Assembly: GCF_000014045.1 (NCBI RefSeq)
Contig: NC_008209.1
Span: 3,061,001-3,125,000, forward strand
Source: Roseobacter denitrificans OCh 114
GTDB taxonomy: Bacteria; Pseudomonadota; Alphaproteobacteria; Rhodobacterales; Rhodobacteraceae
Direction of reading: 5' to 3'
DNA length: 64,000 nt
Of the stretch, positions 1-64,000 are shown piece after piece. The first letter of the stretch is position 1. Each line of letters opens with the position of its first letter. The notes beneath the pieces were generated by a model that made no database searches, was not told the origin of the DNA, and worked only from the letters and a program-made list of their open reading frames with translations. Made by a program: the position numbers and the translations under genes.

Positions 1-268
1 CCCCTTCCGCCGGGACGGAGCGCCACAGGAATTCGGGGACACCCTTTTCTTTTACCTTGCGGGTCTTGGTGGGCACGCCGGCTTTGCGGAAATATTTCTG
101 CGCGATGACGTCGCTGGCGACCTGACTCCATGAATTGGGCACTTCGACATTGTCCAGCTTGAACACGACAGTGCCGTCCGGGTTGCGGATTTCCGACACG
201 GTGGTGATAAAGTCGAGGTCGGCGTAGGCGTCCTGACCGGCTTTGGTGAATTTGCGTTCAATTTTCAT
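1..268 (-). CDS. nrdJ: Vitamin B12-dependent (class II) ribonucleotide reductase, N-terminal part (cut by window edge)
   Basis: First 89 codons of an adenosylcobalamin-dependent ribonucleotide reductase, which makes deoxyribonucleotides in the cytoplasm. The protein starts [12 protein letters not shown] and later has [19 protein letters not shown], a stretch I recognise from the N-terminus of the long alphaproteobacterial NrdJ; the catalytic barrel lies beyond the left edge. The ATG at 268 follows a purine-rich GAGGCAGCGAAA. It is divergent from nothing close: 746 bases without a gene lie upstream, holding an NrdR-like box about 200 bases before the start and a CtrA-like site further out. The identification rests on remembered family sequence. 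An unrelated protein is unlikely because the match runs through the whole visible part. Confidence 0.85.
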
Positions 269-464
269 TTTCGCTGCCTCATATTCAGCTTTGTCACTTC
301 TGAAGCAGACTGTCTGTGCAGCACCGCCCCCGCTACTTGCCTTGGGTCAAAGAGCAATATGCGTATGTGAAAACCGCGTTTGCGCCTTTCACATCTGCAT
401 TCGGATCCTACTGTGTGACCGTCTTTTGCCTTTGCCCCGTCACGACGCCCTTTCGCGTGTTTGT

Positions 465-480
465 CCACTACATCTTGTGG
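465..480 (-). promoter_or_regulatory. NrdR-like box upstream of nrdJ
   Basis: CCACTACATCTTGTGG (reverse strand CCACAAGATGTAGTGG) is a 16-bp imperfect palindrome that fits the NrdR repressor consensus (aCaCwAtATaTwGtgt-like). NrdR is the ATP/dATP-sensing repressor of ribonucleotide reductase genes. The site lies about 197 bases before the nrdJ start codon, which implies a long leader if the promoter is at the box. I see no clear second box one repressor spacing (31-33 bp) away, although NrdR sites usually come in pairs. Confidence 0.55.
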
Positions 481-614
481 CGTCATCGTCGGCTCATACA
501 AAGTGACGTATTTCCCCCTATCCGGTCAACGATGTTTTTATTCTTTTTTTACCGATGATCGTCTTGACGCATGGGGATTTTTCAAGGCCGTCCTGTGCTG
601 GGTGATTCAAGAGA

Positions 615-629
615 TTAACGCAGCGTTAA
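615..629. promoter_or_regulatory. CtrA-type full site TTAA-N7-TTAA
   Basis: TTAACGCAGCGTTAA is a perfect TTAA-N7-TTAA site set in a fully palindromic ATTAACGC-A-GCGTTAAT. This is the established binding motif of the alphaproteobacterial response regulator CtrA. The sequence AATATCCACA, one base from a DnaA box, follows at 628-637. The nearest gene facing it is nrdJ, 347 bases away. The motif is seen; CtrA control of nrdJ is inferred. Confidence 0.5.
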
Positions 630-887
630 TATCCACAGGCGGGCGCGAAATGCGCTGCGCCGCCGCGATACCTGAAACATGAATGGATTGAGGAATTTAC
701 GCAGCAGACCTGAGGTGCCACGCGAGAATTCATAAAGATTAACGCCACTGCGTGGTCCTGAAATCAACCGCCCGCCCGCGTGGTGAATATTTTTCAAAGG
801 ATGGATACCGCGCGGCTGTAACGCCTCTCCAAGAGTGCAACAGCATCGCTATATATGGGGAGGAAGCGGCCCGACCTGGCAAATGCG

Positions 888-903
888 CCACAAAATGTAG
901 TGG
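888..903. promoter_or_regulatory. Second NrdR-like palindrome
   Basis: CCACAAAATGTAGTGG differs by one base from the reverse strand of the box at 465-480. It lies far (620 bp) from the nrdJ start, with no gene beginning nearby, so its target is unclear. It could be a relic, an upstream operator for DNA looping, or a control site for an unseen transcript. Confidence 0.4.
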
Positions 904-1014
904 GTGATAGAGCGCACCGAAACACAGAAGATGGTGTAGGGCGCGACTCAGCTTTGATGAGACAATCTATGCGACCCGCCGGGCCGCACGTGATCAAGGT
1001 GAACTTGTTGAAAG

Positions 1015-1091
1015 TGGTCGGAGCGAGAGGATTCGAACCTCCGACCCCCTGTACCCAAAACAGGTGCGCTACCAGGCTGCGCCACGCTCCG
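1015..1091 (-). tRNA. tRNA-Pro, anticodon TGG
   Basis: A complete 77-nt cloverleaf can be read on the minus strand. The acceptor arm CGGAGCG pairs with CGCTCCG, the D arm holds GGCGCAGCCTGGTAGCGC, the anticodon loop is TTTTGGGTA with anticodon TGG, the T arm is GGAGGTTCGAATCCTC, and the discriminator A is followed by an encoded CCA. It lies 42 bases after the stop codon of the DUF192 gene on the same strand, so it may be made by read-through from the cold-shock/DUF192 transcript. I see no strong terminator after it; GCGGCCC-GGC-GGGTCGC at about 974-990 could form a hairpin but lacks a T-run. Confidence 0.97.
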
Positions 1092-1133
1092 ACTGGCGTC
1101 TCTTTAGACCGCCTTTTTCGGTTTGAAAACCCC

Positions 1134-1595
1134 TTAACAGGGCCAAGCGGCCTCAGCTTGTGAAAAACTTGAGTGTTTGAGCACCGTTCCGGTGTCAATT
1201 CCGAGTTTTTCCGACAGGCCACCGTTGATTTCCAGCACATGCGTCAGATCGCGCCCGCCAAAAACAGGGGTTTCATCCAGCGGCTGGGCACGGTGATGGA
1301 TGTGTTGCACGACCCCCTGGGGATCTATGAACAACATGTCCAATTCGATCAGGGTGTTGCGCATCCAGAACGACAGCGATTGCGGGTGCGGGTAGATAAA
1401 GAGCATTCCGGCTGAGCTGGCCATTTCGGTGCGATGCATCAGGCCGCGCGCGCGTTCGTCGGCGTCATCGGCGATTTCCACTGAAAACCGCGCCTGCCCC
1501 CAATCGCCCTTGAGGTAGACCGCGTTTTCATCACAGCTTTGGGCAACAGCTCCCTGCGCGAAGACGGCAAGAACGACGCCCAGCAGCGCCTTCAT
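1134..1595 (-). CDS. DUF192 family exported protein
   Basis: A 153-residue protein with a signal peptide (MKALLGVVLAVFAQGAVA) and one DUF192 domain. The family hallmarks are visible: RARGLMHRTEMASSAGMLFIYP, FWMRNTLIELDMLFID and VLEINGGLSEKLGI. The fold is a small beta-barrel whose biochemical role is not established; the protein should act in the periplasm. The ATG at 1595 was chosen because it begins the signal peptide and overlaps the stop of the upstream cold-shock gene in an ATGA, the mark of translational coupling. An in-frame start 30 bases upstream would put charged residues before the signal peptide and is less likely. The tRNA-Pro gene follows on the same strand. Confidence 0.88.
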   Translation of the reverse strand: MKALLGVVLAVFAQGAVAQSCDENAVYLKGDWGQARFSVEIADDADERARGLMHRTEMASSAGMLFIYPHPQSLSFWMRNTLIELDMLFIDPQGVVQHIHHRAQPLDETPVFGGRDLTHVLEINGGLSEKLGIDTGTVLKHSSFSQAEAAWPC

Positions 1596-2128
1596 GCGTC
1601 CTGAGGATCGAGTGCGGCTTCCCATGCAAAGACCTCCGCCGCCATATGGCCGCGTTTTCCCTCGATCACACGCAAGGCCAGCGCCTCACCCGGCGCCAGA
1701 TCAGACAGACCCGAGCGGCGCAGCACTTCCATATGCAGGAAAATGTCGTCCCGACGCCCGAACACATTCGCAAAGCCAAATCCCTTGCCCTTGTCGAACC
1801 ATTTCACGCGCGCCGGTTCCAGAGGTGCCTCGGCGACGACCTTCGGGTCCAGTGCCGCAATGTCTGACAGGCCAACGGAATCATCGCTTTCCGGGGGCAG
1901 CAATGACAAGACCTGCGTTGCCTGAACACCCCGCTCCGTGCGCTGCACTTCCAGCTCGACCCGCGCGCCGTCTGCGACCGAGCTTTGCCCAAAATTTCGC
2001 AACACGTTGACATGCAACAGTATATCAGGCCCGCCCGCATCCGCGACCACGAAACCAAATCCCTTAACAGGGTCAAACCACTTTACAACCCCGATCACTG
2101 GGTCTGTATTCTCAGAAGTATCGTTCAC
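1592..2128 (-). CDS. Cold-shock protein with two cold-shock domains
   Basis: A 178-residue cytoplasmic nucleic-acid-binding protein made of two cold-shock domains (about residues 11-75 and 106-170) joined by an acidic linker. Each domain has the RNP1-type core: VKWFDPVKGFGFV in the first and VKWFDKGKGFGFAN in the second, each followed by a degenerate RNP2 (DILLHV, DIFLHM). Classic Csp proteins are about 70 residues with one domain; the double form is familiar in Rhodobacterales and is thought to act as an RNA chaperone. The start is GTG at 2128; no ATG in frame gives a better N-terminus. It overlaps the DUF192 gene by four bases. Another upstream start cannot be excluded because the frame stays open for a few codons. 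Confidence 0.9.
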   Translation of the reverse strand: MNDTSENTDPVIGVVKWFDPVKGFGFVVADAGGPDILLHVNVLRNFGQSSVADGARVELEVQRTERGVQATQVLSLLPPESDDSVGLSDIAALDPKVVAEAPLEPARVKWFDKGKGFGFANVFGRRDDIFLHMEVLRRSGLSDLAPGEALALRVIEGKRGHMAAEVFAWEAALDPQDA

Positions 2129-2409
2129 GTACTTTGCTACCCGGATCCCAAAACGTCCCTAAACACTCTTGCGCGATATTACAAAGCCTAATCAAGCCAA
2201 AAGATTGGGAAATCCCGTGTTTCCCGTTTTGATCCGGCAGTGCGCGCACTGGAGCAGTATCACGTTGAATTGAGCGCAGTACAATGGCACGGTTCTTGAA
2301 CAATATCAGCTTTAAGCGGTTGAAATATATGCGCAAACATATCTGATGCACAGACCCTGTGCAAGAATTAACACGAGATTTTAACTTATTTTTTACACTT
2401 TTCTGCAGC
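2129..2409. other. Intergenic region between the cold-shock gene and pdxH
   Basis: No gene is supported here. The stretch is AT-rich toward pdxH (TTTTAACTTATTTTTTACAC) and contains the perfect inverted repeat TGCACAG-ACC-CTGTGCA at 2347-2363. It must hold the promoter of the minus-strand cold-shock gene, but I could not pick a convincing -35/-10 pair. Confidence 0.5.
2347..2363. repeat. Perfect 7-bp inverted repeat, operator-like
   Basis: TGCACAG, three bases (ACC), then CTGTGCA. It sits about 220 bases upstream of the cold-shock gene and 47 bases after the pdxH stop. No T-run follows on either strand, so a regulator binding site is as likely as a transcript hairpin. Confidence 0.35.
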
Positions 2410-3015
2410 TTAGGGGTTAAGGCGGGTCACGTGCCACTCGGATTGCGGGGTCTCGCGGCGCCAGACAAATCGGTCATGCAACCTGAAGTCGCCATCCGCC
2501 CAGAATTCGATCTCGACAGGTGTGATCCGGAATCCGCCCCAGAATGGTGGACGCTTGGGATTCGTTCCGTGCGTTGCTGTCATCTTGGCCACCTCGGCCA
2601 TGAGCGCGGCGCGGCTGCTGAGCGGGCGCGATTGCTTTGAAGCCCAGGCCCCAAGGCGGCTTTTGAGCGAGCGCGAGGCGAAATAGGCATCGGCGGCGTC
2701 GCCATCTTCGCGACTGACGTGGCCGCGCACCCGGATCTGGCGGCGCAGGCTCTTCCAATGCATCACGAAGGCAGCCTTGCCCGCGCCATCCAGTTCGCGC
2801 GCCTTCGCGCTTTCGTAGTTGGTGTAAAACACGAAAGCATCCGGCTCCACGCCCTTGAGCAGCACCATGCGCGCATTGGGCATCCCGTCAGCGTCCACGG
2901 TGCTCAGCGCGATGGCGTTGGGGTCGTTCACTTCGCTTTCCTGCGCCTCAGCCAGCCAGCTTTCGGCAATCGTGAAGGGGTTGTCACCTGCGAATTTACC
3001 CGTTCGTTCGGTCAT
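2410..3015 (-). CDS. pdxH: Pyridoxamine 5'-phosphate oxidase
   Basis: A 201-residue FMN enzyme that oxidises pyridoxine or pyridoxamine 5'-phosphate to pyridoxal 5'-phosphate, the last step of vitamin B6 synthesis and salvage. The flavin-binding split-barrel is shown by [26 protein letters not shown] and the [10 protein letters not shown] strand. The C-terminal dimerisation segment ends in EWHVTRLNP, the usual PNPOx ending. Length matches the family (about 200-220). Its neighbour on the other side, fabI, is divergent, and both promoters share 3016-3180. Confidence 0.95.
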
Positions 3016-3180
3016 GATGCACCTTTCGCGTTATCTCGTCCGTGGCACAGGTGGCCGAAACACGCCAAAGGTCAAGAGGGGCCGCGCAAGTTGGGGCCGC
3101 GAGCAGCCTTGATGGCCATCGCGCAATCGCCTAAAGACCAAGGACAAGAGAGCAACCATTCAGTTACCAAGGGAAATTTC

Positions 3181-3987
3181 ATGGGAAACGAGCTTCTGGC
3201 GGGAAAACGCGGCCTGATCATGGGCCTTGCAAATGACAAGTCCATCGCCTGGGGTATTGCCAAGACCTGCGCCGATGCCGGGGCGGAACTTGCCTTTTCC
3301 TATCAGGGCGAGGCGCTGAAAAAGCGGGTCGGGCCGCTGGCGGAAAAGCTGGGCAGCGATATCGTCCTGCCCTGCGATGTAAGCGATGAGGCCTCGATGG
3401 ATGCGCTGTTTGACGCGCTCAAGGACAAATGGGGCACGCTGGACTTCATCGTCCATGCCATCGGGTTCTCCGACAAGGGCGAATTGCGCGGACGCTATGT
3501 GGACACCACGCGCGACAATTTCGCGATGACGATGGATATTTCGGTCTATTCCTTTACCTCGGTCGTGCAACGGGCGGAAAAGATGATGAACCCGGGCGGG
3601 TCCTGCCTGACAATGACCTATTATGGTGCCGAAAAGGTCATGCCGCATTATAACGTGATGGGTGTGGCCAAGGCGGCGCTTGAGGCATCGGTGCAGTATC
3701 TGGCCGAAGACCTTGGCAAGGATGGCATCCGCGTGAATGCGATCTCCGCCGGGCCGATCAAGACGCTGGCCGCGAGCGGGATTGGCGATTTCCGTTATAT
3801 CATGAAGTGGAACGAGTATAACTCACCCCTGCGGCGCAATGTGACGATTGATGACGTGGGCAAGGCGGCCCTGTTCCTGTTGTCTGACCTCGGTTCAGGC
3901 ACCACGGGGGAGAACCTGCATGTGGATGCGGGGTATCATGTGGTGGGCATGAAGGCGGTGGACGCCCCCGACATGAGCAAGGAATAA
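3181..3987 (+). CDS. fabI: Enoyl-[acyl-carrier-protein] reductase (NADH)
   Basis: A 268-residue short-chain dehydrogenase-type enzyme that reduces enoyl-ACP in the last step of each fatty acid elongation cycle. The N-terminus has the FabI glycine pattern (RGLIMGLANDKSIAWGIAK). The catalytic Tyr157 and Lys164 stand in YNVMGVAK (Y-x6-K), with the FabI-specific first tyrosine at 147 (MTYYGAEK); these match E. coli FabI numbering within one residue. The start was set at the ATG at 3181 behind AGGGAAA; a much longer open frame reaches back into pdxH but has no domain support. The gene stops four bases before the LysE start. Confidence 0.97.
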   Translation: MGNELLAGKRGLIMGLANDKSIAWGIAKTCADAGAELAFSYQGEALKKRVGPLAEKLGSDIVLPCDVSDEASMDALFDALKDKWGTLDFIVHAIGFSDKGELRGRYVDTTRDNFAMTMDISVYSFTSVVQRAEKMMNPGGSCLTMTYYGAEKVMPHYNVMGVAKAALEASVQYLAEDLGKDGIRVNAISAGPIKTLAASGIGDFRYIMKWNEYNSPLRRNVTIDDVGKAALFLLSDLGSGTTGENLHVDAGYHVVGMKAVDAPDMSKE

Positions 3988-3991
3988 CGCA

Positions 3992-4606
3992 GTGAGCGAT
4001 CTGTCCTGGGCCCAGCTTGCCGCTTTCAACGTCACCCTGTTGGTGGCGATGGCGGCACCGGGTCCGGCGTTTCTGCTGGTGTTGCGCAACAGCATCGCGC
4101 AGGGGCGGCGCGCGGGGGTCATGACCGGTGTGGGTCTGGGTGTGATGGCCGCGATCTGGACGGCGGCGGCGCTTGCCGGGCTGGCGGCCCTGTTTGACAT
4201 GGTGCCCTGGGCCTATGCGACGATGAAGGCCATCGGCGCGCTTTACCTGATCTATCTGGCATGGGGCATGTGGCGCGGGGCGGCGCAGCCGCTCAAGGCG
4301 TCATCCGAACGGGCCAGCCGGCGCGCCTTTCGCGCGGGGCTGCTGGTCAACCTGACCAATCCGAAATCCGTCCTCTTTGCCGGTGCCGTGATCGTTGTGA
4401 TCTTTCCCGCGGGGCTGTCGCTGACGGACAGCGCGCTGATTGTGGCCAATCATCTGGTCGTGGAGCTATGCGTCTATGCGGCCATGGCTTTCGGGTTGTC
4501 GACCGCCCCTGCCCGTGCGGCCTATCTGCGCATCAAGTCCTGGGCGGATCGTATTGCCGCTGCTGTGATGGGCGCGCTTGGGCTGCGCCTGCTTTTCGAA
4601 AGGTAA
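3992..4606 (+). CDS. LysE/RhtB family amino acid exporter
   Basis: A 204-residue inner-membrane protein with about six hydrophobic segments. The N-terminus carries the LysE-family signature ([28 protein letters not shown]), and [15 protein letters not shown] is the second conserved patch. Members export amino acids or similar small molecules; the substrate cannot be told from sequence. The start is GTG at 3992, with AAGGAATAACGCA just before it inside the end of fabI. It lies in a plus-strand run with fabI and gpt with very short gaps. Confidence 0.88.
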
Positions 4607-4611
4607 CGAAC

Positions 4612-5142
4612 ATGAGTTCCAAAGACCAAAGCCGCCTGCCCCATGAAAAGGGGTTTCATATCAGTTGGGACCAGATCCACCGCGACAGCCGTGCGCTCGC
4701 GTGGCGGCTGGACGGGCAAGGCCCTGATGAGGGCGCATGGCGGGCGGTTGTTGCGATCACGCGCGGCGGCATGGCCCCGGCGATGATCGTCGCGCGGGAG
4801 TTGGACATTCGCGTGGTCGATACGATTTCGGTGATGTCCTATCATTCGGGCGGCGGCAAGGCGGACCAGCGCCGGGACGCAAAGGTGCTCAAGGCACCGG
4901 ATGCGGACATGATGGGGGACGGGACGGGCATTCTGATCGTCGATGATCTGGTGGACAGCGGCAAGACGCTGGAACTGGTGCGCGCGCAATACCCCAATGC
5001 GCATTTCGCCACCGTCTATGCCAAGCCGCAGGGCGAGCCGCAGGTGAACACGTTCATCACCGGGGTCAGTCAGGACACGTGGATTTTCTTTCCCTGGGAT
5101 ATGGCGCTGCAATATGTGGAACCCTATCGCGGCACGGATTGA
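4612..5142 (+). CDS. gpt: Xanthine phosphoribosyltransferase
   Basis: A 176-residue type I phosphoribosyltransferase that converts xanthine (and guanine) with PRPP to the nucleotide for purine salvage. The PRPP loop is [17 protein letters not shown]. The N-terminal PPi-loop region [19 protein letters not shown] and the hood sequence [11 protein letters not shown] with TWIFFPWD match the XGPRT subfamily rather than HPRT. The ATG at 4612 comes five bases after the LysE stop and gives the family length; an in-frame extension upstream only overlaps the exporter. Confidence 0.92.
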
Positions 5143-5160
5143 GATGAGGACGCGAAGCGC

Positions 5161-6336
5161 ATGACTCCGACACGCACGCAAACAACCTTCATGCCCCCGG
5201 TGATGGAGGCGCGGCGCTGGCTGGCTGGCGTGACCTTTGCGCCCGAACGTCCCCTGATCAACGTCAGTCAGGCGGCCCCGGTGGACCCGCCCCCAGACGG
5301 GTTGCGCCATGCGCTGGCGGATGCGGCACTGACCCGCGATGACGTGCATCTATACGGGCCGGTGCTGGGCCTGCCGGACCTGCGCGCCGCACTGGCGCGG
5401 CGCACTTCGCAGATTTATGGCGGCACGGTTGGCCCCGATCAGGTCGCGATCACCTCGGGCTGCAATCAGGCCTTTGCTGCCGCCATTGCGACACTGTGCG
5501 CTGAGGGGGACGAGGTGATCCTGCCCACACCGTGGTATTTCAATCACAAGATGTGGCTGGACATGGCCGGGGTCGCTGCCGTGCCCCTGCCCACGGGGCC
5601 GGACCTCTTGCCCGACCCGGAGATGGCACGCCAAAGCATCACCCCGCGCACCCGCGCCATCGTGCTGGTCACCCCGAACAACCCCGCCGGTGTGGAATAT
5701 CCGTCAGAGTTGATTTCCGCCTTCATGGCGCTGGCGCGCGCGCATGGCATCGCGCTGATCGTGGATGAGACCTACCGCGATTTTCACAGCCAGCCCGGCC
5801 CGCCCCATGTGCTGTTTCAGGACCCGGACTGGCAGGACACGCTGATCCATCTTTATTCCTTTTCCAAGGCCTACCGTCTGACGGGGCACCGGGTTGGCGC
5901 GCTCATCACCTCTGCGGCGCGGCTGGCGGAGGTTGAGAAATTCCTCGACACCGTCGCGATCTGCCCCGGACAGCTGGGCCAGCACGGGGCGCTGTGGGGG
6001 ATGGAAAACCTTGATACCTGGCTTGCCGGGGAGCGCGCGGAAATTCTGGCCAGACGCGACGCAATCATTTCCGGCGTTCCCGGGCTGGAAACAAAGGGCT
6101 GGCAGCTTTTGGGGCTGGGGGCCTATTTCGCCTATTTCCAGCATCCTTTCGCCGAAAGTTCGGCCGATCTGGCCAAGCGCATGGTCGCAGGCAGCGGGAT
6201 CTTATGCCTGCCCGGCACGATGTTCACACCCGACGATGACCCCTCGGGCGCGCGACAGTTGCGCATCGCTTTCGCCAATCTGGACGCGGATGGGATTGGC
6301 GTGCTTTTCAGGCGGCTCGCGGCGATCTCCGGCTAG
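5161..6336 (+). CDS. PLP-dependent aminotransferase, class I/II
   Basis: A 391-residue fold-type I aminotransferase. The substrate-binding NNPAG (173-177), the PLP-ring aspartate in IVDETYRDF (Asp202) and the Schiff-base lysine in SFSKAYRLTGHRVG (Lys236) are all present. The N-terminal ISQAAP-like motif (VSQAAPVDPPP) fits the aspartate aminotransferase superfamily. The exact substrate is unknown; it does not look like the main AspC or a histidinol-phosphate enzyme. The GAGGA before the ATG at 5161 supports the start. The gene follows gpt by 18 bases. Confidence 0.85.
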   Translation: MTPTRTQTTFMPPVMEARRWLAGVTFAPERPLINVSQAAPVDPPPDGLRHALADAALTRDDVHLYGPVLGLPDLRAALARRTSQIYGGTVGPDQVAITSGCNQAFAAAIATLCAEGDEVILPTPWYFNHKMWLDMAGVAAVPLPTGPDLLPDPEMARQSITPRTRAIVLVTPNNPAGVEYPSELISAFMALARAHGIALIVDETYRDFHSQPGPPHVLFQDPDWQDTLIHLYSFSKAYRLTGHRVGALITSAARLAEVEKFLDTVAICPGQLGQHGALWGMENLDTWLAGERAEILARRDAIISGVPGLETKGWQLLGLGAYFAYFQHPFAESSADLAKRMVAGSGILCLPGTMFTPDDDPSGARQLRIAFANLDADGIGVLFRRLAAISG

Positions 6337-6419
6337 GGTGCGCTGGCTCTTGCTCCTGCGCGCGCCACCGCATAGATAGGCGGAAACCGAATTAACAGCG
6401 CGCGATACAAGGGACGATC

Positions 6420-8258
6420 ATGATCAAAGGTTTCAGCCTCTCCAAGACGGCAATCTGGATTTTGATGGGTCTGTTGATCCTTGGCCTCGCCGGGTTCGGG
6501 GCCACGAATATGTCGGGCAACATCCGCACCATCGGGACTGCCGGGGACAAACCGATCCCGGTCGATGATTATTTCCGCCAGTTGCAGCAGGAAATCCGCG
6601 CGGTGGAACAGCAAACCCGCGAGGTGCTGCCCTTCCAGCAGGCGCAGCAGATGGGTCTGGACCGCGCCGTGCTGCAGCGGCTTGTCGCGACGCGCTCGCT
6701 GGATCACGAAACATCGCAACTGGGCCTGTCCATTGGCGATGAGGAATTGCGCAGGCGCATTCTGGACATCAGCGCCTTTCAGGGGATCAACGGCGAATTT
6801 GACCGCGAGGGATACCGCTTTGCGCTGGAGCAGACCGGCCTGAGCGAAGCGGAATTCGAAACGCAACTGCGCGAAGAAGTGGCGCGCACCATCGTTCAGG
6901 GCGCGGTTCTGGGCGGGATCGCGATGCCCGAAACATATGTGGACACCTTGGTGAATTACATCGGCGAGCAGCGCAGTTTCACGTGGTCGCTGCTGGATGC
7001 GAGTGACCTTGCCACGCCTCTGGGCGCGCCGGATGATGCGGTTTTACGTGCGCATTATGATGACAACATCGACGTCTTCACGCTGCCCGAAACCAAGCAG
7101 ATCACCTATGCCTGGCTCACGCCCGATATGCTGCTTGACTCGGTGGAGGTCGACGAGGAAGCGCTGCGCGAGGCCTATGCCCAGCAGTCCGCCGAGTTCA
7201 ACCAGCCCGAACGCCGCCTTGTCGAGCGCCTCGCGTTTCTGGACAGACAGAGCGCGCAGCAGGCGGCGGATGCGCTGGCGGCGGGCGATTCCTTTGACGA
7301 TCTGGTGCGCGGGCGCGGCCTTGCGCTTGAGGATATTGATCTGGGCGATGTGAGCGAAGCCGAATTGGGCGAGGCCGGCGCGGGCGTCTTTGCGGCGGAT
7401 GTGGGCGCGGTTGTCGGCCCCTTTCCGAGCACGCTGGGCCCAGCGCTGTTTCGTGTGAACGCCGTCCTTGCCGCCCAGGAAACCCCGTTTGAAGACGCGA
7501 TCGATCTGCTGCGCCCCCAACTTGCTGCCGATCGCGCCAGCCGTCTCGTCGCAGCACAGGCAGAGAGTTTTGATGATCTGCTCGCTGCAGGTGCCACCCT
7601 CGAAGATCTGGCGTCCGAGACGGATATGGTCGTGGCACAGATCGACTGGACCGCACAGAGCACGGAGGAGATCGCCGCCTACCCCACCTTCCGTCAGGCG
7701 GCCGCTGCCGTCGGGCCGCGTGATTTCCCCGAGATCGCGTCACTGGATGATGGCGGGTTGTTCGCGCTGCGCCTCGATACGGTTCTGCCGCCCCGCCCCG
7801 CCCCCTTTGACGAGATACGCGAAGAGATCATTGCCCATTGGGAAGCCGCCGAGACCGCGAAACGTCTGGCTGAACAGGTCGCCGCTCAGGTCGGTCTGCT
7901 GGAAAACGGCAGCAGCTTTGCCGATCTTGGTCTGGATGCCATCGTTGAGGAAAACCTGATCCGCTCTGACTTTGTGCCACGCACACCGCCGGGCTTTTTG
8001 GAAGACGTGTTCGCCATGGAAGTGGGCAAGGCGCAGGTCATCGAAAGTGATGCCGCCGTGATCCTTGTGCGGCTCGATGCGGTCGCCCCGCCCGCAGCCG
8101 ATGGCGATGCGGCGGCCCTGCGCACGCAGCTTGAGCAACAGGCCAGCCAGCAATTGGCGCGTGACATCTTCGAGGTTTTCGCAAATGATGTCGTCTTGCG
8201 CGCAGACCCGCAGATAAACCAACAGGCGCTGCAAGCGGTGCATGTGAATTTCCCCTGA
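6420..8258 (+). CDS. ppiD: Peptidyl-prolyl isomerase PpiD-like periplasmic chaperone (SurA_N/rotamase)
   Basis: A 612-residue protein anchored by one N-terminal membrane segment (about residues 9-28, IWILMGLLILGLAGFGA), with the rest in the periplasm. The SurA-like chaperone part (residues 40-200) contains the typical ELRRRILDISAFQGINGEFD. A degenerate parvulin-type isomerase region lies around residues 240-370, where DRQSAQQAADALAAGDSFDD is the family pattern. PpiD proteins assist newly exported proteins at the Sec translocon. ATG at 6420 follows AAGGGACG. It precedes trpE by six bases, an arrangement common in this group, so it is probably cotranscribed with trpE. Confidence 0.87.
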   Translation: MIKGFSLSKTAIWILMGLLILGLAGFGATNMSGNIRTIGTAGDKPIPVDDYFRQLQQEIRAVEQQTREVLPFQQAQQMGLDRAVLQRLVATRSLDHETSQLGLSIGDEELRRRILDISAFQGINGEFDREGYRFALEQTGLSEAEFETQLREEVARTIVQGAVLGGIAMPETYVDTLVNYIGEQRSFTWSLLDASDLATPLGAPDDAVLRAHYDDNIDVFTLPETKQITYAWLTPDMLLDSVEVDEEALREAYAQQSAEFNQPERRLVERLAFLDRQSAQQAADALAAGDSFDDLVRGRGLALEDIDLGDVSEAELGEAGAGVFAADVGAVVGPFPSTLGPALFRVNAVLAAQETPFEDAIDLLRPQLAADRASRLVAAQAESFDDLLAAGATLEDLASETDMVVAQIDWTAQSTEEIAAYPTFRQAAAAVGPRDFPEIASLDDGGLFALRLDTVLPPRPAPFDEIREEIIAHWEAAETAKRLAEQVAAQVGLLENGSSFADLGLDAIVEENLIRSDFVPRTPPGFLEDVFAMEVGKAQVIESDAAVILVRLDAVAPPAADGDAAALRTQLEQQASQQLARDIFEVFANDVVLRADPQINQQALQAVHVNFP

Positions 8259-8264
8259 TCCGCC

Positions 8265-9776
8265 ATGGCACTCACACCTGATTTCGATGCGTTTGAGCAG
8301 GCCTACAGCACAGGGCTGAACCAGATCGTATACACCAGACTGGCGGCCGACCTCGACACGCCGGTATCTCTGATGCTCAAGCTGACGGGGGCGCAGAAAG
8401 ATGCCTTTGTGCTGGAATCCGTGACCGGGGGCGAGGTGCGCGGGCGCTATTCGATCATCGGGATGAAACCCGATCTGATCTGGCGCTGTCAGGGCAAGAC
8501 CAGCGAAATCAACCGCGCCGCGCGCTATGATGCCGATGCGTTTGAGCCGCTGGAGGGCAACCCGCTGGACCGGCTGCGCGATCTGATCGCGGAGAGCAAG
8601 ATCGACCTGCCGCTTGATTTGCCGCAGGCTGCTGCGGGTCTGTTCGGCTATCTCGGCTATGACATGGTGCGGCTGGTCGAACATCTGCCCGACATCAACC
8701 CCGACCCGCTGGGCCTGCCTGACGCGATCATGCTGCGCCCTTCGGTGATTGCGGTGCTGGACGGCGTCAAGGGCGAGGTCACGGTAGTATCGCCTGCTTG
8801 GGTGTCTGACGGACAAACCGCCCGCGCGGCTTATGCGCAGGCCGCCGAGCGTGTCATGGACGCCGTGCGCGATCTGGAGCGCGCGATGCCCATGGCCACC
8901 CGCGATCTGGGTGACGCGGATGCCCCCGGCGCGCCGGTCAGCAACTTTACCCACGAAGGCTACAAGGCCGCCGTGGAAAAGGCGCGCGACTACATCTGTG
9001 CGGGCGATATTTTTCAGGTGGTCCCGGCACAGCGCTGGACGCAGGATTTCGCGCAGGATCCTTTCGCGCTTTATCGTAGTTTGCGGCGCACGAACCCCTC
9101 GCCTTTCATGTTCTATTTCAATTTTGGCGGCTTTCAGGTGATCGGGGCCAGCCCCGAAATTCTCGTGCGCGTCTTTGGCAATGAGGTCACGATCCGCCCC
9201 ATCGCAGGCACCCGCCCGCGCGGCAAGACACCGCAAGAGGACAACGCGCTCGAAGCGGATCTGCTGGCAGACAAGAAAGAGCTGGCGGAGCATCTGATGC
9301 TGCTTGATCTGGGCCGCAATGACGTGGGCCGCGTGGCCAAGATCGGCACCGTCCGCCCCACCGAAGAGTTCATCGTCGAGCGCTACAGCCACGTGATGCA
9401 TATTGTGTCCAATGTGGTGGGTGAGTTGCGGGAGGACGCCGATGCGCTGGATGCGTTCTTCGCAGGGATGCCCGCGGGCACTGTGTCGGGGGCACCCAAG
9501 GTGCGCGCGATGGAGATCATTGACGAGTTGGAGCCTGAAAAACGCGGTGTCTATGGCGGCGGCGTCGGCTATTTCAGCGCCGGTGGCGATATGGACATGT
9601 GCATCGCCCTGCGCACCGCCGTGGTGCAGGACCAAAAGCTATACATTCAGGCCGGTGGCGGCGTTGTCTATGACAGCGACCCCGAGGCGGAATATCAGGA
9701 AACGGTTCACAAATCGAACGCGATCCGACGCGCGGCGGCAGATGCTGCACGCTTCAGCGGTGAAGGCAACCGTTAG
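8265..9776 (+). CDS. trpE: Anthranilate synthase component I
   Basis: A 503-residue enzyme that, with TrpG, makes anthranilate from chorismate, the first committed step of tryptophan synthesis. The C-terminal chorismate-binding domain shows IAGTRPRGKTPQEDN, LLDLGRNDVGRVAKIG, ERYSHVMHIVSNVVGEL, and FFAGMPAGTVSGAPKVRAME. The N-terminal TrpE regulatory region begins around SLMLKLTGAQKDAFVLESV. The partner trpG is not adjacent but 5.4 kb downstream, next to trpD and trpC. No leader peptide with tandem Trp codons is visible upstream, since ppiD ends six bases before the start. Confidence 0.97.
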   Translation: MALTPDFDAFEQAYSTGLNQIVYTRLAADLDTPVSLMLKLTGAQKDAFVLESVTGGEVRGRYSIIGMKPDLIWRCQGKTSEINRAARYDADAFEPLEGNPLDRLRDLIAESKIDLPLDLPQAAAGLFGYLGYDMVRLVEHLPDINPDPLGLPDAIMLRPSVIAVLDGVKGEVTVVSPAWVSDGQTARAAYAQAAERVMDAVRDLERAMPMATRDLGDADAPGAPVSNFTHEGYKAAVEKARDYICAGDIFQVVPAQRWTQDFAQDPFALYRSLRRTNPSPFMFYFNFGGFQVIGASPEILVRVFGNEVTIRPIAGTRPRGKTPQEDNALEADLLADKKELAEHLMLLDLGRNDVGRVAKIGTVRPTEEFIVERYSHVMHIVSNVVGELREDADALDAFFAGMPAGTVSGAPKVRAMEIIDELEPEKRGVYGGGVGYFSAGGDMDMCIALRTAVVQDQKLYIQAGGGVVYDSDPEAEYQETVHKSNAIRRAAADAARFSGEGNR

Positions 9777-9779
9777 GCC

Positions 9780-10817
9780 ATGGCCCGCGCGCCATTTGAA
9801 ATCGCGGGGAAAACGATCCTTGCCGGGACCTCGCAAACCGTTCACTTGCCGGTCTCGATCCTGCCTGATCACACGCCCGTCACCCTGTCGGTTCAGGTCC
9901 ATCACGGCAAACGTGCCGGACCTACGATGTTTGTCTCGGCCGCCGTGCACGGGGATGAGGTCATTGGTGTGGAGATCGTGCGGCGTCTGCTGCGCGCGCC
10001 GCAACTGTCGGCCCTGCGCGGGACGCTTTTGGTGGTGCCGATCGTCAACGCCTTTGGCTTTCTGAACCGCTCGCGGTATCTGCCCGACCGGCGGGATCTC
10101 AACCGGTGCTTTCCGGGGCATCCATCGGGGTCGTTGGGCGCGCGGCTTGCGCATATCTTTCTGCAAGATGTGGTCTTGCGCTGTGATACCGGTATTGACC
10201 TGCATTCAGCGGCCATTCACCGCACCAATCTGCCACAGATCCGCATCTCTCCCGGTGATAGCGCGACGCGCGCCATGGCGATGGCGTTCGGGGCGCCGGT
10301 TGTGTTGCAATCCTCGCTGCGGGCAGGGTCGCTGCGCGCCGAAGCCGCAGAACGCGGCACCTCTGTTTTATTGTATGAGGCGGGTGAAGGTCTGCGGTTT
10401 GACGAACTTGCCGTGCGCGCCGGTGTGGCGGGCATTCTGCGCGTCATGCGCAGCCTAGGCATGCTGCCGGCCAAGGGGATCGCCAAAGCGAAGGTCGCGC
10501 CTTATGTCTGCAAATCGTCGTCATGGGTGCGCGCGCCTGCGGGCGGGGTGCTGAGGACCTTCCGCGCCGAGGGGGAAACCGTCGAAAAAGGCGAAACCCT
10601 TGCATGCGTCTCCGACCCCTTTGGCGAGGTCGAGACGGACATCATCTCACCCTCTTCGGGCATCCTGATCGGCAGGGCGATTTTGCCCGTCGTCAACGAA
10701 GGGGATGCGGTTTTTCACCTCGCACAACTCAGCCCGGAAGCCGCCGAAGACACCGTTGAAGGCCTTGCGCTGCAGCTGGAAACCGATCCGCTGTTTGATG
10801 AGGATGAAATCATCTGA
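9780..10817 (+). CDS. Succinylglutamate desuccinylase/aspartoacylase family zinc hydrolase
   Basis: A 345-residue M14-like zinc hydrolase. The zinc ligands fit His57 and Glu60 in AAVHGDE and His142 in TGIDLHSAA; RRDLNRCFPG is the conserved substrate loop. The C-terminal 100 residues (VRAPAGGVLRTFRAEGETVEKGE) form a barrel-like domain common to this subfamily. Family members remove acyl groups from N-acyl amino acids or related small molecules; the substrate here is unknown. It starts three bases after the trpE stop, so it is probably in the same transcript, though no link to tryptophan is known. Confidence 0.85.
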   Translation: MARAPFEIAGKTILAGTSQTVHLPVSILPDHTPVTLSVQVHHGKRAGPTMFVSAAVHGDEVIGVEIVRRLLRAPQLSALRGTLLVVPIVNAFGFLNRSRYLPDRRDLNRCFPGHPSGSLGARLAHIFLQDVVLRCDTGIDLHSAAIHRTNLPQIRISPGDSATRAMAMAFGAPVVLQSSLRAGSLRAEAAERGTSVLLYEAGEGLRFDELAVRAGVAGILRVMRSLGMLPAKGIAKAKVAPYVCKSSSWVRAPAGGVLRTFRAEGETVEKGETLACVSDPFGEVETDIISPSSGILIGRAILPVVNEGDAVFHLAQLSPEAAEDTVEGLALQLETDPLFDEDEII

Positions 10818-11030
10818 GGCGGCGCTACCGCACTGCGGCCCGATTAATTTGACGCGGTTTGCAACTAACTTGTTGGTAAAAAAAACACCGCTGAACACGG
10901 GAAATGGTGGTTTTCACATATTCTCTTAAACTCTTTCGTGCATCGTCATCCTGCGCTGTGCAGGTTCCGGTCTGCACGGCTCGAACGGTCGAACGTCCTC
11001 GGCCTGCATCGCCAAGTGGATCGCGCACCT

Positions 11031-13097
11031 ATGGGAGCACTCAAAAAACGCATGCGCCGTGCATTGCATCGGTTCTGCATCAGCAGCCCTCAGGCGCTGT
11101 GGCAGCGCTATATTCTTGGCTTTCTGTTTATTTTTGCCACGATTTCCGTGTCGCACTGGGCCACGCTCGCCACCATAAAGGCGGCTGAAGACGATGCCGA
11201 GGTGCTTTCTGTCAGCAGCCGACAGCAGATGATGAGCCAACGCATCATGTTCCTTCTGACAGAAGCAAAACACGGCCACACGGCCAACATCGAAACCAGT
11301 CTCGAAGATGCGCTGGATGTGTTTGAAACGTCGCATAACGCCTTGGTTTCGCGCGATGACCTGTCCCCGGAGCTGCAAGCGCTCTACTTCGATAAGCAGC
11401 CGATTTCACTGGATGCTTTCTCCCGCCGCTTTGTGCAATTGGTCGGGATTGCCGCGAGTGCAGAGGGCGAAGAGGCCGAAGAACTGCACGCGGTTCTGAC
11501 CCGTTGGGGCACCCATGAATTGCTGGTATCCCTCGCAACCGCATCCGATTTGTTCAGGCAAAGTTCCGAAGCACGGATCAAACGGCTCCATTTCATTCAG
11601 AAAACCGCACTTATTGCGGCCCTGACCGTGTTGTTCATCGAAGCGCTTTTGATTTTCCTGCCGGCGCAATTGTCGGTCAACCGGGCGATTCACCGCCTTG
11701 AGCGCAGCAAGCGTCGGCTCAAATCCTCCATGGAAGTGCTGCGCAACAGGAATACGGAGCTGATCAGCGCCCGTCAGGAATTGATGCGCGCGGCAAACCA
11801 TGACGCCCTTACCGGGCTGTTCAACCGTCGCGCGGTTTACGAACACCTGAGCGCGCCCGGCCCTTCAACGCAAGGCGGTGATTTCACCCGATGCATCATC
11901 AAGATGGACCTCGATCTCTTCAAAGAAGTGAATGACAGTCTTGGACATCATGCAGGTGATCGCGTTCTGGTGCATGTGGCCAGAATCCTCAAGGACGTGT
12001 CCCGCCCCGGCGATTTCGTCGGGCGTATTGGTGGCGACGAATTCGTGATCCTCATCGACAACCCGAAGGATCTGAAGATGATCCAGGACCTGTGCCAACA
12101 GATCATCAGCGCCGTGGGCAAACCGATCACCCTAGATAGGGTCCAGACGAAAATCGGCGCCAGCATCGGCTTCACAATTGCCGCCTCATCAGATGCGACG
12201 CCGGACCAGTTGCTGATAGAAGCGGACCTCGCCCTTTATGAAGCCAAACGCGGCGGACGCAGCCGGGCCTGCGCCTATTCAAACGCATTGGCAGAAGAAA
12301 TCGAGACGCGCCGAATTCTATTCAATGAGATTAACGCCGCGTTGGAGGGGGATCAGTTCGAACCCTATTTCCAGCCTCAGGTGTATACGGAAACAGGTGA
12401 AATCTATGGGTGCGAAGTGCTTGCGCGCTGGCGTCATCCCGAACGCGGCATTGTCCCGCCCGCTACATTTATCGCCGCCGCCGAAGAAGCGGGCATGATC
12501 CACCAGATTGATCAGATCATGGTTGAAAAAGGGCTCGACGCGCTTGAAGTGTTCAGGGAAATGGGCGTGCACGTACCGGCGATTTCTGTCAATGCATCGC
12601 CGCCCACGCTGCGTGACCCGCATCTGACGGACCGCCTCTTGCAGGCCGTGCGCGCACGGCATCTTCCCCCCAGCGTTCTTACGGTCGAGGTGCTGGAGAG
12701 CACATTGATTGAAAACGATGACGACATGGCGCTGCTCACGATCGAGAATCTGTCCAAGGCCGGGTTTTCGGTGGTGCTGGATGATTTTGGCACCGGCTAT
12801 GCTTCGATGTCGAACCTGTCGCGGTTGCGCCTCGATGGGATCAAGCTTGACCAGTCCCTGGTTTTGCCCGTGCCCGAGCCCAGGGCCGACAGCATTATCT
12901 CTGCGCTGGTCACATTGTCGAGCAATCTGAACATGAGAGTGGTCGCGGAAGGGGTCGAAACCCCTGCCCATTTCAAAACCGTCCGGCGACTGGGCTGCGA
13001 TGTGGTTCAGGGGTTCGGGATCGGCAGGCCCATGCCTAAAGAGGCGTTCATCCAATGGTACAATACCTACGGCGCGCAGCAGATCCGGACCGGTTGA
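11031..13097 (+). CDS. Membrane GGDEF-EAL cyclic-di-GMP enzyme with PilJ-type sensor
   Basis: A 688-residue inner-membrane protein. Two membrane segments (about 26-46 and 195-216) bracket a periplasmic helix bundle with [15 protein letters not shown], the PilJ/type IV pilus chemotaxis-like sensor pattern. The cyclase domain has an intact GGDEF (334-338) and, five residues before it, RPGD, an inhibitory I-site. The phosphodiesterase domain has EVLARW (462, in place of EALxR), DDFGTG (from 584), VVAEGVE and [10 protein letters not shown], so both activities look possible. The ATG at 11031 was preferred to an in-frame GTG 93 bases upstream because the longer form adds an arginine-rich tail with no ribosome site. 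Confidence 0.9.
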
Positions 13098-13112
13098 CGG
13101 GCAAACCGAGCC

Positions 13113-15059
13113 TCACCTGATGGCGAGGACCGCCGATACCGGGGCCATTGCAACGGTCGATGCGCGGTCTTGCAGCGTCCATTTCATCAGAGCGGCGAGC
13201 GTTTCCTCACTGACCCGGCCCAGCATGATCACATCCCCTTCCTGTGCCGCGCGAAAAGCAGCCTGATCCAGAAAGCGCCGGATCAGCAAAGAGCTCTGGC
13301 CCTCCGCATCCAGGTCGCGAAACACCACGCCCGAAGGCACACCCTCGCGCGCCGCCAGCTTCTGTATCGAATTGAGGCCACGGTTCTGAGTGACAAACCC
13401 ATGTCCCGTCTGGGCCAGAATCCGGGCCACTTGCCGCCCGGCATCCGCGCTCGTCTGCACGCCTGTTTCGACCCCTTCCAGAACGCCGAGCGCCTCGGGC
13501 ACCGCTTGCAGCGCCACGGAGAGGTTCACCTCGGCATCGGCGGCAGTTGCCCCGGCGGGCAGATCAACGGTTGCGAGCACTTCAAAACCGGCATCGCGAT
13601 AGGCTTTCATACGCGCAGCAGCATCCGGGCGCAGCGCGTCTACGGCAAATGTGACCGGAAAGGGAAGCGCGTTCAAAGCAGCAAGCCCAACCGTAGCAGA
13701 GCTCAGATCGCGGCCTGTATCCATCAGGACAACCGCCATCAACGGCTTTGCATCCGGGTTCTCGAAACCGGTCGCGAACCGGGCAAATGGTGTCAGCGCA
13801 GCCTCGGGTCCTGCTGTTTCCGGTTCCTGTGCGGTGCGCTCAGGGCCACCGGCCCCCTCCTGTTGCGGTGCTGCCCCGAGTGTCGGGAGTTGGTTCACGC
13901 GCACGTCCTGACCAGAACGGCTCTCAACCGGCGCGTCCTCGGTATCAGGCAAGAGCGCGGCAGTATCCGCCAGTGCCACGGCATCCAGCGGCGGTGCAGT
14001 CGATGGGGCAGGCGCAGGTTGGATGGACAGCGGCGCGGCCACAGTGTTTTCGGGCGCCGCGACATCCAGGGGTGCTGCAACCGATTGATCCGCTTCCACC
14101 TGCGCATCCGCGCTGTCATCGGGCAGTATTGCACGGCGTTGCGGTGCTGGCTTTTGCAGAGCCTCTGCGCCGACTTTGGGCACATTGGCATCTGCCTGCG
14201 GGTTGACCAGAGCGATTTCGCCGGACGCAACAGGTGCTGGAACAGGTTGGGTCGGCGCGGGCGCGACTTCGGGCGGCTGTTGCGCGATGTCCTGGGATGG
14301 CGCGGCAGGGTCTGGTGGCGTCAGCGCCGCGACCACCCCTGATCCGCGCTCCGCCTCGGGAACGGCGTCAAAGGCGCCTGTGCTTGCCGGGATATCCGGA
14401 ATTGGCGGCTGCGCCGGGTCACTGGAAATTGTCCCCTGCGGCCCGACCAGCACGGGCATGTCCAACGCCGGGATATCTGTCGTGACCTCAGGTCCATCAC
14501 GCCTCTGTGCCGTCGTTGCATCTTGTGCGACGGGCGCGGCTTGCGCCTCTGCCGCAGACGCGTTCGGGTCGGGCGCGGTGCGCAGCGAAACGCCGGTTTC
14601 AGCCGTGGGCGCTTGCAGCGCACCACCCTGCCCCAATGTTGTGCGGGGCGTCGCGGCCCGGGGCGGTTGAAGGCCGGTCGCGGACATTGCATCCGGGGTC
14701 TGCGCCGCTTGCATATCGGCAATAGACCCGGTTTGGGGCACGGCCGCCGGGGCGAGCGTATCAGGCAGCAGGTCTGTCAATGTATCCGGCGTCGGCCCTG
14801 CCAGTTCCGGCGCAACCAGCCTGACCGCAGCCGCCGATGCGTCGCCCGCATCCGGGGCGATGACCTCGGGCGCTGCGACAGAATCGCCCGCCGCCGCGCC
14901 TTCCACCTGCGCCCTGTTGGCCGGCAGATCACTCATGATCGACAACACCGCTACCGCGGTGAGGCTCACACCGGCCCCCGACACCACACCTTTGATAAAT
15001 CCTCTGGCCACTCTAGCGCCCACCCTCTCCACAAAACGCGCCTTGGCCCGGGCTGTCAT
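13113..15059 (-). CDS. Divergent polysaccharide deacetylase family protein with long Pro/Ala-rich linker
   Basis: A 648-residue protein with one N-terminal membrane segment (about 19-45, IKGVVSGAGVSLTAVAVLSI), a 350-residue linker very rich in Ala, Pro, Gln and Asp, and a C-terminal divergent polysaccharide deacetylase domain (about 425-648; PLMAVVLMDTGRDL, FPVTFAVDALRPDAAARM, GHGFVTQNRGLNS). The family is predicted to be periplasmic and may act on cell-wall or envelope glycans; its reaction is not established. The linker is low-complexity and probably spans the periplasm. The gene is convergent with the GGDEF-EAL gene (15-base gap) and divergent from trpG. Confidence 0.82.
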   Translation of the reverse strand: MTARAKARFVERVGARVARGFIKGVVSGAGVSLTAVAVLSIMSDLPANRAQVEGAAAGDSVAAPEVIAPDAGDASAAAVRLVAPELAGPTPDTLTDLLPDTLAPAAVPQTGSIADMQAAQTPDAMSATGLQPPRAATPRTTLGQGGALQAPTAETGVSLRTAPDPNASAAEAQAAPVAQDATTAQRRDGPEVTTDIPALDMPVLVGPQGTISSDPAQPPIPDIPASTGAFDAVPEAERGSGVVAALTPPDPAAPSQDIAQQPPEVAPAPTQPVPAPVASGEIALVNPQADANVPKVGAEALQKPAPQRRAILPDDSADAQVEADQSVAAPLDVAAPENTVAAPLSIQPAPAPSTAPPLDAVALADTAALLPDTEDAPVESRSGQDVRVNQLPTLGAAPQQEGAGGPERTAQEPETAGPEAALTPFARFATGFENPDAKPLMAVVLMDTGRDLSSATVGLAALNALPFPVTFAVDALRPDAAARMKAYRDAGFEVLATVDLPAGATAADAEVNLSVALQAVPEALGVLEGVETGVQTSADAGRQVARILAQTGHGFVTQNRGLNSIQKLAAREGVPSGVVFRDLDAEGQSSLLIRRFLDQAAFRAAQEGDVIMLGRVSEETLAALMKWTLQDRASTVAMAPVSAVLAIR

Positions 15060-15193
15060 CCCGGCAAAACGGTTATCTCAGTCATCGGCCCGGTCACTGC
15101 CTCTTGACGCAGCCAGCCAACCCTGAACAAGTATGCGCGACATATACCGCGCGGGAGGCCGAGGTCTCCAGCCCTGATTGCAAAGTTTTGACC

Positions 15194-15775
15194 ATGTTAC
15201 TGCTGATCGACAACTACGACAGTTTTACCTACAACCTGTTGCACTATTTGGGCAGTTTGGGCGCCGATGTCGAGATCAGGCGCAATGATGCGCTCACCGT
15301 ACAGGATGCGATGGCCATGAATCCGGCGGGAATCCTCTTATCGCCGGGCCCATGTGACCCGGATCAGGCGGGTATCTGTCTTGCCCTGACGCTTGCGGCA
15401 GCCGAAACGAAAACACCGCTCATGGGCGTGTGTCTCGGCCATCAGACCATCGGGCAGGCCTTCGGTGGCAAGGTTGTGCGGGCGAAAGACATCGTGCACG
15501 GCAAACTGGGCGAGATTCGCCATTCCGGAACGGGCGTCTTCGAAGGCCTGCCGACGCCTTTTGCCGCGACCCGGTATCATTCGCTGGTGGTTGACCAAGA
15601 CAGCCTGCCGGACAGCCTGACGGTAACGGCGGCGCTCGACGACGGCACGATCATGGGGCTGCAGCACCGCGCGCTGCCCATTCACGGTGTTCAGTTTCAC
15701 CCCGAATCCATTCGGTCCGAACACGGGCATGCGCTGCTGCAGAACTTTTTGAACGACATGAAGGTTGCCGCATGA
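15194..15775 (+). CDS. trpG: Anthranilate synthase component II (glutamine amidotransferase)
   Basis: A 193-residue class I glutamine amidotransferase that supplies ammonia to TrpE. The catalytic Cys80 is in GVCLGHQ, and His169/Glu171 are in VQFHPES; the N-terminal [14 protein letters not shown] is typical. It may also serve aminodeoxychorismate synthase (PabA role), as in many bacteria with one copy. The ATG at 15194 gives the standard N-terminus; the frame is open 90 bases further but adds unrelated residues. Its stop overlaps the trpD start (ATGA), so the two are coupled. Confidence 0.96.
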
Positions 15776-16791
15776 GCGACGCGTTGAAACCGCTGATCGG
15801 GGCGGCGGCAGACCGGGCGTTGAGCCGTGCGGAAGCGGAAGATGCCTTTCGGATCCTGTTCGAGGGCGAGGCGACGCCAAGCCAGATTGGCGGGTTTCTG
15901 ATGGCCCTGCGCACGCGCGGCGAGACGGTCGCGGAATATGCTGCGGCGGCCTCTGTGATGCGCGCGAAATGCAACGCGGTCAAGGCCCCCGCCGGGGCGA
16001 TGGACATCGTCGGGACGGGCGGTGATGGCAAAGGGACGCTCAATATTTCAACCGCCACCGCCTTTGTTGTAGCGGGTGCGGGCGTCGTGGTGGCCAAACA
16101 TGGCAATCGAAACCTCAGTTCAAAATCCGGCGCGGCGGATGCGCTGAGCCAGATGGGTCTGAACGTCATGGTCGGCCCGGAGGTGGTTGAAAGGGCGCTG
16201 GCAGAGGCCGGTATCGGCTTTATGATGGCCCCGATGCACCACCCGGCCATCGCGCATGTGATGCCCACGCGCGCCGAACTGGGCACCCGCACCATCTTTA
16301 ATATCCTCGGTCCCCTGACCAACCCGGCAGGTGTCAAACGCCAGCTGACGGGCGCGTTTTCGCGCGATCTGATCCGCCCCATGGCGCAGACGCTGGGCGC
16401 ATTGGGATCAGAAAAGGCATGGTTGGTGCATGGCTCTGACGGGACCGACGAATTGACGATCACGGGGGTCAGCTGGGTGGCGGCACTGGGGCCGGACGGC
16501 AGTGTGACGGACATGGAAATTCATCCCGAGGACGCGGGCCTGCCTGTCCATCCGTTTGAAGCCATCGTTGGCGGTACCCCTGCGCAGAACGCGGCGGATT
16601 TCAAGGCACTGCTGGCCGGTGAGGCCTCTGCCTATCGCGATGCGGTCCTGCTGAATGCAGCGGCGGCCCTTGTGGTGGCGGATGCAGCAAGCACCCTGCA
16701 GGACGGTGTGGAAATGGCCGCCACATCCATCGACAGCGGCGCGGCGGCGCGTAAAATCGAGGCTGTTGCACAGATCACGCAAGCCACGTGA
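15772..16791 (+). CDS. trpD: Anthranilate phosphoribosyltransferase
   Basis: A 339-residue enzyme that joins anthranilate and PRPP in the second step of tryptophan synthesis. The PRPP site is shown by [18 protein letters not shown], followed by [56 protein letters not shown] matches the active-site hinge. Length is standard. It overlaps trpG by four bases (ATGA) and ung by four bases (GTGA). Confidence 0.97.
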
Positions 16792-17450
16792 GGGTGCCTG
16801 CGCTCGGTGGTTGGCACGCGCTGCCGTTTTTCGCGAAAACCTGGCCGGGCATCAGTGACGTCCTGGCGCGCGAAATAGCGCCGGTCCTGCCGCCCCGGGA
16901 GGAGATTTTCGCCGCCCTTGAGCGCACACAACCCCAGCATACGCGCGTCGTGATCCTCGGTCAGGACCCCTATCCGACCCCCGGTCACGCCCATGGGTTT
17001 GCCTTTTCCGCCGCAGCACAAACGCGGCCCCTGCCCCGGTCATTGTCCAACATCTTCAAGGAGATGGATGCGGACCTTGGTGCTGCGCCGCGCCATGCGG
17101 ATCTGCGGTTTTGGGCGGATCAGGGTGTGCTGTTGCTCAACACGGCCCTGACGGTGCGCGCCCATGAGGCCGGATCGCACGCGAAACTCGGATGGCATGC
17201 GCTGACGCAACAGGTGCTGGCACATCTTGACGACCATCCGCGCGCCTTTTTGTTGTGGGGGGCGCATGCGCAAAAGGCGGCGCGCGACGTCGACCCCATC
17301 CGGCATCTGAAGATTGAAACCGCGCATCCCTCGCCGCTGTCGGCGCGGCGCGGCTTTTTCGGCTCCCGCCCCTTCAGCCGGGTGAATGACTGGTTGCAGG
17401 CGCAGGGCCATCAGGCCATAAACTGGAGCAATCCGCCGGAGGCCCCATGA
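16788..17450 (+). CDS. ung: Uracil-DNA glycosylase, family 1
   Basis: A 220-residue DNA repair enzyme that removes uracil from DNA. The water-activating motif [17 protein letters not shown] and the minor-groove motif [21 protein letters not shown] place it in family 1. The start is GTG at 16788, overlapping the trpD stop, which gives [15 protein letters not shown]. It sits between trpD and trpC with four-base overlaps on both sides, so its translation should be tied to tryptophan synthesis genes. This placement is unusual outside the group. A promoter of its own is not apparent. Confidence 0.95.
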
Positions 17451-18259
17451 CACAGACGATCCTTGATAAAATCAAAGCCTACAAACTCGAAGAGATTGCC
17501 CGCGACAAAGCCGAAACGCCGCTTGAGGCGGTGGAGGCCTTGGCGCGAGAAGCCAGCCCCGTGCGCCCCTTTGCCGAAGCTCTGTTCCGGGCCTCGACCG
17601 AAGGCTATGGGCTGATCGCCGAGATCAAGAAAGCCAGCCCTTCCAAGGGTCTGATCCGCGCGGATTTTGACCCCGCGGTGCTGGCGGCGGCCTATGCGGA
17701 AGGCGGTGCGACCTGTTTGTCGGTGCTGACCGACACGCCCAGTTTTCAGGGGGCCAAGGACTACCTCGTGGCAGCGCGTGCGGCTTGCGATCTGCCGGTG
17801 TTGCGCAAGGATTTCATGTATGACCCCTATCAGGTGGCCGAGGCGCGCAGTCTGGGTGCCGATTGCATCCTGATCATCCTCGCCTCCGTCAGTGATGCGC
17901 AGGCGCAGGAACTGGAAGAGGCCGCGTCCGAATGGGGCATGGATTGCCTGCTCGAAGTGCATGACGCCGAAGAGCTTGAGCGCGCCAGCATGCTGAAGAG
18001 TCGACTGATGGGCATCAACAATCGCAACCTCAAGACCTTTGAGACCACGCTGGACACGACGCGGCAATTGTCCAAATCCGTGCCGGCGGATCGGCTGATC
18101 GTGTCTGAATCCGGCTTGAACACGCCCGAGGAACTGGCCGATATCGCCCGCTATGGCGCGCGTATCTTCCTGATCGGGGAAAGCCTGATGCGGCAGGATG
18201 ATGTGACGCTGGCCACGAAAAAGCTGCTTGAGAAACCTGCCATGGCGGGGGGGATGTAG
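17447..18259 (+). CDS. trpC: Indole-3-glycerol phosphate synthase
   Basis: A 270-residue (beta/alpha)8 enzyme that closes the indole ring of indole-3-glycerol phosphate. [44 protein letters not shown] and [12 protein letters not shown] are the expected barrel motifs with the catalytic lysines and glutamate. It is a stand-alone TrpC, not fused to TrpF. ATG at 17447 overlaps the ung stop (ATGA). moaC begins one base after its stop. Confidence 0.97.
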
Positions 18260-18260
18260 C

Positions 18261-18740
18261 GTGAGCGGCAAGCTGACCCATTTTGATGGCAAGGGCGATG
18301 CCCAGATGGTGAATGTGGGGGACAAAGCGATCACGGACCGGATCGCGGTGGCCACATGCTTCATCAGGATGAAACCCGAAACCCATGAAATCATTACGCA
18401 CGGCCGCGCGAAAAAGGGTGATGTGCTTGGTGTGGCGCGGCTGGCAGGGATCATGGCGGCTAAGCGCACGTCCGATCTGATCCCGCTGTGTCATCCGCTG
18501 CCGATCACCAAGGTCGCCGTGGAACTTACGCCTGATGCGCAATTGCCCGGCGTGCGGATTGAGGCCACGGTCAAGACAACGGGCCAGACCGGTGTCGAGA
18601 TGGAGGCGCTGACAGCGGCCAATATCGCCGCCCTCACCGTCTATGACATGTGCAAGGCCGTCGACAAGGGGATGGAGGTCGGTGGCTTGCATGTCGTTTT
18701 GAAAGATGGCGGCAAATCCGGCCGGTACGAAGCGCCATGA
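18261..18740 (+). CDS. moaC: Cyclic pyranopterin monophosphate synthase
   Basis: A 159-residue enzyme that, after MoaA, makes cyclic pyranopterin monophosphate in molybdenum cofactor synthesis. Motifs [31 protein letters not shown] and [21 protein letters not shown] are characteristic. The start is GTG at 18261, giving [15 protein letters not shown]; an earlier ATG in frame lies inside trpC and is rejected. Its stop overlaps moeA by four bases. moaA is not in the window. Confidence 0.96.
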
Positions 18741-19909
18741 TCTCTGTCGCTGAGGCGCTGGCGCAGCTGTTTGCGCTGGTGGAAGAGGTTGACAGCGAGA
18801 TCGTACCGCTGCGCAATGCCGCTGGCAGGGTGCTGGCCAGGGACGCCGTCGCGGCGCGCACGCAACCGCCGTTTGCCGCCTCCGCCATGGATGGTTATGC
18901 CCTGCGCGCCAGCGAAGTCGAACCGGACGCCATGTTCAAGGTCATCGGCGAGGCTGCGGCAGGTCATGCGTTTGATGGCCCTGTCGGACCCGGCCAATGC
19001 ACGCGCATTTTCACCGGCGCGCCCGTTCCCGAGGGGGCGGATCAGGTGGTGCTGCAAGAGGATGTCACCCGGCGCGGCGATCTGATCACGCTGGGCCACA
19101 GGGTGGAGGCGAAATCGAACATCCGACCGGCGGGGGGTGATTTTAAAGCCGGCGACACGCTGAAGGCGCCGCGCGTTCTGTCCCCGTCTGATATTGCGCT
19201 TTTGGCTTCGATGAACATCGCCGAGGTGCCGGTCGCGCGCGCGCCCACGGTCGCGATTGTTGCAACGGGCGATGAGCTGGTCGCCCCCGGCGAAGACCCC
19301 GGACCGGATCAGATCATCGCCTCCAACAGCTACGGGCTGGCGGCTTTGCTGGAAAAACACGGCGCACACTGCCGCCTGTTGCCCATCGCACGCGACACCG
19401 AAGAGAGCCTGACCGCGGTGCTTGAACTGGCGTCAACGGCCGATCTTATCATCACCATTGGCGGTGCCTCTGTCGGCGATCATGATCTGGTGGCGCCGGT
19501 GGCCGAGAAAATGGGAATGGAGCGCGCGTTCTACAAAGTGGCAATGCGCCCCGGCAAACCCCTTATGGCGGGGCGGCTTGGGACGTCGGCCCTCGTTGGC
19601 TTGCCCGGAAACCCTGTATCTGCAATGGTTTGCGGGACGATCTTTGTTGTGCCCCTGCTGCGCGCCATGCTCGGGTTGGGACGGGCGGCGGCAACGCGCG
19701 GTCAGCTGCCGCTCGCCCAAGCCCTACCGTCCAACGGGCCGCGCGAACACTACATGCGCGCATGTCGGACGGCGGAAGGGCTGGTCGCCTTTGATCGTCA
19801 GGACAGCTCCTTGTTAAGCATCCTGTCGAACGCGGACGCCTTGCTCGTCAGACCGCCGCACGCGCCCGCGGCACCAATCGGGACTCTGGTCGATTACATT
19901 GATCTGTAA
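18737..19909 (+). CDS. moeA: Molybdopterin molybdenumtransferase
   Basis: A 390-residue enzyme that inserts molybdate into adenylylated molybdopterin. Domain order is the usual one: MoeA N-terminal region ([22 protein letters not shown]), the MoCF-binding domain ([50 protein letters not shown]) and a C-terminal domain IV. ATG at 18737 overlaps the moaC stop (ATGA). The gene ends 69 bases before lexA, which has its own SOS-regulated promoter. Confidence 0.95.
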
Positions 19910-19917
19910 AGGTTTTG

Positions 19918-19946
19918 TTGACACAAAACAGGAACATGAATAGAAC
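19918..19946 (+). promoter_or_regulatory. lexA promoter
   Basis: A near-ideal sigma-70 -35 element TTGACA (19918-19923), a 17-base spacer and TAGAAC (19941-19946) as -10. The LexA box covers the -10 region, which suits autorepression. A good ribosome site (CGGAGGA at 19964-19970) precedes the lexA ATG. Confidence 0.6.
19932..19946. promoter_or_regulatory. SOS (LexA) box, alphaproteobacterial type
   Basis: GAACATGAATAGAAC is GAAC-N7-GAAC, the reverse strand of the established alphaproteobacterial LexA site GTTC-N7-GTTC. It lies 33 bases before the lexA start codon and overlaps the predicted -10 element. Confidence 0.85.
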
Positions 19947-19978
19947 AAAAGCACATCAGGCCTCGGAGGACCAAAAAG

Positions 19979-20680
19979 ATGCTCACCAAGAAGCAGTTGG
20001 ATTTGCTGGAATTCATTCATAAACGCGTGCAGCGGGACGGCGTCCCCCCAAGTTTTGACGAGATGAAAGAAGCGCTGGATCTGCGGTCCAAATCCGGCAT
20101 TCACCGGCTGATCACGGCGCTTGAGGAACGCGGCTTTATCCGCCGCCTTGCCCACCGCGCCCGTGCGATCGAGATTGTGAAACTGCCCGAAACGCTTGGC
20201 GGTGCCGCGCGCGGCGGATTTACGCCGCGCGTGATTGAAGGCGACAAACCCGACGCACCATTGCCCGCCGGTGCGCAGGCCGTCAGCAGTGCGGATGCGG
20301 TTGCGCTGCCCCTGGTAGGTCGTATCGCGGCAGGTCTGCCGATCGAGGCGATCAACCAGAATTCTGCCAGCGTGGCGGTGCCGGGGCAGATGCTGTCTGG
20401 CAAGGGCGATCACTATGCACTTGAAGTCAAAGGCGATTCCATGATCGACGCGGGGATCAACGACGGCGACGTGGTGGTGATCCGCGAAACCTCTGTCGCC
20501 GACAATGGCGATATTGTCGTGGCCCTCATCGAAGATCACGAAGCGACGCTGAAACGCTATATGCGCAAGGGCAGCTCCATCGCGCTGGAGGCGGCCAACC
20601 CGGCCTATGAAACGCGGGTATTTACCGAAGACAAGGTCAAGGTGCAGGGCAAATTGGTAGGACTGATCCGCACCTATTGA
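19979..20680 (+). CDS. lexA: LexA repressor of the SOS response
   Basis: A 233-residue repressor with an N-terminal winged helix ([39 protein letters not shown]) and a C-terminal S24 self-cleavage domain. The cleavage bond is Ala118-Gly119 (VGRIAAGLP), the catalytic Ser154 is in [10 protein letters not shown] and Lys192 in ATLKRY. It represses DNA repair genes until RecA-stimulated cleavage. Autoregulation is indicated by the SOS box in its promoter. It ends convergently with comEC, overlapping that gene's last seven bases. Confidence 0.97.
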
Positions 20681-22785
20681 CTGCGGTCTTTTGGGGCGCG
20701 CCATCTGGTCCAGAGGCGCGTGCCCGTCAAATCCTTGACCGAGACAAGTCGAAGTCCGGCCTTGTCATGATGAATGGCGACCGCCCCGACGCCGCGCAGG
20801 CGTATCGGATCAAACACATCGCAGTCGAACCCGGTCGGGTTCAGTTCGACCGAGCTGACCACGATGTCCCGCGCGTCACACCCGTCAAAACCCGCCGCTG
20901 CCCGTTTGCCCGACAGATGCACGAGGTGGCCGCCCTCCGGCAGCACGCCGGCGAGGCTTTTATCCCAACGCGCCGCAGCCTCCGCTTGCGCCACCGCTTC
21001 GCCGTCGTTTTCGAGCCAATTGCGTGCAATGAACCCCGCCCCCTTTGCCTTGCTGAGCGCGCGACCGTCTTCGGTCATGAGGCCCACGAGGGTGCCGTTT
21101 TCCGCGATCAACCCAATCGGGCGCACGGTCCCCTGCCAGAGCCAGAACGCCAGCAGCACCGGCACAACACCGATCAGCCGCGCGCGCCCCTGCCACAACA
21201 CCAGCCACAAGAACCCCAGCGCAATCATGGGCAGCACAGCGGCCCCGGGGCCCGCAACGTATGACCGCGCGCCATCAAGGCCCGCCACAAAGCTGCCGAC
21301 CTCAAGGATCCAGCGCAGTCCGACCCCCATGATCCACAGCCCCAGCCAATCCAGCCCGAGCGGTGCAAGACACAGTGCCAGCACCGCAGCCGGCACCACG
21401 ACGCTGCCCATCACCGGGACGGACAGCAGGTTCGCAATCAGACCATAATGTGAGATCGTGTTGAAATGTGCCGCGCCAACGGGTGCCGTGGCCAGTCCGG
21501 AAATACCCGATGCCAGCAGAACGGCCACAACCGGCTGCACCCATTTCGGCCCGATCATGATCTTGTAATCCCGCATGAAGCCAAAGACAGCCACCAGCGC
21601 CGTGGTCGCGGCGAATGACATCTGGAACCCCGGTCCGAGCAAAGCTTCGGGACGCAGGACGAGTACGATGATGGCCGCAATCGCGACGGAACGCAGGCTG
21701 ATCGCGCGCCGGTTCACCATGATGGCACAGAGCGCCACGGCGACCATGACAAAGGCACGCTCGGTCGCGACATTGCCCCCGGACAGGGCGAGATAACCGC
21801 TGGCAACAATCAACGCGCCTCCGGCGGCCAGCTTGCGCGTCGGCCAGCGCAGGGCAATCGGCGGGATCAGGGCCAGAATGCTGCGGATGAGACCAAAGAC
21901 GAAGGCCGTCAAAAGACCCATATGCAGACCCGAAATTGCGAGCAGATGCGCAAGGTTCGATGCCCTGAGATCATCAAGCGCCTGCTGGCTGATGGCGGAT
22001 CGCGCGCCCGTCGTGACCGCCACCGCAAAGCCGCCGGTATCGCCCGGCAGCACGTTCAGGATGTGTTCGGCCGCTGCCATGCGCACCCGGAAAACCGCCA
22101 GCCCGGCGTTGCCCTCGCTCGCCGGGGCAATCGCCAGAATGGGCACGCGCGTGTAGCCAACCGCGCCGAGTTGCATAAACCACGCATGCCGCTGAAAATC
22201 AAAACCGCCCGGTTCAACCGGCCCACCGGGGGGCGACAAATGCCCCGTCGTCATGATGCGCATGCCCGGCGCAGGCGTCACGCTATGGCTTTGATCGCCG
22301 TGCAGCGAGATGCGCACGCGCAGCGGTGTGCGTTCAGGGCGCAGGTTTTCGAGCGTGACCTCATCAAGAGTTATGCGCAGCGCGTCTGAACTGCTGCGGT
22401 CAAGGTTGACCACGCGCCCCTCGATCGGACCGTAGTAGCGCCAGCCCATCACCGGGCCGGACATATCATGGGCGCGGTGCGCGGCGAGTAGAAAGCCCGT
22501 GGCCACGAGGGTCAGCGCAATGGCCAGCGGGCTGAACGCCTCCCCCAGAAACCGCGACAGGATCAACACCAGAACCGCCAGACCAGCAAGGCCTGCAAGA
22601 TGCGCCTGCGCCGGTTCAAAGCGCAGGGAAAAATAAATTCCGATACCCACGGCCAGACAAACCGGTGCCCATTCAAAGAGATACCCGCGCTGATGCAGCA
22701 ATTGTGATCTGATGGCTGCAAGCAGCACCGTCTTGCCCCCGTTCACCGCACTGGATAGACACGGGTTTAGAAATACGCTCCCCAT
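20674..22785 (-). CDS. comEC: ComEC/Rec2 family DNA uptake channel protein
   Basis: A 703-residue polytopic membrane protein. The N-terminal DUF4131/OB-like region is followed by the competence domain, with [18 protein letters not shown] as the family signature and about ten hydrophobic segments. ComEC moves single-stranded DNA across the inner membrane during transformation and gene transfer agent DNA uptake. The C-terminal 150 residues correspond in place to the metallo-beta-lactamase domain of other ComEC proteins, but the HxHxDH zinc motif is absent. No clear ribosome site precedes the ATG at 22785, so a start a little downstream is possible. It is divergent from gltX with a 24-base gap. 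Confidence 0.87.
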
Positions 22786-22809
22786 GGTTACTGAAAGGTA
22801 AACGCAAGC

Positions 22810-24210
22810 ATGACTGCGCCCGTTGTTACTCGTTTCGCGCCCTCCCCGACTGGGTTTTTACACATTGGCGGGGCGCGCACGGCTCTGTTCAACTGGCTCT
22901 ATGCGCGCGGCAGAGGGGGTAAATTCCTGCTGCGCATCGAGGACACCGACCGCGCGCGCTCAACGCCCGAGGCGACACAGGCCATTCTGGATGGGATGGC
23001 ATGGCTCGGGCTGGATCACGACGGCGATATCGTCAGCCAGTTCGACAACGCCGCGCGTCATGCCGCCGTGGCCATGGAGCTGCTGGCAGCGGGCAAGGCC
23101 TATAAGTGCTTTGCCACGCAAGAAGAGATCAGCGCCTTTCGCGAGGCGGCCCGCGCAGACGGGCGTAGTACGCTGTATCGCTCGCCCTGGCGGGATGCGG
23201 CACAGGAAGCGCATCCCGATGCCCCCTTCGTGATCCGCATAAAGGCACCGCAGGAGGGTGAAACCATCATCCGTGATCAGGTGCAGGGGGATGTTACGAT
23301 CCGCAACGACCAGCTGGACGACATGGTGCTGTTGCGCTCCGATGGCACGCCCGTCTACATGCTGGCCGTTGTCGTCGATGATCACGACATGGGCGTGACG
23401 CATGTGATCCGGGGCGATGATCACCTTAACAATGCCGCACGCCAGATGATGATTTACAACGCCCTCGGCTGGGATGTGCCGGTCTGGGCGCATATCCCGC
23501 TGATCCACGGCCCGGATGGCAAGAAACTCTCCAAACGGCACGGCGCTCTTGGCGCGCAGGAGTATCAGGTCATGGGATACCCTGCGGCGGGCATGCGCAA
23601 TTATCTGGCGCGCCTTGGGTGGAGTCATGGGGATGATGAGTTTTTCACCGATGCGCAGGCCAGAGAATGGTTTGATCTGGATGGAATCGGAAAAAGCCCC
23701 GCACGATTTGACACCAAGAAGCTCGAGAACCTCTGCGGGCAGCATATCGCGGCCTCGCAAGATGCTGCATTGCGGCAGGAAGCGGAGGCATTCCGCGCTG
23801 TTTCAGGCCAGCCGGCGCTGACCGCGTCACAATCACACATGCTTGGAAAAGCCATGTACTGCATCAAAGAACGCGCGAAGACCTTCCCGGAACTCATTGA
23901 CAAGGCTCACTTTGCGCTGACACAGCGGCCAGTCACGCCGGATGCGAAAGCGGCGAAGTCGCTGGATAATGTATCCCGTGGTATACTGAAGGAATTGACG
24001 CCGCAGTTGCAAAATGCTAGCTGGGAGCGAGAAAATCTAGAGGCGATATTGAACGCGTTTGCCCACAGCAAGGACACCAAGTTTGGTAAGCTGGCCGGCC
24101 CTTTGCGCGCTGCCCTGGCCGGGAGATCTGTCACGCCTTCTGTATTTGATATGATGCTGGTTTTGGGTCCGGAAGAGACCTGCGCACGGCTCAACGATGC
24201 TGCTGTTTGA
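22810..24210 (+). CDS. gltX: Glutamyl-tRNA synthetase
   Basis: A 466-residue class I aminoacyl-tRNA synthetase. The HIGH motif appears as [15 protein letters not shown] and the KMSKS motif as [22 protein letters not shown] is also conserved. The C-terminal third is the helical anticodon-binding region. Alphaproteobacteria often have two GltX paralogs, one charging mainly tRNA-Gln for the transamidation path; I cannot say which this is. From about 23,760 on, codon choice looks less GC-rich, with rare codons such as CTA and ATA. It is followed by a short hairpin (GCACC-ACA-GGTGC) at 24,212-24,224 without a clear T-run. Confidence 0.94.
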
Positions 24211-24316
24211 CTGCACCACAGGTGCGGTTTCAGCGGTGGATAGAATGGCCTGATCCAAATGCTTCAGGCACCGGGGCGCGACCTGCGACCTGCAATGATG
24301 AATGGAAGGACCACCT

Positions 24317-25612
24317 ATGGCCGAGAGCACAAAATCAGCAACACTGATCATCGACGGCAAGGAAATCGAACTGCCCATCTACAGCCCGACCGCGGGGCCC
24401 GATGTGATCGACATTGGCAAGCTTTACGCACGGGCGGGCGTGTTCACATATGATCCGGGGTTCACTTCGACCGCAAGTTGCGACAGCACGATCACCTTCA
24501 TTGACGGCGGCAAGGGCGAATTGTTGCACCGGGGCTATCCGATTGATCAGCTGGCGGGCAAATCGCACTATCTCGAAGTCTGCTATTTGCTTCTGTACGG
24601 CGAACTGCCGTCTGCCGCGGAACTGGAGAAATTCGAAGGGCTGATCACGCATCACACGATGCTGCATGAGCAGATGCAGAACTTCTTTCGCGGGTTCCGG
24701 CGCGACGCGCATCCAATGGCCATCATGGTCGGCGTGGTCGGCGCGATGTCCGCTTTCTATCATGACAGCACCGATATTTCGGACGCGGACCAGCGCGAGA
24801 TCGCCAGTCACCGCCTGATCGCCAAAATGCCGACAATCGCCGCATGGGCCTATAAATATTCCATCGGGCAACCCTTCATCTATCCGCGCAACGATCTGGA
24901 TTATGCATCGAACTTCCTGCGCATGTGTTTTGCCGTGCCTGCGGAAGACTACGAAGTGAACCCGATTCTGAGCCGTGCGATGGACCGCATCTTTACGCTG
25001 CATGCGGATCATGAGCAGAACGCTTCGACCTCGACCGTGCGGCTGGCCTCTTCCTCCGGCGCCAACCCCTTTGCCTGTATCGCCGCCGGGATTGCCTGCC
25101 TTTGGGGGCCTGCCCATGGCGGTGCCAACCAAGCCTGTCTGGAGATGCTGAAAGAGATTGGCACGCCCGACCGCATCCCGGAATTCATCGCGCGCGCCAA
25201 GGACAAGAATGATCCCTATCGCCTGATGGGTTTTGGCCACCGGGTCTATAAAAACCACGACCCGCGCGCCACGGTGATGAAGCAAAGCGCGGATGAGGTC
25301 CTCGAACTCCTCGGGGTGGATAACAATCCGATCCTGCAGGTCGCAAAAGAGCTCGAAGCGGCGGCACTGGCTGACCCATATTTTGCGGACAAGAAGCTCT
25401 TCCCGAATGTTGATTTCTATTCGGGCATCATTTTGGAAGCGATGGGCTTTCCGACGTCCATGTTCACGCCGATCTTTGCCGTGGCGCGGACAGTAGGGTG
25501 GATTTCTCAGTGGAAAGAGCAGCTTAGCGACCCTCAGCACAAGATTGGGCGGCCACGGCAGCTTTACCTTGGCGAAGTGAACCGCGATTACTCGGACATC
25601 GAAACCCGCTGA
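24317..25612 (+). CDS. gltA: Citrate synthase
   Basis: A 431-residue type II (hexameric, NADH-sensitive type) citrate synthase, which condenses oxaloacetate and acetyl-CoA at the entry of the TCA cycle. Active-site regions [45 protein letters not shown] and [12 protein letters not shown] are all present, giving the catalytic histidines and aspartate. The ATG at 24317 behind GGAAGGACC was chosen; an ATG 15 bases earlier has no ribosome site. A rho-independent terminator follows. Confidence 0.97.
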
Positions 25613-25636
25613 CGCCAGCGATATTGGAAGCATGAG

Positions 25637-25672
25637 ACGGGCTGGGGCGTTTTGCGTTCCGGCCCGTTTTCC
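25637..25672 (+). terminator. Rho-independent terminator after gltA
   Basis: A nine-base stem ACGGGCTGG (25637-25645) pairs with CCGGCCCGT (25659-25667) with one G-U pair, followed by a short T-run (TTTTCC). It starts 25 bases after the gltA stop codon. Confidence 0.65.
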
Positions 25673-25722
25673 ATTGTTCTACACCCGAATCGACGCCTGC
25701 CCCGACCGCTAAAATTTCGCTT

Positions 25723-25812
25723 AAATTTGCGAGATTGTTCACGGCGTCATCGGTCGAATATGGCACTTTTGTGGAATTGTTTCGGCACCTTTCACAATCT
25801 CGGCGCAAATTT
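25723..25812. repeat. Long interrupted inverted repeat between gltA and a small unknown gene
   Basis: AAATTTGCGAGATTGT (25723-25738) recurs inverted as ACAATCTCGGCGCAAATTT (25794-25812) with a three-base insertion. A second pair, CGGCGTCA (25742-25749) and TGACGCCG (25812-25819), overlaps it in a way that would make the two helices mutually exclusive or pseudoknotted. The block lies just upstream of the unknown gene at 25900. Confidence 0.4.
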
Positions 25813-25899
25813 GACGCCGCCGCTTTGACACCTTTATCGTCATGATATGTGGCGTGTCCGCGCCACGAGGACAGCAGTAAAAATCGCGAAGGATACGTG

Positions 25900-26217
25900 G
25901 TGGGAATACAAAAATACCGCGACCACAATTACAGATCAGCCGAACAGCGCATGCGCCACCTCCCCTTTAATCTGACGCCCCCGCCCGGGCCTGAAGGTGC
26001 CGTGATCGCGGCGGCGCAGGGCGCAGCGCACAGCCGGATTGCCGTCTACTACGATCACGCCAGCCCACCGCCCGAAATCACCATTTCGCGCAGTGCCGGG
26101 CTGGTACAAACCGTTTTGGCAGATGGCATCGCTGTGGCGATCGTGGCAGGGGCGAAGGAGCCTGACCTGCACAAGGAAGATGTGGTTCTGATCGCGCGCT
26201 ACACAGCATCCGGGTAA
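25900..26217 (+). CDS. Small protein of unknown function
   Basis: I do not recognise this 105-residue protein. It reads MGIQKYRDHNYRSAEQRMRH at the start, has no signal peptide or membrane segment, and contains a proline patch (LTPPPGPEGA) and a hydrophobic stretch in its C-terminal half (VLADGIAVAIVAGA). The start is taken as GTG at 25900, seven bases after GAAGGA; GTG at 25897 is also possible. Codon use is GC-rich at third positions like neighbouring genes, which supports coding. It ends five bases before the convergent enoyl-CoA hydratase. The upstream 280 bases hold the gltA terminator and a long inverted repeat. Confidence 0.6.
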   Translation: MGIQKYRDHNYRSAEQRMRHLPFNLTPPPGPEGAVIAAAQGAAHSRIAVYYDHASPPPEITISRSAGLVQTVLADGIAVAIVAGAKEPDLHKEDVVLIARYTASG

Positions 26218-26222
26218 GTGGC

Positions 26223-26999
26223 TCAGCGCCCCTCAAAGCGCGCGGCGCGCTTTTCAGTGAAGGCCAGAACGCCTTCCTTGAAGTCACGGGATTTGCCACA
26301 AACGCCCTGCTGGCGCGCCTCCAGTGACAACTGGTCCTCAAAACCATTGTCCCAGCTTGCGCGCAAAACTGACTTGAGCGCAGCATAGGTCGCGGTCGGG
26401 CCTTGCGCCAGATGCGCCGCGCGCGCTCTCCAATGGGCATCAAAGGTATCATCGGCCACCGCTTCCCAGATCATGCCCCAATCATCCGCCTGCTGCGCTG
26501 TGATCCGGTCGGCAAACAGGGCCGCGCCCATCGCCTTTGCCGTGCCCATGGTACGGGGCAACGTATAGGTGCCCCCGGCGTCCGGAATAAGAGCAATGCG
26601 TGAAAACGCCTGCATGAAAAACGCGCTTTGAGTGGCGATCACCACATCGGCGGCAAGGGCGAGGTTTGCACCTGCACCGGCTGCCGCGCCATTCACAGCA
26701 GCAATGGTGGGCACCGGGCATTCGACAATCGCACGGATCAGGGGCGCGTATTCATCGCGCAAGGTCCGCTCTAGATCAAGCTCAGCGGTCCCCGGCCCGT
26801 CGCCAAGGTCCTGCCCGGAGCAAAACGCCGACCCCGCGCCCGTCAAGACCACAACGCGCGCCGTTCTGCCCGCCTGCGTCATGGCGTAAGACAGTTCGGC
26901 CCGCATCTGTGTGCTCAGGGCGTTCATCTTTTCAGGACGGTTCAGTGTGACCACAGCCACACCGTCATCCAGCGCATAGGTCAGCGTTTGATATTCCAT
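26223..26999 (-). CDS. Enoyl-CoA hydratase/isomerase family protein (PaaG-like)
   Basis: A 258-residue crotonase-fold enzyme. The two oxyanion-hole segments are GSAFCSGQDLGDG and NGAAAGAGANLALAADVVIA; SRIALIPDAGGTYTLPRTMG follows, as in the PaaG branch that isomerises ring-epoxide-CoA in phenylacetate breakdown. The family includes hydratases and isomerases, so the substrate is uncertain. The ATG at 26999 is preceded by AAGGAAG; 51 further in-frame bases upstream have no support. It follows ccmH on the same strand with a 70-base gap. No other phenylacetate genes are in the window. Confidence 0.85.
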   Translation of the reverse strand: MEYQTLTYALDDGVAVVTLNRPEKMNALSTQMRAELSYAMTQAGRTARVVVLTGAGSAFCSGQDLGDGPGTAELDLERTLRDEYAPLIRAIVECPVPTIAAVNGAAAGAGANLALAADVVIATQSAFFMQAFSRIALIPDAGGTYTLPRTMGTAKAMGAALFADRITAQQADDWGMIWEAVADDTFDAHWRARAAHLAQGPTATYAALKSVLRASWDNGFEDQLSLEARQQGVCGKSRDFKEGVLAFTEKRAARFEGR

Positions 27000-27069
27000 G
27001 AGACTTCCTTCACTCCGCCTGTGGTGCACCTTTACCGCGTTTGACCACATAGGGAAGTGAAACGAAACG

Positions 27070-27525
27070 TCATTCTTTCAGGATTTCCCTAAGGCGGGCA
27101 GCTTCATCACTGCTCAGTGCGTCCTCTTGCGGCGCGCGCGCCGTATCCCGGCCCCGCAGGTAGAAAAAGCCAACCGTGAGCGCGAGCAGCAGCATGAAGG
27201 GCCCCGCCGCCCAGAGCATCCAGTTCGAGCCGCCAATGGTCGGTTTCAGCAGCACGAATTCACCGTAGCGCGCAACGATGAAATCCACGACTTCCTCGTC
27301 GCTGTCCCCTTCGACCAGCCTGTCGCGCACCAATAGCCGCAGGTCACGCGCGATATTCGCGTGGCTTTCGTCGATGCTCTCGTTTTGACAAACCGGACAC
27401 CGCAGCCCTTTGGAAATCTCGCGCGCGCGCTCCTCCATCACCGGATCGGCCAGTATCTCGTCCGGCTGTACAGCAAGCAACGAGCTGGGCAAAAGCAGCA
27501 GGATGATCAGCAAAACCCGGATCAT
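27070..27525 (-). CDS. ccmH: Cytochrome c-type biogenesis protein CcmH
   Basis: A 151-residue periplasm-facing thiol reductase of the cytochrome c maturation (system I) pathway, which prepares apocytochrome cysteines for haem attachment. It has a signal peptide (MIRVLLIILLLLPSSLLA), the CxxC site in LRCPVCQNESI and a C-terminal membrane segment (MLWAAGPFMLLLALTVGFFYL). This is the short CcmH/CcmL form, without the TPR domain (CcmI). ATG at 27525 overlaps the ccmF stop (ATGA). Confidence 0.94.
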   Translation of the reverse strand: MIRVLLIILLLLPSSLLAVQPDEILADPVMEERAREISKGLRCPVCQNESIDESHANIARDLRLLVRDRLVEGDSDEEVVDFIVARYGEFVLLKPTIGGSNWMLWAAGPFMLLLALTVGFFYLRGRDTARAPQEDALSSDEAARLREILKE

Positions 27526-29495
27526 TCCGCAGGCACCGGTGCGGCGGATTTGTCTTTTCTGCGCGCGCCAGCGGCAACGCGGAAGCGACGGTCAGACAGG
27601 CTGAGCAAACCGCCCAGTGACATCAGGCCACTGCCAATCCAGATCCAGTTGGTGAGCGGCTTGATATAGGTCCGGACCGCCCAGCCCCCGTTAGCCTGCT
27701 CGTCCCCGATGACGACATACACATCGCGGAACAGATCATAGTCAATCGCAGCTTCGGTCGTCGGCATCTGAGCCACCGGATAGATACGCTTTTCCGGTTT
27801 CAGTTGCGCAATCTCGCGACCATCCTGCGCCAGCGTGATATAGCCGGTCGTGGACAGGAAATTCGGACCTTCGTAGTTGCTGACCTTATCCAGCGTGATG
27901 GTATAGCGGCCGACCTCATACGGCTCGCCGAACTGTGCGACCCGGATGTCTTCATATTGCCACGCCATGATTCCACAGACGCCCATCATCGTGACGCCAA
28001 CACCGGCATGTGCGACCATCTTGCCCCAGTCCGCCCGCGGCAGGCGCAAAATACGCGCCCAGCGATCCGGACCGCGGCCCGCGCGTTGGATGAAGTCGAT
28101 GATCGTACCCATCACGATCCACGCCGCAAGAAACAGGCCAATCGGTCCAAGCAGACTGCGGCCCGATTGCATCGCATAGGCCAGACCCCCAATGGCCAGA
28201 GCAAGGACGAACACATAGCGCAGCGGCCTGAGCGCGCGCGCGATATGCGCCCGTTTCCACGGCATGGCCGACCCGATGGGCAGCAGAATGCCAAGGACAA
28301 GCATGAAGGGTGAAAAGGCCATGTTGAAGAAGGGCGGCCCCACGCTGAGCTTGCGGTCAAAGAACATCTCGGCCACGAGCGGCCACATGGTGCCCACGAA
28401 GACAACGAAGCACGACACAGCAAGCAACAGATTGTTCGCAACCAGCGCGCTCTCACGGCTGACGACACCAAAGACGCCCCGCGCCTCCATCGCGCCTGCC
28501 CGGAAGGCAAAGAGGATCAGCGCACCGCCCATAAAAAAGCCCATGATCATCAGGATGAACACACCGCGCTCGGGGTCATTTGCGAAAGCATGGACCGACG
28601 TCAACAGCCCCGAACGGACGATGAATGTGCCGATCAGCGAAAAGCCAAAGGCGAGAATGGCCAGCAGGATGGTCCAGCTTTTCAGGCTTTCGCGCTTTTC
28701 CACCACGATGGCCGAATGCAGCAGAGCAGCAGCCAGCAACCACGGCATGAAGGACGCGTTTTCAACCGGGTCCCAGAACCAGAAACCACCCCAACCCAAT
28801 TCGTAATAGGCCCACCAGGAGCCAAGCGCGATACCAATTGTCAGGAAGACCCAGGCCGCCAGCGTCCAGGGCCGCACCCAGCGGCCCCATGCTGCATCGA
28901 CACGCCCTTCAATCAGAGCGGCAACCGCAAAGCTAAACGCCATGCTGAGGCCAACGTAGCCCAGATACAGGAAAGGTGGATGGAAAGCCAAACCCGGATC
29001 CTGCAACAGCGGATTGAGATCCTGCCCGTCAAAAGGCGGCACCGCGAGGCGGATGAAGGGGTTGGACGTAAAAATAATGAAGGCAAAGAAAGCGACACCA
29101 ATCGCCGCCTGCACACTCAGCACGCGCGCTTTCAATGTCGGCGGCAGGTTCCCGCCAAACCACGCTGCCATGGCCCCGAACAGCGCCACAATCAGCACCC
29201 AAAGCAACATGGACCCTTCGTGGTTGCCCCATGTGCCGCTGATCTTGTAGAGCATCGGCTTCGCCGAATGGCTGTTCAGCGTGACCAGTTGCAGGCTGAA
29301 ATCAGAAACAATAAACGCCCACATCAACGCGCCAAAGGAGAACGCGGTCAGCAAGAACTGTGCGTTTGCGGCAGGTTCTGCGACGGCCATCCAGGATGGC
29401 CATCGTTTGTGGGCACCAATCAGCGGGACGACCGTTTGCACGATGGCCACCATGAAGGCGAGGATGAGGGCGAAGTGTCCGAGTTCTGTAATCAT
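27522..29495 (-). CDS. ccmF: Cytochrome c haem lyase subunit CcmF
   Basis: A 657-residue inner-membrane protein with many transmembrane segments. The WWD haem-handling motif is seen as ELGWGGFWFWDPVENASFMPWL. HEGSMLLWVLIVALFG and FVRSGLLTSVHAF are other conserved parts. With CcmH it attaches haem delivered by CcmE to apocytochromes c. The ATG at 29495 has only a weak ribosome site. Upstream, where ccmE would be expected to adjoin, two phage-type lysis genes are interposed. Confidence 0.95.
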   Translation of the reverse strand: MITELGHFALILAFMVAIVQTVVPLIGAHKRWPSWMAVAEPAANAQFLLTAFSFGALMWAFIVSDFSLQLVTLNSHSAKPMLYKISGTWGNHEGSMLLWVLIVALFGAMAAWFGGNLPPTLKARVLSVQAAIGVAFFAFIIFTSNPFIRLAVPPFDGQDLNPLLQDPGLAFHPPFLYLGYVGLSMAFSFAVAALIEGRVDAAWGRWVRPWTLAAWVFLTIGIALGSWWAYYELGWGGFWFWDPVENASFMPWLLAAALLHSAIVVEKRESLKSWTILLAILAFGFSLIGTFIVRSGLLTSVHAFANDPERGVFILMIMGFFMGGALILFAFRAGAMEARGVFGVVSRESALVANNLLLAVSCFVVFVGTMWPLVAEMFFDRKLSVGPPFFNMAFSPFMLVLGILLPIGSAMPWKRAHIARALRPLRYVFVLALAIGGLAYAMQSGRSLLGPIGLFLAAWIVMGTIIDFIQRAGRGPDRWARILRLPRADWGKMVAHAGVGVTMMGVCGIMAWQYEDIRVAQFGEPYEVGRYTITLDKVSNYEGPNFLSTTGYITLAQDGREIAQLKPEKRIYPVAQMPTTEAAIDYDLFRDVYVVIGDEQANGGWAVRTYIKPLTNWIWIGSGLMSLGGLLSLSDRRFRVAAGARRKDKSAAPVPAE

Positions 29496-29553
29496 ACCCG
29501 GACTATAATCCGGGCAGGGCTTTCATCCAATGATAATCGGAGCCTTCAGGTGA

Positions 29554-30144
29554 TCACTTTGTCGCGGGGGTCTTCACAGCACTTTGCCACTCCTCAAGCG
29601 CGGCATTGCCATCGGGCTGCAGCGCCAGGGTTTTCAGTCGCACATCCCCAGCCGTATCAGCCGAGCCGGGTGTCGTGGCGCGCAGGCTTTGCAACATGCC
29701 GATGTTTTCGACGACTTTTGGGGCGAGGGCCACGCTTTTGGCGATGGATTGCTGGAATTGCTGGCTTTTGACCTGATGACGCGCACCAAAGTAAAAGGAC
29801 ACGACCACCCCAAGCAACCACCACAAGGGTTCCGGCACCAATGCGATTCCCTGCATGCGCGCTGCAAACCAGATCGGATCAACCATGGCCGCCAGGAACA
29901 ACCCAAGCGTTCCAAGTGCCAGCGCAGGGCGCGGAATACGGTTCACCCCATCCATCAGACGGTTGAATGCAGAGTCATTAGCGCTTTCGAACTCGCGCCC
30001 ATGCTGGTTCAGGGCCTGAAGGCGCAACTCCTGCGCGCGCGCAGCACCCTCCTCCGCGTTGGCTCTGAAAACTTCAACGGTTTCCTTTACAACGTTACGA
30101 TCATTGCCAAAAACAATGTTCAACAACCCTCCGATCAAGCCCAT
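29554..30144 (-). CDS. Holin, GTA 3-TM type
   Basis: A 196-residue membrane protein of the GTA_holin_3TM type. At least two strong membrane segments are seen (about residues 72-92, PALALGTLGLFLAAMVDPIWF, and 103-120, PLWWLLGVVVSFYFGARH) after a charged, helical N-terminus (MGLIGGLLNIVFGNDRNVV). In gene transfer agent producers such as Rhodobacter capsulatus, a holin of this kind and an adjacent muramidase release particles by lysis. Here the gene is intact and overlaps the muramidase by 10 bases. The family could also have a housekeeping role in envelope maintenance. Confidence 0.8.
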   Translation of the reverse strand: MGLIGGLLNIVFGNDRNVVKETVEVFRANAEEGAARAQELRLQALNQHGREFESANDSAFNRLMDGVNRIPRPALALGTLGLFLAAMVDPIWFAARMQGIALVPEPLWWLLGVVVSFYFGARHQVKSQQFQQSIAKSVALAPKVVENIGMLQSLRATTPGSADTAGDVRLKTLALQPDGNAALEEWQSAVKTPATK

Positions 30145-30747
30145 GACGCAACCCTTTCTTGAAACTGCTCATCTGTGAGGTGATAGCGCGCCGAGATGAA
30201 TTCTTCCGCGCGCTTGATCCACCCCCCTTTGCCACCGGCGCGGGTTCTTGCGAACTTCCGGCTTGCCGCCCGACGGTCGCCAATTCGAAAATAGTAGTTC
30301 CGGCGCGCAATGCCGTAGGCATCCACCAGATGTTCAGGCGCATGCGAAAACGCGGCCTGCGTGGCACCGATGCTCTTGGGTCCCAGCGCGCCATCGACGA
30401 CCAGATCATGCCCCATATCGCGCAACAAGCGTTGCAGGATCTTGATCGCATTTGACCCGGCATTTACATACATGTCGAAAACGGTCGCATGCAACGGTTG
30501 CGGCAACATGGCGATCAACGGCTTTTGAAAATAGTGTTTTTCAAATATCTCAATCGCCTGGTCGGCGGTAAGCGCGCGCACGTCCGCCACGGTGACCGAC
30601 CCGTCCCGATCAAGGTCAAGGCCAAGCCTGCGCATCGTATGTATTGTGACGCCAAAGTTTGTTGCACCGCCGGGATCGTCGGGAATCATCAACGAACCCG
30701 CCCTCTCGCCGCACGATGTCTCTTGCGATCTCACGAACTGTCTGCAT
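30135..30747 (-). pseudogene. Holin-associated N-acetylmuramidase (glycosyl hydrolase 108 type), frameshifted
   Basis: Peptidoglycan hydrolase of the GH108 type, the endolysin partner of the adjacent holin. From the ATG at 30747 (site AAAGGTAG) the frame reads MQTVREIARDIVRREGGFVDD, with the catalytic glutamate in REGGF, then breaks. The continuation PDDPGGATNFGVTIHTMRRL lies in the next frame from about 30683. Removing one of the two A bases at 30684-30685 (plus strand) restores the family motif DDPDDPGGATNFG and an open frame of 204 codons. Read as it stands, translation stops at 30616 after 43 residues; restarting at the ATG at 30689 would lose the catalytic residue. True mutation, sequencing error, or programmed slippage are all possible. 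The rest, including the C-terminal peptidoglycan-binding part, is intact. Confidence 0.85.
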
Positions 30748-30754
30748 GTAACTA

Positions 30755-30783
30755 CCTTTGCCCCAGATTTCTCCGGGCAAAGG
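30755..30783 (-). promoter_or_regulatory. Hairpin covering the muramidase ribosome binding site
   Basis: CCTTTGCCC (30755-30763) and GGGCAAAGG (30775-30783) form a perfect nine-base stem with an 11-base loop. On the minus strand the 3' arm contains AAAGG, the likely ribosome site, ending eight bases before the ATG at 30747. No T-run follows on either strand, so it is more likely a translational or attenuation control than a terminator. Confidence 0.5.
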
Positions 30784-30794
30784 TTGGGTTTATT

Positions 30795-30812
30795 GGTTAA
30801 AATCGCTTAACC
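30795..30812. promoter_or_regulatory. TTAA palindrome upstream of the lysis cassette
   Basis: GGTTAAAATCGCTTAACC is a six-base inverted repeat (GGTTAA/TTAACC) around six bases. It resembles the CtrA site TTAA-N7-TTAA but with a spacer of six. It lies 48 bases before the muramidase ATG, between it and the ccmE stop. Confidence 0.35.
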
Positions 30813-30825
30813 ACAGCGTACGCAG

Positions 30826-31269
30826 TCAGCCCTCGGTGCCCTTGTAGACGCCTTGCTCCTTCAGCATATCGACCACTTCCGCAGGCATGTAGGTCTCGTC
30901 ATGTTTCGCAAGTATCTCAGATGCTTCGAAGACGCCGTTAATGTAACTTCCGGTCCCGACCATCCCTTGATTCTCTTCAAAGAGATCAGGCAGAACACCG
31001 GTGTAAGTCACCGGGACCACACCGTTGCCATCTGTCACGCTGAAGCGGATGGTCTCGCCCTGACCGCGCACGATGGACCCCTCTTCGACCAGGCCGCCGA
31101 TCCGGAACACTTCGGTGGGCGCAGGCGGTTCGGCCAGAATTTGCGTCGGCGCGCGAAAAAAGTTGATACCGTCACGCATCGCATACCCGATCAGCGCCGT
31201 CGACAGAACAAGCGCAACCGTTGCCAGCGCTATGACTTGAATGCGTCTTTGCTTCTTCAGGTTTTTCAT
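30826..31269 (-). CDS. ccmE: Haem chaperone CcmE
   Basis: A 147-residue periplasmic haem carrier of cytochrome c maturation, anchored by one N-terminal segment (about 11-29). The covalent haem-binding histidine is in KHDETYMP. The OB-fold strands VFRIGGLVEEGSIVRG and YTGVLPDLFEENQGMVG match the family. The ATG at 31269 follows GAGGCGGAC. It is preceded by argC (seven-base gap) and followed by the lysis genes rather than directly by ccmF. Confidence 0.95.
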   Translation of the reverse strand: MKNLKKQRRIQVIALATVALVLSTALIGYAMRDGINFFRAPTQILAEPPAPTEVFRIGGLVEEGSIVRGQGETIRFSVTDGNGVVPVTYTGVLPDLFEENQGMVGTGSYINGVFEASEILAKHDETYMPAEVVDMLKEQGVYKGTEG

Positions 31270-31276
31270 GTCCGCC

Positions 31277-32305
31277 TCACGGAAACAGCGGGGGCATCAT
31301 CAGCCCCTCGGTCTCCTTTATATTTAACATCAGGTTCGCGTTTTGCAACGCTTGCCCGCTTGAGCCCTTGGTCAGGTTGTCAAGTGCTGCCACGACGAGG
31401 GCACGTCCGGGCTGGCGATCTGCCACAACACCAATATGGCAGAAATTTGAACCCCTTACGTGCCGCGTACTTGGCGTTTCGCCAAAGGGCAATACGTCGA
31501 TAAATGGCTCATTCGCATAGGCTTGCGACAATGTGTCGTGGATCTGTGCGGCCTCGCCGCGCAGATATCCCGTGCCCAGAATACCCCTGTTGGCCGGAAT
31601 GAGATGGGGCGTGAACTGGATTTGCACTGGCCGCCCGGCCAGTTTTGAAAACTCCTGATCAAACTCGCCAAGATGCCGGTGCGTGCTGCCGGTCGCATAG
31701 GCATGGTAGCCTTCCGACAACTCCGCGTGCAGCAGGTTTTCCTTGAGGCTGCGCCCCGCCCCCGACACCGCACATTTCAAATCCAGAATGATATCATCCA
31801 AGTCGATGACACCGGCAGTGATCAACGGACGCAGCATGTATTGGCCGGTGGCTGCGTTACAGCCTGTGCCCGCAACCAACCGCGCGGTTTTTATGTCGTC
31901 ACGGTAAAATTCCGTCAGACCATAGACCGCCTCCGCCTGCTGTTTGAGCGCTGCGTGTTTGTTGCCATACCATTTCTCATAGGCATCCGGATCACGCAGC
32001 CGAAAATCCGCGCTGAGATCGACGACCTTCAGATCGGACGGGAGGGCGGCGATCACCTCCTGACTGGTTTTGTGCGGCAAGGCGCAAAAACACAGATCAA
32101 TATTTGCAAAGTCAATCTGATCAATTTGCAAAAGCGCTGGCAGGTCAAGATGGCGCAAGTGCGGGAACACCTGCGCGACCGATTGCCCGGCTTTGGAAAA
32201 AGCACCGAGCGCGGTGATTTTCAGCGCAGAGTGCCCGGCAATCAAGCGGATCAGTTCGGCCCCGGTATACCCAGAGGCCCCGAGAATAGCGATTGAATAA
32301 GTCAT
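31277..32305 (-). CDS. argC: N-acetyl-gamma-glutamyl-phosphate reductase
   Basis: A 342-residue NADPH enzyme for the third step of arginine synthesis. The nucleotide-binding N-terminus is [22 protein letters not shown], and the catalytic cysteine is in [20 protein letters not shown] and [13 protein letters not shown] are further family motifs. Length fits the type 1 enzyme. It lies upstream of ccmE on the minus strand with a seven-base gap and after murI with a 30-base gap. Confidence 0.96.
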
Positions 32306-32335
32306 CTGTATTGTCCGTAAATATGCAGTGTCAGG

Positions 32336-33145
32336 TCAGGCGGCCGAGAACTCGATACGTCGTCGCAGGAACTGCGTCGCCCGGTCACTGACGCGTGCCG
32401 GATCGCCGGTGGTCAGGAACACCGGGCTGCCCGTCCCACGCATCCCCGGATGCCGCTCAAGATAATCGGCCAGACTGTCTGCCACCAGATTGGCCTGGCT
32501 GAAGACGCGCACATTTTCCCCCAACGCCTTTTGAAATATGTCCTGCATCAAAGGGTAATGCGTGCAGCCCAGAATAGCGGCGTCAGGTGTGGGCATTTTT
32601 CTTTGCAGCGCCTCGACATGGCTGCGCACCAGCGCCTCGGCCAGCATCATGTCGCCGTCTTCGATCGCATCCACAACGCCACCGCAGGCCTGCGCTTCGA
32701 CGTCCACACCAATGGCGCGAAAGGCGAGCTCGCGCTGAAACGCCCGGCTGGCCACAGTTGCCGGCGTTGCAAACAGCGCGACATGTTTGACACCGACCTC
32801 GCGGGGCGGCGAATTATCCCCCCACTGCCTTTCTGTCATGGCTTCAATCAAAGGCACAAAGACACCGAGGACACGCTTGTCCTCCGGCACCCAGGATTCC
32901 TGCATCCTGCGCAATGCGGCAGCCGAGGCCGTATTGCAGGCCAGAATCACCAGATTGCACCCCGCATCGAACAAACGCGCCACCGACTGACAGGTCAGAT
33001 CGTAAATATCATCCGCCGTGCGCACGCCGTAGGGTGCATGCGCGCTATCGGCCAGATAGGCAAAGGGCATATCCGGCAGCCGCGTCTGAACCGCATCAAG
33101 GACTGTTAAACCACCAAGCCCGCTATCAAAAATTCCAACCGACAT
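32336..33145 (-). CDS. murI: Glutamate racemase
   Basis: A 269-residue enzyme that makes D-glutamate for peptidoglycan. The two catalytic cysteines are in LACNTASA and LGCTHYPLM. The N-terminus [14 protein letters not shown] is typical. It lies between the acyltransferase and argC on the minus strand with short gaps (24 and 30 bases). Confidence 0.95.
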
Positions 33146-33169
33146 CTGCGTTGCGCCTTTTTGGGCACC

Positions 33170-34054
33170 TTATCCAACGCGGTGCCGATCTTCGAATTCA
33201 TACCCCAGATCAAAGCTCTTTGCAGGGTCCGGTGACAGCTCATACGTTGCTTTTCGCAGGAAATCCATCATCGCTTTGCTGTCTTTTGCCAAAGGGGCGA
33301 GGGTTTCGGGGCCAATCGGCTTGCCAATCGACATCCGCACAGGCGTGTCCACACGTTTTCCAAACTCATTGATCAACAGCCCCATGCGCAGCGTTACGTG
33401 CATGTGGCTGGCGATCTGGAACAAGCGACTGGTGTGTCCATCAAAGTAAATCGGCAGCACCGAGGCACCGGATTTAGCGATCATTCGGGCCGTAAACCCG
33501 CGCCAGCCGGGGTCCATGGGTTTCGAAAACGGCCGCGCGGCCGTGCTGACCGTGCCGCCCGGAAAGACGCCAATCGCCCCGCCTTGCGAAAGATAGTGCA
33601 ACGATTGCTTGCGGGTTGCGATGTTCAGCATGCGGGCTTCTTTGGTGTCATCAAAACTGATCGGCAACACAATGCGGTTGATATCTTCTGCCTTTCGAAA
33701 CAGGGAATTCGCCAGAATTCGGAAATCACCCCGCGTCTGTTCTAGGATGTGCCCCATCATCAGCCCGTCAAGAATGCCGTAAGGATGGTTGGCGATGACG
33801 ACGAGCGGCCCATCGCGCGGAATGTCATCCAGGCTGCCCGCGCTCAGATCCAGTGTGAGGCCGTACCGCGCGGCCATGACGCCAAAGAAATCCTTGCCCG
33901 CCGCGACTTCACTTTCGTATCCGCGCGCCCGTTTGATAAGGCCAAGACGCCCGGTGGAGTTTTCCATCAATCGGATCAGCGCACGGCCACTTTTGGTTTC
34001 TGCGCTGTGCGCGTAGCTGATGTCGCGCGTTATGTTGCGTCCCAACGCTCCCAT
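33170..34054 (-). CDS. Lysophospholipid acyltransferase family protein (hemolysin-like)
   Basis: A 294-residue PlsC-superfamily acyltransferase. The catalytic block is VIANHPYGILDGLMMG, the longer NHPxGxLDG form found in the 'putative hemolysin' branch; FPGGTVSTA and LPIYFDG follow as in the family. Members add acyl groups to lysophospholipids or ornithine lipids at the membrane; the substrate here is not known. The ATG at 34054 is used; the 72 bases upstream separate it from the ferredoxin oxidoreductase gene on the same strand. Confidence 0.8.
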   Translation of the reverse strand: MGALGRNITRDISYAHSAETKSGRALIRLMENSTGRLGLIKRARGYESEVAAGKDFFGVMAARYGLTLDLSAGSLDDIPRDGPLVVIANHPYGILDGLMMGHILEQTRGDFRILANSLFRKAEDINRIVLPISFDDTKEARMLNIATRKQSLHYLSQGGAIGVFPGGTVSTAARPFSKPMDPGWRGFTARMIAKSGASVLPIYFDGHTSRLFQIASHMHVTLRMGLLINEFGKRVDTPVRMSIGKPIGPETLAPLAKDSKAMMDFLRKATYELSPDPAKSFDLGYEFEDRHRVG

Positions 34055-34126
34055 TTAAATCTCCAACGTGACCGGGCATATATCGAACCCTAGTGTTGAC
34101 CCGTTTTCATGACAATGGGTTAACGC

Positions 34127-37100
34127 TCATTCGGCCGCATTGGCGACAACGGGTCCGCCCGCCCGGATCACCGACAAAAGCTCTTCGCGCCGTTTGGCGG
34201 CTTTTGCTTCATTTGCCGCCTTTACCGGACCGAACCCTTTGATCTGCGTGGGCAATTCCGCCAGCGCCGCAACCGCATCGCGCGTCGCATCTGTAACAAG
34301 GGGCAGCACTTCGGCCATATCTGCCTCATATTGTCTGATCAAGGCGCGCTCCATCCGACGTTCGGCAGTATAGCCGAAAGGATCAAACGGCGTTGCGCGC
34401 AGAAACTTCAGACGCGCCAGCAGCCGCAGTGGCCGTTCGAGCCATGGCCCGAACTCCCGTTTTTGCGGCCGCCCGTCCGGCCCGTTCCGCGACAGCATGG
34501 GCGGAGCAAGATTAAAGCTGAGTTTGAAATCTCCTTCAAACTCCGCCATTGCTTTTTCGCGGCTGGAGATCAACAACCGTGCAACTTCGTATTCATCCTT
34601 GTAAGACAATACCTTATGATACCCTCGTAAGGTAGCATCCTTGACCTTGTCGTCATCAATCCTGTCGAGCAGTTTTTGATAGCGCCGCGCCAGACGCCCG
34701 CTTTGATAGGCCTTGAGGTGTGCGGCCCGGACCGCGATTTTCTCCGCCTGTGTCTTGGGCAAAGTCACAACGTTGGAGGTTGTCAGGGCGCGCGCCTGAG
34801 CATCGTGCAAAACGGCCCACCGCCCTATATCAAACGCACGCAGGTTTTTGTCGACCGCGGCACCATTCAGTTCAATCGCCTGTCGCAACGCCGCCGCGCT
34901 CAGCGGGACATGCCCTTTTTGCCAGGCAGCCCCCAGCAGCATCATGTTCGAAAAGATCGAATCTCCCAACACGACGCGCGCGAGTTCCGATGCATCAAAG
35001 AGGTCGAGCCGCGACTGCAGGCGTGCTTCAAGGGCCAACGTCAACCGCTCACTGGGCAGTCGGAATTCGGTATCGCGGGTAAAATCACCTGTGATGATCT
35101 CATGGCTGTTCACCACGGCCCCGGTTTTACCAGCAGCGGTCAGCCCGAGGGTTTTTGCACCCGCCGACACCATCAGATCGCCGCCGATCAGTGCATGCGC
35201 TTCACCGGTGGAGACACGGATCGCTTTGATGTCACTTGGCTTCCTTGCAAGTCGGCAGTGGATATGAACCGCGCCGCCCTTTTGGGCGAGGCCTGCCATT
35301 TCCATGACACCGGCCCCTTTGCCGTCGATGAATGCCGCCTGTGCGAGGATCGCACCGATCGTGACGACCCCGGTGCCACCAACCCCGGTGATCACGATAT
35401 TCCAGGTGTTTTCAATCTGCGGCAGGTCCGGTGGCGGCAGATCCGGCAGTTCGAACTGTGCTGTCGGTTCCTTGCGGATGCGCGCCCCTTCAAGGGTCAC
35501 AAAGGAAGGGCAAAACCCCTTGATGCAGCTGAAATCCTTGTTGCAGGAGGATTGATCAATGGCGCGCTTGCGCCCCAGTTCGGTTTCCTTGGGGACGATC
35601 GAGACGCAATTCGATTGGATCCCGCAATCGCCACAGCCCTCGCACACATCCGTGTTGATGAACAGGCGCTTGTCAGGGTCCGGAAACAGCCCGCGTTTAC
35701 GGCGTCGCCGTTTTTCCGCCGCGCAGGTCTGAATATAGACGATGACCGACACGCCGGAAATCTTTGCAAACTTTTCCTGTACAGTTTGCAAATCTGCGCG
35801 CTCATGCAATTCGACGCCGTTAAACGCCTTGAAATCAACGTCTTCCTTGTCATCATAGACCACCGCAAGCGCCTCAACGCCCATCGCGCGCACCTCTTGC
35901 ACGATCCGGGAGGCGGTCAGACCCCCATCATTGCCCTGCCCCCCCGTCATCGCGACAGCATCATTATAGAGGATCTTGTAGGTGATATTCGTACCGGCAC
36001 TGACGGCGGCACGGATCGCCTGAATGCCGGAGTGGTTGTAGGTCCCATCCCCGATGTTCTGAAAGACATGGGTGCGGGTGGAAAACGGCGCCTCACCGAT
36101 CCAATTGGCCCCCTCGCCGCCCATATGCGTAAAACCCAGCGTTTCACGGTCCATCCACTGCGCCATGAAATGGCAGCCGATCCCGGCATAGGCGCGTGAC
36201 CCCTCGGGCACTTTGGTGGATGAATTATGCGGGCATCCGGAACAGAAATAGGGCAAACGCGCCGCGATATCTTCGGCATTATCCGCCCGCTGCGCATCCT
36301 CCAACAGGGCCAGTCCCGCCACGATCCCATCGGTGTTGCGCCCCTCATCCAGCAGCAAGCCACCCAGTTTCAGCGCGATCTCAACGGGATCAAGCGCCCA
36401 TTTGGCCGAAAAGAACGGTGCGCCATCGCGGGTTCCCCCGACCACCCGCCGCCCCGCGCGGTCGTCAAACAGCGCTTCCTTGATCTGCACCTCGATCAGT
36501 TTGCGTTTTTCTTCAACAACGACAATCAGATCAAGCCCGTCTGCCCAAGCCTCGAACCCCTTGATGTCCAAAGGCCACGTTTGAGCGACCTTATAGGTCG
36601 TCACCCCGATTCTCTCGGCTTCCGCGGCGTCGATGTTCAGCAGGCTCAGCGCGTGCTCAAGGTCCAGCCAGTTCTTGCCCGCGGCCGCGAAGCCGATTCT
36701 CGCCCCCGGCTTGCCCCAAACCCGTTTGTCCATCTTGTTGGCATGCGCGAAAGCTTCGGCAGCAAAACGCTTGTAGTCGATCAGGCGGGCCTCCTGTTCG
36801 ATGCGTTCGTCCACAAGGCGGATGTTCAAGCCGCCATCCGGCATCTCAAACGCAGGGGTGACGAAATCATACCGCGCCATCTCCGCGTCAACGACGCTGG
36901 TGACCTCGACCGTGTCTTTCATGGTTTTCACACCGACCCAAAGGCCGGCAAACCGGCTGAGCGCAAAGCCATAAAGCCCGTAGTCCAGAATTTCCTGCAC
37001 CCCCGCCGGGCTGACAATCGGCATATAGGCATCGACCAGCGCCATCTCTGACTGGTGCAGCACGGTCGAGCTTTCGCCGGTATGATCATCCCCCATGGCC

Positions 37101-37525
37101 ATCAGCACACCGCCGAATTTCGACGTCCCGGCCATATTCGCGTGACGCATCACATCGCCCGAACGATCTACCCCCGGACCCTTGCCGTACCACAGCCCGA
37201 AAACGCCATCATACCTGCCCTCACCGCGCAATTCCGCCTGTTGGCTGCCCCAAAGGGCGGTCGCGGCGAGGTCTTCGTTCAGGCCGGGCTGAAAGGTGAT
37301 GTTGTGCGCATCAAGGGCTTGCGCCGCGCGCTGCATCTGCATGTCCACAGCCCCCAAGGGCGAGCCGCGATACCCCGTCACAAGCCCTGCGGTGTTGAGC
37401 CCCTGCGCCCTGTCGCGCGCGCTCTGCATCAGCATCAAACGCACAAGCGCCTGCGTGCCATTCAGCAGAATGGGTGATTTTTCCAGATCATAGCGGTCGT
37501 TGAGCGATATTTTCTCGGAGCTCAT
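34127..37525 (-). CDS. Indolepyruvate ferredoxin oxidoreductase, fused subunits
   Basis: A 1,132-residue fused enzyme that decarboxylates 2-oxo acids such as indolepyruvate to acyl-CoA, passing electrons to ferredoxin. In order it has a pyrimidine-binding N-terminal domain (YRGSPLGAVDMQM), a thiamine diphosphate domain (CSGCPHNSSTKVPEGS, GDGTYNHSGIQAIRAAV), a cysteine-rich segment (VCEGCGDCGIQSNC, CNKDFSCIKGFCPSF) and the gamma domain (VITGVGGTGVVTIGAIL). The start is the ATG at 37525 behind GAGGAGG; an ATG 15 bases upstream is less good. It is divergent from a LysR gene, a likely regulator. Confidence 0.92.
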   Translation of the reverse strand: MSSEKISLNDRYDLEKSPILLNGTQALVRLMLMQSARDRAQGLNTAGLVTGYRGSPLGAVDMQMQRAAQALDAHNITFQPGLNEDLAATALWGSQQAELRGEGRYDGVFGLWYGKGPGVDRSGDVMRHANMAGTSKFGGVLMAMGDDHTGESSTVLHQSEMALVDAYMPIVSPAGVQEILDYGLYGFALSRFAGLWVGVKTMKDTVEVTSVVDAEMARYDFVTPAFEMPDGGLNIRLVDERIEQEARLIDYKRFAAEAFAHANKMDKRVWGKPGARIGFAAAGKNWLDLEHALSLLNIDAAEAERIGVTTYKVAQTWPLDIKGFEAWADGLDLIVVVEEKRKLIEVQIKEALFDDRAGRRVVGGTRDGAPFFSAKWALDPVEIALKLGGLLLDEGRNTDGIVAGLALLEDAQRADNAEDIAARLPYFCSGCPHNSSTKVPEGSRAYAGIGCHFMAQWMDRETLGFTHMGGEGANWIGEAPFSTRTHVFQNIGDGTYNHSGIQAIRAAVSAGTNITYKILYNDAVAMTGGQGNDGGLTASRIVQEVRAMGVEALAVVYDDKEDVDFKAFNGVELHERADLQTVQEKFAKISGVSVIVYIQTCAAEKRRRRKRGLFPDPDKRLFINTDVCEGCGDCGIQSNCVSIVPKETELGRKRAIDQSSCNKDFSCIKGFCPSFVTLEGARIRKEPTAQFELPDLPPPDLPQIENTWNIVITGVGGTGVVTIGAILAQAAFIDGKGAGVMEMAGLAQKGGAVHIHCRLARKPSDIKAIRVSTGEAHALIGGDLMVSAGAKTLGLTAAGKTGAVVNSHEIITGDFTRDTEFRLPSERLTLALEARLQSRLDLFDASELARVVLGDSIFSNMMLLGAAWQKGHVPLSAAALRQAIELNGAAVDKNLRAFDIGRWAVLHDAQARALTTSNVVTLPKTQAEKIAVRAAHLKAYQSGRLARRYQKLLDRIDDDKVKDATLRGYHKVLSYKDEYEVARLLISSREKAMAEFEGDFKLSFNLAPPMLSRNGPDGRPQKREFGPWLERPLRLLARLKFLRATPFDPFGYTAERRMERALIRQYEADMAEVLPLVTDATRDAVAALAELPTQIKGFGPVKAANEAKAAKRREELLSVIRAGGPVVANAAE

Positions 37526-37693
37526 CTGATACCTCCTCATCGGGCGAGTAAGATCGCCCCGTCAGGTCAATAATAGGTCACACATGCTGACACGCCTAGG
37601 AAAATTTGTGCGAATTCACGCTTTCCCGCTCCGCGCCCCTGTCTTTCGTATCGAGATAGCGCTACCACACTGATGCGGACGGAGAGGGTGGAT

Positions 37694-38599
37694 ATGGACT
37701 GGGACAAGTTGAGAATATTTCATGCCGTTGCGGATGCGGGATCGCTTACGCATGCGGGTGACAAGTTGAACCTGTCCCAATCCGCTGTCAGCCGTCAGAT
37801 TCGCGGGCTTGAGGAATCGCTGAACGCGACCCTGTTTCACCGCCATGCGCGCGGGTTGATTCTGACCGAACAGGGCGAATTGTTGTTCGATGCAACCGCC
37901 GCCATGACCCGGCGTCTTGATACGGCCTTTGCCCGCATTCGCGACAGCGAAGAAGAAGTTTTCGGCGAGTTGCGCGTGACGACAACAACCGGGTTTGGCA
38001 CCTTGTGGCTGTCGCCGCGCCTGCCAAAGCTTTATGAACGATACCCCGACCTCAAGGTGGATTTGATGCTCGAAGAGCGCGTTCTGGATCTGCCGATGCG
38101 CGAGGCCGATGTGGCAATCCGCATGAAGGAGCCCAGCCAGGCCGATCTGATCCGCAAGAAACTGATGATGGTGCGCATGTGCCTTTACGCCACGCCTGAT
38201 TATCTGGCGGACCACGCCGCGCCGAGGACCCTCGAAGAGATCAAGGACCATCGCCTGATCTGCCAGAACACCGATAGTGATCAGGTTGGCGCAGGCCGCA
38301 GCCTGGTGCAGCACCTGATGACACAAAACATCCGCTCGATGCTGACGGTAAACAATTACTATGGCGTCTTGCAGGGCGTCTTGCAGAATCTGGGCATCGG
38401 GGTCTTGCCCGATTACGTCACTGAGGACTTCCCCGATCTGGTGCAGGTGCTGCCGGATCTCACCTCAGCGGATGTACCTGTGTTCCTGGCCTACCCCGAA
38501 GAACTGCGCCAGTCGCAACGCGTTTCGGCCTTCAAGGACTTCGTTCAGGATGAAATCATCAGCTATCGCAAACGGTTACGGGCAAATTCCGATAGCTGA
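37694..38599 (+). CDS. LysR family transcriptional regulator
   Basis: A 301-residue regulator with an N-terminal helix-turn-helix (DKLRIFHAVADAGSLTHAG, LSQSAVSRQIRGLEESL) and a C-terminal periplasmic-binding-like effector domain. The ATG at 37694 follows GGAGAGGGTGG and gives the normal LysR beginning MDWDKLRIF. It is divergent from the indolepyruvate ferredoxin oxidoreductase gene, with about 168 bases between the starts, which is the classic arrangement for local control. The effector is unknown. Confidence 0.9.
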   Translation: MDWDKLRIFHAVADAGSLTHAGDKLNLSQSAVSRQIRGLEESLNATLFHRHARGLILTEQGELLFDATAAMTRRLDTAFARIRDSEEEVFGELRVTTTTGFGTLWLSPRLPKLYERYPDLKVDLMLEERVLDLPMREADVAIRMKEPSQADLIRKKLMMVRMCLYATPDYLADHAAPRTLEEIKDHRLICQNTDSDQVGAGRSLVQHLMTQNIRSMLTVNNYYGVLQGVLQNLGIGVLPDYVTEDFPDLVQVLPDLTSADVPVFLAYPEELRQSQRVSAFKDFVQDEIISYRKRLRANSDS

Positions 38600-38647
38600 C
38601 GGCGCGAGACATGCACGAAATGCATAGCGGACATGTCTTCATTTGTA

Positions 38648-38678
38648 GGCAAACTGCCTTGATTGAAGGCAGGTTGCC
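38648..38678 (+). repeat. Stem-loop after the LysR gene
   Basis: GGCAA-A-CTGCCTT (38648-38660), loop GATTG, AAGGCAG-G-TTGCC (38666-38678): twelve base pairs with one mismatch. It may end the LysR transcript, though no T-run follows; the predicted -35 of the downstream small RNA overlaps its loop. Confidence 0.45.
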
Positions 38679-38693
38679 CATTAATTCACGTTT

Positions 38694-38771
38694 GTGACAG
38701 GGCGCGGTATACCCGCACCCTTCACACCTCCCTGTTGGACTTGGCCGAGCTTCGCGCTCGGCCTTTTTTTT
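38694..38771 (+). ncRNA. Candidate small RNA with exposed CCUCCC and rho-independent terminator
   Basis: A 78-base transcript is predicted from TTGATT (38659-38664), 17 bases, TAATTC (38682-38687). It would fold into a 5' hairpin (GGG-C-GCGG at 38700-38707 with CCGC-A-CCC at 38713-38720), a single-stranded part with CACCTCCCTGTTGG, and a strong terminator: GGCCGAGC (38743-38750), TTCGC, GCTCGGCC (38756-38763), then eight T. An exposed CCUCCC between two hairpins is the layout of anti-Shine-Dalgarno, Hfq-dependent small RNAs of Rhodobacterales and Rhizobiales. No protein frame fits. It could instead be a leader of purL, but the terminator comes 112 bases before that gene. Confidence 0.5.
38743..38771 (+). 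terminator. Strong rho-independent terminator before purL
   Basis: A perfect eight-base GC-rich stem (GGCCGAGC/GCTCGGCC) with a five-base loop and a run of eight T (38764-38771). It ends a transcript that begins upstream of purL, taken here as the candidate small RNA. Confidence 0.85.
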
Positions 38772-38883
38772 CGCGCATTTATGTGCGGCGCGGGCATCCG
38801 CACCACAGGATCGCCCCTTTCCCCCGCGCGCGCAGACCTGTAAGAGAGCGCCAAGTTTTGCCAGCCGGGGGACAATAAGGCCT

Positions 38884-41043
38884 ATGCAAGAGCCTGCCAT
38901 CACACCAGACCTGATCGCGAGCCACGGGCTTAGTCCGGATGAATACGACCGCATTCTCAATATCGTCGGGCGCACCCCGACCTTTACCGAACTCGGCATT
39001 TTCTCAGCCATGTGGAACGAACACTGTTCCTACAAGTCGTCGAAAAAATGGCTGCGCACATTGCCCACGACTGGACCTCAGGTGATTTGCGGACCGGGAG
39101 AGAACGCAGGCGTTGTGGACATCGGCGATGGCCAGGCGGTCGTCTTCAAGATGGAGAGCCACAACCACCCCAGCTATATCGAGCCCTATCAGGGTGCCGC
39201 CACCGGTGTCGGCGGCATTCTGCGCGATGTCTTTACCATGGGTGCGCGTCCGATCGCGGCGATGAACTCTCTCAGTTTCGGCGAAATCAGCCACCCCAAG
39301 ACACGGCAACTGGTCAACGGCGTGGTTGCGGGCGTGGGCGGATATGGCAATTGCTTTGGCGTTCCGACAGTCGGGGGCGAGGTGCGGTTTGATCCGGCCT
39401 ATAACGGCAACTGCCTTGTGAATGCCTTTGCCGCCGGTTTGGCCGACGCGGACAAGATTTTCTATTCCGCCGCATCAGGCGTTGGCATGCCCGTGGTCTA
39501 TCTGGGGGCCAAGACGGGGCGCGACGGGGTCGGTGGTGCCACCATGGCCTCCGCCGAATTCGACGACACCATCGAGGAAAAGCGGCCCACGGTGCAGGTC
39601 GGTGACCCGTTCACGGAAAAGCGCCTGATGGAAGCTACGCTGGAATTGATGCAGACCGGGGCCGTTATCTCAATTCAGGATATGGGGGCCGCCGGGCTGA
39701 CCTGTTCCGCGGTTGAGATGGGCGACAAGGGCAATCTGGGCGTTCGACTCGATCTGGAAAAAGTACCGGTGCGCGAAGAGGCGATGACCGCCTATGAAAT
39801 GATGCTGTCGGAAAGTCAGGAACGCATGCTGATGGTGCTGCGCCCCGAGTTGGAACAGGAAGCCAAAGCAGTCTTCGACAAATGGGATCTTGATTTCGCC
39901 ATCGTCGGTGAAACCATTGCCGAGGATCGGTTTCTCATCGTCCACAACGGCGAGGTCAAGGCGGACCTGCCGCTCAAGACGCTGGCAGGCACTGCGCCGG
40001 AATATGACCGGCCGTGGGTTGCGACGCCCGCTGCAGATCCGCTTGGTGATGTACCGGATGTGGACCCGATTGACGGTCTGCGCGCCTTGATCAGCAGCCC
40101 CAATTACGCCTCCAAGGACTGGGTGTTTACCCAATATGACACGATGGTCATGGCCGATACGGTGCGCATTCCCGGCATTGGCGCGGGCATTGTGCGCGTG
40201 CATGGCACCGACAAGGCGCTCGCCTTTACCTCGGATGTGACGCCGCGTTATGTGCAGGCCAACCCGGTTGAGGGCGGCAAACAGGCTGTGGCAGAAGCCT
40301 ACCGCAACCTCTCTGCGGTCGGGGCCACCCCCCTTGCGACGACCGACAACATGAATTTCGGCAACCCCGAAAAGCCCGAGATCATGGGCCAGTTCGTCGG
40401 CGCGATCAAAGGCATCTCCGCAGCGGTCGCGGCACTGGATATGCCCATCGTGTCGGGCAATGTGTCCTTATATAATGAAACCGATGGCACCGCGATCCTG
40501 CCCACACCGACGATTGGAGCCGTTGGCCTGATCGCGCACCTCGATGACGTGATCGGTTGCGATGTGCGCGACGGACACGTGGCCCTGGTATTGGGCGAGA
40601 CGCACGGCCACCTTGGTCAGTCCGCGATCCTGTCCGAGGTCTACAACCGTGCGGAGGGCGACGCCCCGCCGGTGGACCTTGATCAGGAAAAGGCGCACGG
40701 CGATTTCATCCGGGCAAACCGCGCCTACATCAAGGCCTGCACGGATTTATCCGACGGCGGGTTGGCGTTGGCCGCGTTTGAAATGGCGGAAAATGCCGGG
40801 GTGGGTGTCTGCCTTGACGCCAGTGATACCGCAACGCTTTTCGGCGAAGATCAGGGCAGATACCTGATCGCCTGCAACTTTGATCAAGCCGAAGCACTGA
40901 TGATCGCGGCAAGTCAGGCGGGTCTGACCCTGACATCGGTCGGGAAATTCACCGGCCAGGCGGTGCGGTTTGGTGCCTCCAGCGCACCCTTGGCCGAACT
41001 ATCCGACGTCTATCGCCAGAGTTTTGGCGCGGCACTAGCCTAA
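38884..41043 (+). CDS. purL: Phosphoribosylformylglycinamidine synthase subunit PurL
   Basis: A 719-residue enzyme of the fourth step of purine synthesis. This is the short PurL form that needs separate PurS and PurQ, which are not in the window. Motifs include [33 protein letters not shown] and [18 protein letters not shown] near the N-terminus, and [17 protein letters not shown] and TPRYVQANP further on. The start codon ATG at 38884 follows AATAAGG. The TAA stop (41041-41043) lies within a palindromic repeat element. Confidence 0.97.
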
Positions 41044-41138
41044 AGCATCACGCGAAAAACCTGAACCACGTAACGTTGCCTGAAATCAATAATTTCAGCG
41101 CGTTACGTGATAGTTTATGTGTTTCGTCAGACGCCCTG
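41040..41138. repeat. Palindromic intergenic repeat element, copy 1
   Basis: About 99 bp starting CTAAAGCATCACGCGAAAAA and ending CGTCAGACGCCCTG. Nested inverted repeats (CACGTAAC/GTTACGTG and CTGAAAT/ATTTCAG) predict a strong hairpin on both strands. Compared with copy 2 (47246-47352) it has a seven- to eight-base deletion in the right half and about a dozen substitutions. It fills the whole gap between convergent purL and the VWA gene, and both stop codons lie inside it. Confidence 0.8.
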
Positions 41139-42392
41139 CACCCCGATCAGGCGCATCAACCTGTCTTTCTCGCCCATGTCATCGGGGCGGGAAATCGCGG
41201 CGGCAAGGTCTTGCAGCGAGGCAATCGAGTGACCTGCGCGAAAGCTGTCCACATGGGGCAGCATCGCGGCAATCCCTTGCGCCTTTGGTGCGAAACCTTC
41301 CCAGCGCAGCAGCGGGTTGAGCCAGATCAGGCGGCGCGATGACAGATGCAACCGCTCCATCTGTTTTGCCAGCCGGTCCGGGCTATCGCGATCCAGACCA
41401 TCGGTGATCACCAGTACGACCGCGCCCTGCCCCATCACCCGGCGTGACCAGTCGCGGTTGAAGGTTTCAAGGCAGCTGCCGATACGCGTGCCCCCTTCCC
41501 AATCCTGCGCCTCCGCCCCGGCGGCGGCAAGCGCGGCGTCCACATCGCGCTGGCGCAGATGACGGGTGATATTGGTGAGCCGCGTGCCAAAGGTAAATGC
41601 ATGCACCTTGGCCCATCCGGCCCCTTTTTCATTCGCAACAGCATGCAGGAAATGCAGCACCATGCGGCTGTATTGGCTCATGGACCCCGAAATATCACAG
41701 AGCACCACAAGGTTTGGCCAGCGCGGGCGTGGCTGTTTCAGAGCGATCTTGTGCAGATCCCCGCCCTGCCGCATGGACTGGCGCAGCGTGCGCGCGGCAT
41801 CGACCCTTTGCCCTCTCAGGCTCGCCTGCGCGCGCCGCGATTTGATGGGTTTGACCGGCAGGCTGAGGCGCGCGATCATGCGCTTGGCCTCGGCGATTTC
41901 GGCAACGCTCATCTGTTCGAAATCAAGCGTGCGCAGCCGTTCCTCGGACGACATGGTGAGGCTTGCGTCAATCTCGATCTCGGTTTCCTCGCCCTCTTCG
42001 CCTTGCGACAAATCCGGTGCTTCGGCCCCGTCAAGCAAGGCCTCTGCCGCACGTTTTTCGGCCGATCTGGCCTTGCGCTCCTCCTGCACCCCGCGCACCG
42101 CCGGGATCATGTAGGACATCATATGCTCAAGATACCGCGGGTCGCGCCAGTAGAGCCGGAAGATCTGCGCGAAAACCGCGCGATGCTCTGGCCGGTTCAC
42201 GAAACAGGCATGCAGCGTCCAGTAAAAATCGCGCTTCTCGGTAAATCCCGCCGCCTCCACCGCCCGGATCGCATCAATCACCCGCCCCGGCCCAATCGGC
42301 ACCCCGGCACGCCGCAAGGCGCGCGCGAAATGGGTGATGTTGCCCGCGAGTTTCGGATCTTCGGGCAGTTCGAGGGGGGCGTATTCAGGCAT
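41127..42392 (-). CDS. VWA domain protein, CoxE family
   Basis: A 421-residue protein. The C-terminal half is a von Willebrand A domain with a metal-binding DISGSMSQYS (DxSxS), the conserved Thr in GGTRIG and Asp in VITDGLD. The N-terminal half resembles CoxE. Such proteins work with a MoxR-type ATPase, encoded just upstream, to assemble or insert metal cofactors in partner enzymes; in carboxydotrophs the target is CO dehydrogenase. No molybdenum hydroxylase genes are adjacent, so the target is unknown. The last codons and the TGA stop fall in the palindromic repeat. Confidence 0.88.
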   Translation of the reverse strand: MPEYAPLELPEDPKLAGNITHFARALRRAGVPIGPGRVIDAIRAVEAAGFTEKRDFYWTLHACFVNRPEHRAVFAQIFRLYWRDPRYLEHMMSYMIPAVRGVQEERKARSAEKRAAEALLDGAEAPDLSQGEEGEETEIEIDASLTMSSEERLRTLDFEQMSVAEIAEAKRMIARLSLPVKPIKSRRAQASLRGQRVDAARTLRQSMRQGGDLHKIALKQPRPRWPNLVVLCDISGSMSQYSRMVLHFLHAVANEKGAGWAKVHAFTFGTRLTNITRHLRQRDVDAALAAAGAEAQDWEGGTRIGSCLETFNRDWSRRVMGQGAVVLVITDGLDRDSPDRLAKQMERLHLSSRRLIWLNPLLRWEGFAPKAQGIAAMLPHVDSFRAGHSIASLQDLAAAISRPDDMGEKDRLMRLIGVQGV

Positions 42393-42440
42393 TGAGCCAC
42401 CTTGTTATGCCCGGCCCTGCAACATGCGCGGCGCGGCGCA

Positions 42441-43349
42441 TCACACCGGCTCCAGCGTCGCCTTGACCTCATCGAGAATGCGTTTGGCTTCGGATCCGTG
42501 CAGTTTCTGGATGTCATCCTGATATTTGAGGATCGCGCCCAGTGTATCGGCGATCACGTCCGGGCTGAGGTTGATGACATCCAGCGCCAACAGGCATTTG
42601 GCCCAGTCGATTGTTTCCGCTACACCGGGTTTCTTGAACAAATCCTCCGTGCGCAGCGCCTGTACGAAGGCCACAACCTCACGGCTGAGCGCGGCGGCGG
42701 CGTCAGGCGCGCGGGCGGTCAGGATGTCCATCTCGCGCTCGAAATCCGGGTAATCCACCCAGTGATAGAGACAGCGTCGTTTCAAGGCGTCATGCACCTC
42801 GCGCGTGCGGTTGGAGGTCAGGATGACGATGGGCGGTTCCGGGGCCTTGATTGTTCCAAGCTCCGGGATCGTCACCTGAAAATCGCTGAGCGCTTCGAGC
42901 AGAAAGGCCTCAAACGGCTCATCGGTACGGTCAAGCTCGTCAATCAACAGCACCGGCGCGCCGTTTTCATCCGGGCGCATGGCCTGCAGCAGCGGTCGCT
43001 CGATCAGATAGTCGTCGCTGAAAAGCTCCGACTGAAGTGCGCCGCGCGATGCAGCACCCGTCGCCTCGGCGGTGCGGATCGCAACCATCTGCGCCGGAAA
43101 GTTCCATTCATACACAGCGCTGGACGCATCCAGCCCCTCATAGCACTGCAGACGGATCAGGCGGCGGTTCAATCCGGCAGCAAGCGCCTTGGCGATCTCT
43201 GTCTTGCCGACCCCCGCTTCGCCCTCCAGAAACAGCGGACGCCCCAGTTGCAACGCCAGAAACACGACGGTGCCGAGGGCGCGGTCGCAGACATAGCCCT
43301 GATCTGCCAGCATTTCCTGAACGGCGTCGATGGTTTTGGGCGTGATCAT
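42441..43349 (-). CDS. MoxR family AAA+ ATPase, CoxD-like
   Basis: A 302-residue AAA+ ATPase. Walker A is LEGEAGVGKTEIAKAL, Walker B VLLIDELDRTDEPFEAFLLEAL, sensor 1 VILTSNRTREVHDALKRRC. It is the expected partner of the VWA protein 48 bases downstream. The start is the ATG at 43349 behind AGGAG, giving MITPKTIDAVQEML; ATG at 43373 is in frame but poorly placed. Divergent from pyrC. Confidence 0.9.
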   Translation of the reverse strand: MITPKTIDAVQEMLADQGYVCDRALGTVVFLALQLGRPLFLEGEAGVGKTEIAKALAAGLNRRLIRLQCYEGLDASSAVYEWNFPAQMVAIRTAEATGAASRGALQSELFSDDYLIERPLLQAMRPDENGAPVLLIDELDRTDEPFEAFLLEALSDFQVTIPELGTIKAPEPPIVILTSNRTREVHDALKRRCLYHWVDYPDFEREMDILTARAPDAAAALSREVVAFVQALRTEDLFKKPGVAETIDWAKCLLALDVINLSPDVIADTLGAILKYQDDIQKLHGSEAKRILDEVKATLEPV

Positions 43350-43587
43350 GCTGGCTCCTGCTGTTGCTGACATTACACTGCACCCTTCACGCGGAGGGTC
43401 AAGCAATCACGCCGTCCTATATCGGATTTCAGGCGATCTTTTCTGTCATTGGTTCCGCGAGACCGGTTCCGGATGGTCGCCCGCACAACCATCGGGCCAT
43501 CTTGAGACGCCGGGAAAATCAGCCACGCCAAGACGAAACAAACGCCAGCCTCTGGTGCCGCGCGCGTGCCTATGCTAGCGCAGAAAC

Positions 43588-44622
43588 ATGACAAAAACGC
43601 TGACCATCCGCCGCCCCGACGACTGGCATCTGCACCTGCGCGATGGCGCGATGCTGCGCGCCGTCCTGCCCGAAACCACCGCGCATTTCGCCCGCGCGAT
43701 CATCATGCCAAACCTTGTCCCGCCCGTGGTCACCTTTGCGCAGGCGCAAGACTATCACGCGCGCATTCTCGCGGCATTGCCGGAAGGTGCAGAGTTTACG
43801 CCGCTGATGACGCTTTATCTGACGGAAGACACCGATCCGGATGATGTGGCCGCCGCGCACGCCAACGGGTTGGTCCATGCGGTCAAGCTTTATCCTGCGG
43901 GGGCCACGACGAATTCAGCCAGCGGTGTGGCGAATTTTGACAATATCCGCGCCGTGCTGGAGCGTATGGCAGAGATCGGACTGCCGCTTTGTGTTCATGG
44001 CGAGGTTACCGATGATGACATCGACATCTTTGACCGCGAGGCTGTCTTCATCGACCGCGTTCTGGACCCGATCCGGCAGGCGACACCGGGGCTGCGGGTG
44101 GTCATGGAACACATCACGACGCGCAACGCGGTGGATTATGCCACGGCACAGGACGACACGCTCGGCGCGACGATCACGACCCACCATCTGGTGATCAACC
44201 GCAACCATATCCTCGCCGGGGGGATCAAACCTCACTACTATTGCCTGCCCGTGGCCAAACGCGAAGAACACAGGCTGGCGTTGCGCGCTGCGGCAACTTC
44301 GGGGGATGCGCGGTTTTTCCTCGGCACCGATTCCGCGCCGCATACGGACGCCAACAAGCTGCTGCCCTGTGGCTGCGCCGGGTGCTTTACCGCGACCAAC
44401 ACCATGTCCATCCTCGCGCATGTTTTCGAGGAAGAACAGGCACTGGAGCGACTGGAAGGATTTGCATCCCTGCACGGGCCTGCGTTCTACCGTCTGCCCG
44501 CCAACGAAGCACGCCTGACCCTGACAAAAACACCCGCCACCTTCCCGAGCCATATCGAAACAGAGGATGGGCCAGTGACCGTATTTGACCCCGGATTTGT
44601 TCCGAATTGGACGGTGGTGTAA
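43588..44622 (+). CDS. pyrC: Dihydroorotase
   Basis: A 344-residue class II (E. coli type) dihydroorotase, which closes carbamoyl aspartate to dihydroorotate in pyrimidine synthesis. The metal ligands are in [10 protein letters not shown]; the carboxylated lysine is in [14 protein letters not shown], and further ligands in [12 protein letters not shown] and GTDSAPH. It lies upstream of pyrE with a 52-base gap, so the two are likely cotranscribed. Confidence 0.97.
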
Positions 44623-44674
44623 TCGTCTGCGCGAAAGCGCCCTGCTCAGCCATCCAAACACGAAGGACAGCGAC

Positions 44675-45352
44675 ATGATCCCCTCCGCCTACCCCGATGC
44701 GAAAGAAATGGCACGCCTCACGGCCCGCATGCTGCTTGAAATCCACGCGGTACATTTCAACGCAAAAGACCCCTTTACGCTCTCCTCCGGTCTGCCCAGC
44801 CCGACCTATATTGATTGTCGCAAACTCATCAGCTTTCCGCGCATCCGCGCCACCTTGATGGATTTCCTGACCGTCACCGTCATGCGCGATGTGGGTTTTG
44901 AGGCCTTTGACAACATCGCGGGCGGGGAAACCGCAGGCATTCCCTTTGCTGCATTGGTGGCCGAACGCATGGCCCTGCCCATGACCTATGTGCGCAAAAA
45001 ACCCAAAGGCTATGGCCGCAATGCGCGTATCGAAGGCGCGATGGGCGAGGGCGAACGCGTGCTGCTGGTTGAGGATCTGACCACCGATGGCGGCTCGAAG
45101 CTGTCGTTCGTGGATGCGATCCGCGAGACGGGTGCGACCTGCGGGCATACGGCCGTGATTTTCTACTATGATATCTTTCCCGAAACCACGAAAACACTGG
45201 GCGATCACGGCGTCGCATTGCACTCACTTTGCACCTGGTGGGACGTGCTCGCCGAAGCCAAACAGCAAGGCGTTTTCGATGAGGCAACACTCAGCGAAGT
45301 GGAGAAATTTCTGCACAATCCGCGTAAGTGGCAAGAAGCAAACAAGAAATAA
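44675..45352 (+). CDS. pyrE: Orotate phosphoribosyltransferase
   Basis: A 225-residue enzyme converting orotate and PRPP to orotidine 5'-phosphate. The PRPP motif is [27 protein letters not shown] and [22 protein letters not shown] are typical of the family. The ATG at 44675 follows GAAGGACAGCG; an earlier in-frame ATG overlaps the pyrC end and lacks support. dnaB follows after a 235-base control region. Confidence 0.96.
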
Positions 45353-45410
45353 TTTCTTTCCACACCGGGCGCAGTTCAGCACGCGGGGAATCGCGGCACG
45401 CACCAAGATG

Positions 45411-45438
45411 TTGCGCCAAATTTGCACCGTGATACTAT
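45411..45438 (+). promoter_or_regulatory. Predicted dnaB promoter
   Basis: TTGCGC (45411-45416), a 16-base spacer and TACTAT (45433-45438), about 150 bases before the dnaB start. A perfect palindrome CACGTATACGTG (45442-45453) covers the expected transcription start. Confidence 0.4.
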
Positions 45439-45479
45439 ATGCACGTATACGTGAGGATGTGCACAGGGTTGAGCCGATG

Positions 45480-45488
45480 TTATCCACA
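45480..45488 (+). promoter_or_regulatory. DnaA box upstream of dnaB
   Basis: TTATCCACA is a perfect consensus DnaA box, 99 bases before the dnaB start codon and about 42 bases after the predicted -10. A related GTGCACAGG lies 20 bases earlier. DnaA control of helicase expression is inferred; a single box is not an origin. Confidence 0.5.
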
Positions 45489-45587
45489 GCTTTGCCCCGA
45501 TAGGCGGCAGGGGAATTTTCGACTACATCTGTCACATAAGCGTTACAAAAATCAGCAGCAGCAAATGCCGCGCAGGCAAGGACAGTC

Positions 45588-47081
45588 ATGAACGAGATAT
45601 CGACCTTCAATCCGACCGGCGTTGATGTGCAATCGCCTGAGACCATGCCCCATTCCATCGAGGCGGAACAGCAGTTGCTCGGTGCCATCCTGACCAACAA
45701 CGACATCTACGACCGCGTGGCTTCGATCATTGGACCCCAGCATTTTTATGACCCCGTCCATGCGCGCATTTTCGAGATTGCCGCCGCGCGGATTGCCAAG
45801 AACAGCCTGGCCTCCCCGGTCACGCTCAAAGCCTTCATGGAGGACGACGAGGGCCTCAAGGAGCTTGGCGGCCCGGCGTATCTGGCGCGCCTTGCGGGGG
45901 CGGCGATTTCTGCATTTGCGGTCAAGGACTACGCGCAGATGATCTATGATCTGGCGGTGCGGCGGGACCTGATCCAGCTTGGGCGCACGATATCGGACAA
46001 GGCGGCGCATGTGGATGTGGCCTCTGAACCGCGCGAGCAGATTGTCGAGGCGGAACAGGCGTTATACGCGCTTGCGGAACAGGGGCAGTCCGAAAGTGGT
46101 TTTCAAAGCTTTCTCAAGGCAGTAACGGATGCTGTTAATGTTGCAAATGCCGCCTATCAGCGCGACGGCGGCATGTCAGGTGTCTCCACCGGCCTGATCG
46201 ACATGGACAAGAAGCTTGGCGGTTTGCACCGGTCGGATTTGCTGATCCTCGCGGGTCGTCCATCCATGGGCAAGACCTCTCTTGCGACGAACATCGCCTT
46301 CAACATCGCCAAGGCCTACAAGCGCGGCGTGTTGCCCGACGGCAGCGAAGGTGCCGTTGATGGTGGTGTGGTCGGGTTCTACTCCCTTGAGATGAGCGCG
46401 GAACAACTCGCCGCGCGGATTTTGTCTGAAGCCTCCGAAGTGCCCTCGGAACAGATCCGGCGGGGCGATATGACAGAAACCGAATTCCGACGCTTCGTGG
46501 ATGCGGCGAAATCGCTGGAGGCCTGCCCGCTTTACATAGACGACACACCCGCGCTGCCGATCGCGCAGCTTGCGGCCCGCGCGCGGCGGCTCAAACGGAC
46601 CCACGGGCTTGATGTGCTGATGGTGGATTATCTGCAACTGGTGCGCGGGACGGGTAAATCCGAGAACCGCGTGAATGAAATCTCCGAGATTACAATGGGC
46701 CTCAAGGCCATCGCCAAAGAGCTGGATATCCCGGTCGTTGCCCTGTCGCAGTTGTCACGTCAGGTGGAAAGCCGCGAAGACAAACGCCCCCAGCTCAGCG
46801 ATCTGCGCGAATCAGGCTCCATCGAACAGGATGCCGATGTGGTCATGTTCGTGTTCCGCGAAGAATATTACAAGGAACGCGAAAAACCGGGCGACCACGA
46901 CCTTGAAGCCATGGCAAAATGGCAGGAAGAGATGGATCGCCTGCATGGCCGCGCCGAAGTGGTTATCGGCAAGCAGCGACATGGCCCTATCGGTACGGTT
47001 GAACTCAGTTTCGAGGGGCGTTTCACGCGCTTTGGCAATCTGGTGCAGCCCTGGCAACAGGGCAGCGACCGCGAATTCTGA
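45588..47081 (+). CDS. dnaB: Replicative DNA helicase DnaB
   Basis: A 497-residue hexameric helicase that unwinds DNA at the replication fork. The N-terminal primase-binding domain begins near PHSIEAEQQLLGAILTNN. The RecA-like C-terminal part has Walker A LILAGRPSMGKTSLATNIA, Walker B VLMVDYLQLV and the arginine-rich SQLSRQVESREDKRP. No intein is present at the usual Walker A or H4 positions. The end is followed by a repeat-rich region. Confidence 0.98.
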   Translation: MNEISTFNPTGVDVQSPETMPHSIEAEQQLLGAILTNNDIYDRVASIIGPQHFYDPVHARIFEIAAARIAKNSLASPVTLKAFMEDDEGLKELGGPAYLARLAGAAISAFAVKDYAQMIYDLAVRRDLIQLGRTISDKAAHVDVASEPREQIVEAEQALYALAEQGQSESGFQSFLKAVTDAVNVANAAYQRDGGMSGVSTGLIDMDKKLGGLHRSDLLILAGRPSMGKTSLATNIAFNIAKAYKRGVLPDGSEGAVDGGVVGFYSLEMSAEQLAARILSEASEVPSEQIRRGDMTETEFRRFVDAAKSLEACPLYIDDTPALPIAQLAARARRLKRTHGLDVLMVDYLQLVRGTGKSENRVNEISEITMGLKAIAKELDIPVVALSQLSRQVESREDKRPQLSDLRESGSIEQDADVVMFVFREEYYKEREKPGDHDLEAMAKWQEEMDRLHGRAEVVIGKQRHGPIGTVELSFEGRFTRFGNLVQPWQQGSDREF

Positions 47082-47183
47082 TTGCCCAACGGCTCAAACA
47101 GAACGGGACCCCGTCGGTGCGGTTGCCTTTTGTGCAAACGCCTCCCTTTCAGCGCGTTCCGCGTCCTGTAAGGGCGGATGCCA

Positions 47184-47245
47184 TAAAGCGTCATGCGGAA
47201 AACCTGCGGCACCCGCCGCAACATGATGTCGTAGATTTCAAGGCA
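47184..47245. repeat. Degenerate left half of the palindromic element
   Basis: Aligns without gaps to the first 62 bases of copy 2 with roughly 70-75% identity by eye: TAAAGCGTCATGCG is exact, and AGATTTCAA recurs at the same offset. It ends exactly where copy 2 begins. Confidence 0.55.
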
Positions 47246-47352
47246 CTAAAGCGTCATGCGAAAAACCTGAATCACGTAACGCTGCCTGAAATCAAGGATT
47301 TCAACGCGTTACGTGATACTCGATGCTTCAGGTATTTCGTCAGACGCTCTAG
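47246..47352. repeat. Palindromic intergenic repeat element, copy 2
   Basis: 107 bp with imperfect terminal inverted repeats (CTAAAGCGTC at the left, GACGCTCTAG at the right). The centre has a perfect 12-base pair ATCACGTAACGC (47271-47282) / GCGTTACGTGAT (47306-47317) enclosing TGAAATC-AAG-GATTTCA. It is not coding and carries no transposase, consistent with a small non-autonomous or REP-like element. Confidence 0.8.
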
Positions 47353-47404
47353 GTGACAGGCGATGTTTCTGCTATTTCGTCAGGTGCATAAAAGGAGAAT
47401 TTCA

Positions 47405-47932
47405 TTGAAACATTTACTATTCCTGCTTGCCCCGCTGGCCGTTACTGCCTGTGTCGGGCTCGAAATCGAACCGGTTTCGGTCGATGATGGCGCGGATGTG
47501 GGCGGCCTGACGCTGGGCACTAATACCTTTGTCGGTCAGGTCAGCGGCACATGCGCCGCGGATATGGGCTGCCGGACCCGCCCATCGGGCCGGGATGAAT
47601 TCAAATTCGATGTGGCCGACGGCACCGCGATTACCGCAATCAGGGTGTCAGCTGTCGGAACCGGACCGCAGGGCTTTGCGATGAAAGCCGTCATCAAGGA
47701 CCTGCGTGGCGCCACAGAGCGCGCGCCGTTTCTGACGGGTGTCACCTTTCCACCCAACGGCCAAACGCGCGACGGTCTTGTTGGATTTCTGGACGCAGGG
47801 ACGGTCGGGCCTGTCCCCGCCCTTTCCGACTACATCATGGAGGTTGGCACCAGCGATAAGAAAGTGCCCGAAGGAACCTTTGATGTGACCTACAGGCTGG
47901 AGCTTGACGTTCAATTCGTGGCGCCGGAATAA
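47405..47932 (+). CDS. Predicted lipoprotein of unknown function
   Basis: A 175-residue exported protein. The signal peptide KHLLFLLAPLAVTAC ends in a lipobox (VTAC), so it should be lipid-anchored. The mature part is beta-rich with GTCAADMGCRTRPSGRDEF, holding two cysteines that could pair; I recognise no domain. The start is taken as TTG at 47405, five bases after AGGAGAA, because it opens the signal peptide; an ATG 42 bases upstream adds a charged stretch. It sits between dnaB and alr behind repeats, so it may be an accessory gene. Confidence 0.72.
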   Translation: MKHLLFLLAPLAVTACVGLEIEPVSVDDGADVGGLTLGTNTFVGQVSGTCAADMGCRTRPSGRDEFKFDVADGTAITAIRVSAVGTGPQGFAMKAVIKDLRGATERAPFLTGVTFPPNGQTRDGLVGFLDAGTVGPVPALSDYIMEVGTSDKKVPEGTFDVTYRLELDVQFVAPE

Positions 47933-48166
47933 GGGTTTCCCCGTTTTTCTGAGATGTCTCAGGCCCGGATCGCGCGCCGGGCCCGTGATGTCATATCCCG
48001 GTGATCCGGTCTGCGACGTCGCGCTTTAACCACGGCCTTGCCGGGGCTGGACGCCGAGGCGACTTATTCAGGTTATAAAAGCTTCAACCGGCAATTTCCG
48101 GCGGAGGTCGCACCGCATCTTTGCCCAAAGGCTTGACCTTGCGCGCATTCGTGTCATGAACGCGCC

Positions 48167-49201
48167 ATGAGTACCGCTGTCCTGACAATTGATCTTTCTG
48201 CGCTCGCTGCAAACTGGCGCAGTCTGAACGCGCTATCAGACGTCGAAACCGCCGCTGTCGTCAAAGCCAACGCCTATGGCCTTGGCGTAGGCACTGCGGC
48301 ATCGGCCCTTGCTGAGGCCGGTGCGCGTCATTTCTTTGTCGCCGTTGCCGAAGAGGGCGTGGCACTGCGGCAGGCGCTTGGCGCGGGGCCGCAGATCAGC
48401 GTATTTTCCGGCCATATGGCGGGGGATACCGCCTTGATCCGGGACGCGGGCCTCACGCCGATGATCAATTCCATCGACCAGATGATCCGACATGTGGAGG
48501 CCCTGCCCGAGCATGACTTTGGCATCCAGCTTGATACCGGCATGAACCGGCTCGGCATGGAAGACGGCGAATGGCGCGCGGTGCGCGAGGTCGCCACACA
48601 GCGCCCTCCCAGCCTCGTGATGTCGCACCTTGCCTGCGCGGATGAGCCGTCCCACCAGATGAACCGCCAACAGTTGGACTGCTTTGTCGAGATGACACAG
48701 GACATCACCGCGCCACGCTCGCTTGCGGCGACAGGCGGGATTTTGATGGGGCCTGACTATCATTTCGACCTGACGCGCCCGGGGATTGGCCTTTACGGCG
48801 GTCTGCCCTTTGTCGACGCGCTGCCGGTGGTGCAGCTTGATGTGCCGGTCATTCAGGTGCGCGACGTTCACCCCGGCGAAACCGTGGGCTACGCCAACAC
48901 ATGGACGGCCACCGCGCCTGCGCGCATTGCCACGATCTCGGCAGGTTATGCCGATGGTCTGATCCGCGCGATGGGGGCCAAGGCACGGCTGCATGCTGGC
49001 GATACTGCCCTACCCGTCGTGGGCCGCGTGTCCATGGATCTGATCGGTGTCGATGTGACGGCACTGGGCAGCGACCCGGACAGCCTGCAGCTTATCGGGC
49101 GTCACCAGTCAGTCGATACGGTTGCGGGCTTTGCAGATACCATCGGATATGAAATACTGACCTCTCTCGGCGACAGATACAAAAGGGTCTATACGCAGTG
49201 A
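48167..49201 (+). CDS. alr: Alanine racemase
   Basis: A 344-residue PLP enzyme that makes D-alanine for peptidoglycan. The Schiff-base Lys33 is in [12 protein letters not shown]; the second base tyrosine corresponds to [22 protein letters not shown] and [14 protein letters not shown] are typical. It overlaps the MlaE-type permease gene by four bases (GTGA), so it is coupled to the transporter genes. Confidence 0.95.
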
Positions 49202-49971
49202 AGTTTTTCGCCGTCATAGGCCGCGTTGTCCTGAGCGCATTGGCAGCCATTGGCCGGATCGCCATTTTTGGCGGCCAGACGATCGGCCATCTTGCCCGAC
49301 CGCCCTTTTACGCCCGCGAGTTTGCGACACAACTGCTCAATATCGGTTGGCTGTCCCTGCCGGTCGTCGGGTTGACGGCGGTGTTCACCGGGGGTGCGCT
49401 CGCCTTGCAGATCTACGCAGGCGGCTCGCGGTTCAATGCCGAAGCCGTGGTGCCCCAGATCGTTGCCGTCGGGATGGTGCGCGAACTGGGCCCTGTGCTG
49501 GTCGGCTTGATGATTGCCGCGCGGGTGACGTCCTCCATCGCCGCCGAAATCGCGACCATGAAGGTGACAGAGCAGATTGACGCGCTCGTCACCCTGTCCA
49601 CCCATCCGATGAAATACCTCACCGTGCCGCGCGTCCTTGCCGCCGTGCTGGTGGTGCCGTTGCTCGTGGCTGTCGGGGATATCATCGGCATCTTCGGCGG
49701 TTTTGCGGTTGCCACCGGAACGCTCGGGTTCAATGCGGCAACCTACATCAACAACACGGTGAATTTTCTTGAACCGCTGGACGTTATTTCATCGCTGACC
49801 AAAGGGGCGGTCTTTGGCTTTTGCGCCGCTCTCATGGGGTGTTATCACGGCATGAACTCAGGCCGTGGTGCCATGGGGGTCGGTCGCGCCACGAAGGGCG
49901 CTGTTGAAGGTGCCGCCGTTCTCATTCTGGCCGCGAACTTCGTGCTGACGGGGGTATTTTTCACGCTATGA
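49198..49971 (+). CDS. MlaE family lipid transporter permease
   Basis: A 257-residue inner-membrane permease of the MlaE type, with about five to six hydrophobic segments. Motifs [19 protein letters not shown] and [19 protein letters not shown] are diagnostic. In Gram-negative bacteria such permeases move phospholipids between the membranes together with an MlaF ATPase and an MCE protein (MlaD). The start is GTG at 49198, overlapping alr. The ATPase follows with an ATGA overlap, but no MCE gene is next to it. Confidence 0.9.
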
Positions 49972-50714
49972 TCCGGATGGAAGGCGTACATAAATCCTTT
50001 GGCTCAAACCACGTGCTGCGCGGGATCGACCTGAATATCGAAAAAGGGTCGTCCATGGTCATCATCGGCGGCTCCGGCACCGGTAAATCAATTGCGTTGA
50101 AATGCATATTGGGCCTTGTGACACCGGACAGCGGAAAGATCCTCGTGGATGGCAAGGACGCAACAACCGGCGACCGGGATGCTTTCCTTGCGCGCTTTGG
50201 CATGCTGTTTCAGGGCTCCGCCCTGTTTGACAGCCTGCCCGTGTGGCAAAACGTGGCCTTTCGATTGCTGCGCGGCTCGCTCAAACGCCCCAAGGACGAG
50301 GCGCGCGCCATCGCGATCGACAAGCTGCGCCGCGTGGGGCTGAAACCCGATGTGGCAGACCGCTTCCCGGCGGAGCTGTCGGGAGGCATGCAAAAACGTG
50401 TCGGCCTTGCCCGCGCCATCGCCGCCGAGCCGGAGATCATCTTTTTCGATGAGCCCACCACCGGTCTTGATCCCATCATGTCCGGCGTGATCAACGATCT
50501 GATCCGCGAAATCGTAGTGGAAATGGGCGCAACGGCCATGACCATCACGCATGACATGACAAGCGTGCGCGCGATTGCGGATAATATCGCCATGCTGCAC
50601 GAGGGTGTCATTCAGTGGACCGGCCCCGTGGCACAGATGGATGCCTCCGGTGATCCCTACCTGACCCAATTCATCAACGGCAGTGCCGACGGACCAATCG
50701 AATCTGTGCGATAA
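49968..50714 (+). CDS. MlaF-type ABC transporter ATPase
   Basis: A 248-residue ABC ATPase. Walker A IIGGSGTGKSIALK, signature ELSGGMQKRVGLARAI, Walker B IIFFDEPTTGLDP and the H-loop ITHDMTSV are complete. FQGSALFDSLPVWQNVAF is typical of MlaF. It pairs with the upstream permease. Its stop is followed by 180 bases before the VPLPA-CTERM gene. Confidence 0.92.
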   Translation: MIRMEGVHKSFGSNHVLRGIDLNIEKGSSMVIIGGSGTGKSIALKCILGLVTPDSGKILVDGKDATTGDRDAFLARFGMLFQGSALFDSLPVWQNVAFRLLRGSLKRPKDEARAIAIDKLRRVGLKPDVADRFPAELSGGMQKRVGLARAIAAEPEIIFFDEPTTGLDPIMSGVINDLIREIVVEMGATAMTITHDMTSVRAIADNIAMLHEGVIQWTGPVAQMDASGDPYLTQFINGSADGPIESVR

Positions 50715-50782
50715 ACGGGTTTGGGACCTCGCGAAACCGCGCCAACGTGACAGGTATTGCCGCGCGTGCTTTGCTCAAAGCG

Positions 50783-50790
50783 TTAACCAT
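50783..50790 (+). promoter_or_regulatory. CtrA-type TTAACCAT and TTAA cluster
   Basis: TTAACCAT, a recognised CtrA site variant, lies 105 bases before the VPLPA-CTERM gene. A run of further TTAA motifs (TTTAACAAG, TTTTAAACG, TTTTAACAAG) fills 50837-50866, but with spacings of eight and five rather than seven. Confidence 0.35.
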
Positions 50791-50894
50791 TGGCTGCCAT
50801 TGTGATTGCGGCACGCATCCCCCCGTGGCATTCCGTTTAACAAGAATTTTAAACGTTTTAACAAGTTTCAGCCTTTCCAGTGGAGAAATCGGAT

Positions 50895-51548
50895 ATGAAA
50901 AAACTCGCCCTCGCAGCAGCGCTCGTGCTTGCAACCGCAGCCACAAGCCACGCGGCCACCATCATCGATTCCGCCACCAAGGGGTTTTACAACGCCGGCA
51001 TCGGCAGTGTGCTGAACAGCACCTCCATCGCGTTTCCGGGTGTCGGTGATGGCGACCCGACGCAGTCATTCGGTCCCGGCGATGCGCCTGATCTGTCCGC
51101 AGCGGCCTCTGCTTTGGGGGACTGGTTGACAACGCCTGCCACCCCCGGTGGCACTTGGTCGGCGACCGAGCAGGCAATCCCGCGCAACTGGAAGGTCAAC
51201 GACGAAACGGCCGTCATCTATGCCTTTGACGGCGGCGCAAACGGCATCGAAAACCTCAACCTCAGCATCGGCGTGGACAATGGGATTTTCGTCTGGCTGA
51301 ACGGTGTGTTTCAGGGCGGTGCAATGGCGCCCGGTGGCGCGCGTCTGGGCGAATTCACGCTCGACCTCGGCACCGTTCAGGCGGGTACGAACTTCCTGCA
51401 GCTTCTGCGTGAAGATCACGGTGGTGGCACGGGCTATGCCATCGAAGTGACGGGGGATGAAATCTCCGCCGTGCCATTGCCTGCCGGTTTGCCACTTCTG
51501 CTTGCAGGCCTTGGTATCTTTGGCTGGATGAAACGCCGCGCGGCCTGA
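50895..51548 (+). CDS. VPLPA-CTERM sorting domain protein
   Basis: A 217-residue exported protein. It has a signal peptide (MKKLALAAALVLATAATSHA) and ends with VPLPAGLPLLLAGLG, a hydrophobic segment and MKRRAA, the VPLPA-CTERM form of the PEP-CTERM exosortase signal known from Rhodobacterales. The body (about 25-190) resembles the carbohydrate-binding-like extracellular domains found with such signals (NGIENLNLSIGVDNGIFVWLNG). It should be cut and anchored by an exosortase, which is not in the window. The ATG at 50895 follows TGGAGAAATCGG. A terminator follows. Confidence 0.85.
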   Translation: MKKLALAAALVLATAATSHAATIIDSATKGFYNAGIGSVLNSTSIAFPGVGDGDPTQSFGPGDAPDLSAAASALGDWLTTPATPGGTWSATEQAIPRNWKVNDETAVIYAFDGGANGIENLNLSIGVDNGIFVWLNGVFQGGAMAPGGARLGEFTLDLGTVQAGTNFLQLLREDHGGGTGYAIEVTGDEISAVPLPAGLPLLLAGLGIFGWMKRRAA

Positions 51549-51585
51549 CCGGTCCGTCCCCGCAGCGGTTGCTGCAAAATATATC

Positions 51586-51619
51586 AAAACAGGCCGCGGA
51601 GAAATCCGGGGCCTGTTTT
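51586..51619. terminator. Bidirectional-type terminator after the VPLPA gene
   Basis: A perfect ten-base inverted repeat AAAACAGGCC (51586-51595) / GGCCTGTTTT (51610-51619) with a 14-base loop. It has A- and T-runs at the ends, so it should stop transcription from either side. It separates the VPLPA gene from radA. Confidence 0.8.
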
Positions 51620-51700
51620 GCGGCGCCAGCGCGACAGTCGCACAGAACCATCGACCCAAAATCTCTTTGACGGCAATCCTCGTCTGCGCCACAAGAGGCC

Positions 51701-53062
51701 ATGGTCAAATCCCCCTCATTCTCCTGCTCTGCCTGCGGCAGCGTCACGACCAAATGGGCCGGGCGCTGTGAATCCTGCGGCGAGTGGAACACGATTTCCG
51801 AGGACGCAGGCATCTCGAAAGGCCCGGCCAAATCGCTTGGCGGCAAGCGCGGCGCATCGGTCAAACTCACCAGCCTGTCCACCGAGGAAGCCCCCCCGCC
51901 CCGCACCACCTGCGGCATCAAGGAGTTGGACCGCGTCCTGGGCGGCGGATTGGTTGCGGCTTCGGCGATCCTCGTGGGCGGGGACCCCGGCATCGGGAAA
52001 TCCACGTTGCTGCTGCAAGCCGCAGCCCAGTTCGCGCGCAGTGGCTTGAAAACAATATATGTTTCTGGCGAAGAGGCCTCTGCACAGGTGCGGATGCGCG
52101 CGCAGCGTCTGGGATTGACCGACGCGCCGGTGCAACTCGCCGCAGAAACCAACCTGCGCGACATTCTCACCACGCTTGAGGCGGAAAAGCCCCAGCTTGC
52201 CATCATCGATTCCATCCAGACCATGTGGGCTGACAATGTGGACAGCGCCCCGGGCTCGGTCAGTCAGGTGCGCGCCGCAGCCCATGAGTTGACCAGTTTT
52301 GCCAAGCGCAAGGGGATCAGCGTGATCCTCGTGGGCCATGTCACCAAGGAGGGCCAGATCGCAGGCCCCCGCGTCGTTGAACATATGGTCGACACAGTGC
52401 TCTATTTCGAGGGCGAGCGCGGGCATCAGTTCCGCATCCTGCGCGCCGTCAAAAACCGCTTCGGTCCGGCAGACGAGATAGGCGTGTTCGAGATGACGGG
52501 CAGCGGGCTGGACGAAGTGGCCAACCCTTCGGCGCTGTTCCTGAGTGAACGGGGGACGCCCTCACCCGGTTCGGTGGTGTTTGCCGGGGTTGAGGGCACG
52601 CGCCCCGTCCTTGTCGAGTTTCAGGCGCTGGTGTCCCCCTCGCCCCATGCGCAGGCGCGCCGCACTGTGGTCGGCTGGGACGGGGGACGCCTGGCGATGA
52701 TCCTTGCCGTGCTGGAGGCGCGTTGCGGCATCCCCTTTGCGGGGCTTGACGTCTATCTGAACGTGGCGGGCGGCATGAAAGTGTCAGAACCGGCAGCGGA
52801 CCTCGCGGTGGCGGCGGCCCTGCTCAGCGCGCGAGAGGACGCCGCATTGCCTGCGGATACGGTGGTTTTTGGCGAAATCAGCCTGTCTGGCGCCCTGCGC
52901 CCGGCCACCCAGACCGAAAACAGGTTGAAAGAAGCGCAAAAACTTGGTTTTACCAGCGCCATTGCTGCCAAGGGCGGTAAAGCGGTCGGGGTCAGCGGCA
53001 TTACTTTGAACACGATGCCGGACCTGACGGGCTTTGTAGGCGAGATTTTTGGCGCAGGCTAA
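51701..53062 (+). CDS. radA: DNA repair protein RadA
   Basis: A 453-residue RecA-like protein that helps process branched recombination intermediates. The N-terminal zinc finger is FSCSACGSVTTKWAGRCESCGEW (four cysteines). Walker A LVGGDPGIGKSTLLLQ, the KNRFG motif (AVKNRFGPADE) and a C-terminal Lon-protease-like domain are present. TTGACG about 35 bases upstream could be a -35. cvpA follows 27 bases later. Confidence 0.96.
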   Translation: MVKSPSFSCSACGSVTTKWAGRCESCGEWNTISEDAGISKGPAKSLGGKRGASVKLTSLSTEEAPPPRTTCGIKELDRVLGGGLVAASAILVGGDPGIGKSTLLLQAAAQFARSGLKTIYVSGEEASAQVRMRAQRLGLTDAPVQLAAETNLRDILTTLEAEKPQLAIIDSIQTMWADNVDSAPGSVSQVRAAAHELTSFAKRKGISVILVGHVTKEGQIAGPRVVEHMVDTVLYFEGERGHQFRILRAVKNRFGPADEIGVFEMTGSGLDEVANPSALFLSERGTPSPGSVVFAGVEGTRPVLVEFQALVSPSPHAQARRTVVGWDGGRLAMILAVLEARCGIPFAGLDVYLNVAGGMKVSEPAADLAVAAALLSAREDAALPADTVVFGEISLSGALRPATQTENRLKEAQKLGFTSAIAAKGGKAVGVSGITLNTMPDLTGFVGEIFGAG

Positions 53063-53089
53063 GCGTCGCGTAAAGAGGCAGTTGAGGCT

Positions 53090-53644
53090 ATGGAAAACTT
53101 CACAATGATCGACGGGGTCGTGGCCCTTGTGATCGTCATTTCGGCACTGCTTGCCTATAGTCGCGGCGTCGTGCGTGAGATCATGGCCATTGTCGGCTGG
53201 GTGGCAGCGGCGATCCTCGGTTTCATGTTTGCCCCGCAGGTTGAACCGCTGATCCGCGAAGTACCGGTTGTTGGCGAATTTCTGGCCGATAGTTGCGAAT
53301 TGTCGATCATCGGGGCCTTTGCCGCCGTTTTTGCGGTCGCTTTGATCGTTGTGTCGCTCTTTACCCCGCTGTTTTCCTCGGTCATTCAACGCTCCGCACT
53401 CAGTGGTGTGGATCAGGGGCTTGGATTCCTTTTTGGGGTCGCGCGCGGCGTGCTGCTCGTTGCGGTGGGGTTTTTCGTCTACAACACCGTTGTGACGGGT
53501 GAAAGCTATACAGTCGTGGACAACAGCCGCTCCGCCGCGGTGTTTTCGCAGCTGTCCGACGACATCGAAGGCGCCGAACCCGAGCAGGCTTTGGGGTGGA
53601 TCACCGGCCAATACGAAGCCCTGGTCAGCAATTGCGGACAGTAA
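53090..53644 (+). CDS. cvpA: CvpA family inner-membrane protein
   Basis: A 184-residue protein with four membrane segments (ALVIVISALLAYSRG, VGWVAAAILGFMFA, IIGAFAAVFAVALIVVSLF and FGVARGVLLVAVGFFVY). CvpA was first found as needed for colicin V production; it lies beside purF in many bacteria, as here (174 bases before purF). Its molecular role is unsettled. Start ATG at 53090 follows TTGAGG. Confidence 0.9.
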   Translation: MENFTMIDGVVALVIVISALLAYSRGVVREIMAIVGWVAAAILGFMFAPQVEPLIREVPVVGEFLADSCELSIIGAFAAVFAVALIVVSLFTPLFSSVIQRSALSGVDQGLGFLFGVARGVLLVAVGFFVYNTVVTGESYTVVDNSRSAAVFSQLSDDIEGAEPEQALGWITGQYEALVSNCGQ

Positions 53645-53818
53645 CAGCCGCTGATCCGCTTCGGGTTTCCCGCTGGGCGCGAGGGATTGCTGCTCAAGAG
53701 GTGCACGACATCCGCACAGACCGCGACAATCAGCACCAAGACCGTCATAGGTTCGTGACATAAGCCCGCGCAGGGCCTAAACAGTGCTCACCTGCAAACC
53801 GGATTCGGAGCTGCCCCG

Positions 53819-55315
53819 TTGTCCAAGATCATGCCTCCCGCTCATCCGTTTGATACAAGTTATCTGCGCGACAGCAATGACGACGACAAACTGAAGGAAG
53901 AATGTGGGATCTTTGGGGTCATCGGTGTCGCCGATGCGTCCAATTTCGTGGCCCTTGGGCTGCATGCCCTGCAACATCGCGGACAAGAGGCGGGCGGCAT
54001 CGTGAGCTATGACGCGGTACAGGGCTTTCAATCCGCGCGCCGCTTTGGCTATGTGCGCGATAATTTCACGAGTAAATCCGTGATGGAAACCCTGCCGGGT
54101 CCGCTGGCCATCGGGCATGTGCGCTATTCCACCGCCGGATCAAAAGGCCAGACGGCCATCCGCGACGTACAGCCGTTCTTTGGCGAATTCGCCATGGGTG
54201 GGGCGGCGATTGCGCACAACGGCAACATTACAAACGCAAACGCCCTGCGCCGCGAGCTGATCGAACGCGGTTCGATTTTTCAAAGCTCGTCCGACAGTGA
54301 GTGCATCATTCACCTGATGGCGCGATCCCTGCAACGCAACATCCCCGAACGTATGGAAGACGCCCTGCGCCGGGTGGAAGGCGCGTTTTCGGTTGTCGCG
54401 ATGACGCGCACCAAATTGATCGGCGTGCGCGATCCGCTTGGGGTACGCCCGCTTGTTCTGGGCAGGATCGGGGATGGCTGGGCGTTGTCTTCGGAAACCT
54501 GTGCGCTGGATATCATCGGGGCCGAATTCATCCGCGAAATCGAACCCGGTGAAATGGTCGTCATCACCGAAAAAGGGGTCGACAGCCAGTTCCCGTTCCG
54601 CCCGCAAAAACCACGCTTCTGCATCTTCGAACATGTGTATTTCTCGCGCCCCGACAGTATTCTGGGCGGGCGGTCGGTCTATGAAACGCGCGAAGCGATC
54701 GGGCGTGAATTGGCCAAGGAAAACCCGGTGGAGGCCGATCTTGTCTGCCCGGTACCGGATTCCGGCACCCCGGCGGCGATTGGCTATTCGCTGGAATCGG
54801 GCATTCCCTATGCGATGGGGATCATCCGTAACCAATATATGGGCCGCACTTTTATCGAGCCGACTGAACAGATCCGCAACATGGGCGTGCGCCTGAAACT
54901 GAACGTGAACCGCGCGCTGATCCAGGGCAAACGGGTTATTCTGGTGGACGACTCCGTGGTGCGCGGGACGACGAGCCGCAAGATCAAGGAAATGATCCTT
55001 GATGCCGGCGCCAAGGAAGTGCACTTCCGCATTGCCTCGCCGCCTACCGCCTGGCCCTGTTTTTATGGCGTCGATACGCCGCAACGCGAAAAACTGCTGG
55101 CCGCGACCATGTCCGAAGAGGAGATGCGCGCCCACCTACAGGTCGATAGCCTGAAATTCATCTCGCTGGATGGGCTTTATCGTGCCGTGGGCGAGGCGAA
55201 GGGCCGCAACCCGAAACAGCCGCAATATTGCGATGCCTGTTTTTCCGGCGAATACCCGGTTGTGCCCTCGGACCAGATCGAAGACGGCTTTGAAATGAAG
55301 CCCGCCGCCGAATAG
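53819..55315 (+). CDS. purF: Amidophosphoribosyltransferase
   Basis: A 498-residue enzyme for the first committed step of purine synthesis. The N-terminal Ntn glutaminase has its nucleophile Cys29 in KEECGIFGVIG after a short propeptide; the PRPP site is VILVDDSVVRGTTSRKI in the C-terminal domain. The start is TTG at 53819, eight bases after GGAG; ATG at 53831 would leave the ribosome site too far away. The intervening 174 bases after cvpA hold no gene. Confidence 0.96.
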   Translation: MSKIMPPAHPFDTSYLRDSNDDDKLKEECGIFGVIGVADASNFVALGLHALQHRGQEAGGIVSYDAVQGFQSARRFGYVRDNFTSKSVMETLPGPLAIGHVRYSTAGSKGQTAIRDVQPFFGEFAMGGAAIAHNGNITNANALRRELIERGSIFQSSSDSECIIHLMARSLQRNIPERMEDALRRVEGAFSVVAMTRTKLIGVRDPLGVRPLVLGRIGDGWALSSETCALDIIGAEFIREIEPGEMVVITEKGVDSQFPFRPQKPRFCIFEHVYFSRPDSILGGRSVYETREAIGRELAKENPVEADLVCPVPDSGTPAAIGYSLESGIPYAMGIIRNQYMGRTFIEPTEQIRNMGVRLKLNVNRALIQGKRVILVDDSVVRGTTSRKIKEMILDAGAKEVHFRIASPPTAWPCFYGVDTPQREKLLAATMSEEEMRAHLQVDSLKFISLDGLYRAVGEAKGRNPKQPQYCDACFSGEYPVVPSDQIEDGFEMKPAAE

Positions 55316-55424
55316 CCACCCTGTACAAACACTGCGGCGCGCTTTGGCCGTTACGCTGTTCTGACACTGACCTATCGTCGCAAGACGGCTTGACGCCCGC
55401 GCGATTACACGGCACCAGCAGGAC

Positions 55425-56060
55425 ATGACAAAAACTGCTCTCATCACCGGCGCATCGCGCGGCCTGGGTTACGCACTGGCCGAAGCGCTGGCGCCCACGC
55501 ATCACATCATCGCGGTTGCGAAAACAACCGGCGCTTTGGAGGAGTTGGACGACCGCATCCAATCCCACGGCGGGACAACTACGCTTGCGCCGATGGACAT
55601 CACCAATACTGACGCCATGGCGACGCTCTGCCGCGGGATCTTTGACCGTTGGGGCAGCCTTGATCTCTGGTTGCACGCGGCCATTCATGCAGCCCCCCTG
55701 ACACCGACCAGTCACATCGACAGCAAGGATCTGGCCAAATCCATCGCAACCAATGTTACCGCGACGGCGACCCTGATCACCTTTGTCGCGCCCTTGCTCG
55801 GCACGACCGGACAGGCGGTGTTTTTTGACGATGCGCGCGCGGGGGAGAAGTTCTTTGGCAGCTACGGCGCAAGCAAGGCCGCGCAGGTCGCGCTGGCCCG
55901 GTCGTGGCAGGCCGAAAGCGCCACAACAGGGCCGCGCGTGGATATTGTGACACCGCCGCCCATGCCAACCGCGACCCGTGGGCGGTTCTATCCCGGCGAA
56001 AACCGCGATGCCTTGACGCCCACGAGGGACGCAGCCGAAGCAGTTCTGTCACAACTCTGA
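55425..56060 (+). CDS. Short-chain dehydrogenase/reductase family protein
   Basis: A 211-residue Rossmann-fold protein. The nucleotide-binding [18 protein letters not shown] is at the N-terminus, and the catalytic Tyr and Lys stand in [12 protein letters not shown]. Between them the usual catalytic serine is not obvious ([12 protein letters not shown]). It is shorter than classic SDR enzymes (about 250 residues), so it may be an atypical member. The substrate is unknown. It lies between purF and surE, with its own gap of about 110 bases. Confidence 0.85.
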
Positions 56061-56148
56061 GCTTTCGAGCTGCAAAACAGCTGACAAGGGGCGGCTTCTC
56101 TTGCTGCGCTCCTATCGCTCGCCTATCAAAGCCAAAAGGGGCCTTGAT

Positions 56149-56934
56149 ATGCGCATTTTGATTACAAACGACGATGGGATAAACGCACCGGGACTGATGG
56201 TTTTGCATGAGATCGCGACCAGACTGGCCGGGCAGGATGGCGAGGTCTGGACCGTCGCACCTGCGTTCGAACAATCCGGCGTCGGCCATTGCATCAGCTA
56301 CACCCGCCCCATGATGGTTGCGCAAATGGGCCCGCGCCGCTTCGCCGCCGAAGGCTCACCGGCAGATTGCGTGCTGGCCGGCCTGCACGATGTGATGAAA
56401 GACAGCCCACCCGATCTGGTGCTTTCGGGCGTGAACCGGGGCAATAACTCCGCTGAAAACACGCTTTACTCGGGCACCATCGGCGGCGCGATGGAAGCAG
56501 CCCTGCAAGGGTTACCCGCGATTGCCCTGTCGCAATACTACGGGCCGCGCAACAACGCGATCGAGAACCCTTTCGAGGCCTCAGCACAGCATGGTGTCGA
56601 TGTGGTGCAGCGCATCCTTGCGCACACACCGCAGGAAACGGGTGGCTATCGTCTGTTTTACAATGTGAACTTCCCTCCTGTTCCGGGCGACGAAGTCCTC
56701 GGCATCCGCTTGGCAACGCAGGGCTTCCGCGAGGGGCTGGGCTTTTCGACCGAGCCGCATAATGCCCCATCGGGTCGGCGGTTCTTGTGGATCAAGGGCG
56801 GCGATCAGCATCGCCCGACCGCACCCGGATCTGACGCACAGTTGAACCTTGAGGGGTACATCTCGGTCACGCCGATGCGGGCGGATTTGACCGCGCATGA
56901 CATGATGGCCCCGCTGGCGGGCATCAATACATGA
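56149..56934 (+). CDS. surE: 5'-nucleotidase SurE
   Basis: A 261-residue metal-dependent phosphatase for nucleoside monophosphates. The metal site is [39 protein letters not shown] and [18 protein letters not shown] are family motifs. The ATG at 56149 follows AAGGGGCC; the longer in-frame reading upstream adds no domain. It overlaps pcm by four bases, and nlpD follows, the conserved surE-pcm-nlpD order. Confidence 0.95.
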
Positions 56935-57584
56935 TGACAGAAATGTCTGAGGCAGAACGCAAGATGCAGTTCCTCTATGCCCTGCGCTCCAAGGGTGTCA
57001 CAGATAAACGCGTGCTCTCGGCCATGGAAAACATCGACCGTGGCCCCTTCATCCGGGGGATTTTTGCCGAGCGCGCCTATGAGGACATGCCGCTGCCGAT
57101 TGCCTGCGGTCAGACCATCAGCCAGCCATCGGTTGTCGGGCTGATGACACAGGCGCTCAAGATCAGCCCGCGCGACAAGGTGCTGGAGGTGGGCACGGGC
57201 TCCGGGTATCAGGCCGCGATCCTCAGCCGGTTGGCGCGCCGGGTCTATACGCTGGACCGCCACAGCCGATTGGTGCGCGAGGCGCGCACCCTTTTCGAAG
57301 AGATGAACCTCACAAATATCACCGCGATCACCGCAGATGGCAGCTATGGCCTTGCGGATCAGGCCCCGTTTGATCGCATCCTCGTCACTGCCGCCGCCGA
57401 GGACCCCCCCAGCACGCTGATGGAGCAGCTCAAGGTCGGCGGTATCATGGTCATTCCCGTCGGACAGTCTGACGCCGTTCAGCATCTGATCGTCGTTCAC
57501 AAGACCGAAGACGGGCTTGAGTATGACGAGCTGCGGCAAGTCCGCTTTGTTCCTTTGCTGGAAGGCTTGGGAAAGGACGGATAA
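56931..57584 (+). CDS. pcm: Protein-L-isoaspartate O-methyltransferase
   Basis: A 217-residue S-adenosylmethionine enzyme that repairs isoaspartate in ageing proteins. The cofactor motif is [18 protein letters not shown], and the active-site [18 protein letters not shown] is complete. Its start ATGATGA overlaps the surE stop. Length matches the family. Confidence 0.96.
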
Positions 57585-57651
57585 GCTGTTATAGTGTTAA
57601 CGAATAAGCGGCCGGAAAACCGGCTCACGCTCAAAGAGCTACGTTGAGGAC

Positions 57652-58860
57652 ATGCAGATGGTCAGACATTTTTCCCGCACGCGGGTTCGCCTATTGTTTT
57701 TGAGTGCAAGCACCGTGGCGCTGCTGGGCGCATGCACGCAAGGTTTCGATTACGATTTGCGCGGCATTGGCGGCGGGTTTTCCACAGCGGATGCCGCAAG
57801 TCGGGTCGGCACGGAACCGCGCCCGCAACCGGATGACCGGGGGGTGATCTCATACCCCAACTATCAAGTTGCCGTGGCCGAACAGGGCGATACGATCCAA
57901 AGCGTCGCGACGCGTTTGGGCGTGGACGCACCTGCCCTCGCCAGCTTCAATGGCATTGATGAGACCGCGCCCCTGCGCAGTGGTGAAATCATCGCCCTGC
58001 CAAACCGCGTGGCCGAACCCAGCCCTTTGACAGGCGCCCAAAGCGATGGCCCCATCCGGCCCGGAAGCGTTGATATTGGCGCGTTGGCCGGGAACGCCAT
58101 TGACCGTGCGCCCGAAACCAACAGCGGTGACGTGCGTGTCGCAGCCCTGCCCCCCGCCTCGGGCACGGCGGAACCTGCAAGCACCGGAAAGGAACCCGTG
58201 CGCCACAAGGTTGAACGTGGTGAAACCGCCTATACCATTTCGCGCCTCTATCAGGTTCCGGTAAAATCACTGGCCGAGTGGAATGGCCTCGGGTCGGATT
58301 TTGCCATCCGCGAAGGACAGTTCTTGCTGATCCCTGTGGCGATGCAAGCCCCGCCTGCCGCGCAAACCGAAGACGCCACGCCCCTGCCGGGCACCGGCTC
58401 TCCCACGCCGACACCTCCGAGCGCAACCAGACCGCTGCCCCCGCCCGAACCGCTCTTGTCCGAGACGCCCGCGCCAATCGACGTTGGCGAACGCACGGCC
58501 GCCTCTGATGTGGCGCGCATGTTGTTTCCGGTGAACGGGTCGATCATTCGCGAGTATTCCAAGGGCCGAAATGAGGGAATCAACATAAAAGCCGCGCCCG
58601 GTACTGATGTGAAATCAGCGGATGTCGGCACCGTGGCCGCTGTCACCAAAAGCGCCGAGGGCGTGCCGATCATCGTGATCCGACACGAGCCTGAACTGCT
58701 GACGGTTTATGCCAATGTGACGGATGTGAGTGTCGAAAAGGGCACGAGGGTTGCGCGTGGCCAAAGCATCGCCAAGCTGCGCGATGGCGACGATGCCTTT
58801 GTGCATTTTGAAGTGCGCCGCGGGTTTGACAGCGTGGACCCAATGCCGTTTCTGCAATAG
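57652..58860 (+). CDS. nlpD: NlpD-like lipoprotein: two LysM domains and a degenerate M23 (LytM) domain
   Basis: A 402-residue lipoprotein (lipobox LLGAC near residue 26). It has LysM domains at about residues 64-105 (QGDTIQSVATRLGV) and 184-230 (VERGETAYTISRLYQV), a proline-rich linker, and a C-terminal M23 domain. The metal-binding HxxxD is replaced (NEGINIKAAPGTDV) and HxH is reduced to FVHFEVRRG, so the domain is probably not a peptidase. By analogy with E. coli NlpD it would activate a cell-wall amidase during division. It follows surE-pcm. Confidence 0.88.
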   Translation: MQMVRHFSRTRVRLLFLSASTVALLGACTQGFDYDLRGIGGGFSTADAASRVGTEPRPQPDDRGVISYPNYQVAVAEQGDTIQSVATRLGVDAPALASFNGIDETAPLRSGEIIALPNRVAEPSPLTGAQSDGPIRPGSVDIGALAGNAIDRAPETNSGDVRVAALPPASGTAEPASTGKEPVRHKVERGETAYTISRLYQVPVKSLAEWNGLGSDFAIREGQFLLIPVAMQAPPAAQTEDATPLPGTGSPTPTPPSATRPLPPPEPLLSETPAPIDVGERTAASDVARMLFPVNGSIIREYSKGRNEGINIKAAPGTDVKSADVGTVAAVTKSAEGVPIIVIRHEPELLTVYANVTDVSVEKGTRVARGQSIAKLRDGDDAFVHFEVRRGFDSVDPMPFLQ

Positions 58861-58887
58861 CGCTCCGTCGGCGGGGCGCAGCACGAG

Positions 58888-58921
58888 CGACTTTGCAAAA
58901 TCGGTGTGTCGACTTTGCAAA
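58888..58921. repeat. 12-bp direct repeat between nlpD and the DUF815 gene
   Basis: CGACTTTGCAAA occurs at 58888-58899 and again at 58910-58921, 22 bases apart (about two helical turns), in the 77-base gap between convergent genes. Confidence 0.4.
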
Positions 58922-58937
58922 CCACAGCATGTCGTCG

Positions 58938-59783
58938 CTATGGGTTGAGCTTGATGCCTTTGCGCCCTGCCAAATCAGTGAAATACTGCCAGGCCACTCG
59001 CCCGGAGCGTGACCCGCGCGTGGCCTGCCACTCGATGGCTTCGGCGCGCAGGCTCTCGTCATCCATGTCCACACCGTATGCGTCACAATATCCGCGGATC
59101 ATTTGCAGGTACTGATCCTGATCACAGGGGTGAAAACCCAGCCAGAGGCCAAACCGATCCGACAGAGAAACCTTTTCTTCCACTGCTTCGGAAGGGTTGA
59201 TGGCTGAACCCCGCTCATTCTCGATCATGTCGCGCGGCATCAGATGGCGTCTGTTGGATGTGGCGTATAACACAACATTGTCGGGACGCCCCTCAATGCC
59301 GCCATCAAGCACCGCCTTCAGGCTTTTGTAATGCGCGTCATCATGGCCAAACGACAGATCGTCACAAAACAGGATAAAGCGATAACGGCTTTCCCGAAGG
59401 ACGTTCAGCAAGCGACCGACTGACGGCAAATCCTCACGCTGCAATTCGACAATGCGCAATTCTTCATGTGATGCGTGAACTGCGTCATGTATTGATTTGA
59501 CAAGACTGGATTTTCCCATGCCACGCGCACCCCACAAAAGCGCGTTATTTGCGGGCAACCCCTTGGCAAACTGCTCGGTATTGGCCAGCAACGTATCCCG
59601 CGAGCGATCCACGCCAACCAGCAAGGGCAAGTCAATCCGCGATACCTTTTCCACCGGTTCGAGCCGGTCCGGTTCCGTATGCCAGACAAAGGCGGAAGCC
59701 TGCGAGAAATCAGGCGCTTCAAGCGGCGCCGGTGCCATACGCTCAAGTGCTGCGGCGATCCTTTCCATGGGGTCTTTGCTCAC
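58938..59783 (-). CDS. DUF815 family P-loop ATPase
   Basis: A 281-residue AAA-like ATPase. Walker A is [16 protein letters not shown], Walker [13 protein letters not shown], and [14 protein letters not shown] is the sensor region. The family's function is not established. The start is GTG at 59783, overlapping the tatC stop in GTGA; an ATG five codons on is possible. It is the last gene of the tatA-tatB-tatC run, so it is likely translated with the twin-arginine translocase. Confidence 0.88.
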
Positions 59784-60628
59784 GCAGGATCGTCCTCATC
59801 GTCATAATAGCCTTCGGCGCGCAGCTTGGCTTCGCGCTTGGTCTCCACGCGTTTGACGAGGAAAATCGACACCTCATAAAGCCCATAGACCACCACGAAC
59901 AGGATCGCTTGCGTAATCACATCAGGCGGTGTGACGAGGGCTGCGAGAACCAGAATGGCCACAACCGCGTATTTGCGCACGTTGCCAAGCCCTTCGGAAC
60001 TGACCAGACCGGCCTTGCCCATCAGGGTCAGCAGCACGGGCAATTGAAAACACATGCCAAAGGCGACAATGAATTTGATCGTCAGGTTCAGATATTCCTG
60101 CGCAGAGCCCTGAAAAACCACGCTCAGTCCGGGGCTGGACGCAGGGTCACCCACAACCGCTTCGCCCTCGGCACCGAATTGCTGGAAGCCCAGAAAGAAG
60201 TCATAGGCCAGCGGCGTCACCACATAGAATGCAAAAGACGCGCCCAGCATGAACATAACCGGCGAGGCGATCAAGAACGGAAGGAACGCGCCCTTTTCGT
60301 TTTTATACAGACCCGGGGCCACAAAGCGCCACATCTGATGCGCGATCACCGGAAAAGACAGCATGAAACCACCCAGCAGTGACACTTTGATCGCAACGAA
60401 GAAGCCTTCCTGCGGGCTGATAAAGATCAGGTCACAGTGCTGACCGCGGTCCGCCAGAACCGCACAAAGCGGGTCCGTCAGGAAATTGAAAATCGGCGTT
60501 GCCACGGTAAAGCAGATGATCATGCCGACCAGAAATGCGATGACCGACCGGATCAGCCGGGTGCGCAGTTCTGCCAGATGCTCGATCAGCGGCGCGGCGC
60601 TTTCGTCCATGTCTTCGGATGCGCTCAT
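59780..60628 (-). CDS. tatC: Sec-independent protein translocase TatC
   Basis: A 282-residue inner-membrane core of the twin-arginine translocase, with six membrane segments. [20 protein letters not shown] near the N-terminus is the signal-peptide recognition part; [19 protein letters not shown] is the other hallmark. It overlaps tatB by four bases (ATGA) and the DUF815 gene by four. Confidence 0.96.
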
Positions 60629-61080
60629 GTCTCGTTCTTTTCAGGGGGCGTTACGGCGGCCTCGAGTTCGGAGGCGCGGGCCTGTGCCTCTTGCGCTTCC
60701 TTCAGCTTGCGATCCGCTGCGGCGCGGGCTGTGGCAGCCTGTATCTTCTTGGCGTTCTGTGCGCGTTCCGCCTTGTCGGCTGCCAACTTGCCCGTCTCGC
60801 TCTCGGGGTCGAACTTACCCAGATCCGAGGCGGCGGATTTAACGCTATCCATGGCTGTGTTCACCGGGTTCACGGCGGCTTTCAGGCTCTTGGTGACGTC
60901 GTTGACACCGGAATCGGCGGCGGCGTCATTCATCGCTCTGCTGAACTCACGCGCCATGCCTTTGGCCTTGCCCACGAACTGCCCGATCGTGCGGAACATC
61001 ACAGGTAAGTCCTTGGGACCAATCACAATAAGCGCAACGATGCCGATGACCAGCATCTCCGTCCAGCCAAGGTCGAACAT
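60625..61080 (-). CDS. tatB: Sec-independent protein translocase TatB
   Basis: A 151-residue protein with one N-terminal membrane segment ([18 protein letters not shown]), an amphipathic helix, and a long charged tail ending rich in Ala, Lys and Glu. TatB binds twin-arginine signal peptides with TatC. It starts three bases after tatA and overlaps tatC. Confidence 0.94.
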
Positions 61081-61083
61081 GGA

Positions 61084-61302
61084 TCAGACCTTGTCTTTTT
61101 CAGTCTCAGGTGTCACGTCCTTTGCCTGCTCCGAGGCAGTCGTGATCTCGTCCTGTCCTTCGCTCACACCCTTTTTGAACGACGTGATGCCTTTGCCGAC
61201 CTCGCCCATCAGGCTGGAAATCTTACCGCGTCCAAAGAGGACGAGCACCACGACGGCGATCAGCAAAAGTCCCGGCAGACCAATATTGTTTAACATTTTC
61301 AT
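61084..61302 (-). CDS. tatA: Sec-independent protein translocase TatA
   Basis: A 72-residue protein with one membrane segment ([20 protein letters not shown]) and an amphipathic helix after the FGRGK hinge. It forms the translocation pore. The start ATG at 61302 follows GGGAGC. It is the first gene of the tatA-tatB-tatC-DUF815 run; the promoter should lie in 61303-61420. Confidence 0.94.
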
Positions 61303-61441
61303 GCTCCCAAAAGAAATGTGCCCGCAAAACAGGCGCTGTCGCGCTCAACTGTAGAAAAAGCGGGGCGAAGGCTAAACCGCTATCTGCATGAAATGGGGAG
61401 TTGCGGTGACCTATTGCGTCAATTTTTGCTCTCGCAAAATC

Positions 61442-61476
61442 CAACTGACAGGTTTATGTCAGTTGCATCCTGTCAG
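61442..61476. promoter_or_regulatory. Operator-like inverted repeats upstream of the ABM/WYL genes
   Basis: CAACTGACA (61442-61450) and TGTCAGTTG (61457-61465) form a perfect nine-base inverted repeat. A second pair, CTGACAGG (61445-61452) and CCTGTCAG (61469-61476), overlaps it. Three TGTCAG half-sites in 35 bases before a regulator operon suggest an autoregulatory operator. Confidence 0.5.
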
Positions 61477-61514
61477 AAGCATCGCATTGCAGAACACATA
61501 CAAGGAATACGTGC

Positions 61515-61844
61515 ATGACTGACACCACTGTCGCTGAAATCGTGACTTTTCGCCTGAACGCGGGCACGGACCCGGACCAATTTGCCAAGGCTGCCGCGCA
61601 AATGACGCCGTTTTTATATCGGACTGGCGCGGTCATATCGCGCACCCTCAGCCGTGACGAAACCGGCGGTTGGGTGGATCACATCACATGGACGTCGATG
61701 ACGGCGGCCAAAGACGCCGCGCGCGCAATCATGACCGCCCCCGAAGCGGCACCCTTCATGAAAATGATTGATGTGCAAAGCGTCAACCTGCGCCACGCCG
61801 ACATATATTTTTCATGGGCACCGGAGGATCATGCGCCGCACTGA
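61515..61844 (+). CDS. Small dimeric alpha-beta barrel (ABM/EthD-like) protein
   Basis: A 109-residue cytoplasmic protein that looks like the antibiotic biosynthesis monooxygenase fold: AEIVTFRLNAGTDPDQFAKAA, a middle TGGWVDHITWTSMTAAKDAA and PFMKMIDVQSVNLRHADI. Such proteins bind small hydrophobic molecules; the assignment is by pattern only. The start follows AAGGAA. It overlaps the WYL regulator by 14 bases, so the two form an operon. Confidence 0.6.
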   Translation: MTDTTVAEIVTFRLNAGTDPDQFAKAAAQMTPFLYRTGAVISRTLSRDETGGWVDHITWTSMTAAKDAARAIMTAPEAAPFMKMIDVQSVNLRHADIYFSWAPEDHAPH

Positions 61845-62496
61845 CCGTCTTTTTGACATCATACAGATCCTGCGCGACGGCAAATTGCACCGCGCGCAGG
61901 ACATGGCCGCGCAGCTGGAAGTGTCCACGCGCACGATTTACCGCGACATGGACACGCTGGTCGCCTCCGGCGTCCCGGTGCAGGGGGAGCGGGGCGTAGG
62001 GTACATGATCACCGAGGCGATCACCCTGCCCCCGTTGACGCTCTCCGTTGCTGAGATGGAAGCGCTGAACCTCGGCATCGCCATCGTCGGCGAAGCGGCT
62101 GATCCGGACCTTAAGGCGGCCGCATTGAGCCTTGGGGCAAAAATTGACGCAGTATCCCCAAGCCGCGTTATCGCACAGGCCGATGAATGGAAATTTGCCG
62201 TCTACCCATTTGCCGATGCGACCCGCGCATTTGCGCATATGCCGACCTTGCGCGCCGCGATCAAGGCCCGCCAAAAGGTCGAATTGAATTACCAATCAAA
62301 GCGAAATGAGCGCACCTGTCGGATCGTACGCCCGCTGCATATGGAATATTGGGGGCGCATCTGGACGTTGACCGCGTGGTGCGAACTCAAGCAAGCATTT
62401 CGCGTCTTTCGCGTCGATCTGATCGAGACCGCGCAGGCCTTGCCCGAACTATTTGTCGATGAGCCCGGCAAGACACTGGCGGATTACACGCCTTAA
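61831..62496 (+). CDS. YafY-type HTH and WYL domain transcriptional regulator
   Basis: A 221-residue regulator. The N-terminal DeoR-like helix-turn-helix is RRTDRLFDIIQILRDGK and VSTRTIYRDMDTLVASGVPV; the C-terminal WYL domain (about 130-200) has the pattern in RPLHMEYWGRIWTLTAWCEL. WYL domains sense small ligands or nucleic acids. The start is the ATG at 61831 inside the end of the upstream gene. It is likely to regulate its own operon through the inverted repeats at 61442-61476. Confidence 0.88.
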   Translation: MRRTDRLFDIIQILRDGKLHRAQDMAAQLEVSTRTIYRDMDTLVASGVPVQGERGVGYMITEAITLPPLTLSVAEMEALNLGIAIVGEAADPDLKAAALSLGAKIDAVSPSRVIAQADEWKFAVYPFADATRAFAHMPTLRAAIKARQKVELNYQSKRNERTCRIVRPLHMEYWGRIWTLTAWCELKQAFRVFRVDLIETAQALPELFVDEPGKTLADYTP

Positions 62497-62549
62497 CCGC
62501 CGCGGGTTTGTTCAGGAACCCGTGCGCCCTGTCGCCGCCGGTTGTTTGC

Positions 62550-62909
62550 TCAGCTTTTAAGCGTCCATCCGGTTTGGGGCGGCAGGAATGCCTCAACACT
62601 GGCCTGTGCCACCACGATGGGGTCACCGTTCACGGTTTCGACGTTCAACCCGCCCTTCACCACGCGCACCGATGCCCGCCCGCGCGGCAGTGTCTCTGCA
62701 AGCGCCTGCGCATCCACCGCATCCGGGTCCTGAACCCCAACCGTCACCTGAACGCGCATGACCTCATGGCTCAGCCCCAGCACGCCGAAAAGAGGGATCG
62801 AGGAATGCCGAAACGCGTCTTCAATCGCGCGTTTGGCGGCCTTGGTATAGTCCTGACCGTGCAGATCGTTTCCCATGCCCATTTCGATGATCATGCGTTG
62901 TTCAGTCAT
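62550..62909 (-). CDS. Lin0512 family protein
   Basis: A 119-residue protein. The family core MIIEMGMGNDLHGQDYTKAA and VQVTVGVQDPDAVD is clear. Lin0512 proteins are small, of unknown function. The start ATG at 62909 lies inside the end of the preceding gene (eight-base overlap). It is a paralog of the gene just upstream on the same strand, so the pair arose by tandem duplication and has diverged. Confidence 0.85.
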   Translation of the reverse strand: MTEQRMIIEMGMGNDLHGQDYTKAAKRAIEDAFRHSSIPLFGVLGLSHEVMRVQVTVGVQDPDAVDAQALAETLPRGRASVRVVKGGLNVETVNGDPIVVAQASVEAFLPPQTGWTLKS

Positions 62910-63252
62910 TGATCCGCTCCATGTCAAAACCAACGGTCAACGCCACATTCGCCATGATCGTCGGATGCCCATCGCCATCCGGGCGCGGAATATCGAGGCC
63001 GCCCTGTTGCACGCGCACCTCCGCCTGACCATAGGGAAATACCTTGAGCACTTCGGCAACATCGACTTTCTCGGGGGCCTGAACCCCCACATCAACGAGA
63101 ATGCGCATATCGGTTTTTTCAAACCCGAACAGTTCGGCCAGATTGATGGAGTTGTGCCAAAGCGCATCCTTGACGCCCCGCACAGCCGCTTGTGTGTAGT
63201 CTCCGCGCCGCAGCGAGGTGCCCATGCCAAATTCAACCAACAGTTTTTGCAT
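62902..63252 (-). CDS. Lin0512 family protein (tandem paralog)
   Basis: A 116-residue protein that begins MQKLLVEFGMGTSLRRGDYT and continues with MRILVDVGVQAPEKVDVAEV, the same layout as its neighbour. The ATG at 63252 is taken because AAGGGG is five bases before it; ATG at 63255 overlaps the stop of the ABC ATPase but would sit too close to that site. Function unknown; the two paralogs and the ABC ATPase form one tight run. Confidence 0.85.
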   Translation of the reverse strand: MQKLLVEFGMGTSLRRGDYTQAAVRGVKDALWHNSINLAELFGFEKTDMRILVDVGVQAPEKVDVAEVLKVFPYGQAEVRVQQGGLDIPRPDGDGHPTIMANVALTVGFDMERIND

Positions 63253-64000
63253 CATATCCCCTTGTCTGTCCGTTCCGAGACCGGAAAGATGAAACACCGG
63301 TCCCGCCGTATTGTCAGCCACATCACCGTATCGGGTTTGGGCAGAAACACGTTCGGGACGGTGGATTTCAGAACCGACCCGTCATGATCCAGCCGGAACT
63401 CAACAAGGCTTTCGTTGCCCATGAAGCGCGCTCTTTCAACCAGCGCGCGCACGGCGGTGCCATCACTGGCCGTCGGTTTGGGCCCTTGTCCCGCGCGATC
63501 AAAATCAATGCGCAGATGCTGCGGGCGAAACACGATGTCAACGGGCGTGCCATCGGGCACACCGGGAGCCAGAAAGCTGCCAAAAGGGGTATGCGCCAAA
63601 GCGCCGTTGACCTCAGCCGAAATGACATTCGCATCAGAAAAGAACGACACGGCAGCCCGGTCCATGGGGCGCGTATAGACGTTATAGGGTGCGCCCTGCT
63701 GGACGATCCGCCCATCGCGCATGAGGGCGATTTCATCAGCCATGCGCATGGCCTCTTCGGGTTCATGCGTGACCAGCAAAACAGCGGTATCCTGTTCCTT
63801 GAGGATCGTCAGCGTTTCATCGCGGATGCCGTCGCGCAACCGGTTATCAAGACCGGAAAACGGCTCATCCATCAGCATGATTTTCGGTTTCGGCGCCAGC
63901 GCGCGCGCGAGCGCGACCCGTTGCTGTTCCCCGCCCGACAGCTGATGCGGAAAACCATCGATGAAACGCTTCAGGTCCACACGCTCCAGCAGTTCCTCGA
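63252..64000 (-). CDS. ABC transporter ATPase with C-terminal TOBE-like domain (cut by window edge)
   Basis: The last 249 codons of an importer ATPase of the PotA/FbpC type. The signature HQLSGGEQQRVALARAL, Walker B IMLMDEPFSGLDNRL and H-loop LLVTHEPEEAMRMAD are complete; Walker A lies beyond the right edge. The C-terminal part (about 120 residues) with VDIVFRPQHLRIDF resembles the TOBE regulatory domain. The substrate is unknown (iron or a polyamine/organic cation are usual for this type). Its stop overlaps the Lin0512 start region. Confidence 0.85.
   Translation of the reverse strand, partial: EELLERVDLKRFIDGFPHQLSGGEQQRVALARALAPKPKIMLMDEPFSGLDNRLRDGIRDETLTILKEQDTAVLLVTHEPEEAMRMADEIALMRDGRIVQQGAPYNVYTRPMDRAAVSFFSDANVISAEVNGALAHTPFGSFLAPGVPDGTPVDIVFRPQHLRIDFDRAGQGPKPTASDGTAVRALVERARFMGNESLVEFRLDHDGSVLKSTVPNVFLPKPDTVMWLTIRRDRCFIFPVSERTDKGI

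What the first reader, a model, noticed from the sequence alone, without database searches (positions are those of the whole stretch)
30135..30747. One-base frameshift in the GTA-type lysis muramidase
The protein reads MQTVREIARDIVRREGGFVDD and then leaves frame; removing one A from 30684-30685 restores DDPDDPGGATNFG and an open frame of 204 codons. As it stands, the catalytic glutamate (REGGF) is separated from the rest of the enzyme. If this cassette is the gene transfer agent release system, as the orthologous endolysin/holin pair is in Rhodobacter capsulatus (rcc00555/rcc00556, as I recall them), a true mutation would block particle release while leaving production intact, a cheater-like or domesticated state. 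Programmed slippage at this site is another possibility.
Basis: partly seen in the sequence, partly recalled or inferred. Interest (0 to 1): 0.75.

Follow-up and report, generated by a model that had tools for sequence, protein, structure and literature searches.

The report
Broken lysis gene, intact gene-transfer agent
In the marine bacterium Roseobacter denitrificans, one extra DNA base breaks the enzyme thought to burst cells and let out gene-carrying particles, while the other particle genes that were checked look intact, so the strain may make particles it cannot release.

Summary
The minus-strand gene 30747-30135 is a holin-associated N-acetylmuramidase (NF040573; GH108 + PG_binding_3) followed by an overlapping GTA_holin_3TM gene. 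An extra base at 30684-30685 splits it: the start frame gives 43 aa with the REGGF glutamate; the rest is open in another frame, 184 aa from an internal ATG. In 109 of 109 related loci motif and body share a frame. It is probably real: the 184-aa protein is counted in 86 contigs, the identical neighbouring holin in 85; among 120 hits listed no full-length endolysin exceeds 93% identity. It is young: substitution counts show no relaxation. The main GTA cluster genes recognised, a GafA-type gene, a DUF2793 gene and the holin are open. Best reading: recent loss of function expected to impair GTA release, as disruption of rcc00555 does in R. capsulatus (PMC3423380 passage). Programmed slippage is not supported; 'cheater' is untested and doubtful, since the holin is intact. 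The sister R. litoralis has a different lesion, a stop in terL.

The parts
30616..30747 (-). Start-frame fragment of the endolysin gene, 43 aa, with REGGF (expected catalytic glutamate, recalled) and early stop at 30618-30616
30684..30685 (.). Site of the extra base: AA on the + strand, out of frame relative to 109 of 109 related loci
30135..30689 (-). Endolysin body frame from the internal ATG (184 aa; equals database protein P0001); a longer GTG-started reading of the same frame, 199 aa, begins at 30734
29554..30144 (-). GTA_holin_3TM holin, 196 aa, intact; its start overlaps the end of the endolysin body frame by 10 bases
30795..30812 (-). Promoter-region element TTAACC at -53 from the endolysin ATG, with GGTTAA at -65 (resembles a CtrA half-site; that motif is recalled)
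   Evidence: TTAACC at -47 to -56 in 17 of 29 relatives; not in R. litoralis L003; putative CtrA half-sites at the lysis promoter of R. capsulatus: PMC9638019 passage
30826..31269 (-). ccmE, the upstream neighbour, used as control gene for substitution counts

Best explanation
In the Roseobacter denitrificans OCh 114 lineage the endolysin of the Rhodobacterales gene transfer agent has recently lost its reading frame. Ribosomes that start at the normal ATG make a 43-aa dead peptide. Any protein started at the internal ATG (184 aa) lacks the N-terminal region with the glutamate expected to be catalytic, so it should be an inactive muramidase that may still bind peptidoglycan. Holin, the TTAACC promoter element and all main-cluster, activator and tail-fibre genes that I recognised and checked are open. 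Predicted outcome: particles can be made and packaged, but release is strongly reduced because the cell wall is not cut. Shown: the lesion, its absence from the relatives examined, its count in the protein database, its youth, the open state of the rest. Inferred: loss of enzyme activity, block of release, any meaning for fitness.
For: Frame split and early stop. The truncated protein is counted in 86 contigs and the identical holin in 85, each with one member sequence; no full-length endolysin above 93% identity among the 120 hits listed. No relaxation: synonymous:nonsynonymous 25:7 here, 29:6 in R. litoralis, Fisher P = 0.76; more than about a tenth of the branch without selection is disfavoured (P = 0.043 at 0.10, 0.005 at 0.15). 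GTA cluster genes open, GafA-type DUF6456 and DUF2793 genes open, holin single and intact. No second GH108 and no PF00959 match in the genome. rcc00555 disruption phenotype: PMC3423380 passage.
Against: No activity or release measurement. The 86 contigs could not be opened, their sources are masked, and with one member sequence they may all be one strain. The lack of relaxation would also fit a gene whose function is kept by some bypass. PMC3423380 itself cautions that other conditions have an effect similar to rcc00555 disruption. R. capsulatus-type lysis genes are reported absent from GTA-releasing Caulobacter (PMC9632790 passage), so other release routes exist. Three cluster genes have more nonsynonymous changes here than in R. 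litoralis (capsid 23 against 14, g7 8 against 1, g11 8 against 1).
Confidence: 0.75

Rival explanations
1. Sequencing or assembly error in the deposited genome, copied into other records; the gene is intact in the cell.
For: A single base; no relaxation of selection in the body; raw reads not available here.
Against: 86 contigs are counted with the truncated product against 85 with the holin, and no full-length variant above 93% identity is listed. No other frameshift was flagged in the window against R. litoralis (55 ORFs each way; 44 and 46 covered over 90% by one open frame), but that scan did not flag the endolysin either, so its power for short terminal shifts is low.
Confidence: 0.08
2. 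Programmed or leaky +1 slippage at the site makes enough full-length enzyme, perhaps as a brake on lysis.
For: The body remains under purifying selection. The codon after the site, CGA, is rare here (6.0% of arginine codons in 9 genes, 3468 codons).
Against: 109 of 109 related loci are in frame without any shift. I recognise no known slippery motif at GAT TCC CGA (judged from memory, no call).
Confidence: 0.07
3. The truncated 184-aa product, or an unrelated hydrolase, still carries out lysis, so GTA release is little changed.
For: A 184-codon frame with an internal ATG remains, with a purine-rich GAGGGCGGG stretch upstream. A GTA-bearing Caulobacter was reported to lack homologues of the R. 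capsulatus lysis genes (PMC9632790 passage).
Against: The product lacks the EGG[FYW] motif found in 109 of 109 relatives and the first 16 positions of NF040573. No second GH108 and no PF00959 match in the genome; other hydrolase families were not searched.
Confidence: 0.1

Closest known systems
R. capsulatus RcGTA lysis pair rcc00555 (endolysin) / rcc00556 (holin)
   Same: Adjacent muramidase and holin genes, encoded away from the main GTA cluster (passages); the same kind of pair as here (PF05838 + PF09374 with PF11351, NF040573).
   Different: Here the endolysin is frameshifted. Direct sequence comparison with rcc00555 was not made, as that sequence was not fetched.
Pseudogenised GTA systems in alphaproteobacteria, proposed as recent cheater lineages (PMC10883770 passage)
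   Same: A broken GTA gene in a lineage whose relatives keep the system.
   Different: There pseudogenisation of GTA gene clusters is meant; here the lesion is in a separate release gene and the main cluster is open.
R. litoralis OCh149 endolysin (P0003, 203 aa)
   Same: Closest named orthologue, 92% identical over the body, same neighbours (holin).
   Different: Intact reading frame; but its own GTA terL has an in-frame stop.

Membership tests
NF040573 holin-associated N-acetylmuramidase / GH108 endolysin | Sequence match above the curated cut-off | tested here: met
   Body frame scores 316.8 bits against cut-off 240 (NF040573) and 68.9 against 21.2 (GH108)
NF040573 holin-associated N-acetylmuramidase / GH108 endolysin | N-terminal EGG[FYW] motif (expected catalytic glutamate; role recalled) in frame with the body | tested here: not met
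   Out of frame here, in frame in 109 of 109 relatives
NF040573 holin-associated N-acetylmuramidase / GH108 endolysin | Muramidase activity | not testable with these tools
   Needs an enzyme assay
RcGTA-type gene transfer agent | Main structural cluster present with open genes | tested here: met
   C1:2891588 to about 2905620; genes recognised from terS-like ORF to g15 open; gene labels by order are recalled
RcGTA-type gene transfer agent | GafA activator, tail fibre, holin present | tested here: met
   DUF6456 395-codon frame, DUF2793 372-codon frame, PF11351 one match; GafA homologues are annotated as DUF6456 or helix-turn-helix proteins (PMC9638019 passage); DUF2793 as tail fibre is recalled
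RcGTA-type gene transfer agent | Head spike genes, other accessory genes | not tested
   No query at hand
Programmed frameshift | Shift site conserved among relatives | tested here: not met
   109 of 109 relatives in frame
Long-standing pseudogene | Raised nonsynonymous rate and further lesions | tested here: not met
   25:7 against 29:6, Fisher P = 0.76; no further stop in the body frame

The most novel reading that the evidence does not exclude
R. denitrificans OCh 114 is a natural 'make but do not release' gene-transfer-agent strain. It and its sister type strain R. litoralis OCh149 have each recently lost a different step (release; DNA packaging) while their structural genes stayed under purifying selection, which would point to repeated selection against GTA activity, in nature or in culture collections.
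Probability: 0.2. Interest if true: 0.6.

Novelty: new member of a known kind. Interest (0 to 1): 0.42.

Why it matters
If true, a model strain is a ready-made release mutant: it would let the cost of making GTA particles be separated from the cost of lysis, and it predicts poor gene donation by this strain. It also warns that surveys which score only the main GTA cluster would call such a genome GTA-competent although a separately encoded release gene is broken.

Tried and rejected
Programmed slippage: not supported, because the relatives need no shift. Old decay: rejected on substitution counts (parsimony against the majority of other congeners, with 23 of 90 endolysin differences unresolved and dropped). 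Poor sequence quality of the window: no other shift flagged, with low power as said; its 9 and 8 flags were in-frame stops with no second frame nearby, most of which I take for antisense or spurious ORFs, unchecked. An exact-pattern scan of viral contigs found 0 matches. Plasmids gave 5 Paracoccus records at 60-80% identity; phages gave 182 records, all below 60%. A paper search with five terms (gene transfer agent, lysis, frameshift, pseudogene, Rhodobacterales) held no paper. The lists (7 of 7 papers; 12 of 49 listed; 15 of 87 listed) showed none that by title or abstract start describes this lesion; most were not opened, so this is no proof of absence in print. For a literature residue number of the GH108 catalytic glutamate, and the passages of PMC12642591 gave none; that role is recalled. 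The truncated R. litoralis TerL was not among the 120 hits listed, so its stop was not confirmed elsewhere. The first half failed (bad BLAST option, empty rows) and was redone. In one search two rows from wrong-frame ORFs of G004 show stops in most genomes (6 of 7 and 7 of 7 others) and were disregarded; the g15 row shows stops because its query has an upstream extension, the ORF itself being 1314 aa in G000. A structure prediction was not run.

Full report
WHAT WAS CHECKED. The minus strand from 30747 reads MQTVREIARDIVRREGGFVDD, leaves frame, and stops at 30618-30616 after 43 aa. The frame that holds the rest of the enzyme runs to 30137-30135 and carries GH108 (profile from position 14) and PG_binding_3. 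NCBIfam names it NF040573, holin-associated N-acetylmuramidase, matching profile 17-200 of 200, whereas the intact R. litoralis protein matches 1-200. The two A's on the + strand lie at 30684-30685 as reported.

WHOSE GENOME. G000 has 4,331,234 bases in five contigs with a 4,133,097-base chromosome. A table in PMC3141670 (passage) gives R. denitrificans 4,133,097 + 106,469 + 69,269 + 16,575 + 5,824, which sums to 4,331,234, and R. litoralis OCh149 a chromosome of 4,505,211, the length of the G012 contig. The window is therefore taken as R. denitrificans OCh 114 and G012 as R. litoralis OCh149.

RELATIVES. A body-frame search found a match in 59 of 99 genomes, G000 included, among them 18 of 18 other genomes of the genus. 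In loci L003-L111 (29 and 80, overlapping in species) EGG[FYW] is in frame with the body in 109 of 109. With the intact protein as query 172 of 198 family genomes match, G000 included; in the listed rows G000 begins at residue 16 and all others at 1-6, and not all rows were listed. In the data seen the lesion is confined to this lineage.

ERROR OR REAL. The protein database counts the 184-aa product of the internal ATG (P0001, one member sequence) in 86 contigs; the adjacent holin (P0121, 100% identical, one member sequence) in 85. The nearest full-length endolysin among the 120 listed is 93% identical. So nearly every contig counted with this holin appears to carry the broken endolysin. The sources are masked and the contigs could not be opened, so their independence is inferred, and all may descend from one strain.

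AGE. On the R. denitrificans side since the split from R. litoralis the endolysin body took 25 synonymous and 7 nonsynonymous changes, the R. litoralis side 29 and 6 (23 of 90 differences unresolved and dropped). The holin gives 28:11 and 30:11, ccmE 17:1 and 32:1. Under a simple Poisson model more than about a tenth of the branch without selection is disfavoured. The lesion is recent, or function is kept by some bypass.

THE REST OF THE SYSTEM. The main cluster lies at C1:2891588 to about 2905620, minus strand. Against R. litoralis and six other congeners the cluster genes that I recognised are open in G000. Synonymous:nonsynonymous totals over 11 genes, terL left out, are 454:114 (G000) and 519:115 (R. 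litoralis); three genes have more nonsynonymous changes in G000 (capsid 23 against 14, g7 8 against 1, g11 8 against 1) and others fewer. A GafA-type DUF6456 gene and a DUF2793 gene are open at the same frame length as in R. litoralis (395 and 372). The holin is single and intact. A TTAACC element lies at -53 from the endolysin ATG; it occurs at -47 to -56 in 17 of 29 relatives, not in R. litoralis. No second GH108 and no phage-lysozyme (PF00959) match was found. Head-spike genes and other hydrolase families were not tested.

MECHANISM. In R. capsulatus, disruption of rcc00555 lowered gene transfer and left intact particles inside cells, though PMC3423380 cautions that other conditions have a similar effect and that lytic activity had not then been shown directly (passage). 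PMC6209664 (passage) cites later evidence: overexpression in E. coli lyses cells and a knockout lowers release of cytoplasmic components. The predicted state of OCh 114 is production without efficient release. The holin start overlaps the end of the endolysin frame by 10 bases, so early termination at 30616 could also lower holin translation; this is inference. With the holin intact, producer cells may still die, so the change does not obviously pay as cheating; a neutral or culture-derived loss is as likely in my view.

A SECOND LESION NEXT DOOR. The terL of R. litoralis reads TAG where R. denitrificans reads TGG, at codon 350. Four near-identical TerL records, P0241 and P0249-P0251, read W there (two share a contig length and may be one contig). 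A stretch of about 2 kb that spans terL and the ends of its neighbours is 99-100% identical between the two species in 500-base bins, against 75-93% in the rest of the cluster, and terL differs at 11 bases only: it was exchanged recently. Whether the R. litoralis stop is real was not established.

VERDICT. Probably a real, recent, lineage-specific loss of a known gene, with a clear test: more than an artefact, less than a new mechanism.

Noticed in passing
L126:4582-5994 (R. litoralis, G012:C3): The GTA large terminase gene has an in-frame TAG at codon 350, where G000 and four near-identical records have tryptophan.
   Followed up: partly
L113 about 17500-19500 against L126: About 2 kb spanning terL is 99-100% identical between R. 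denitrificans and R. litoralis, against 75-93% in the rest of the GTA cluster: a recent exchange.
   Followed up: partly
G003:C14:83313-87826 and G005:C13:66889-71393: Two congeners carry a second GTA_TIM gene with a distant GH108 relative a few kb away, perhaps a second GTA-like element or prophage.
   Followed up: no
G012:C3:3710436-3745768: R. litoralis has a second DUF6456 gene and a second DUF2793 gene about 35 kb apart, perhaps a GTA-like or prophage island.
   Followed up: no
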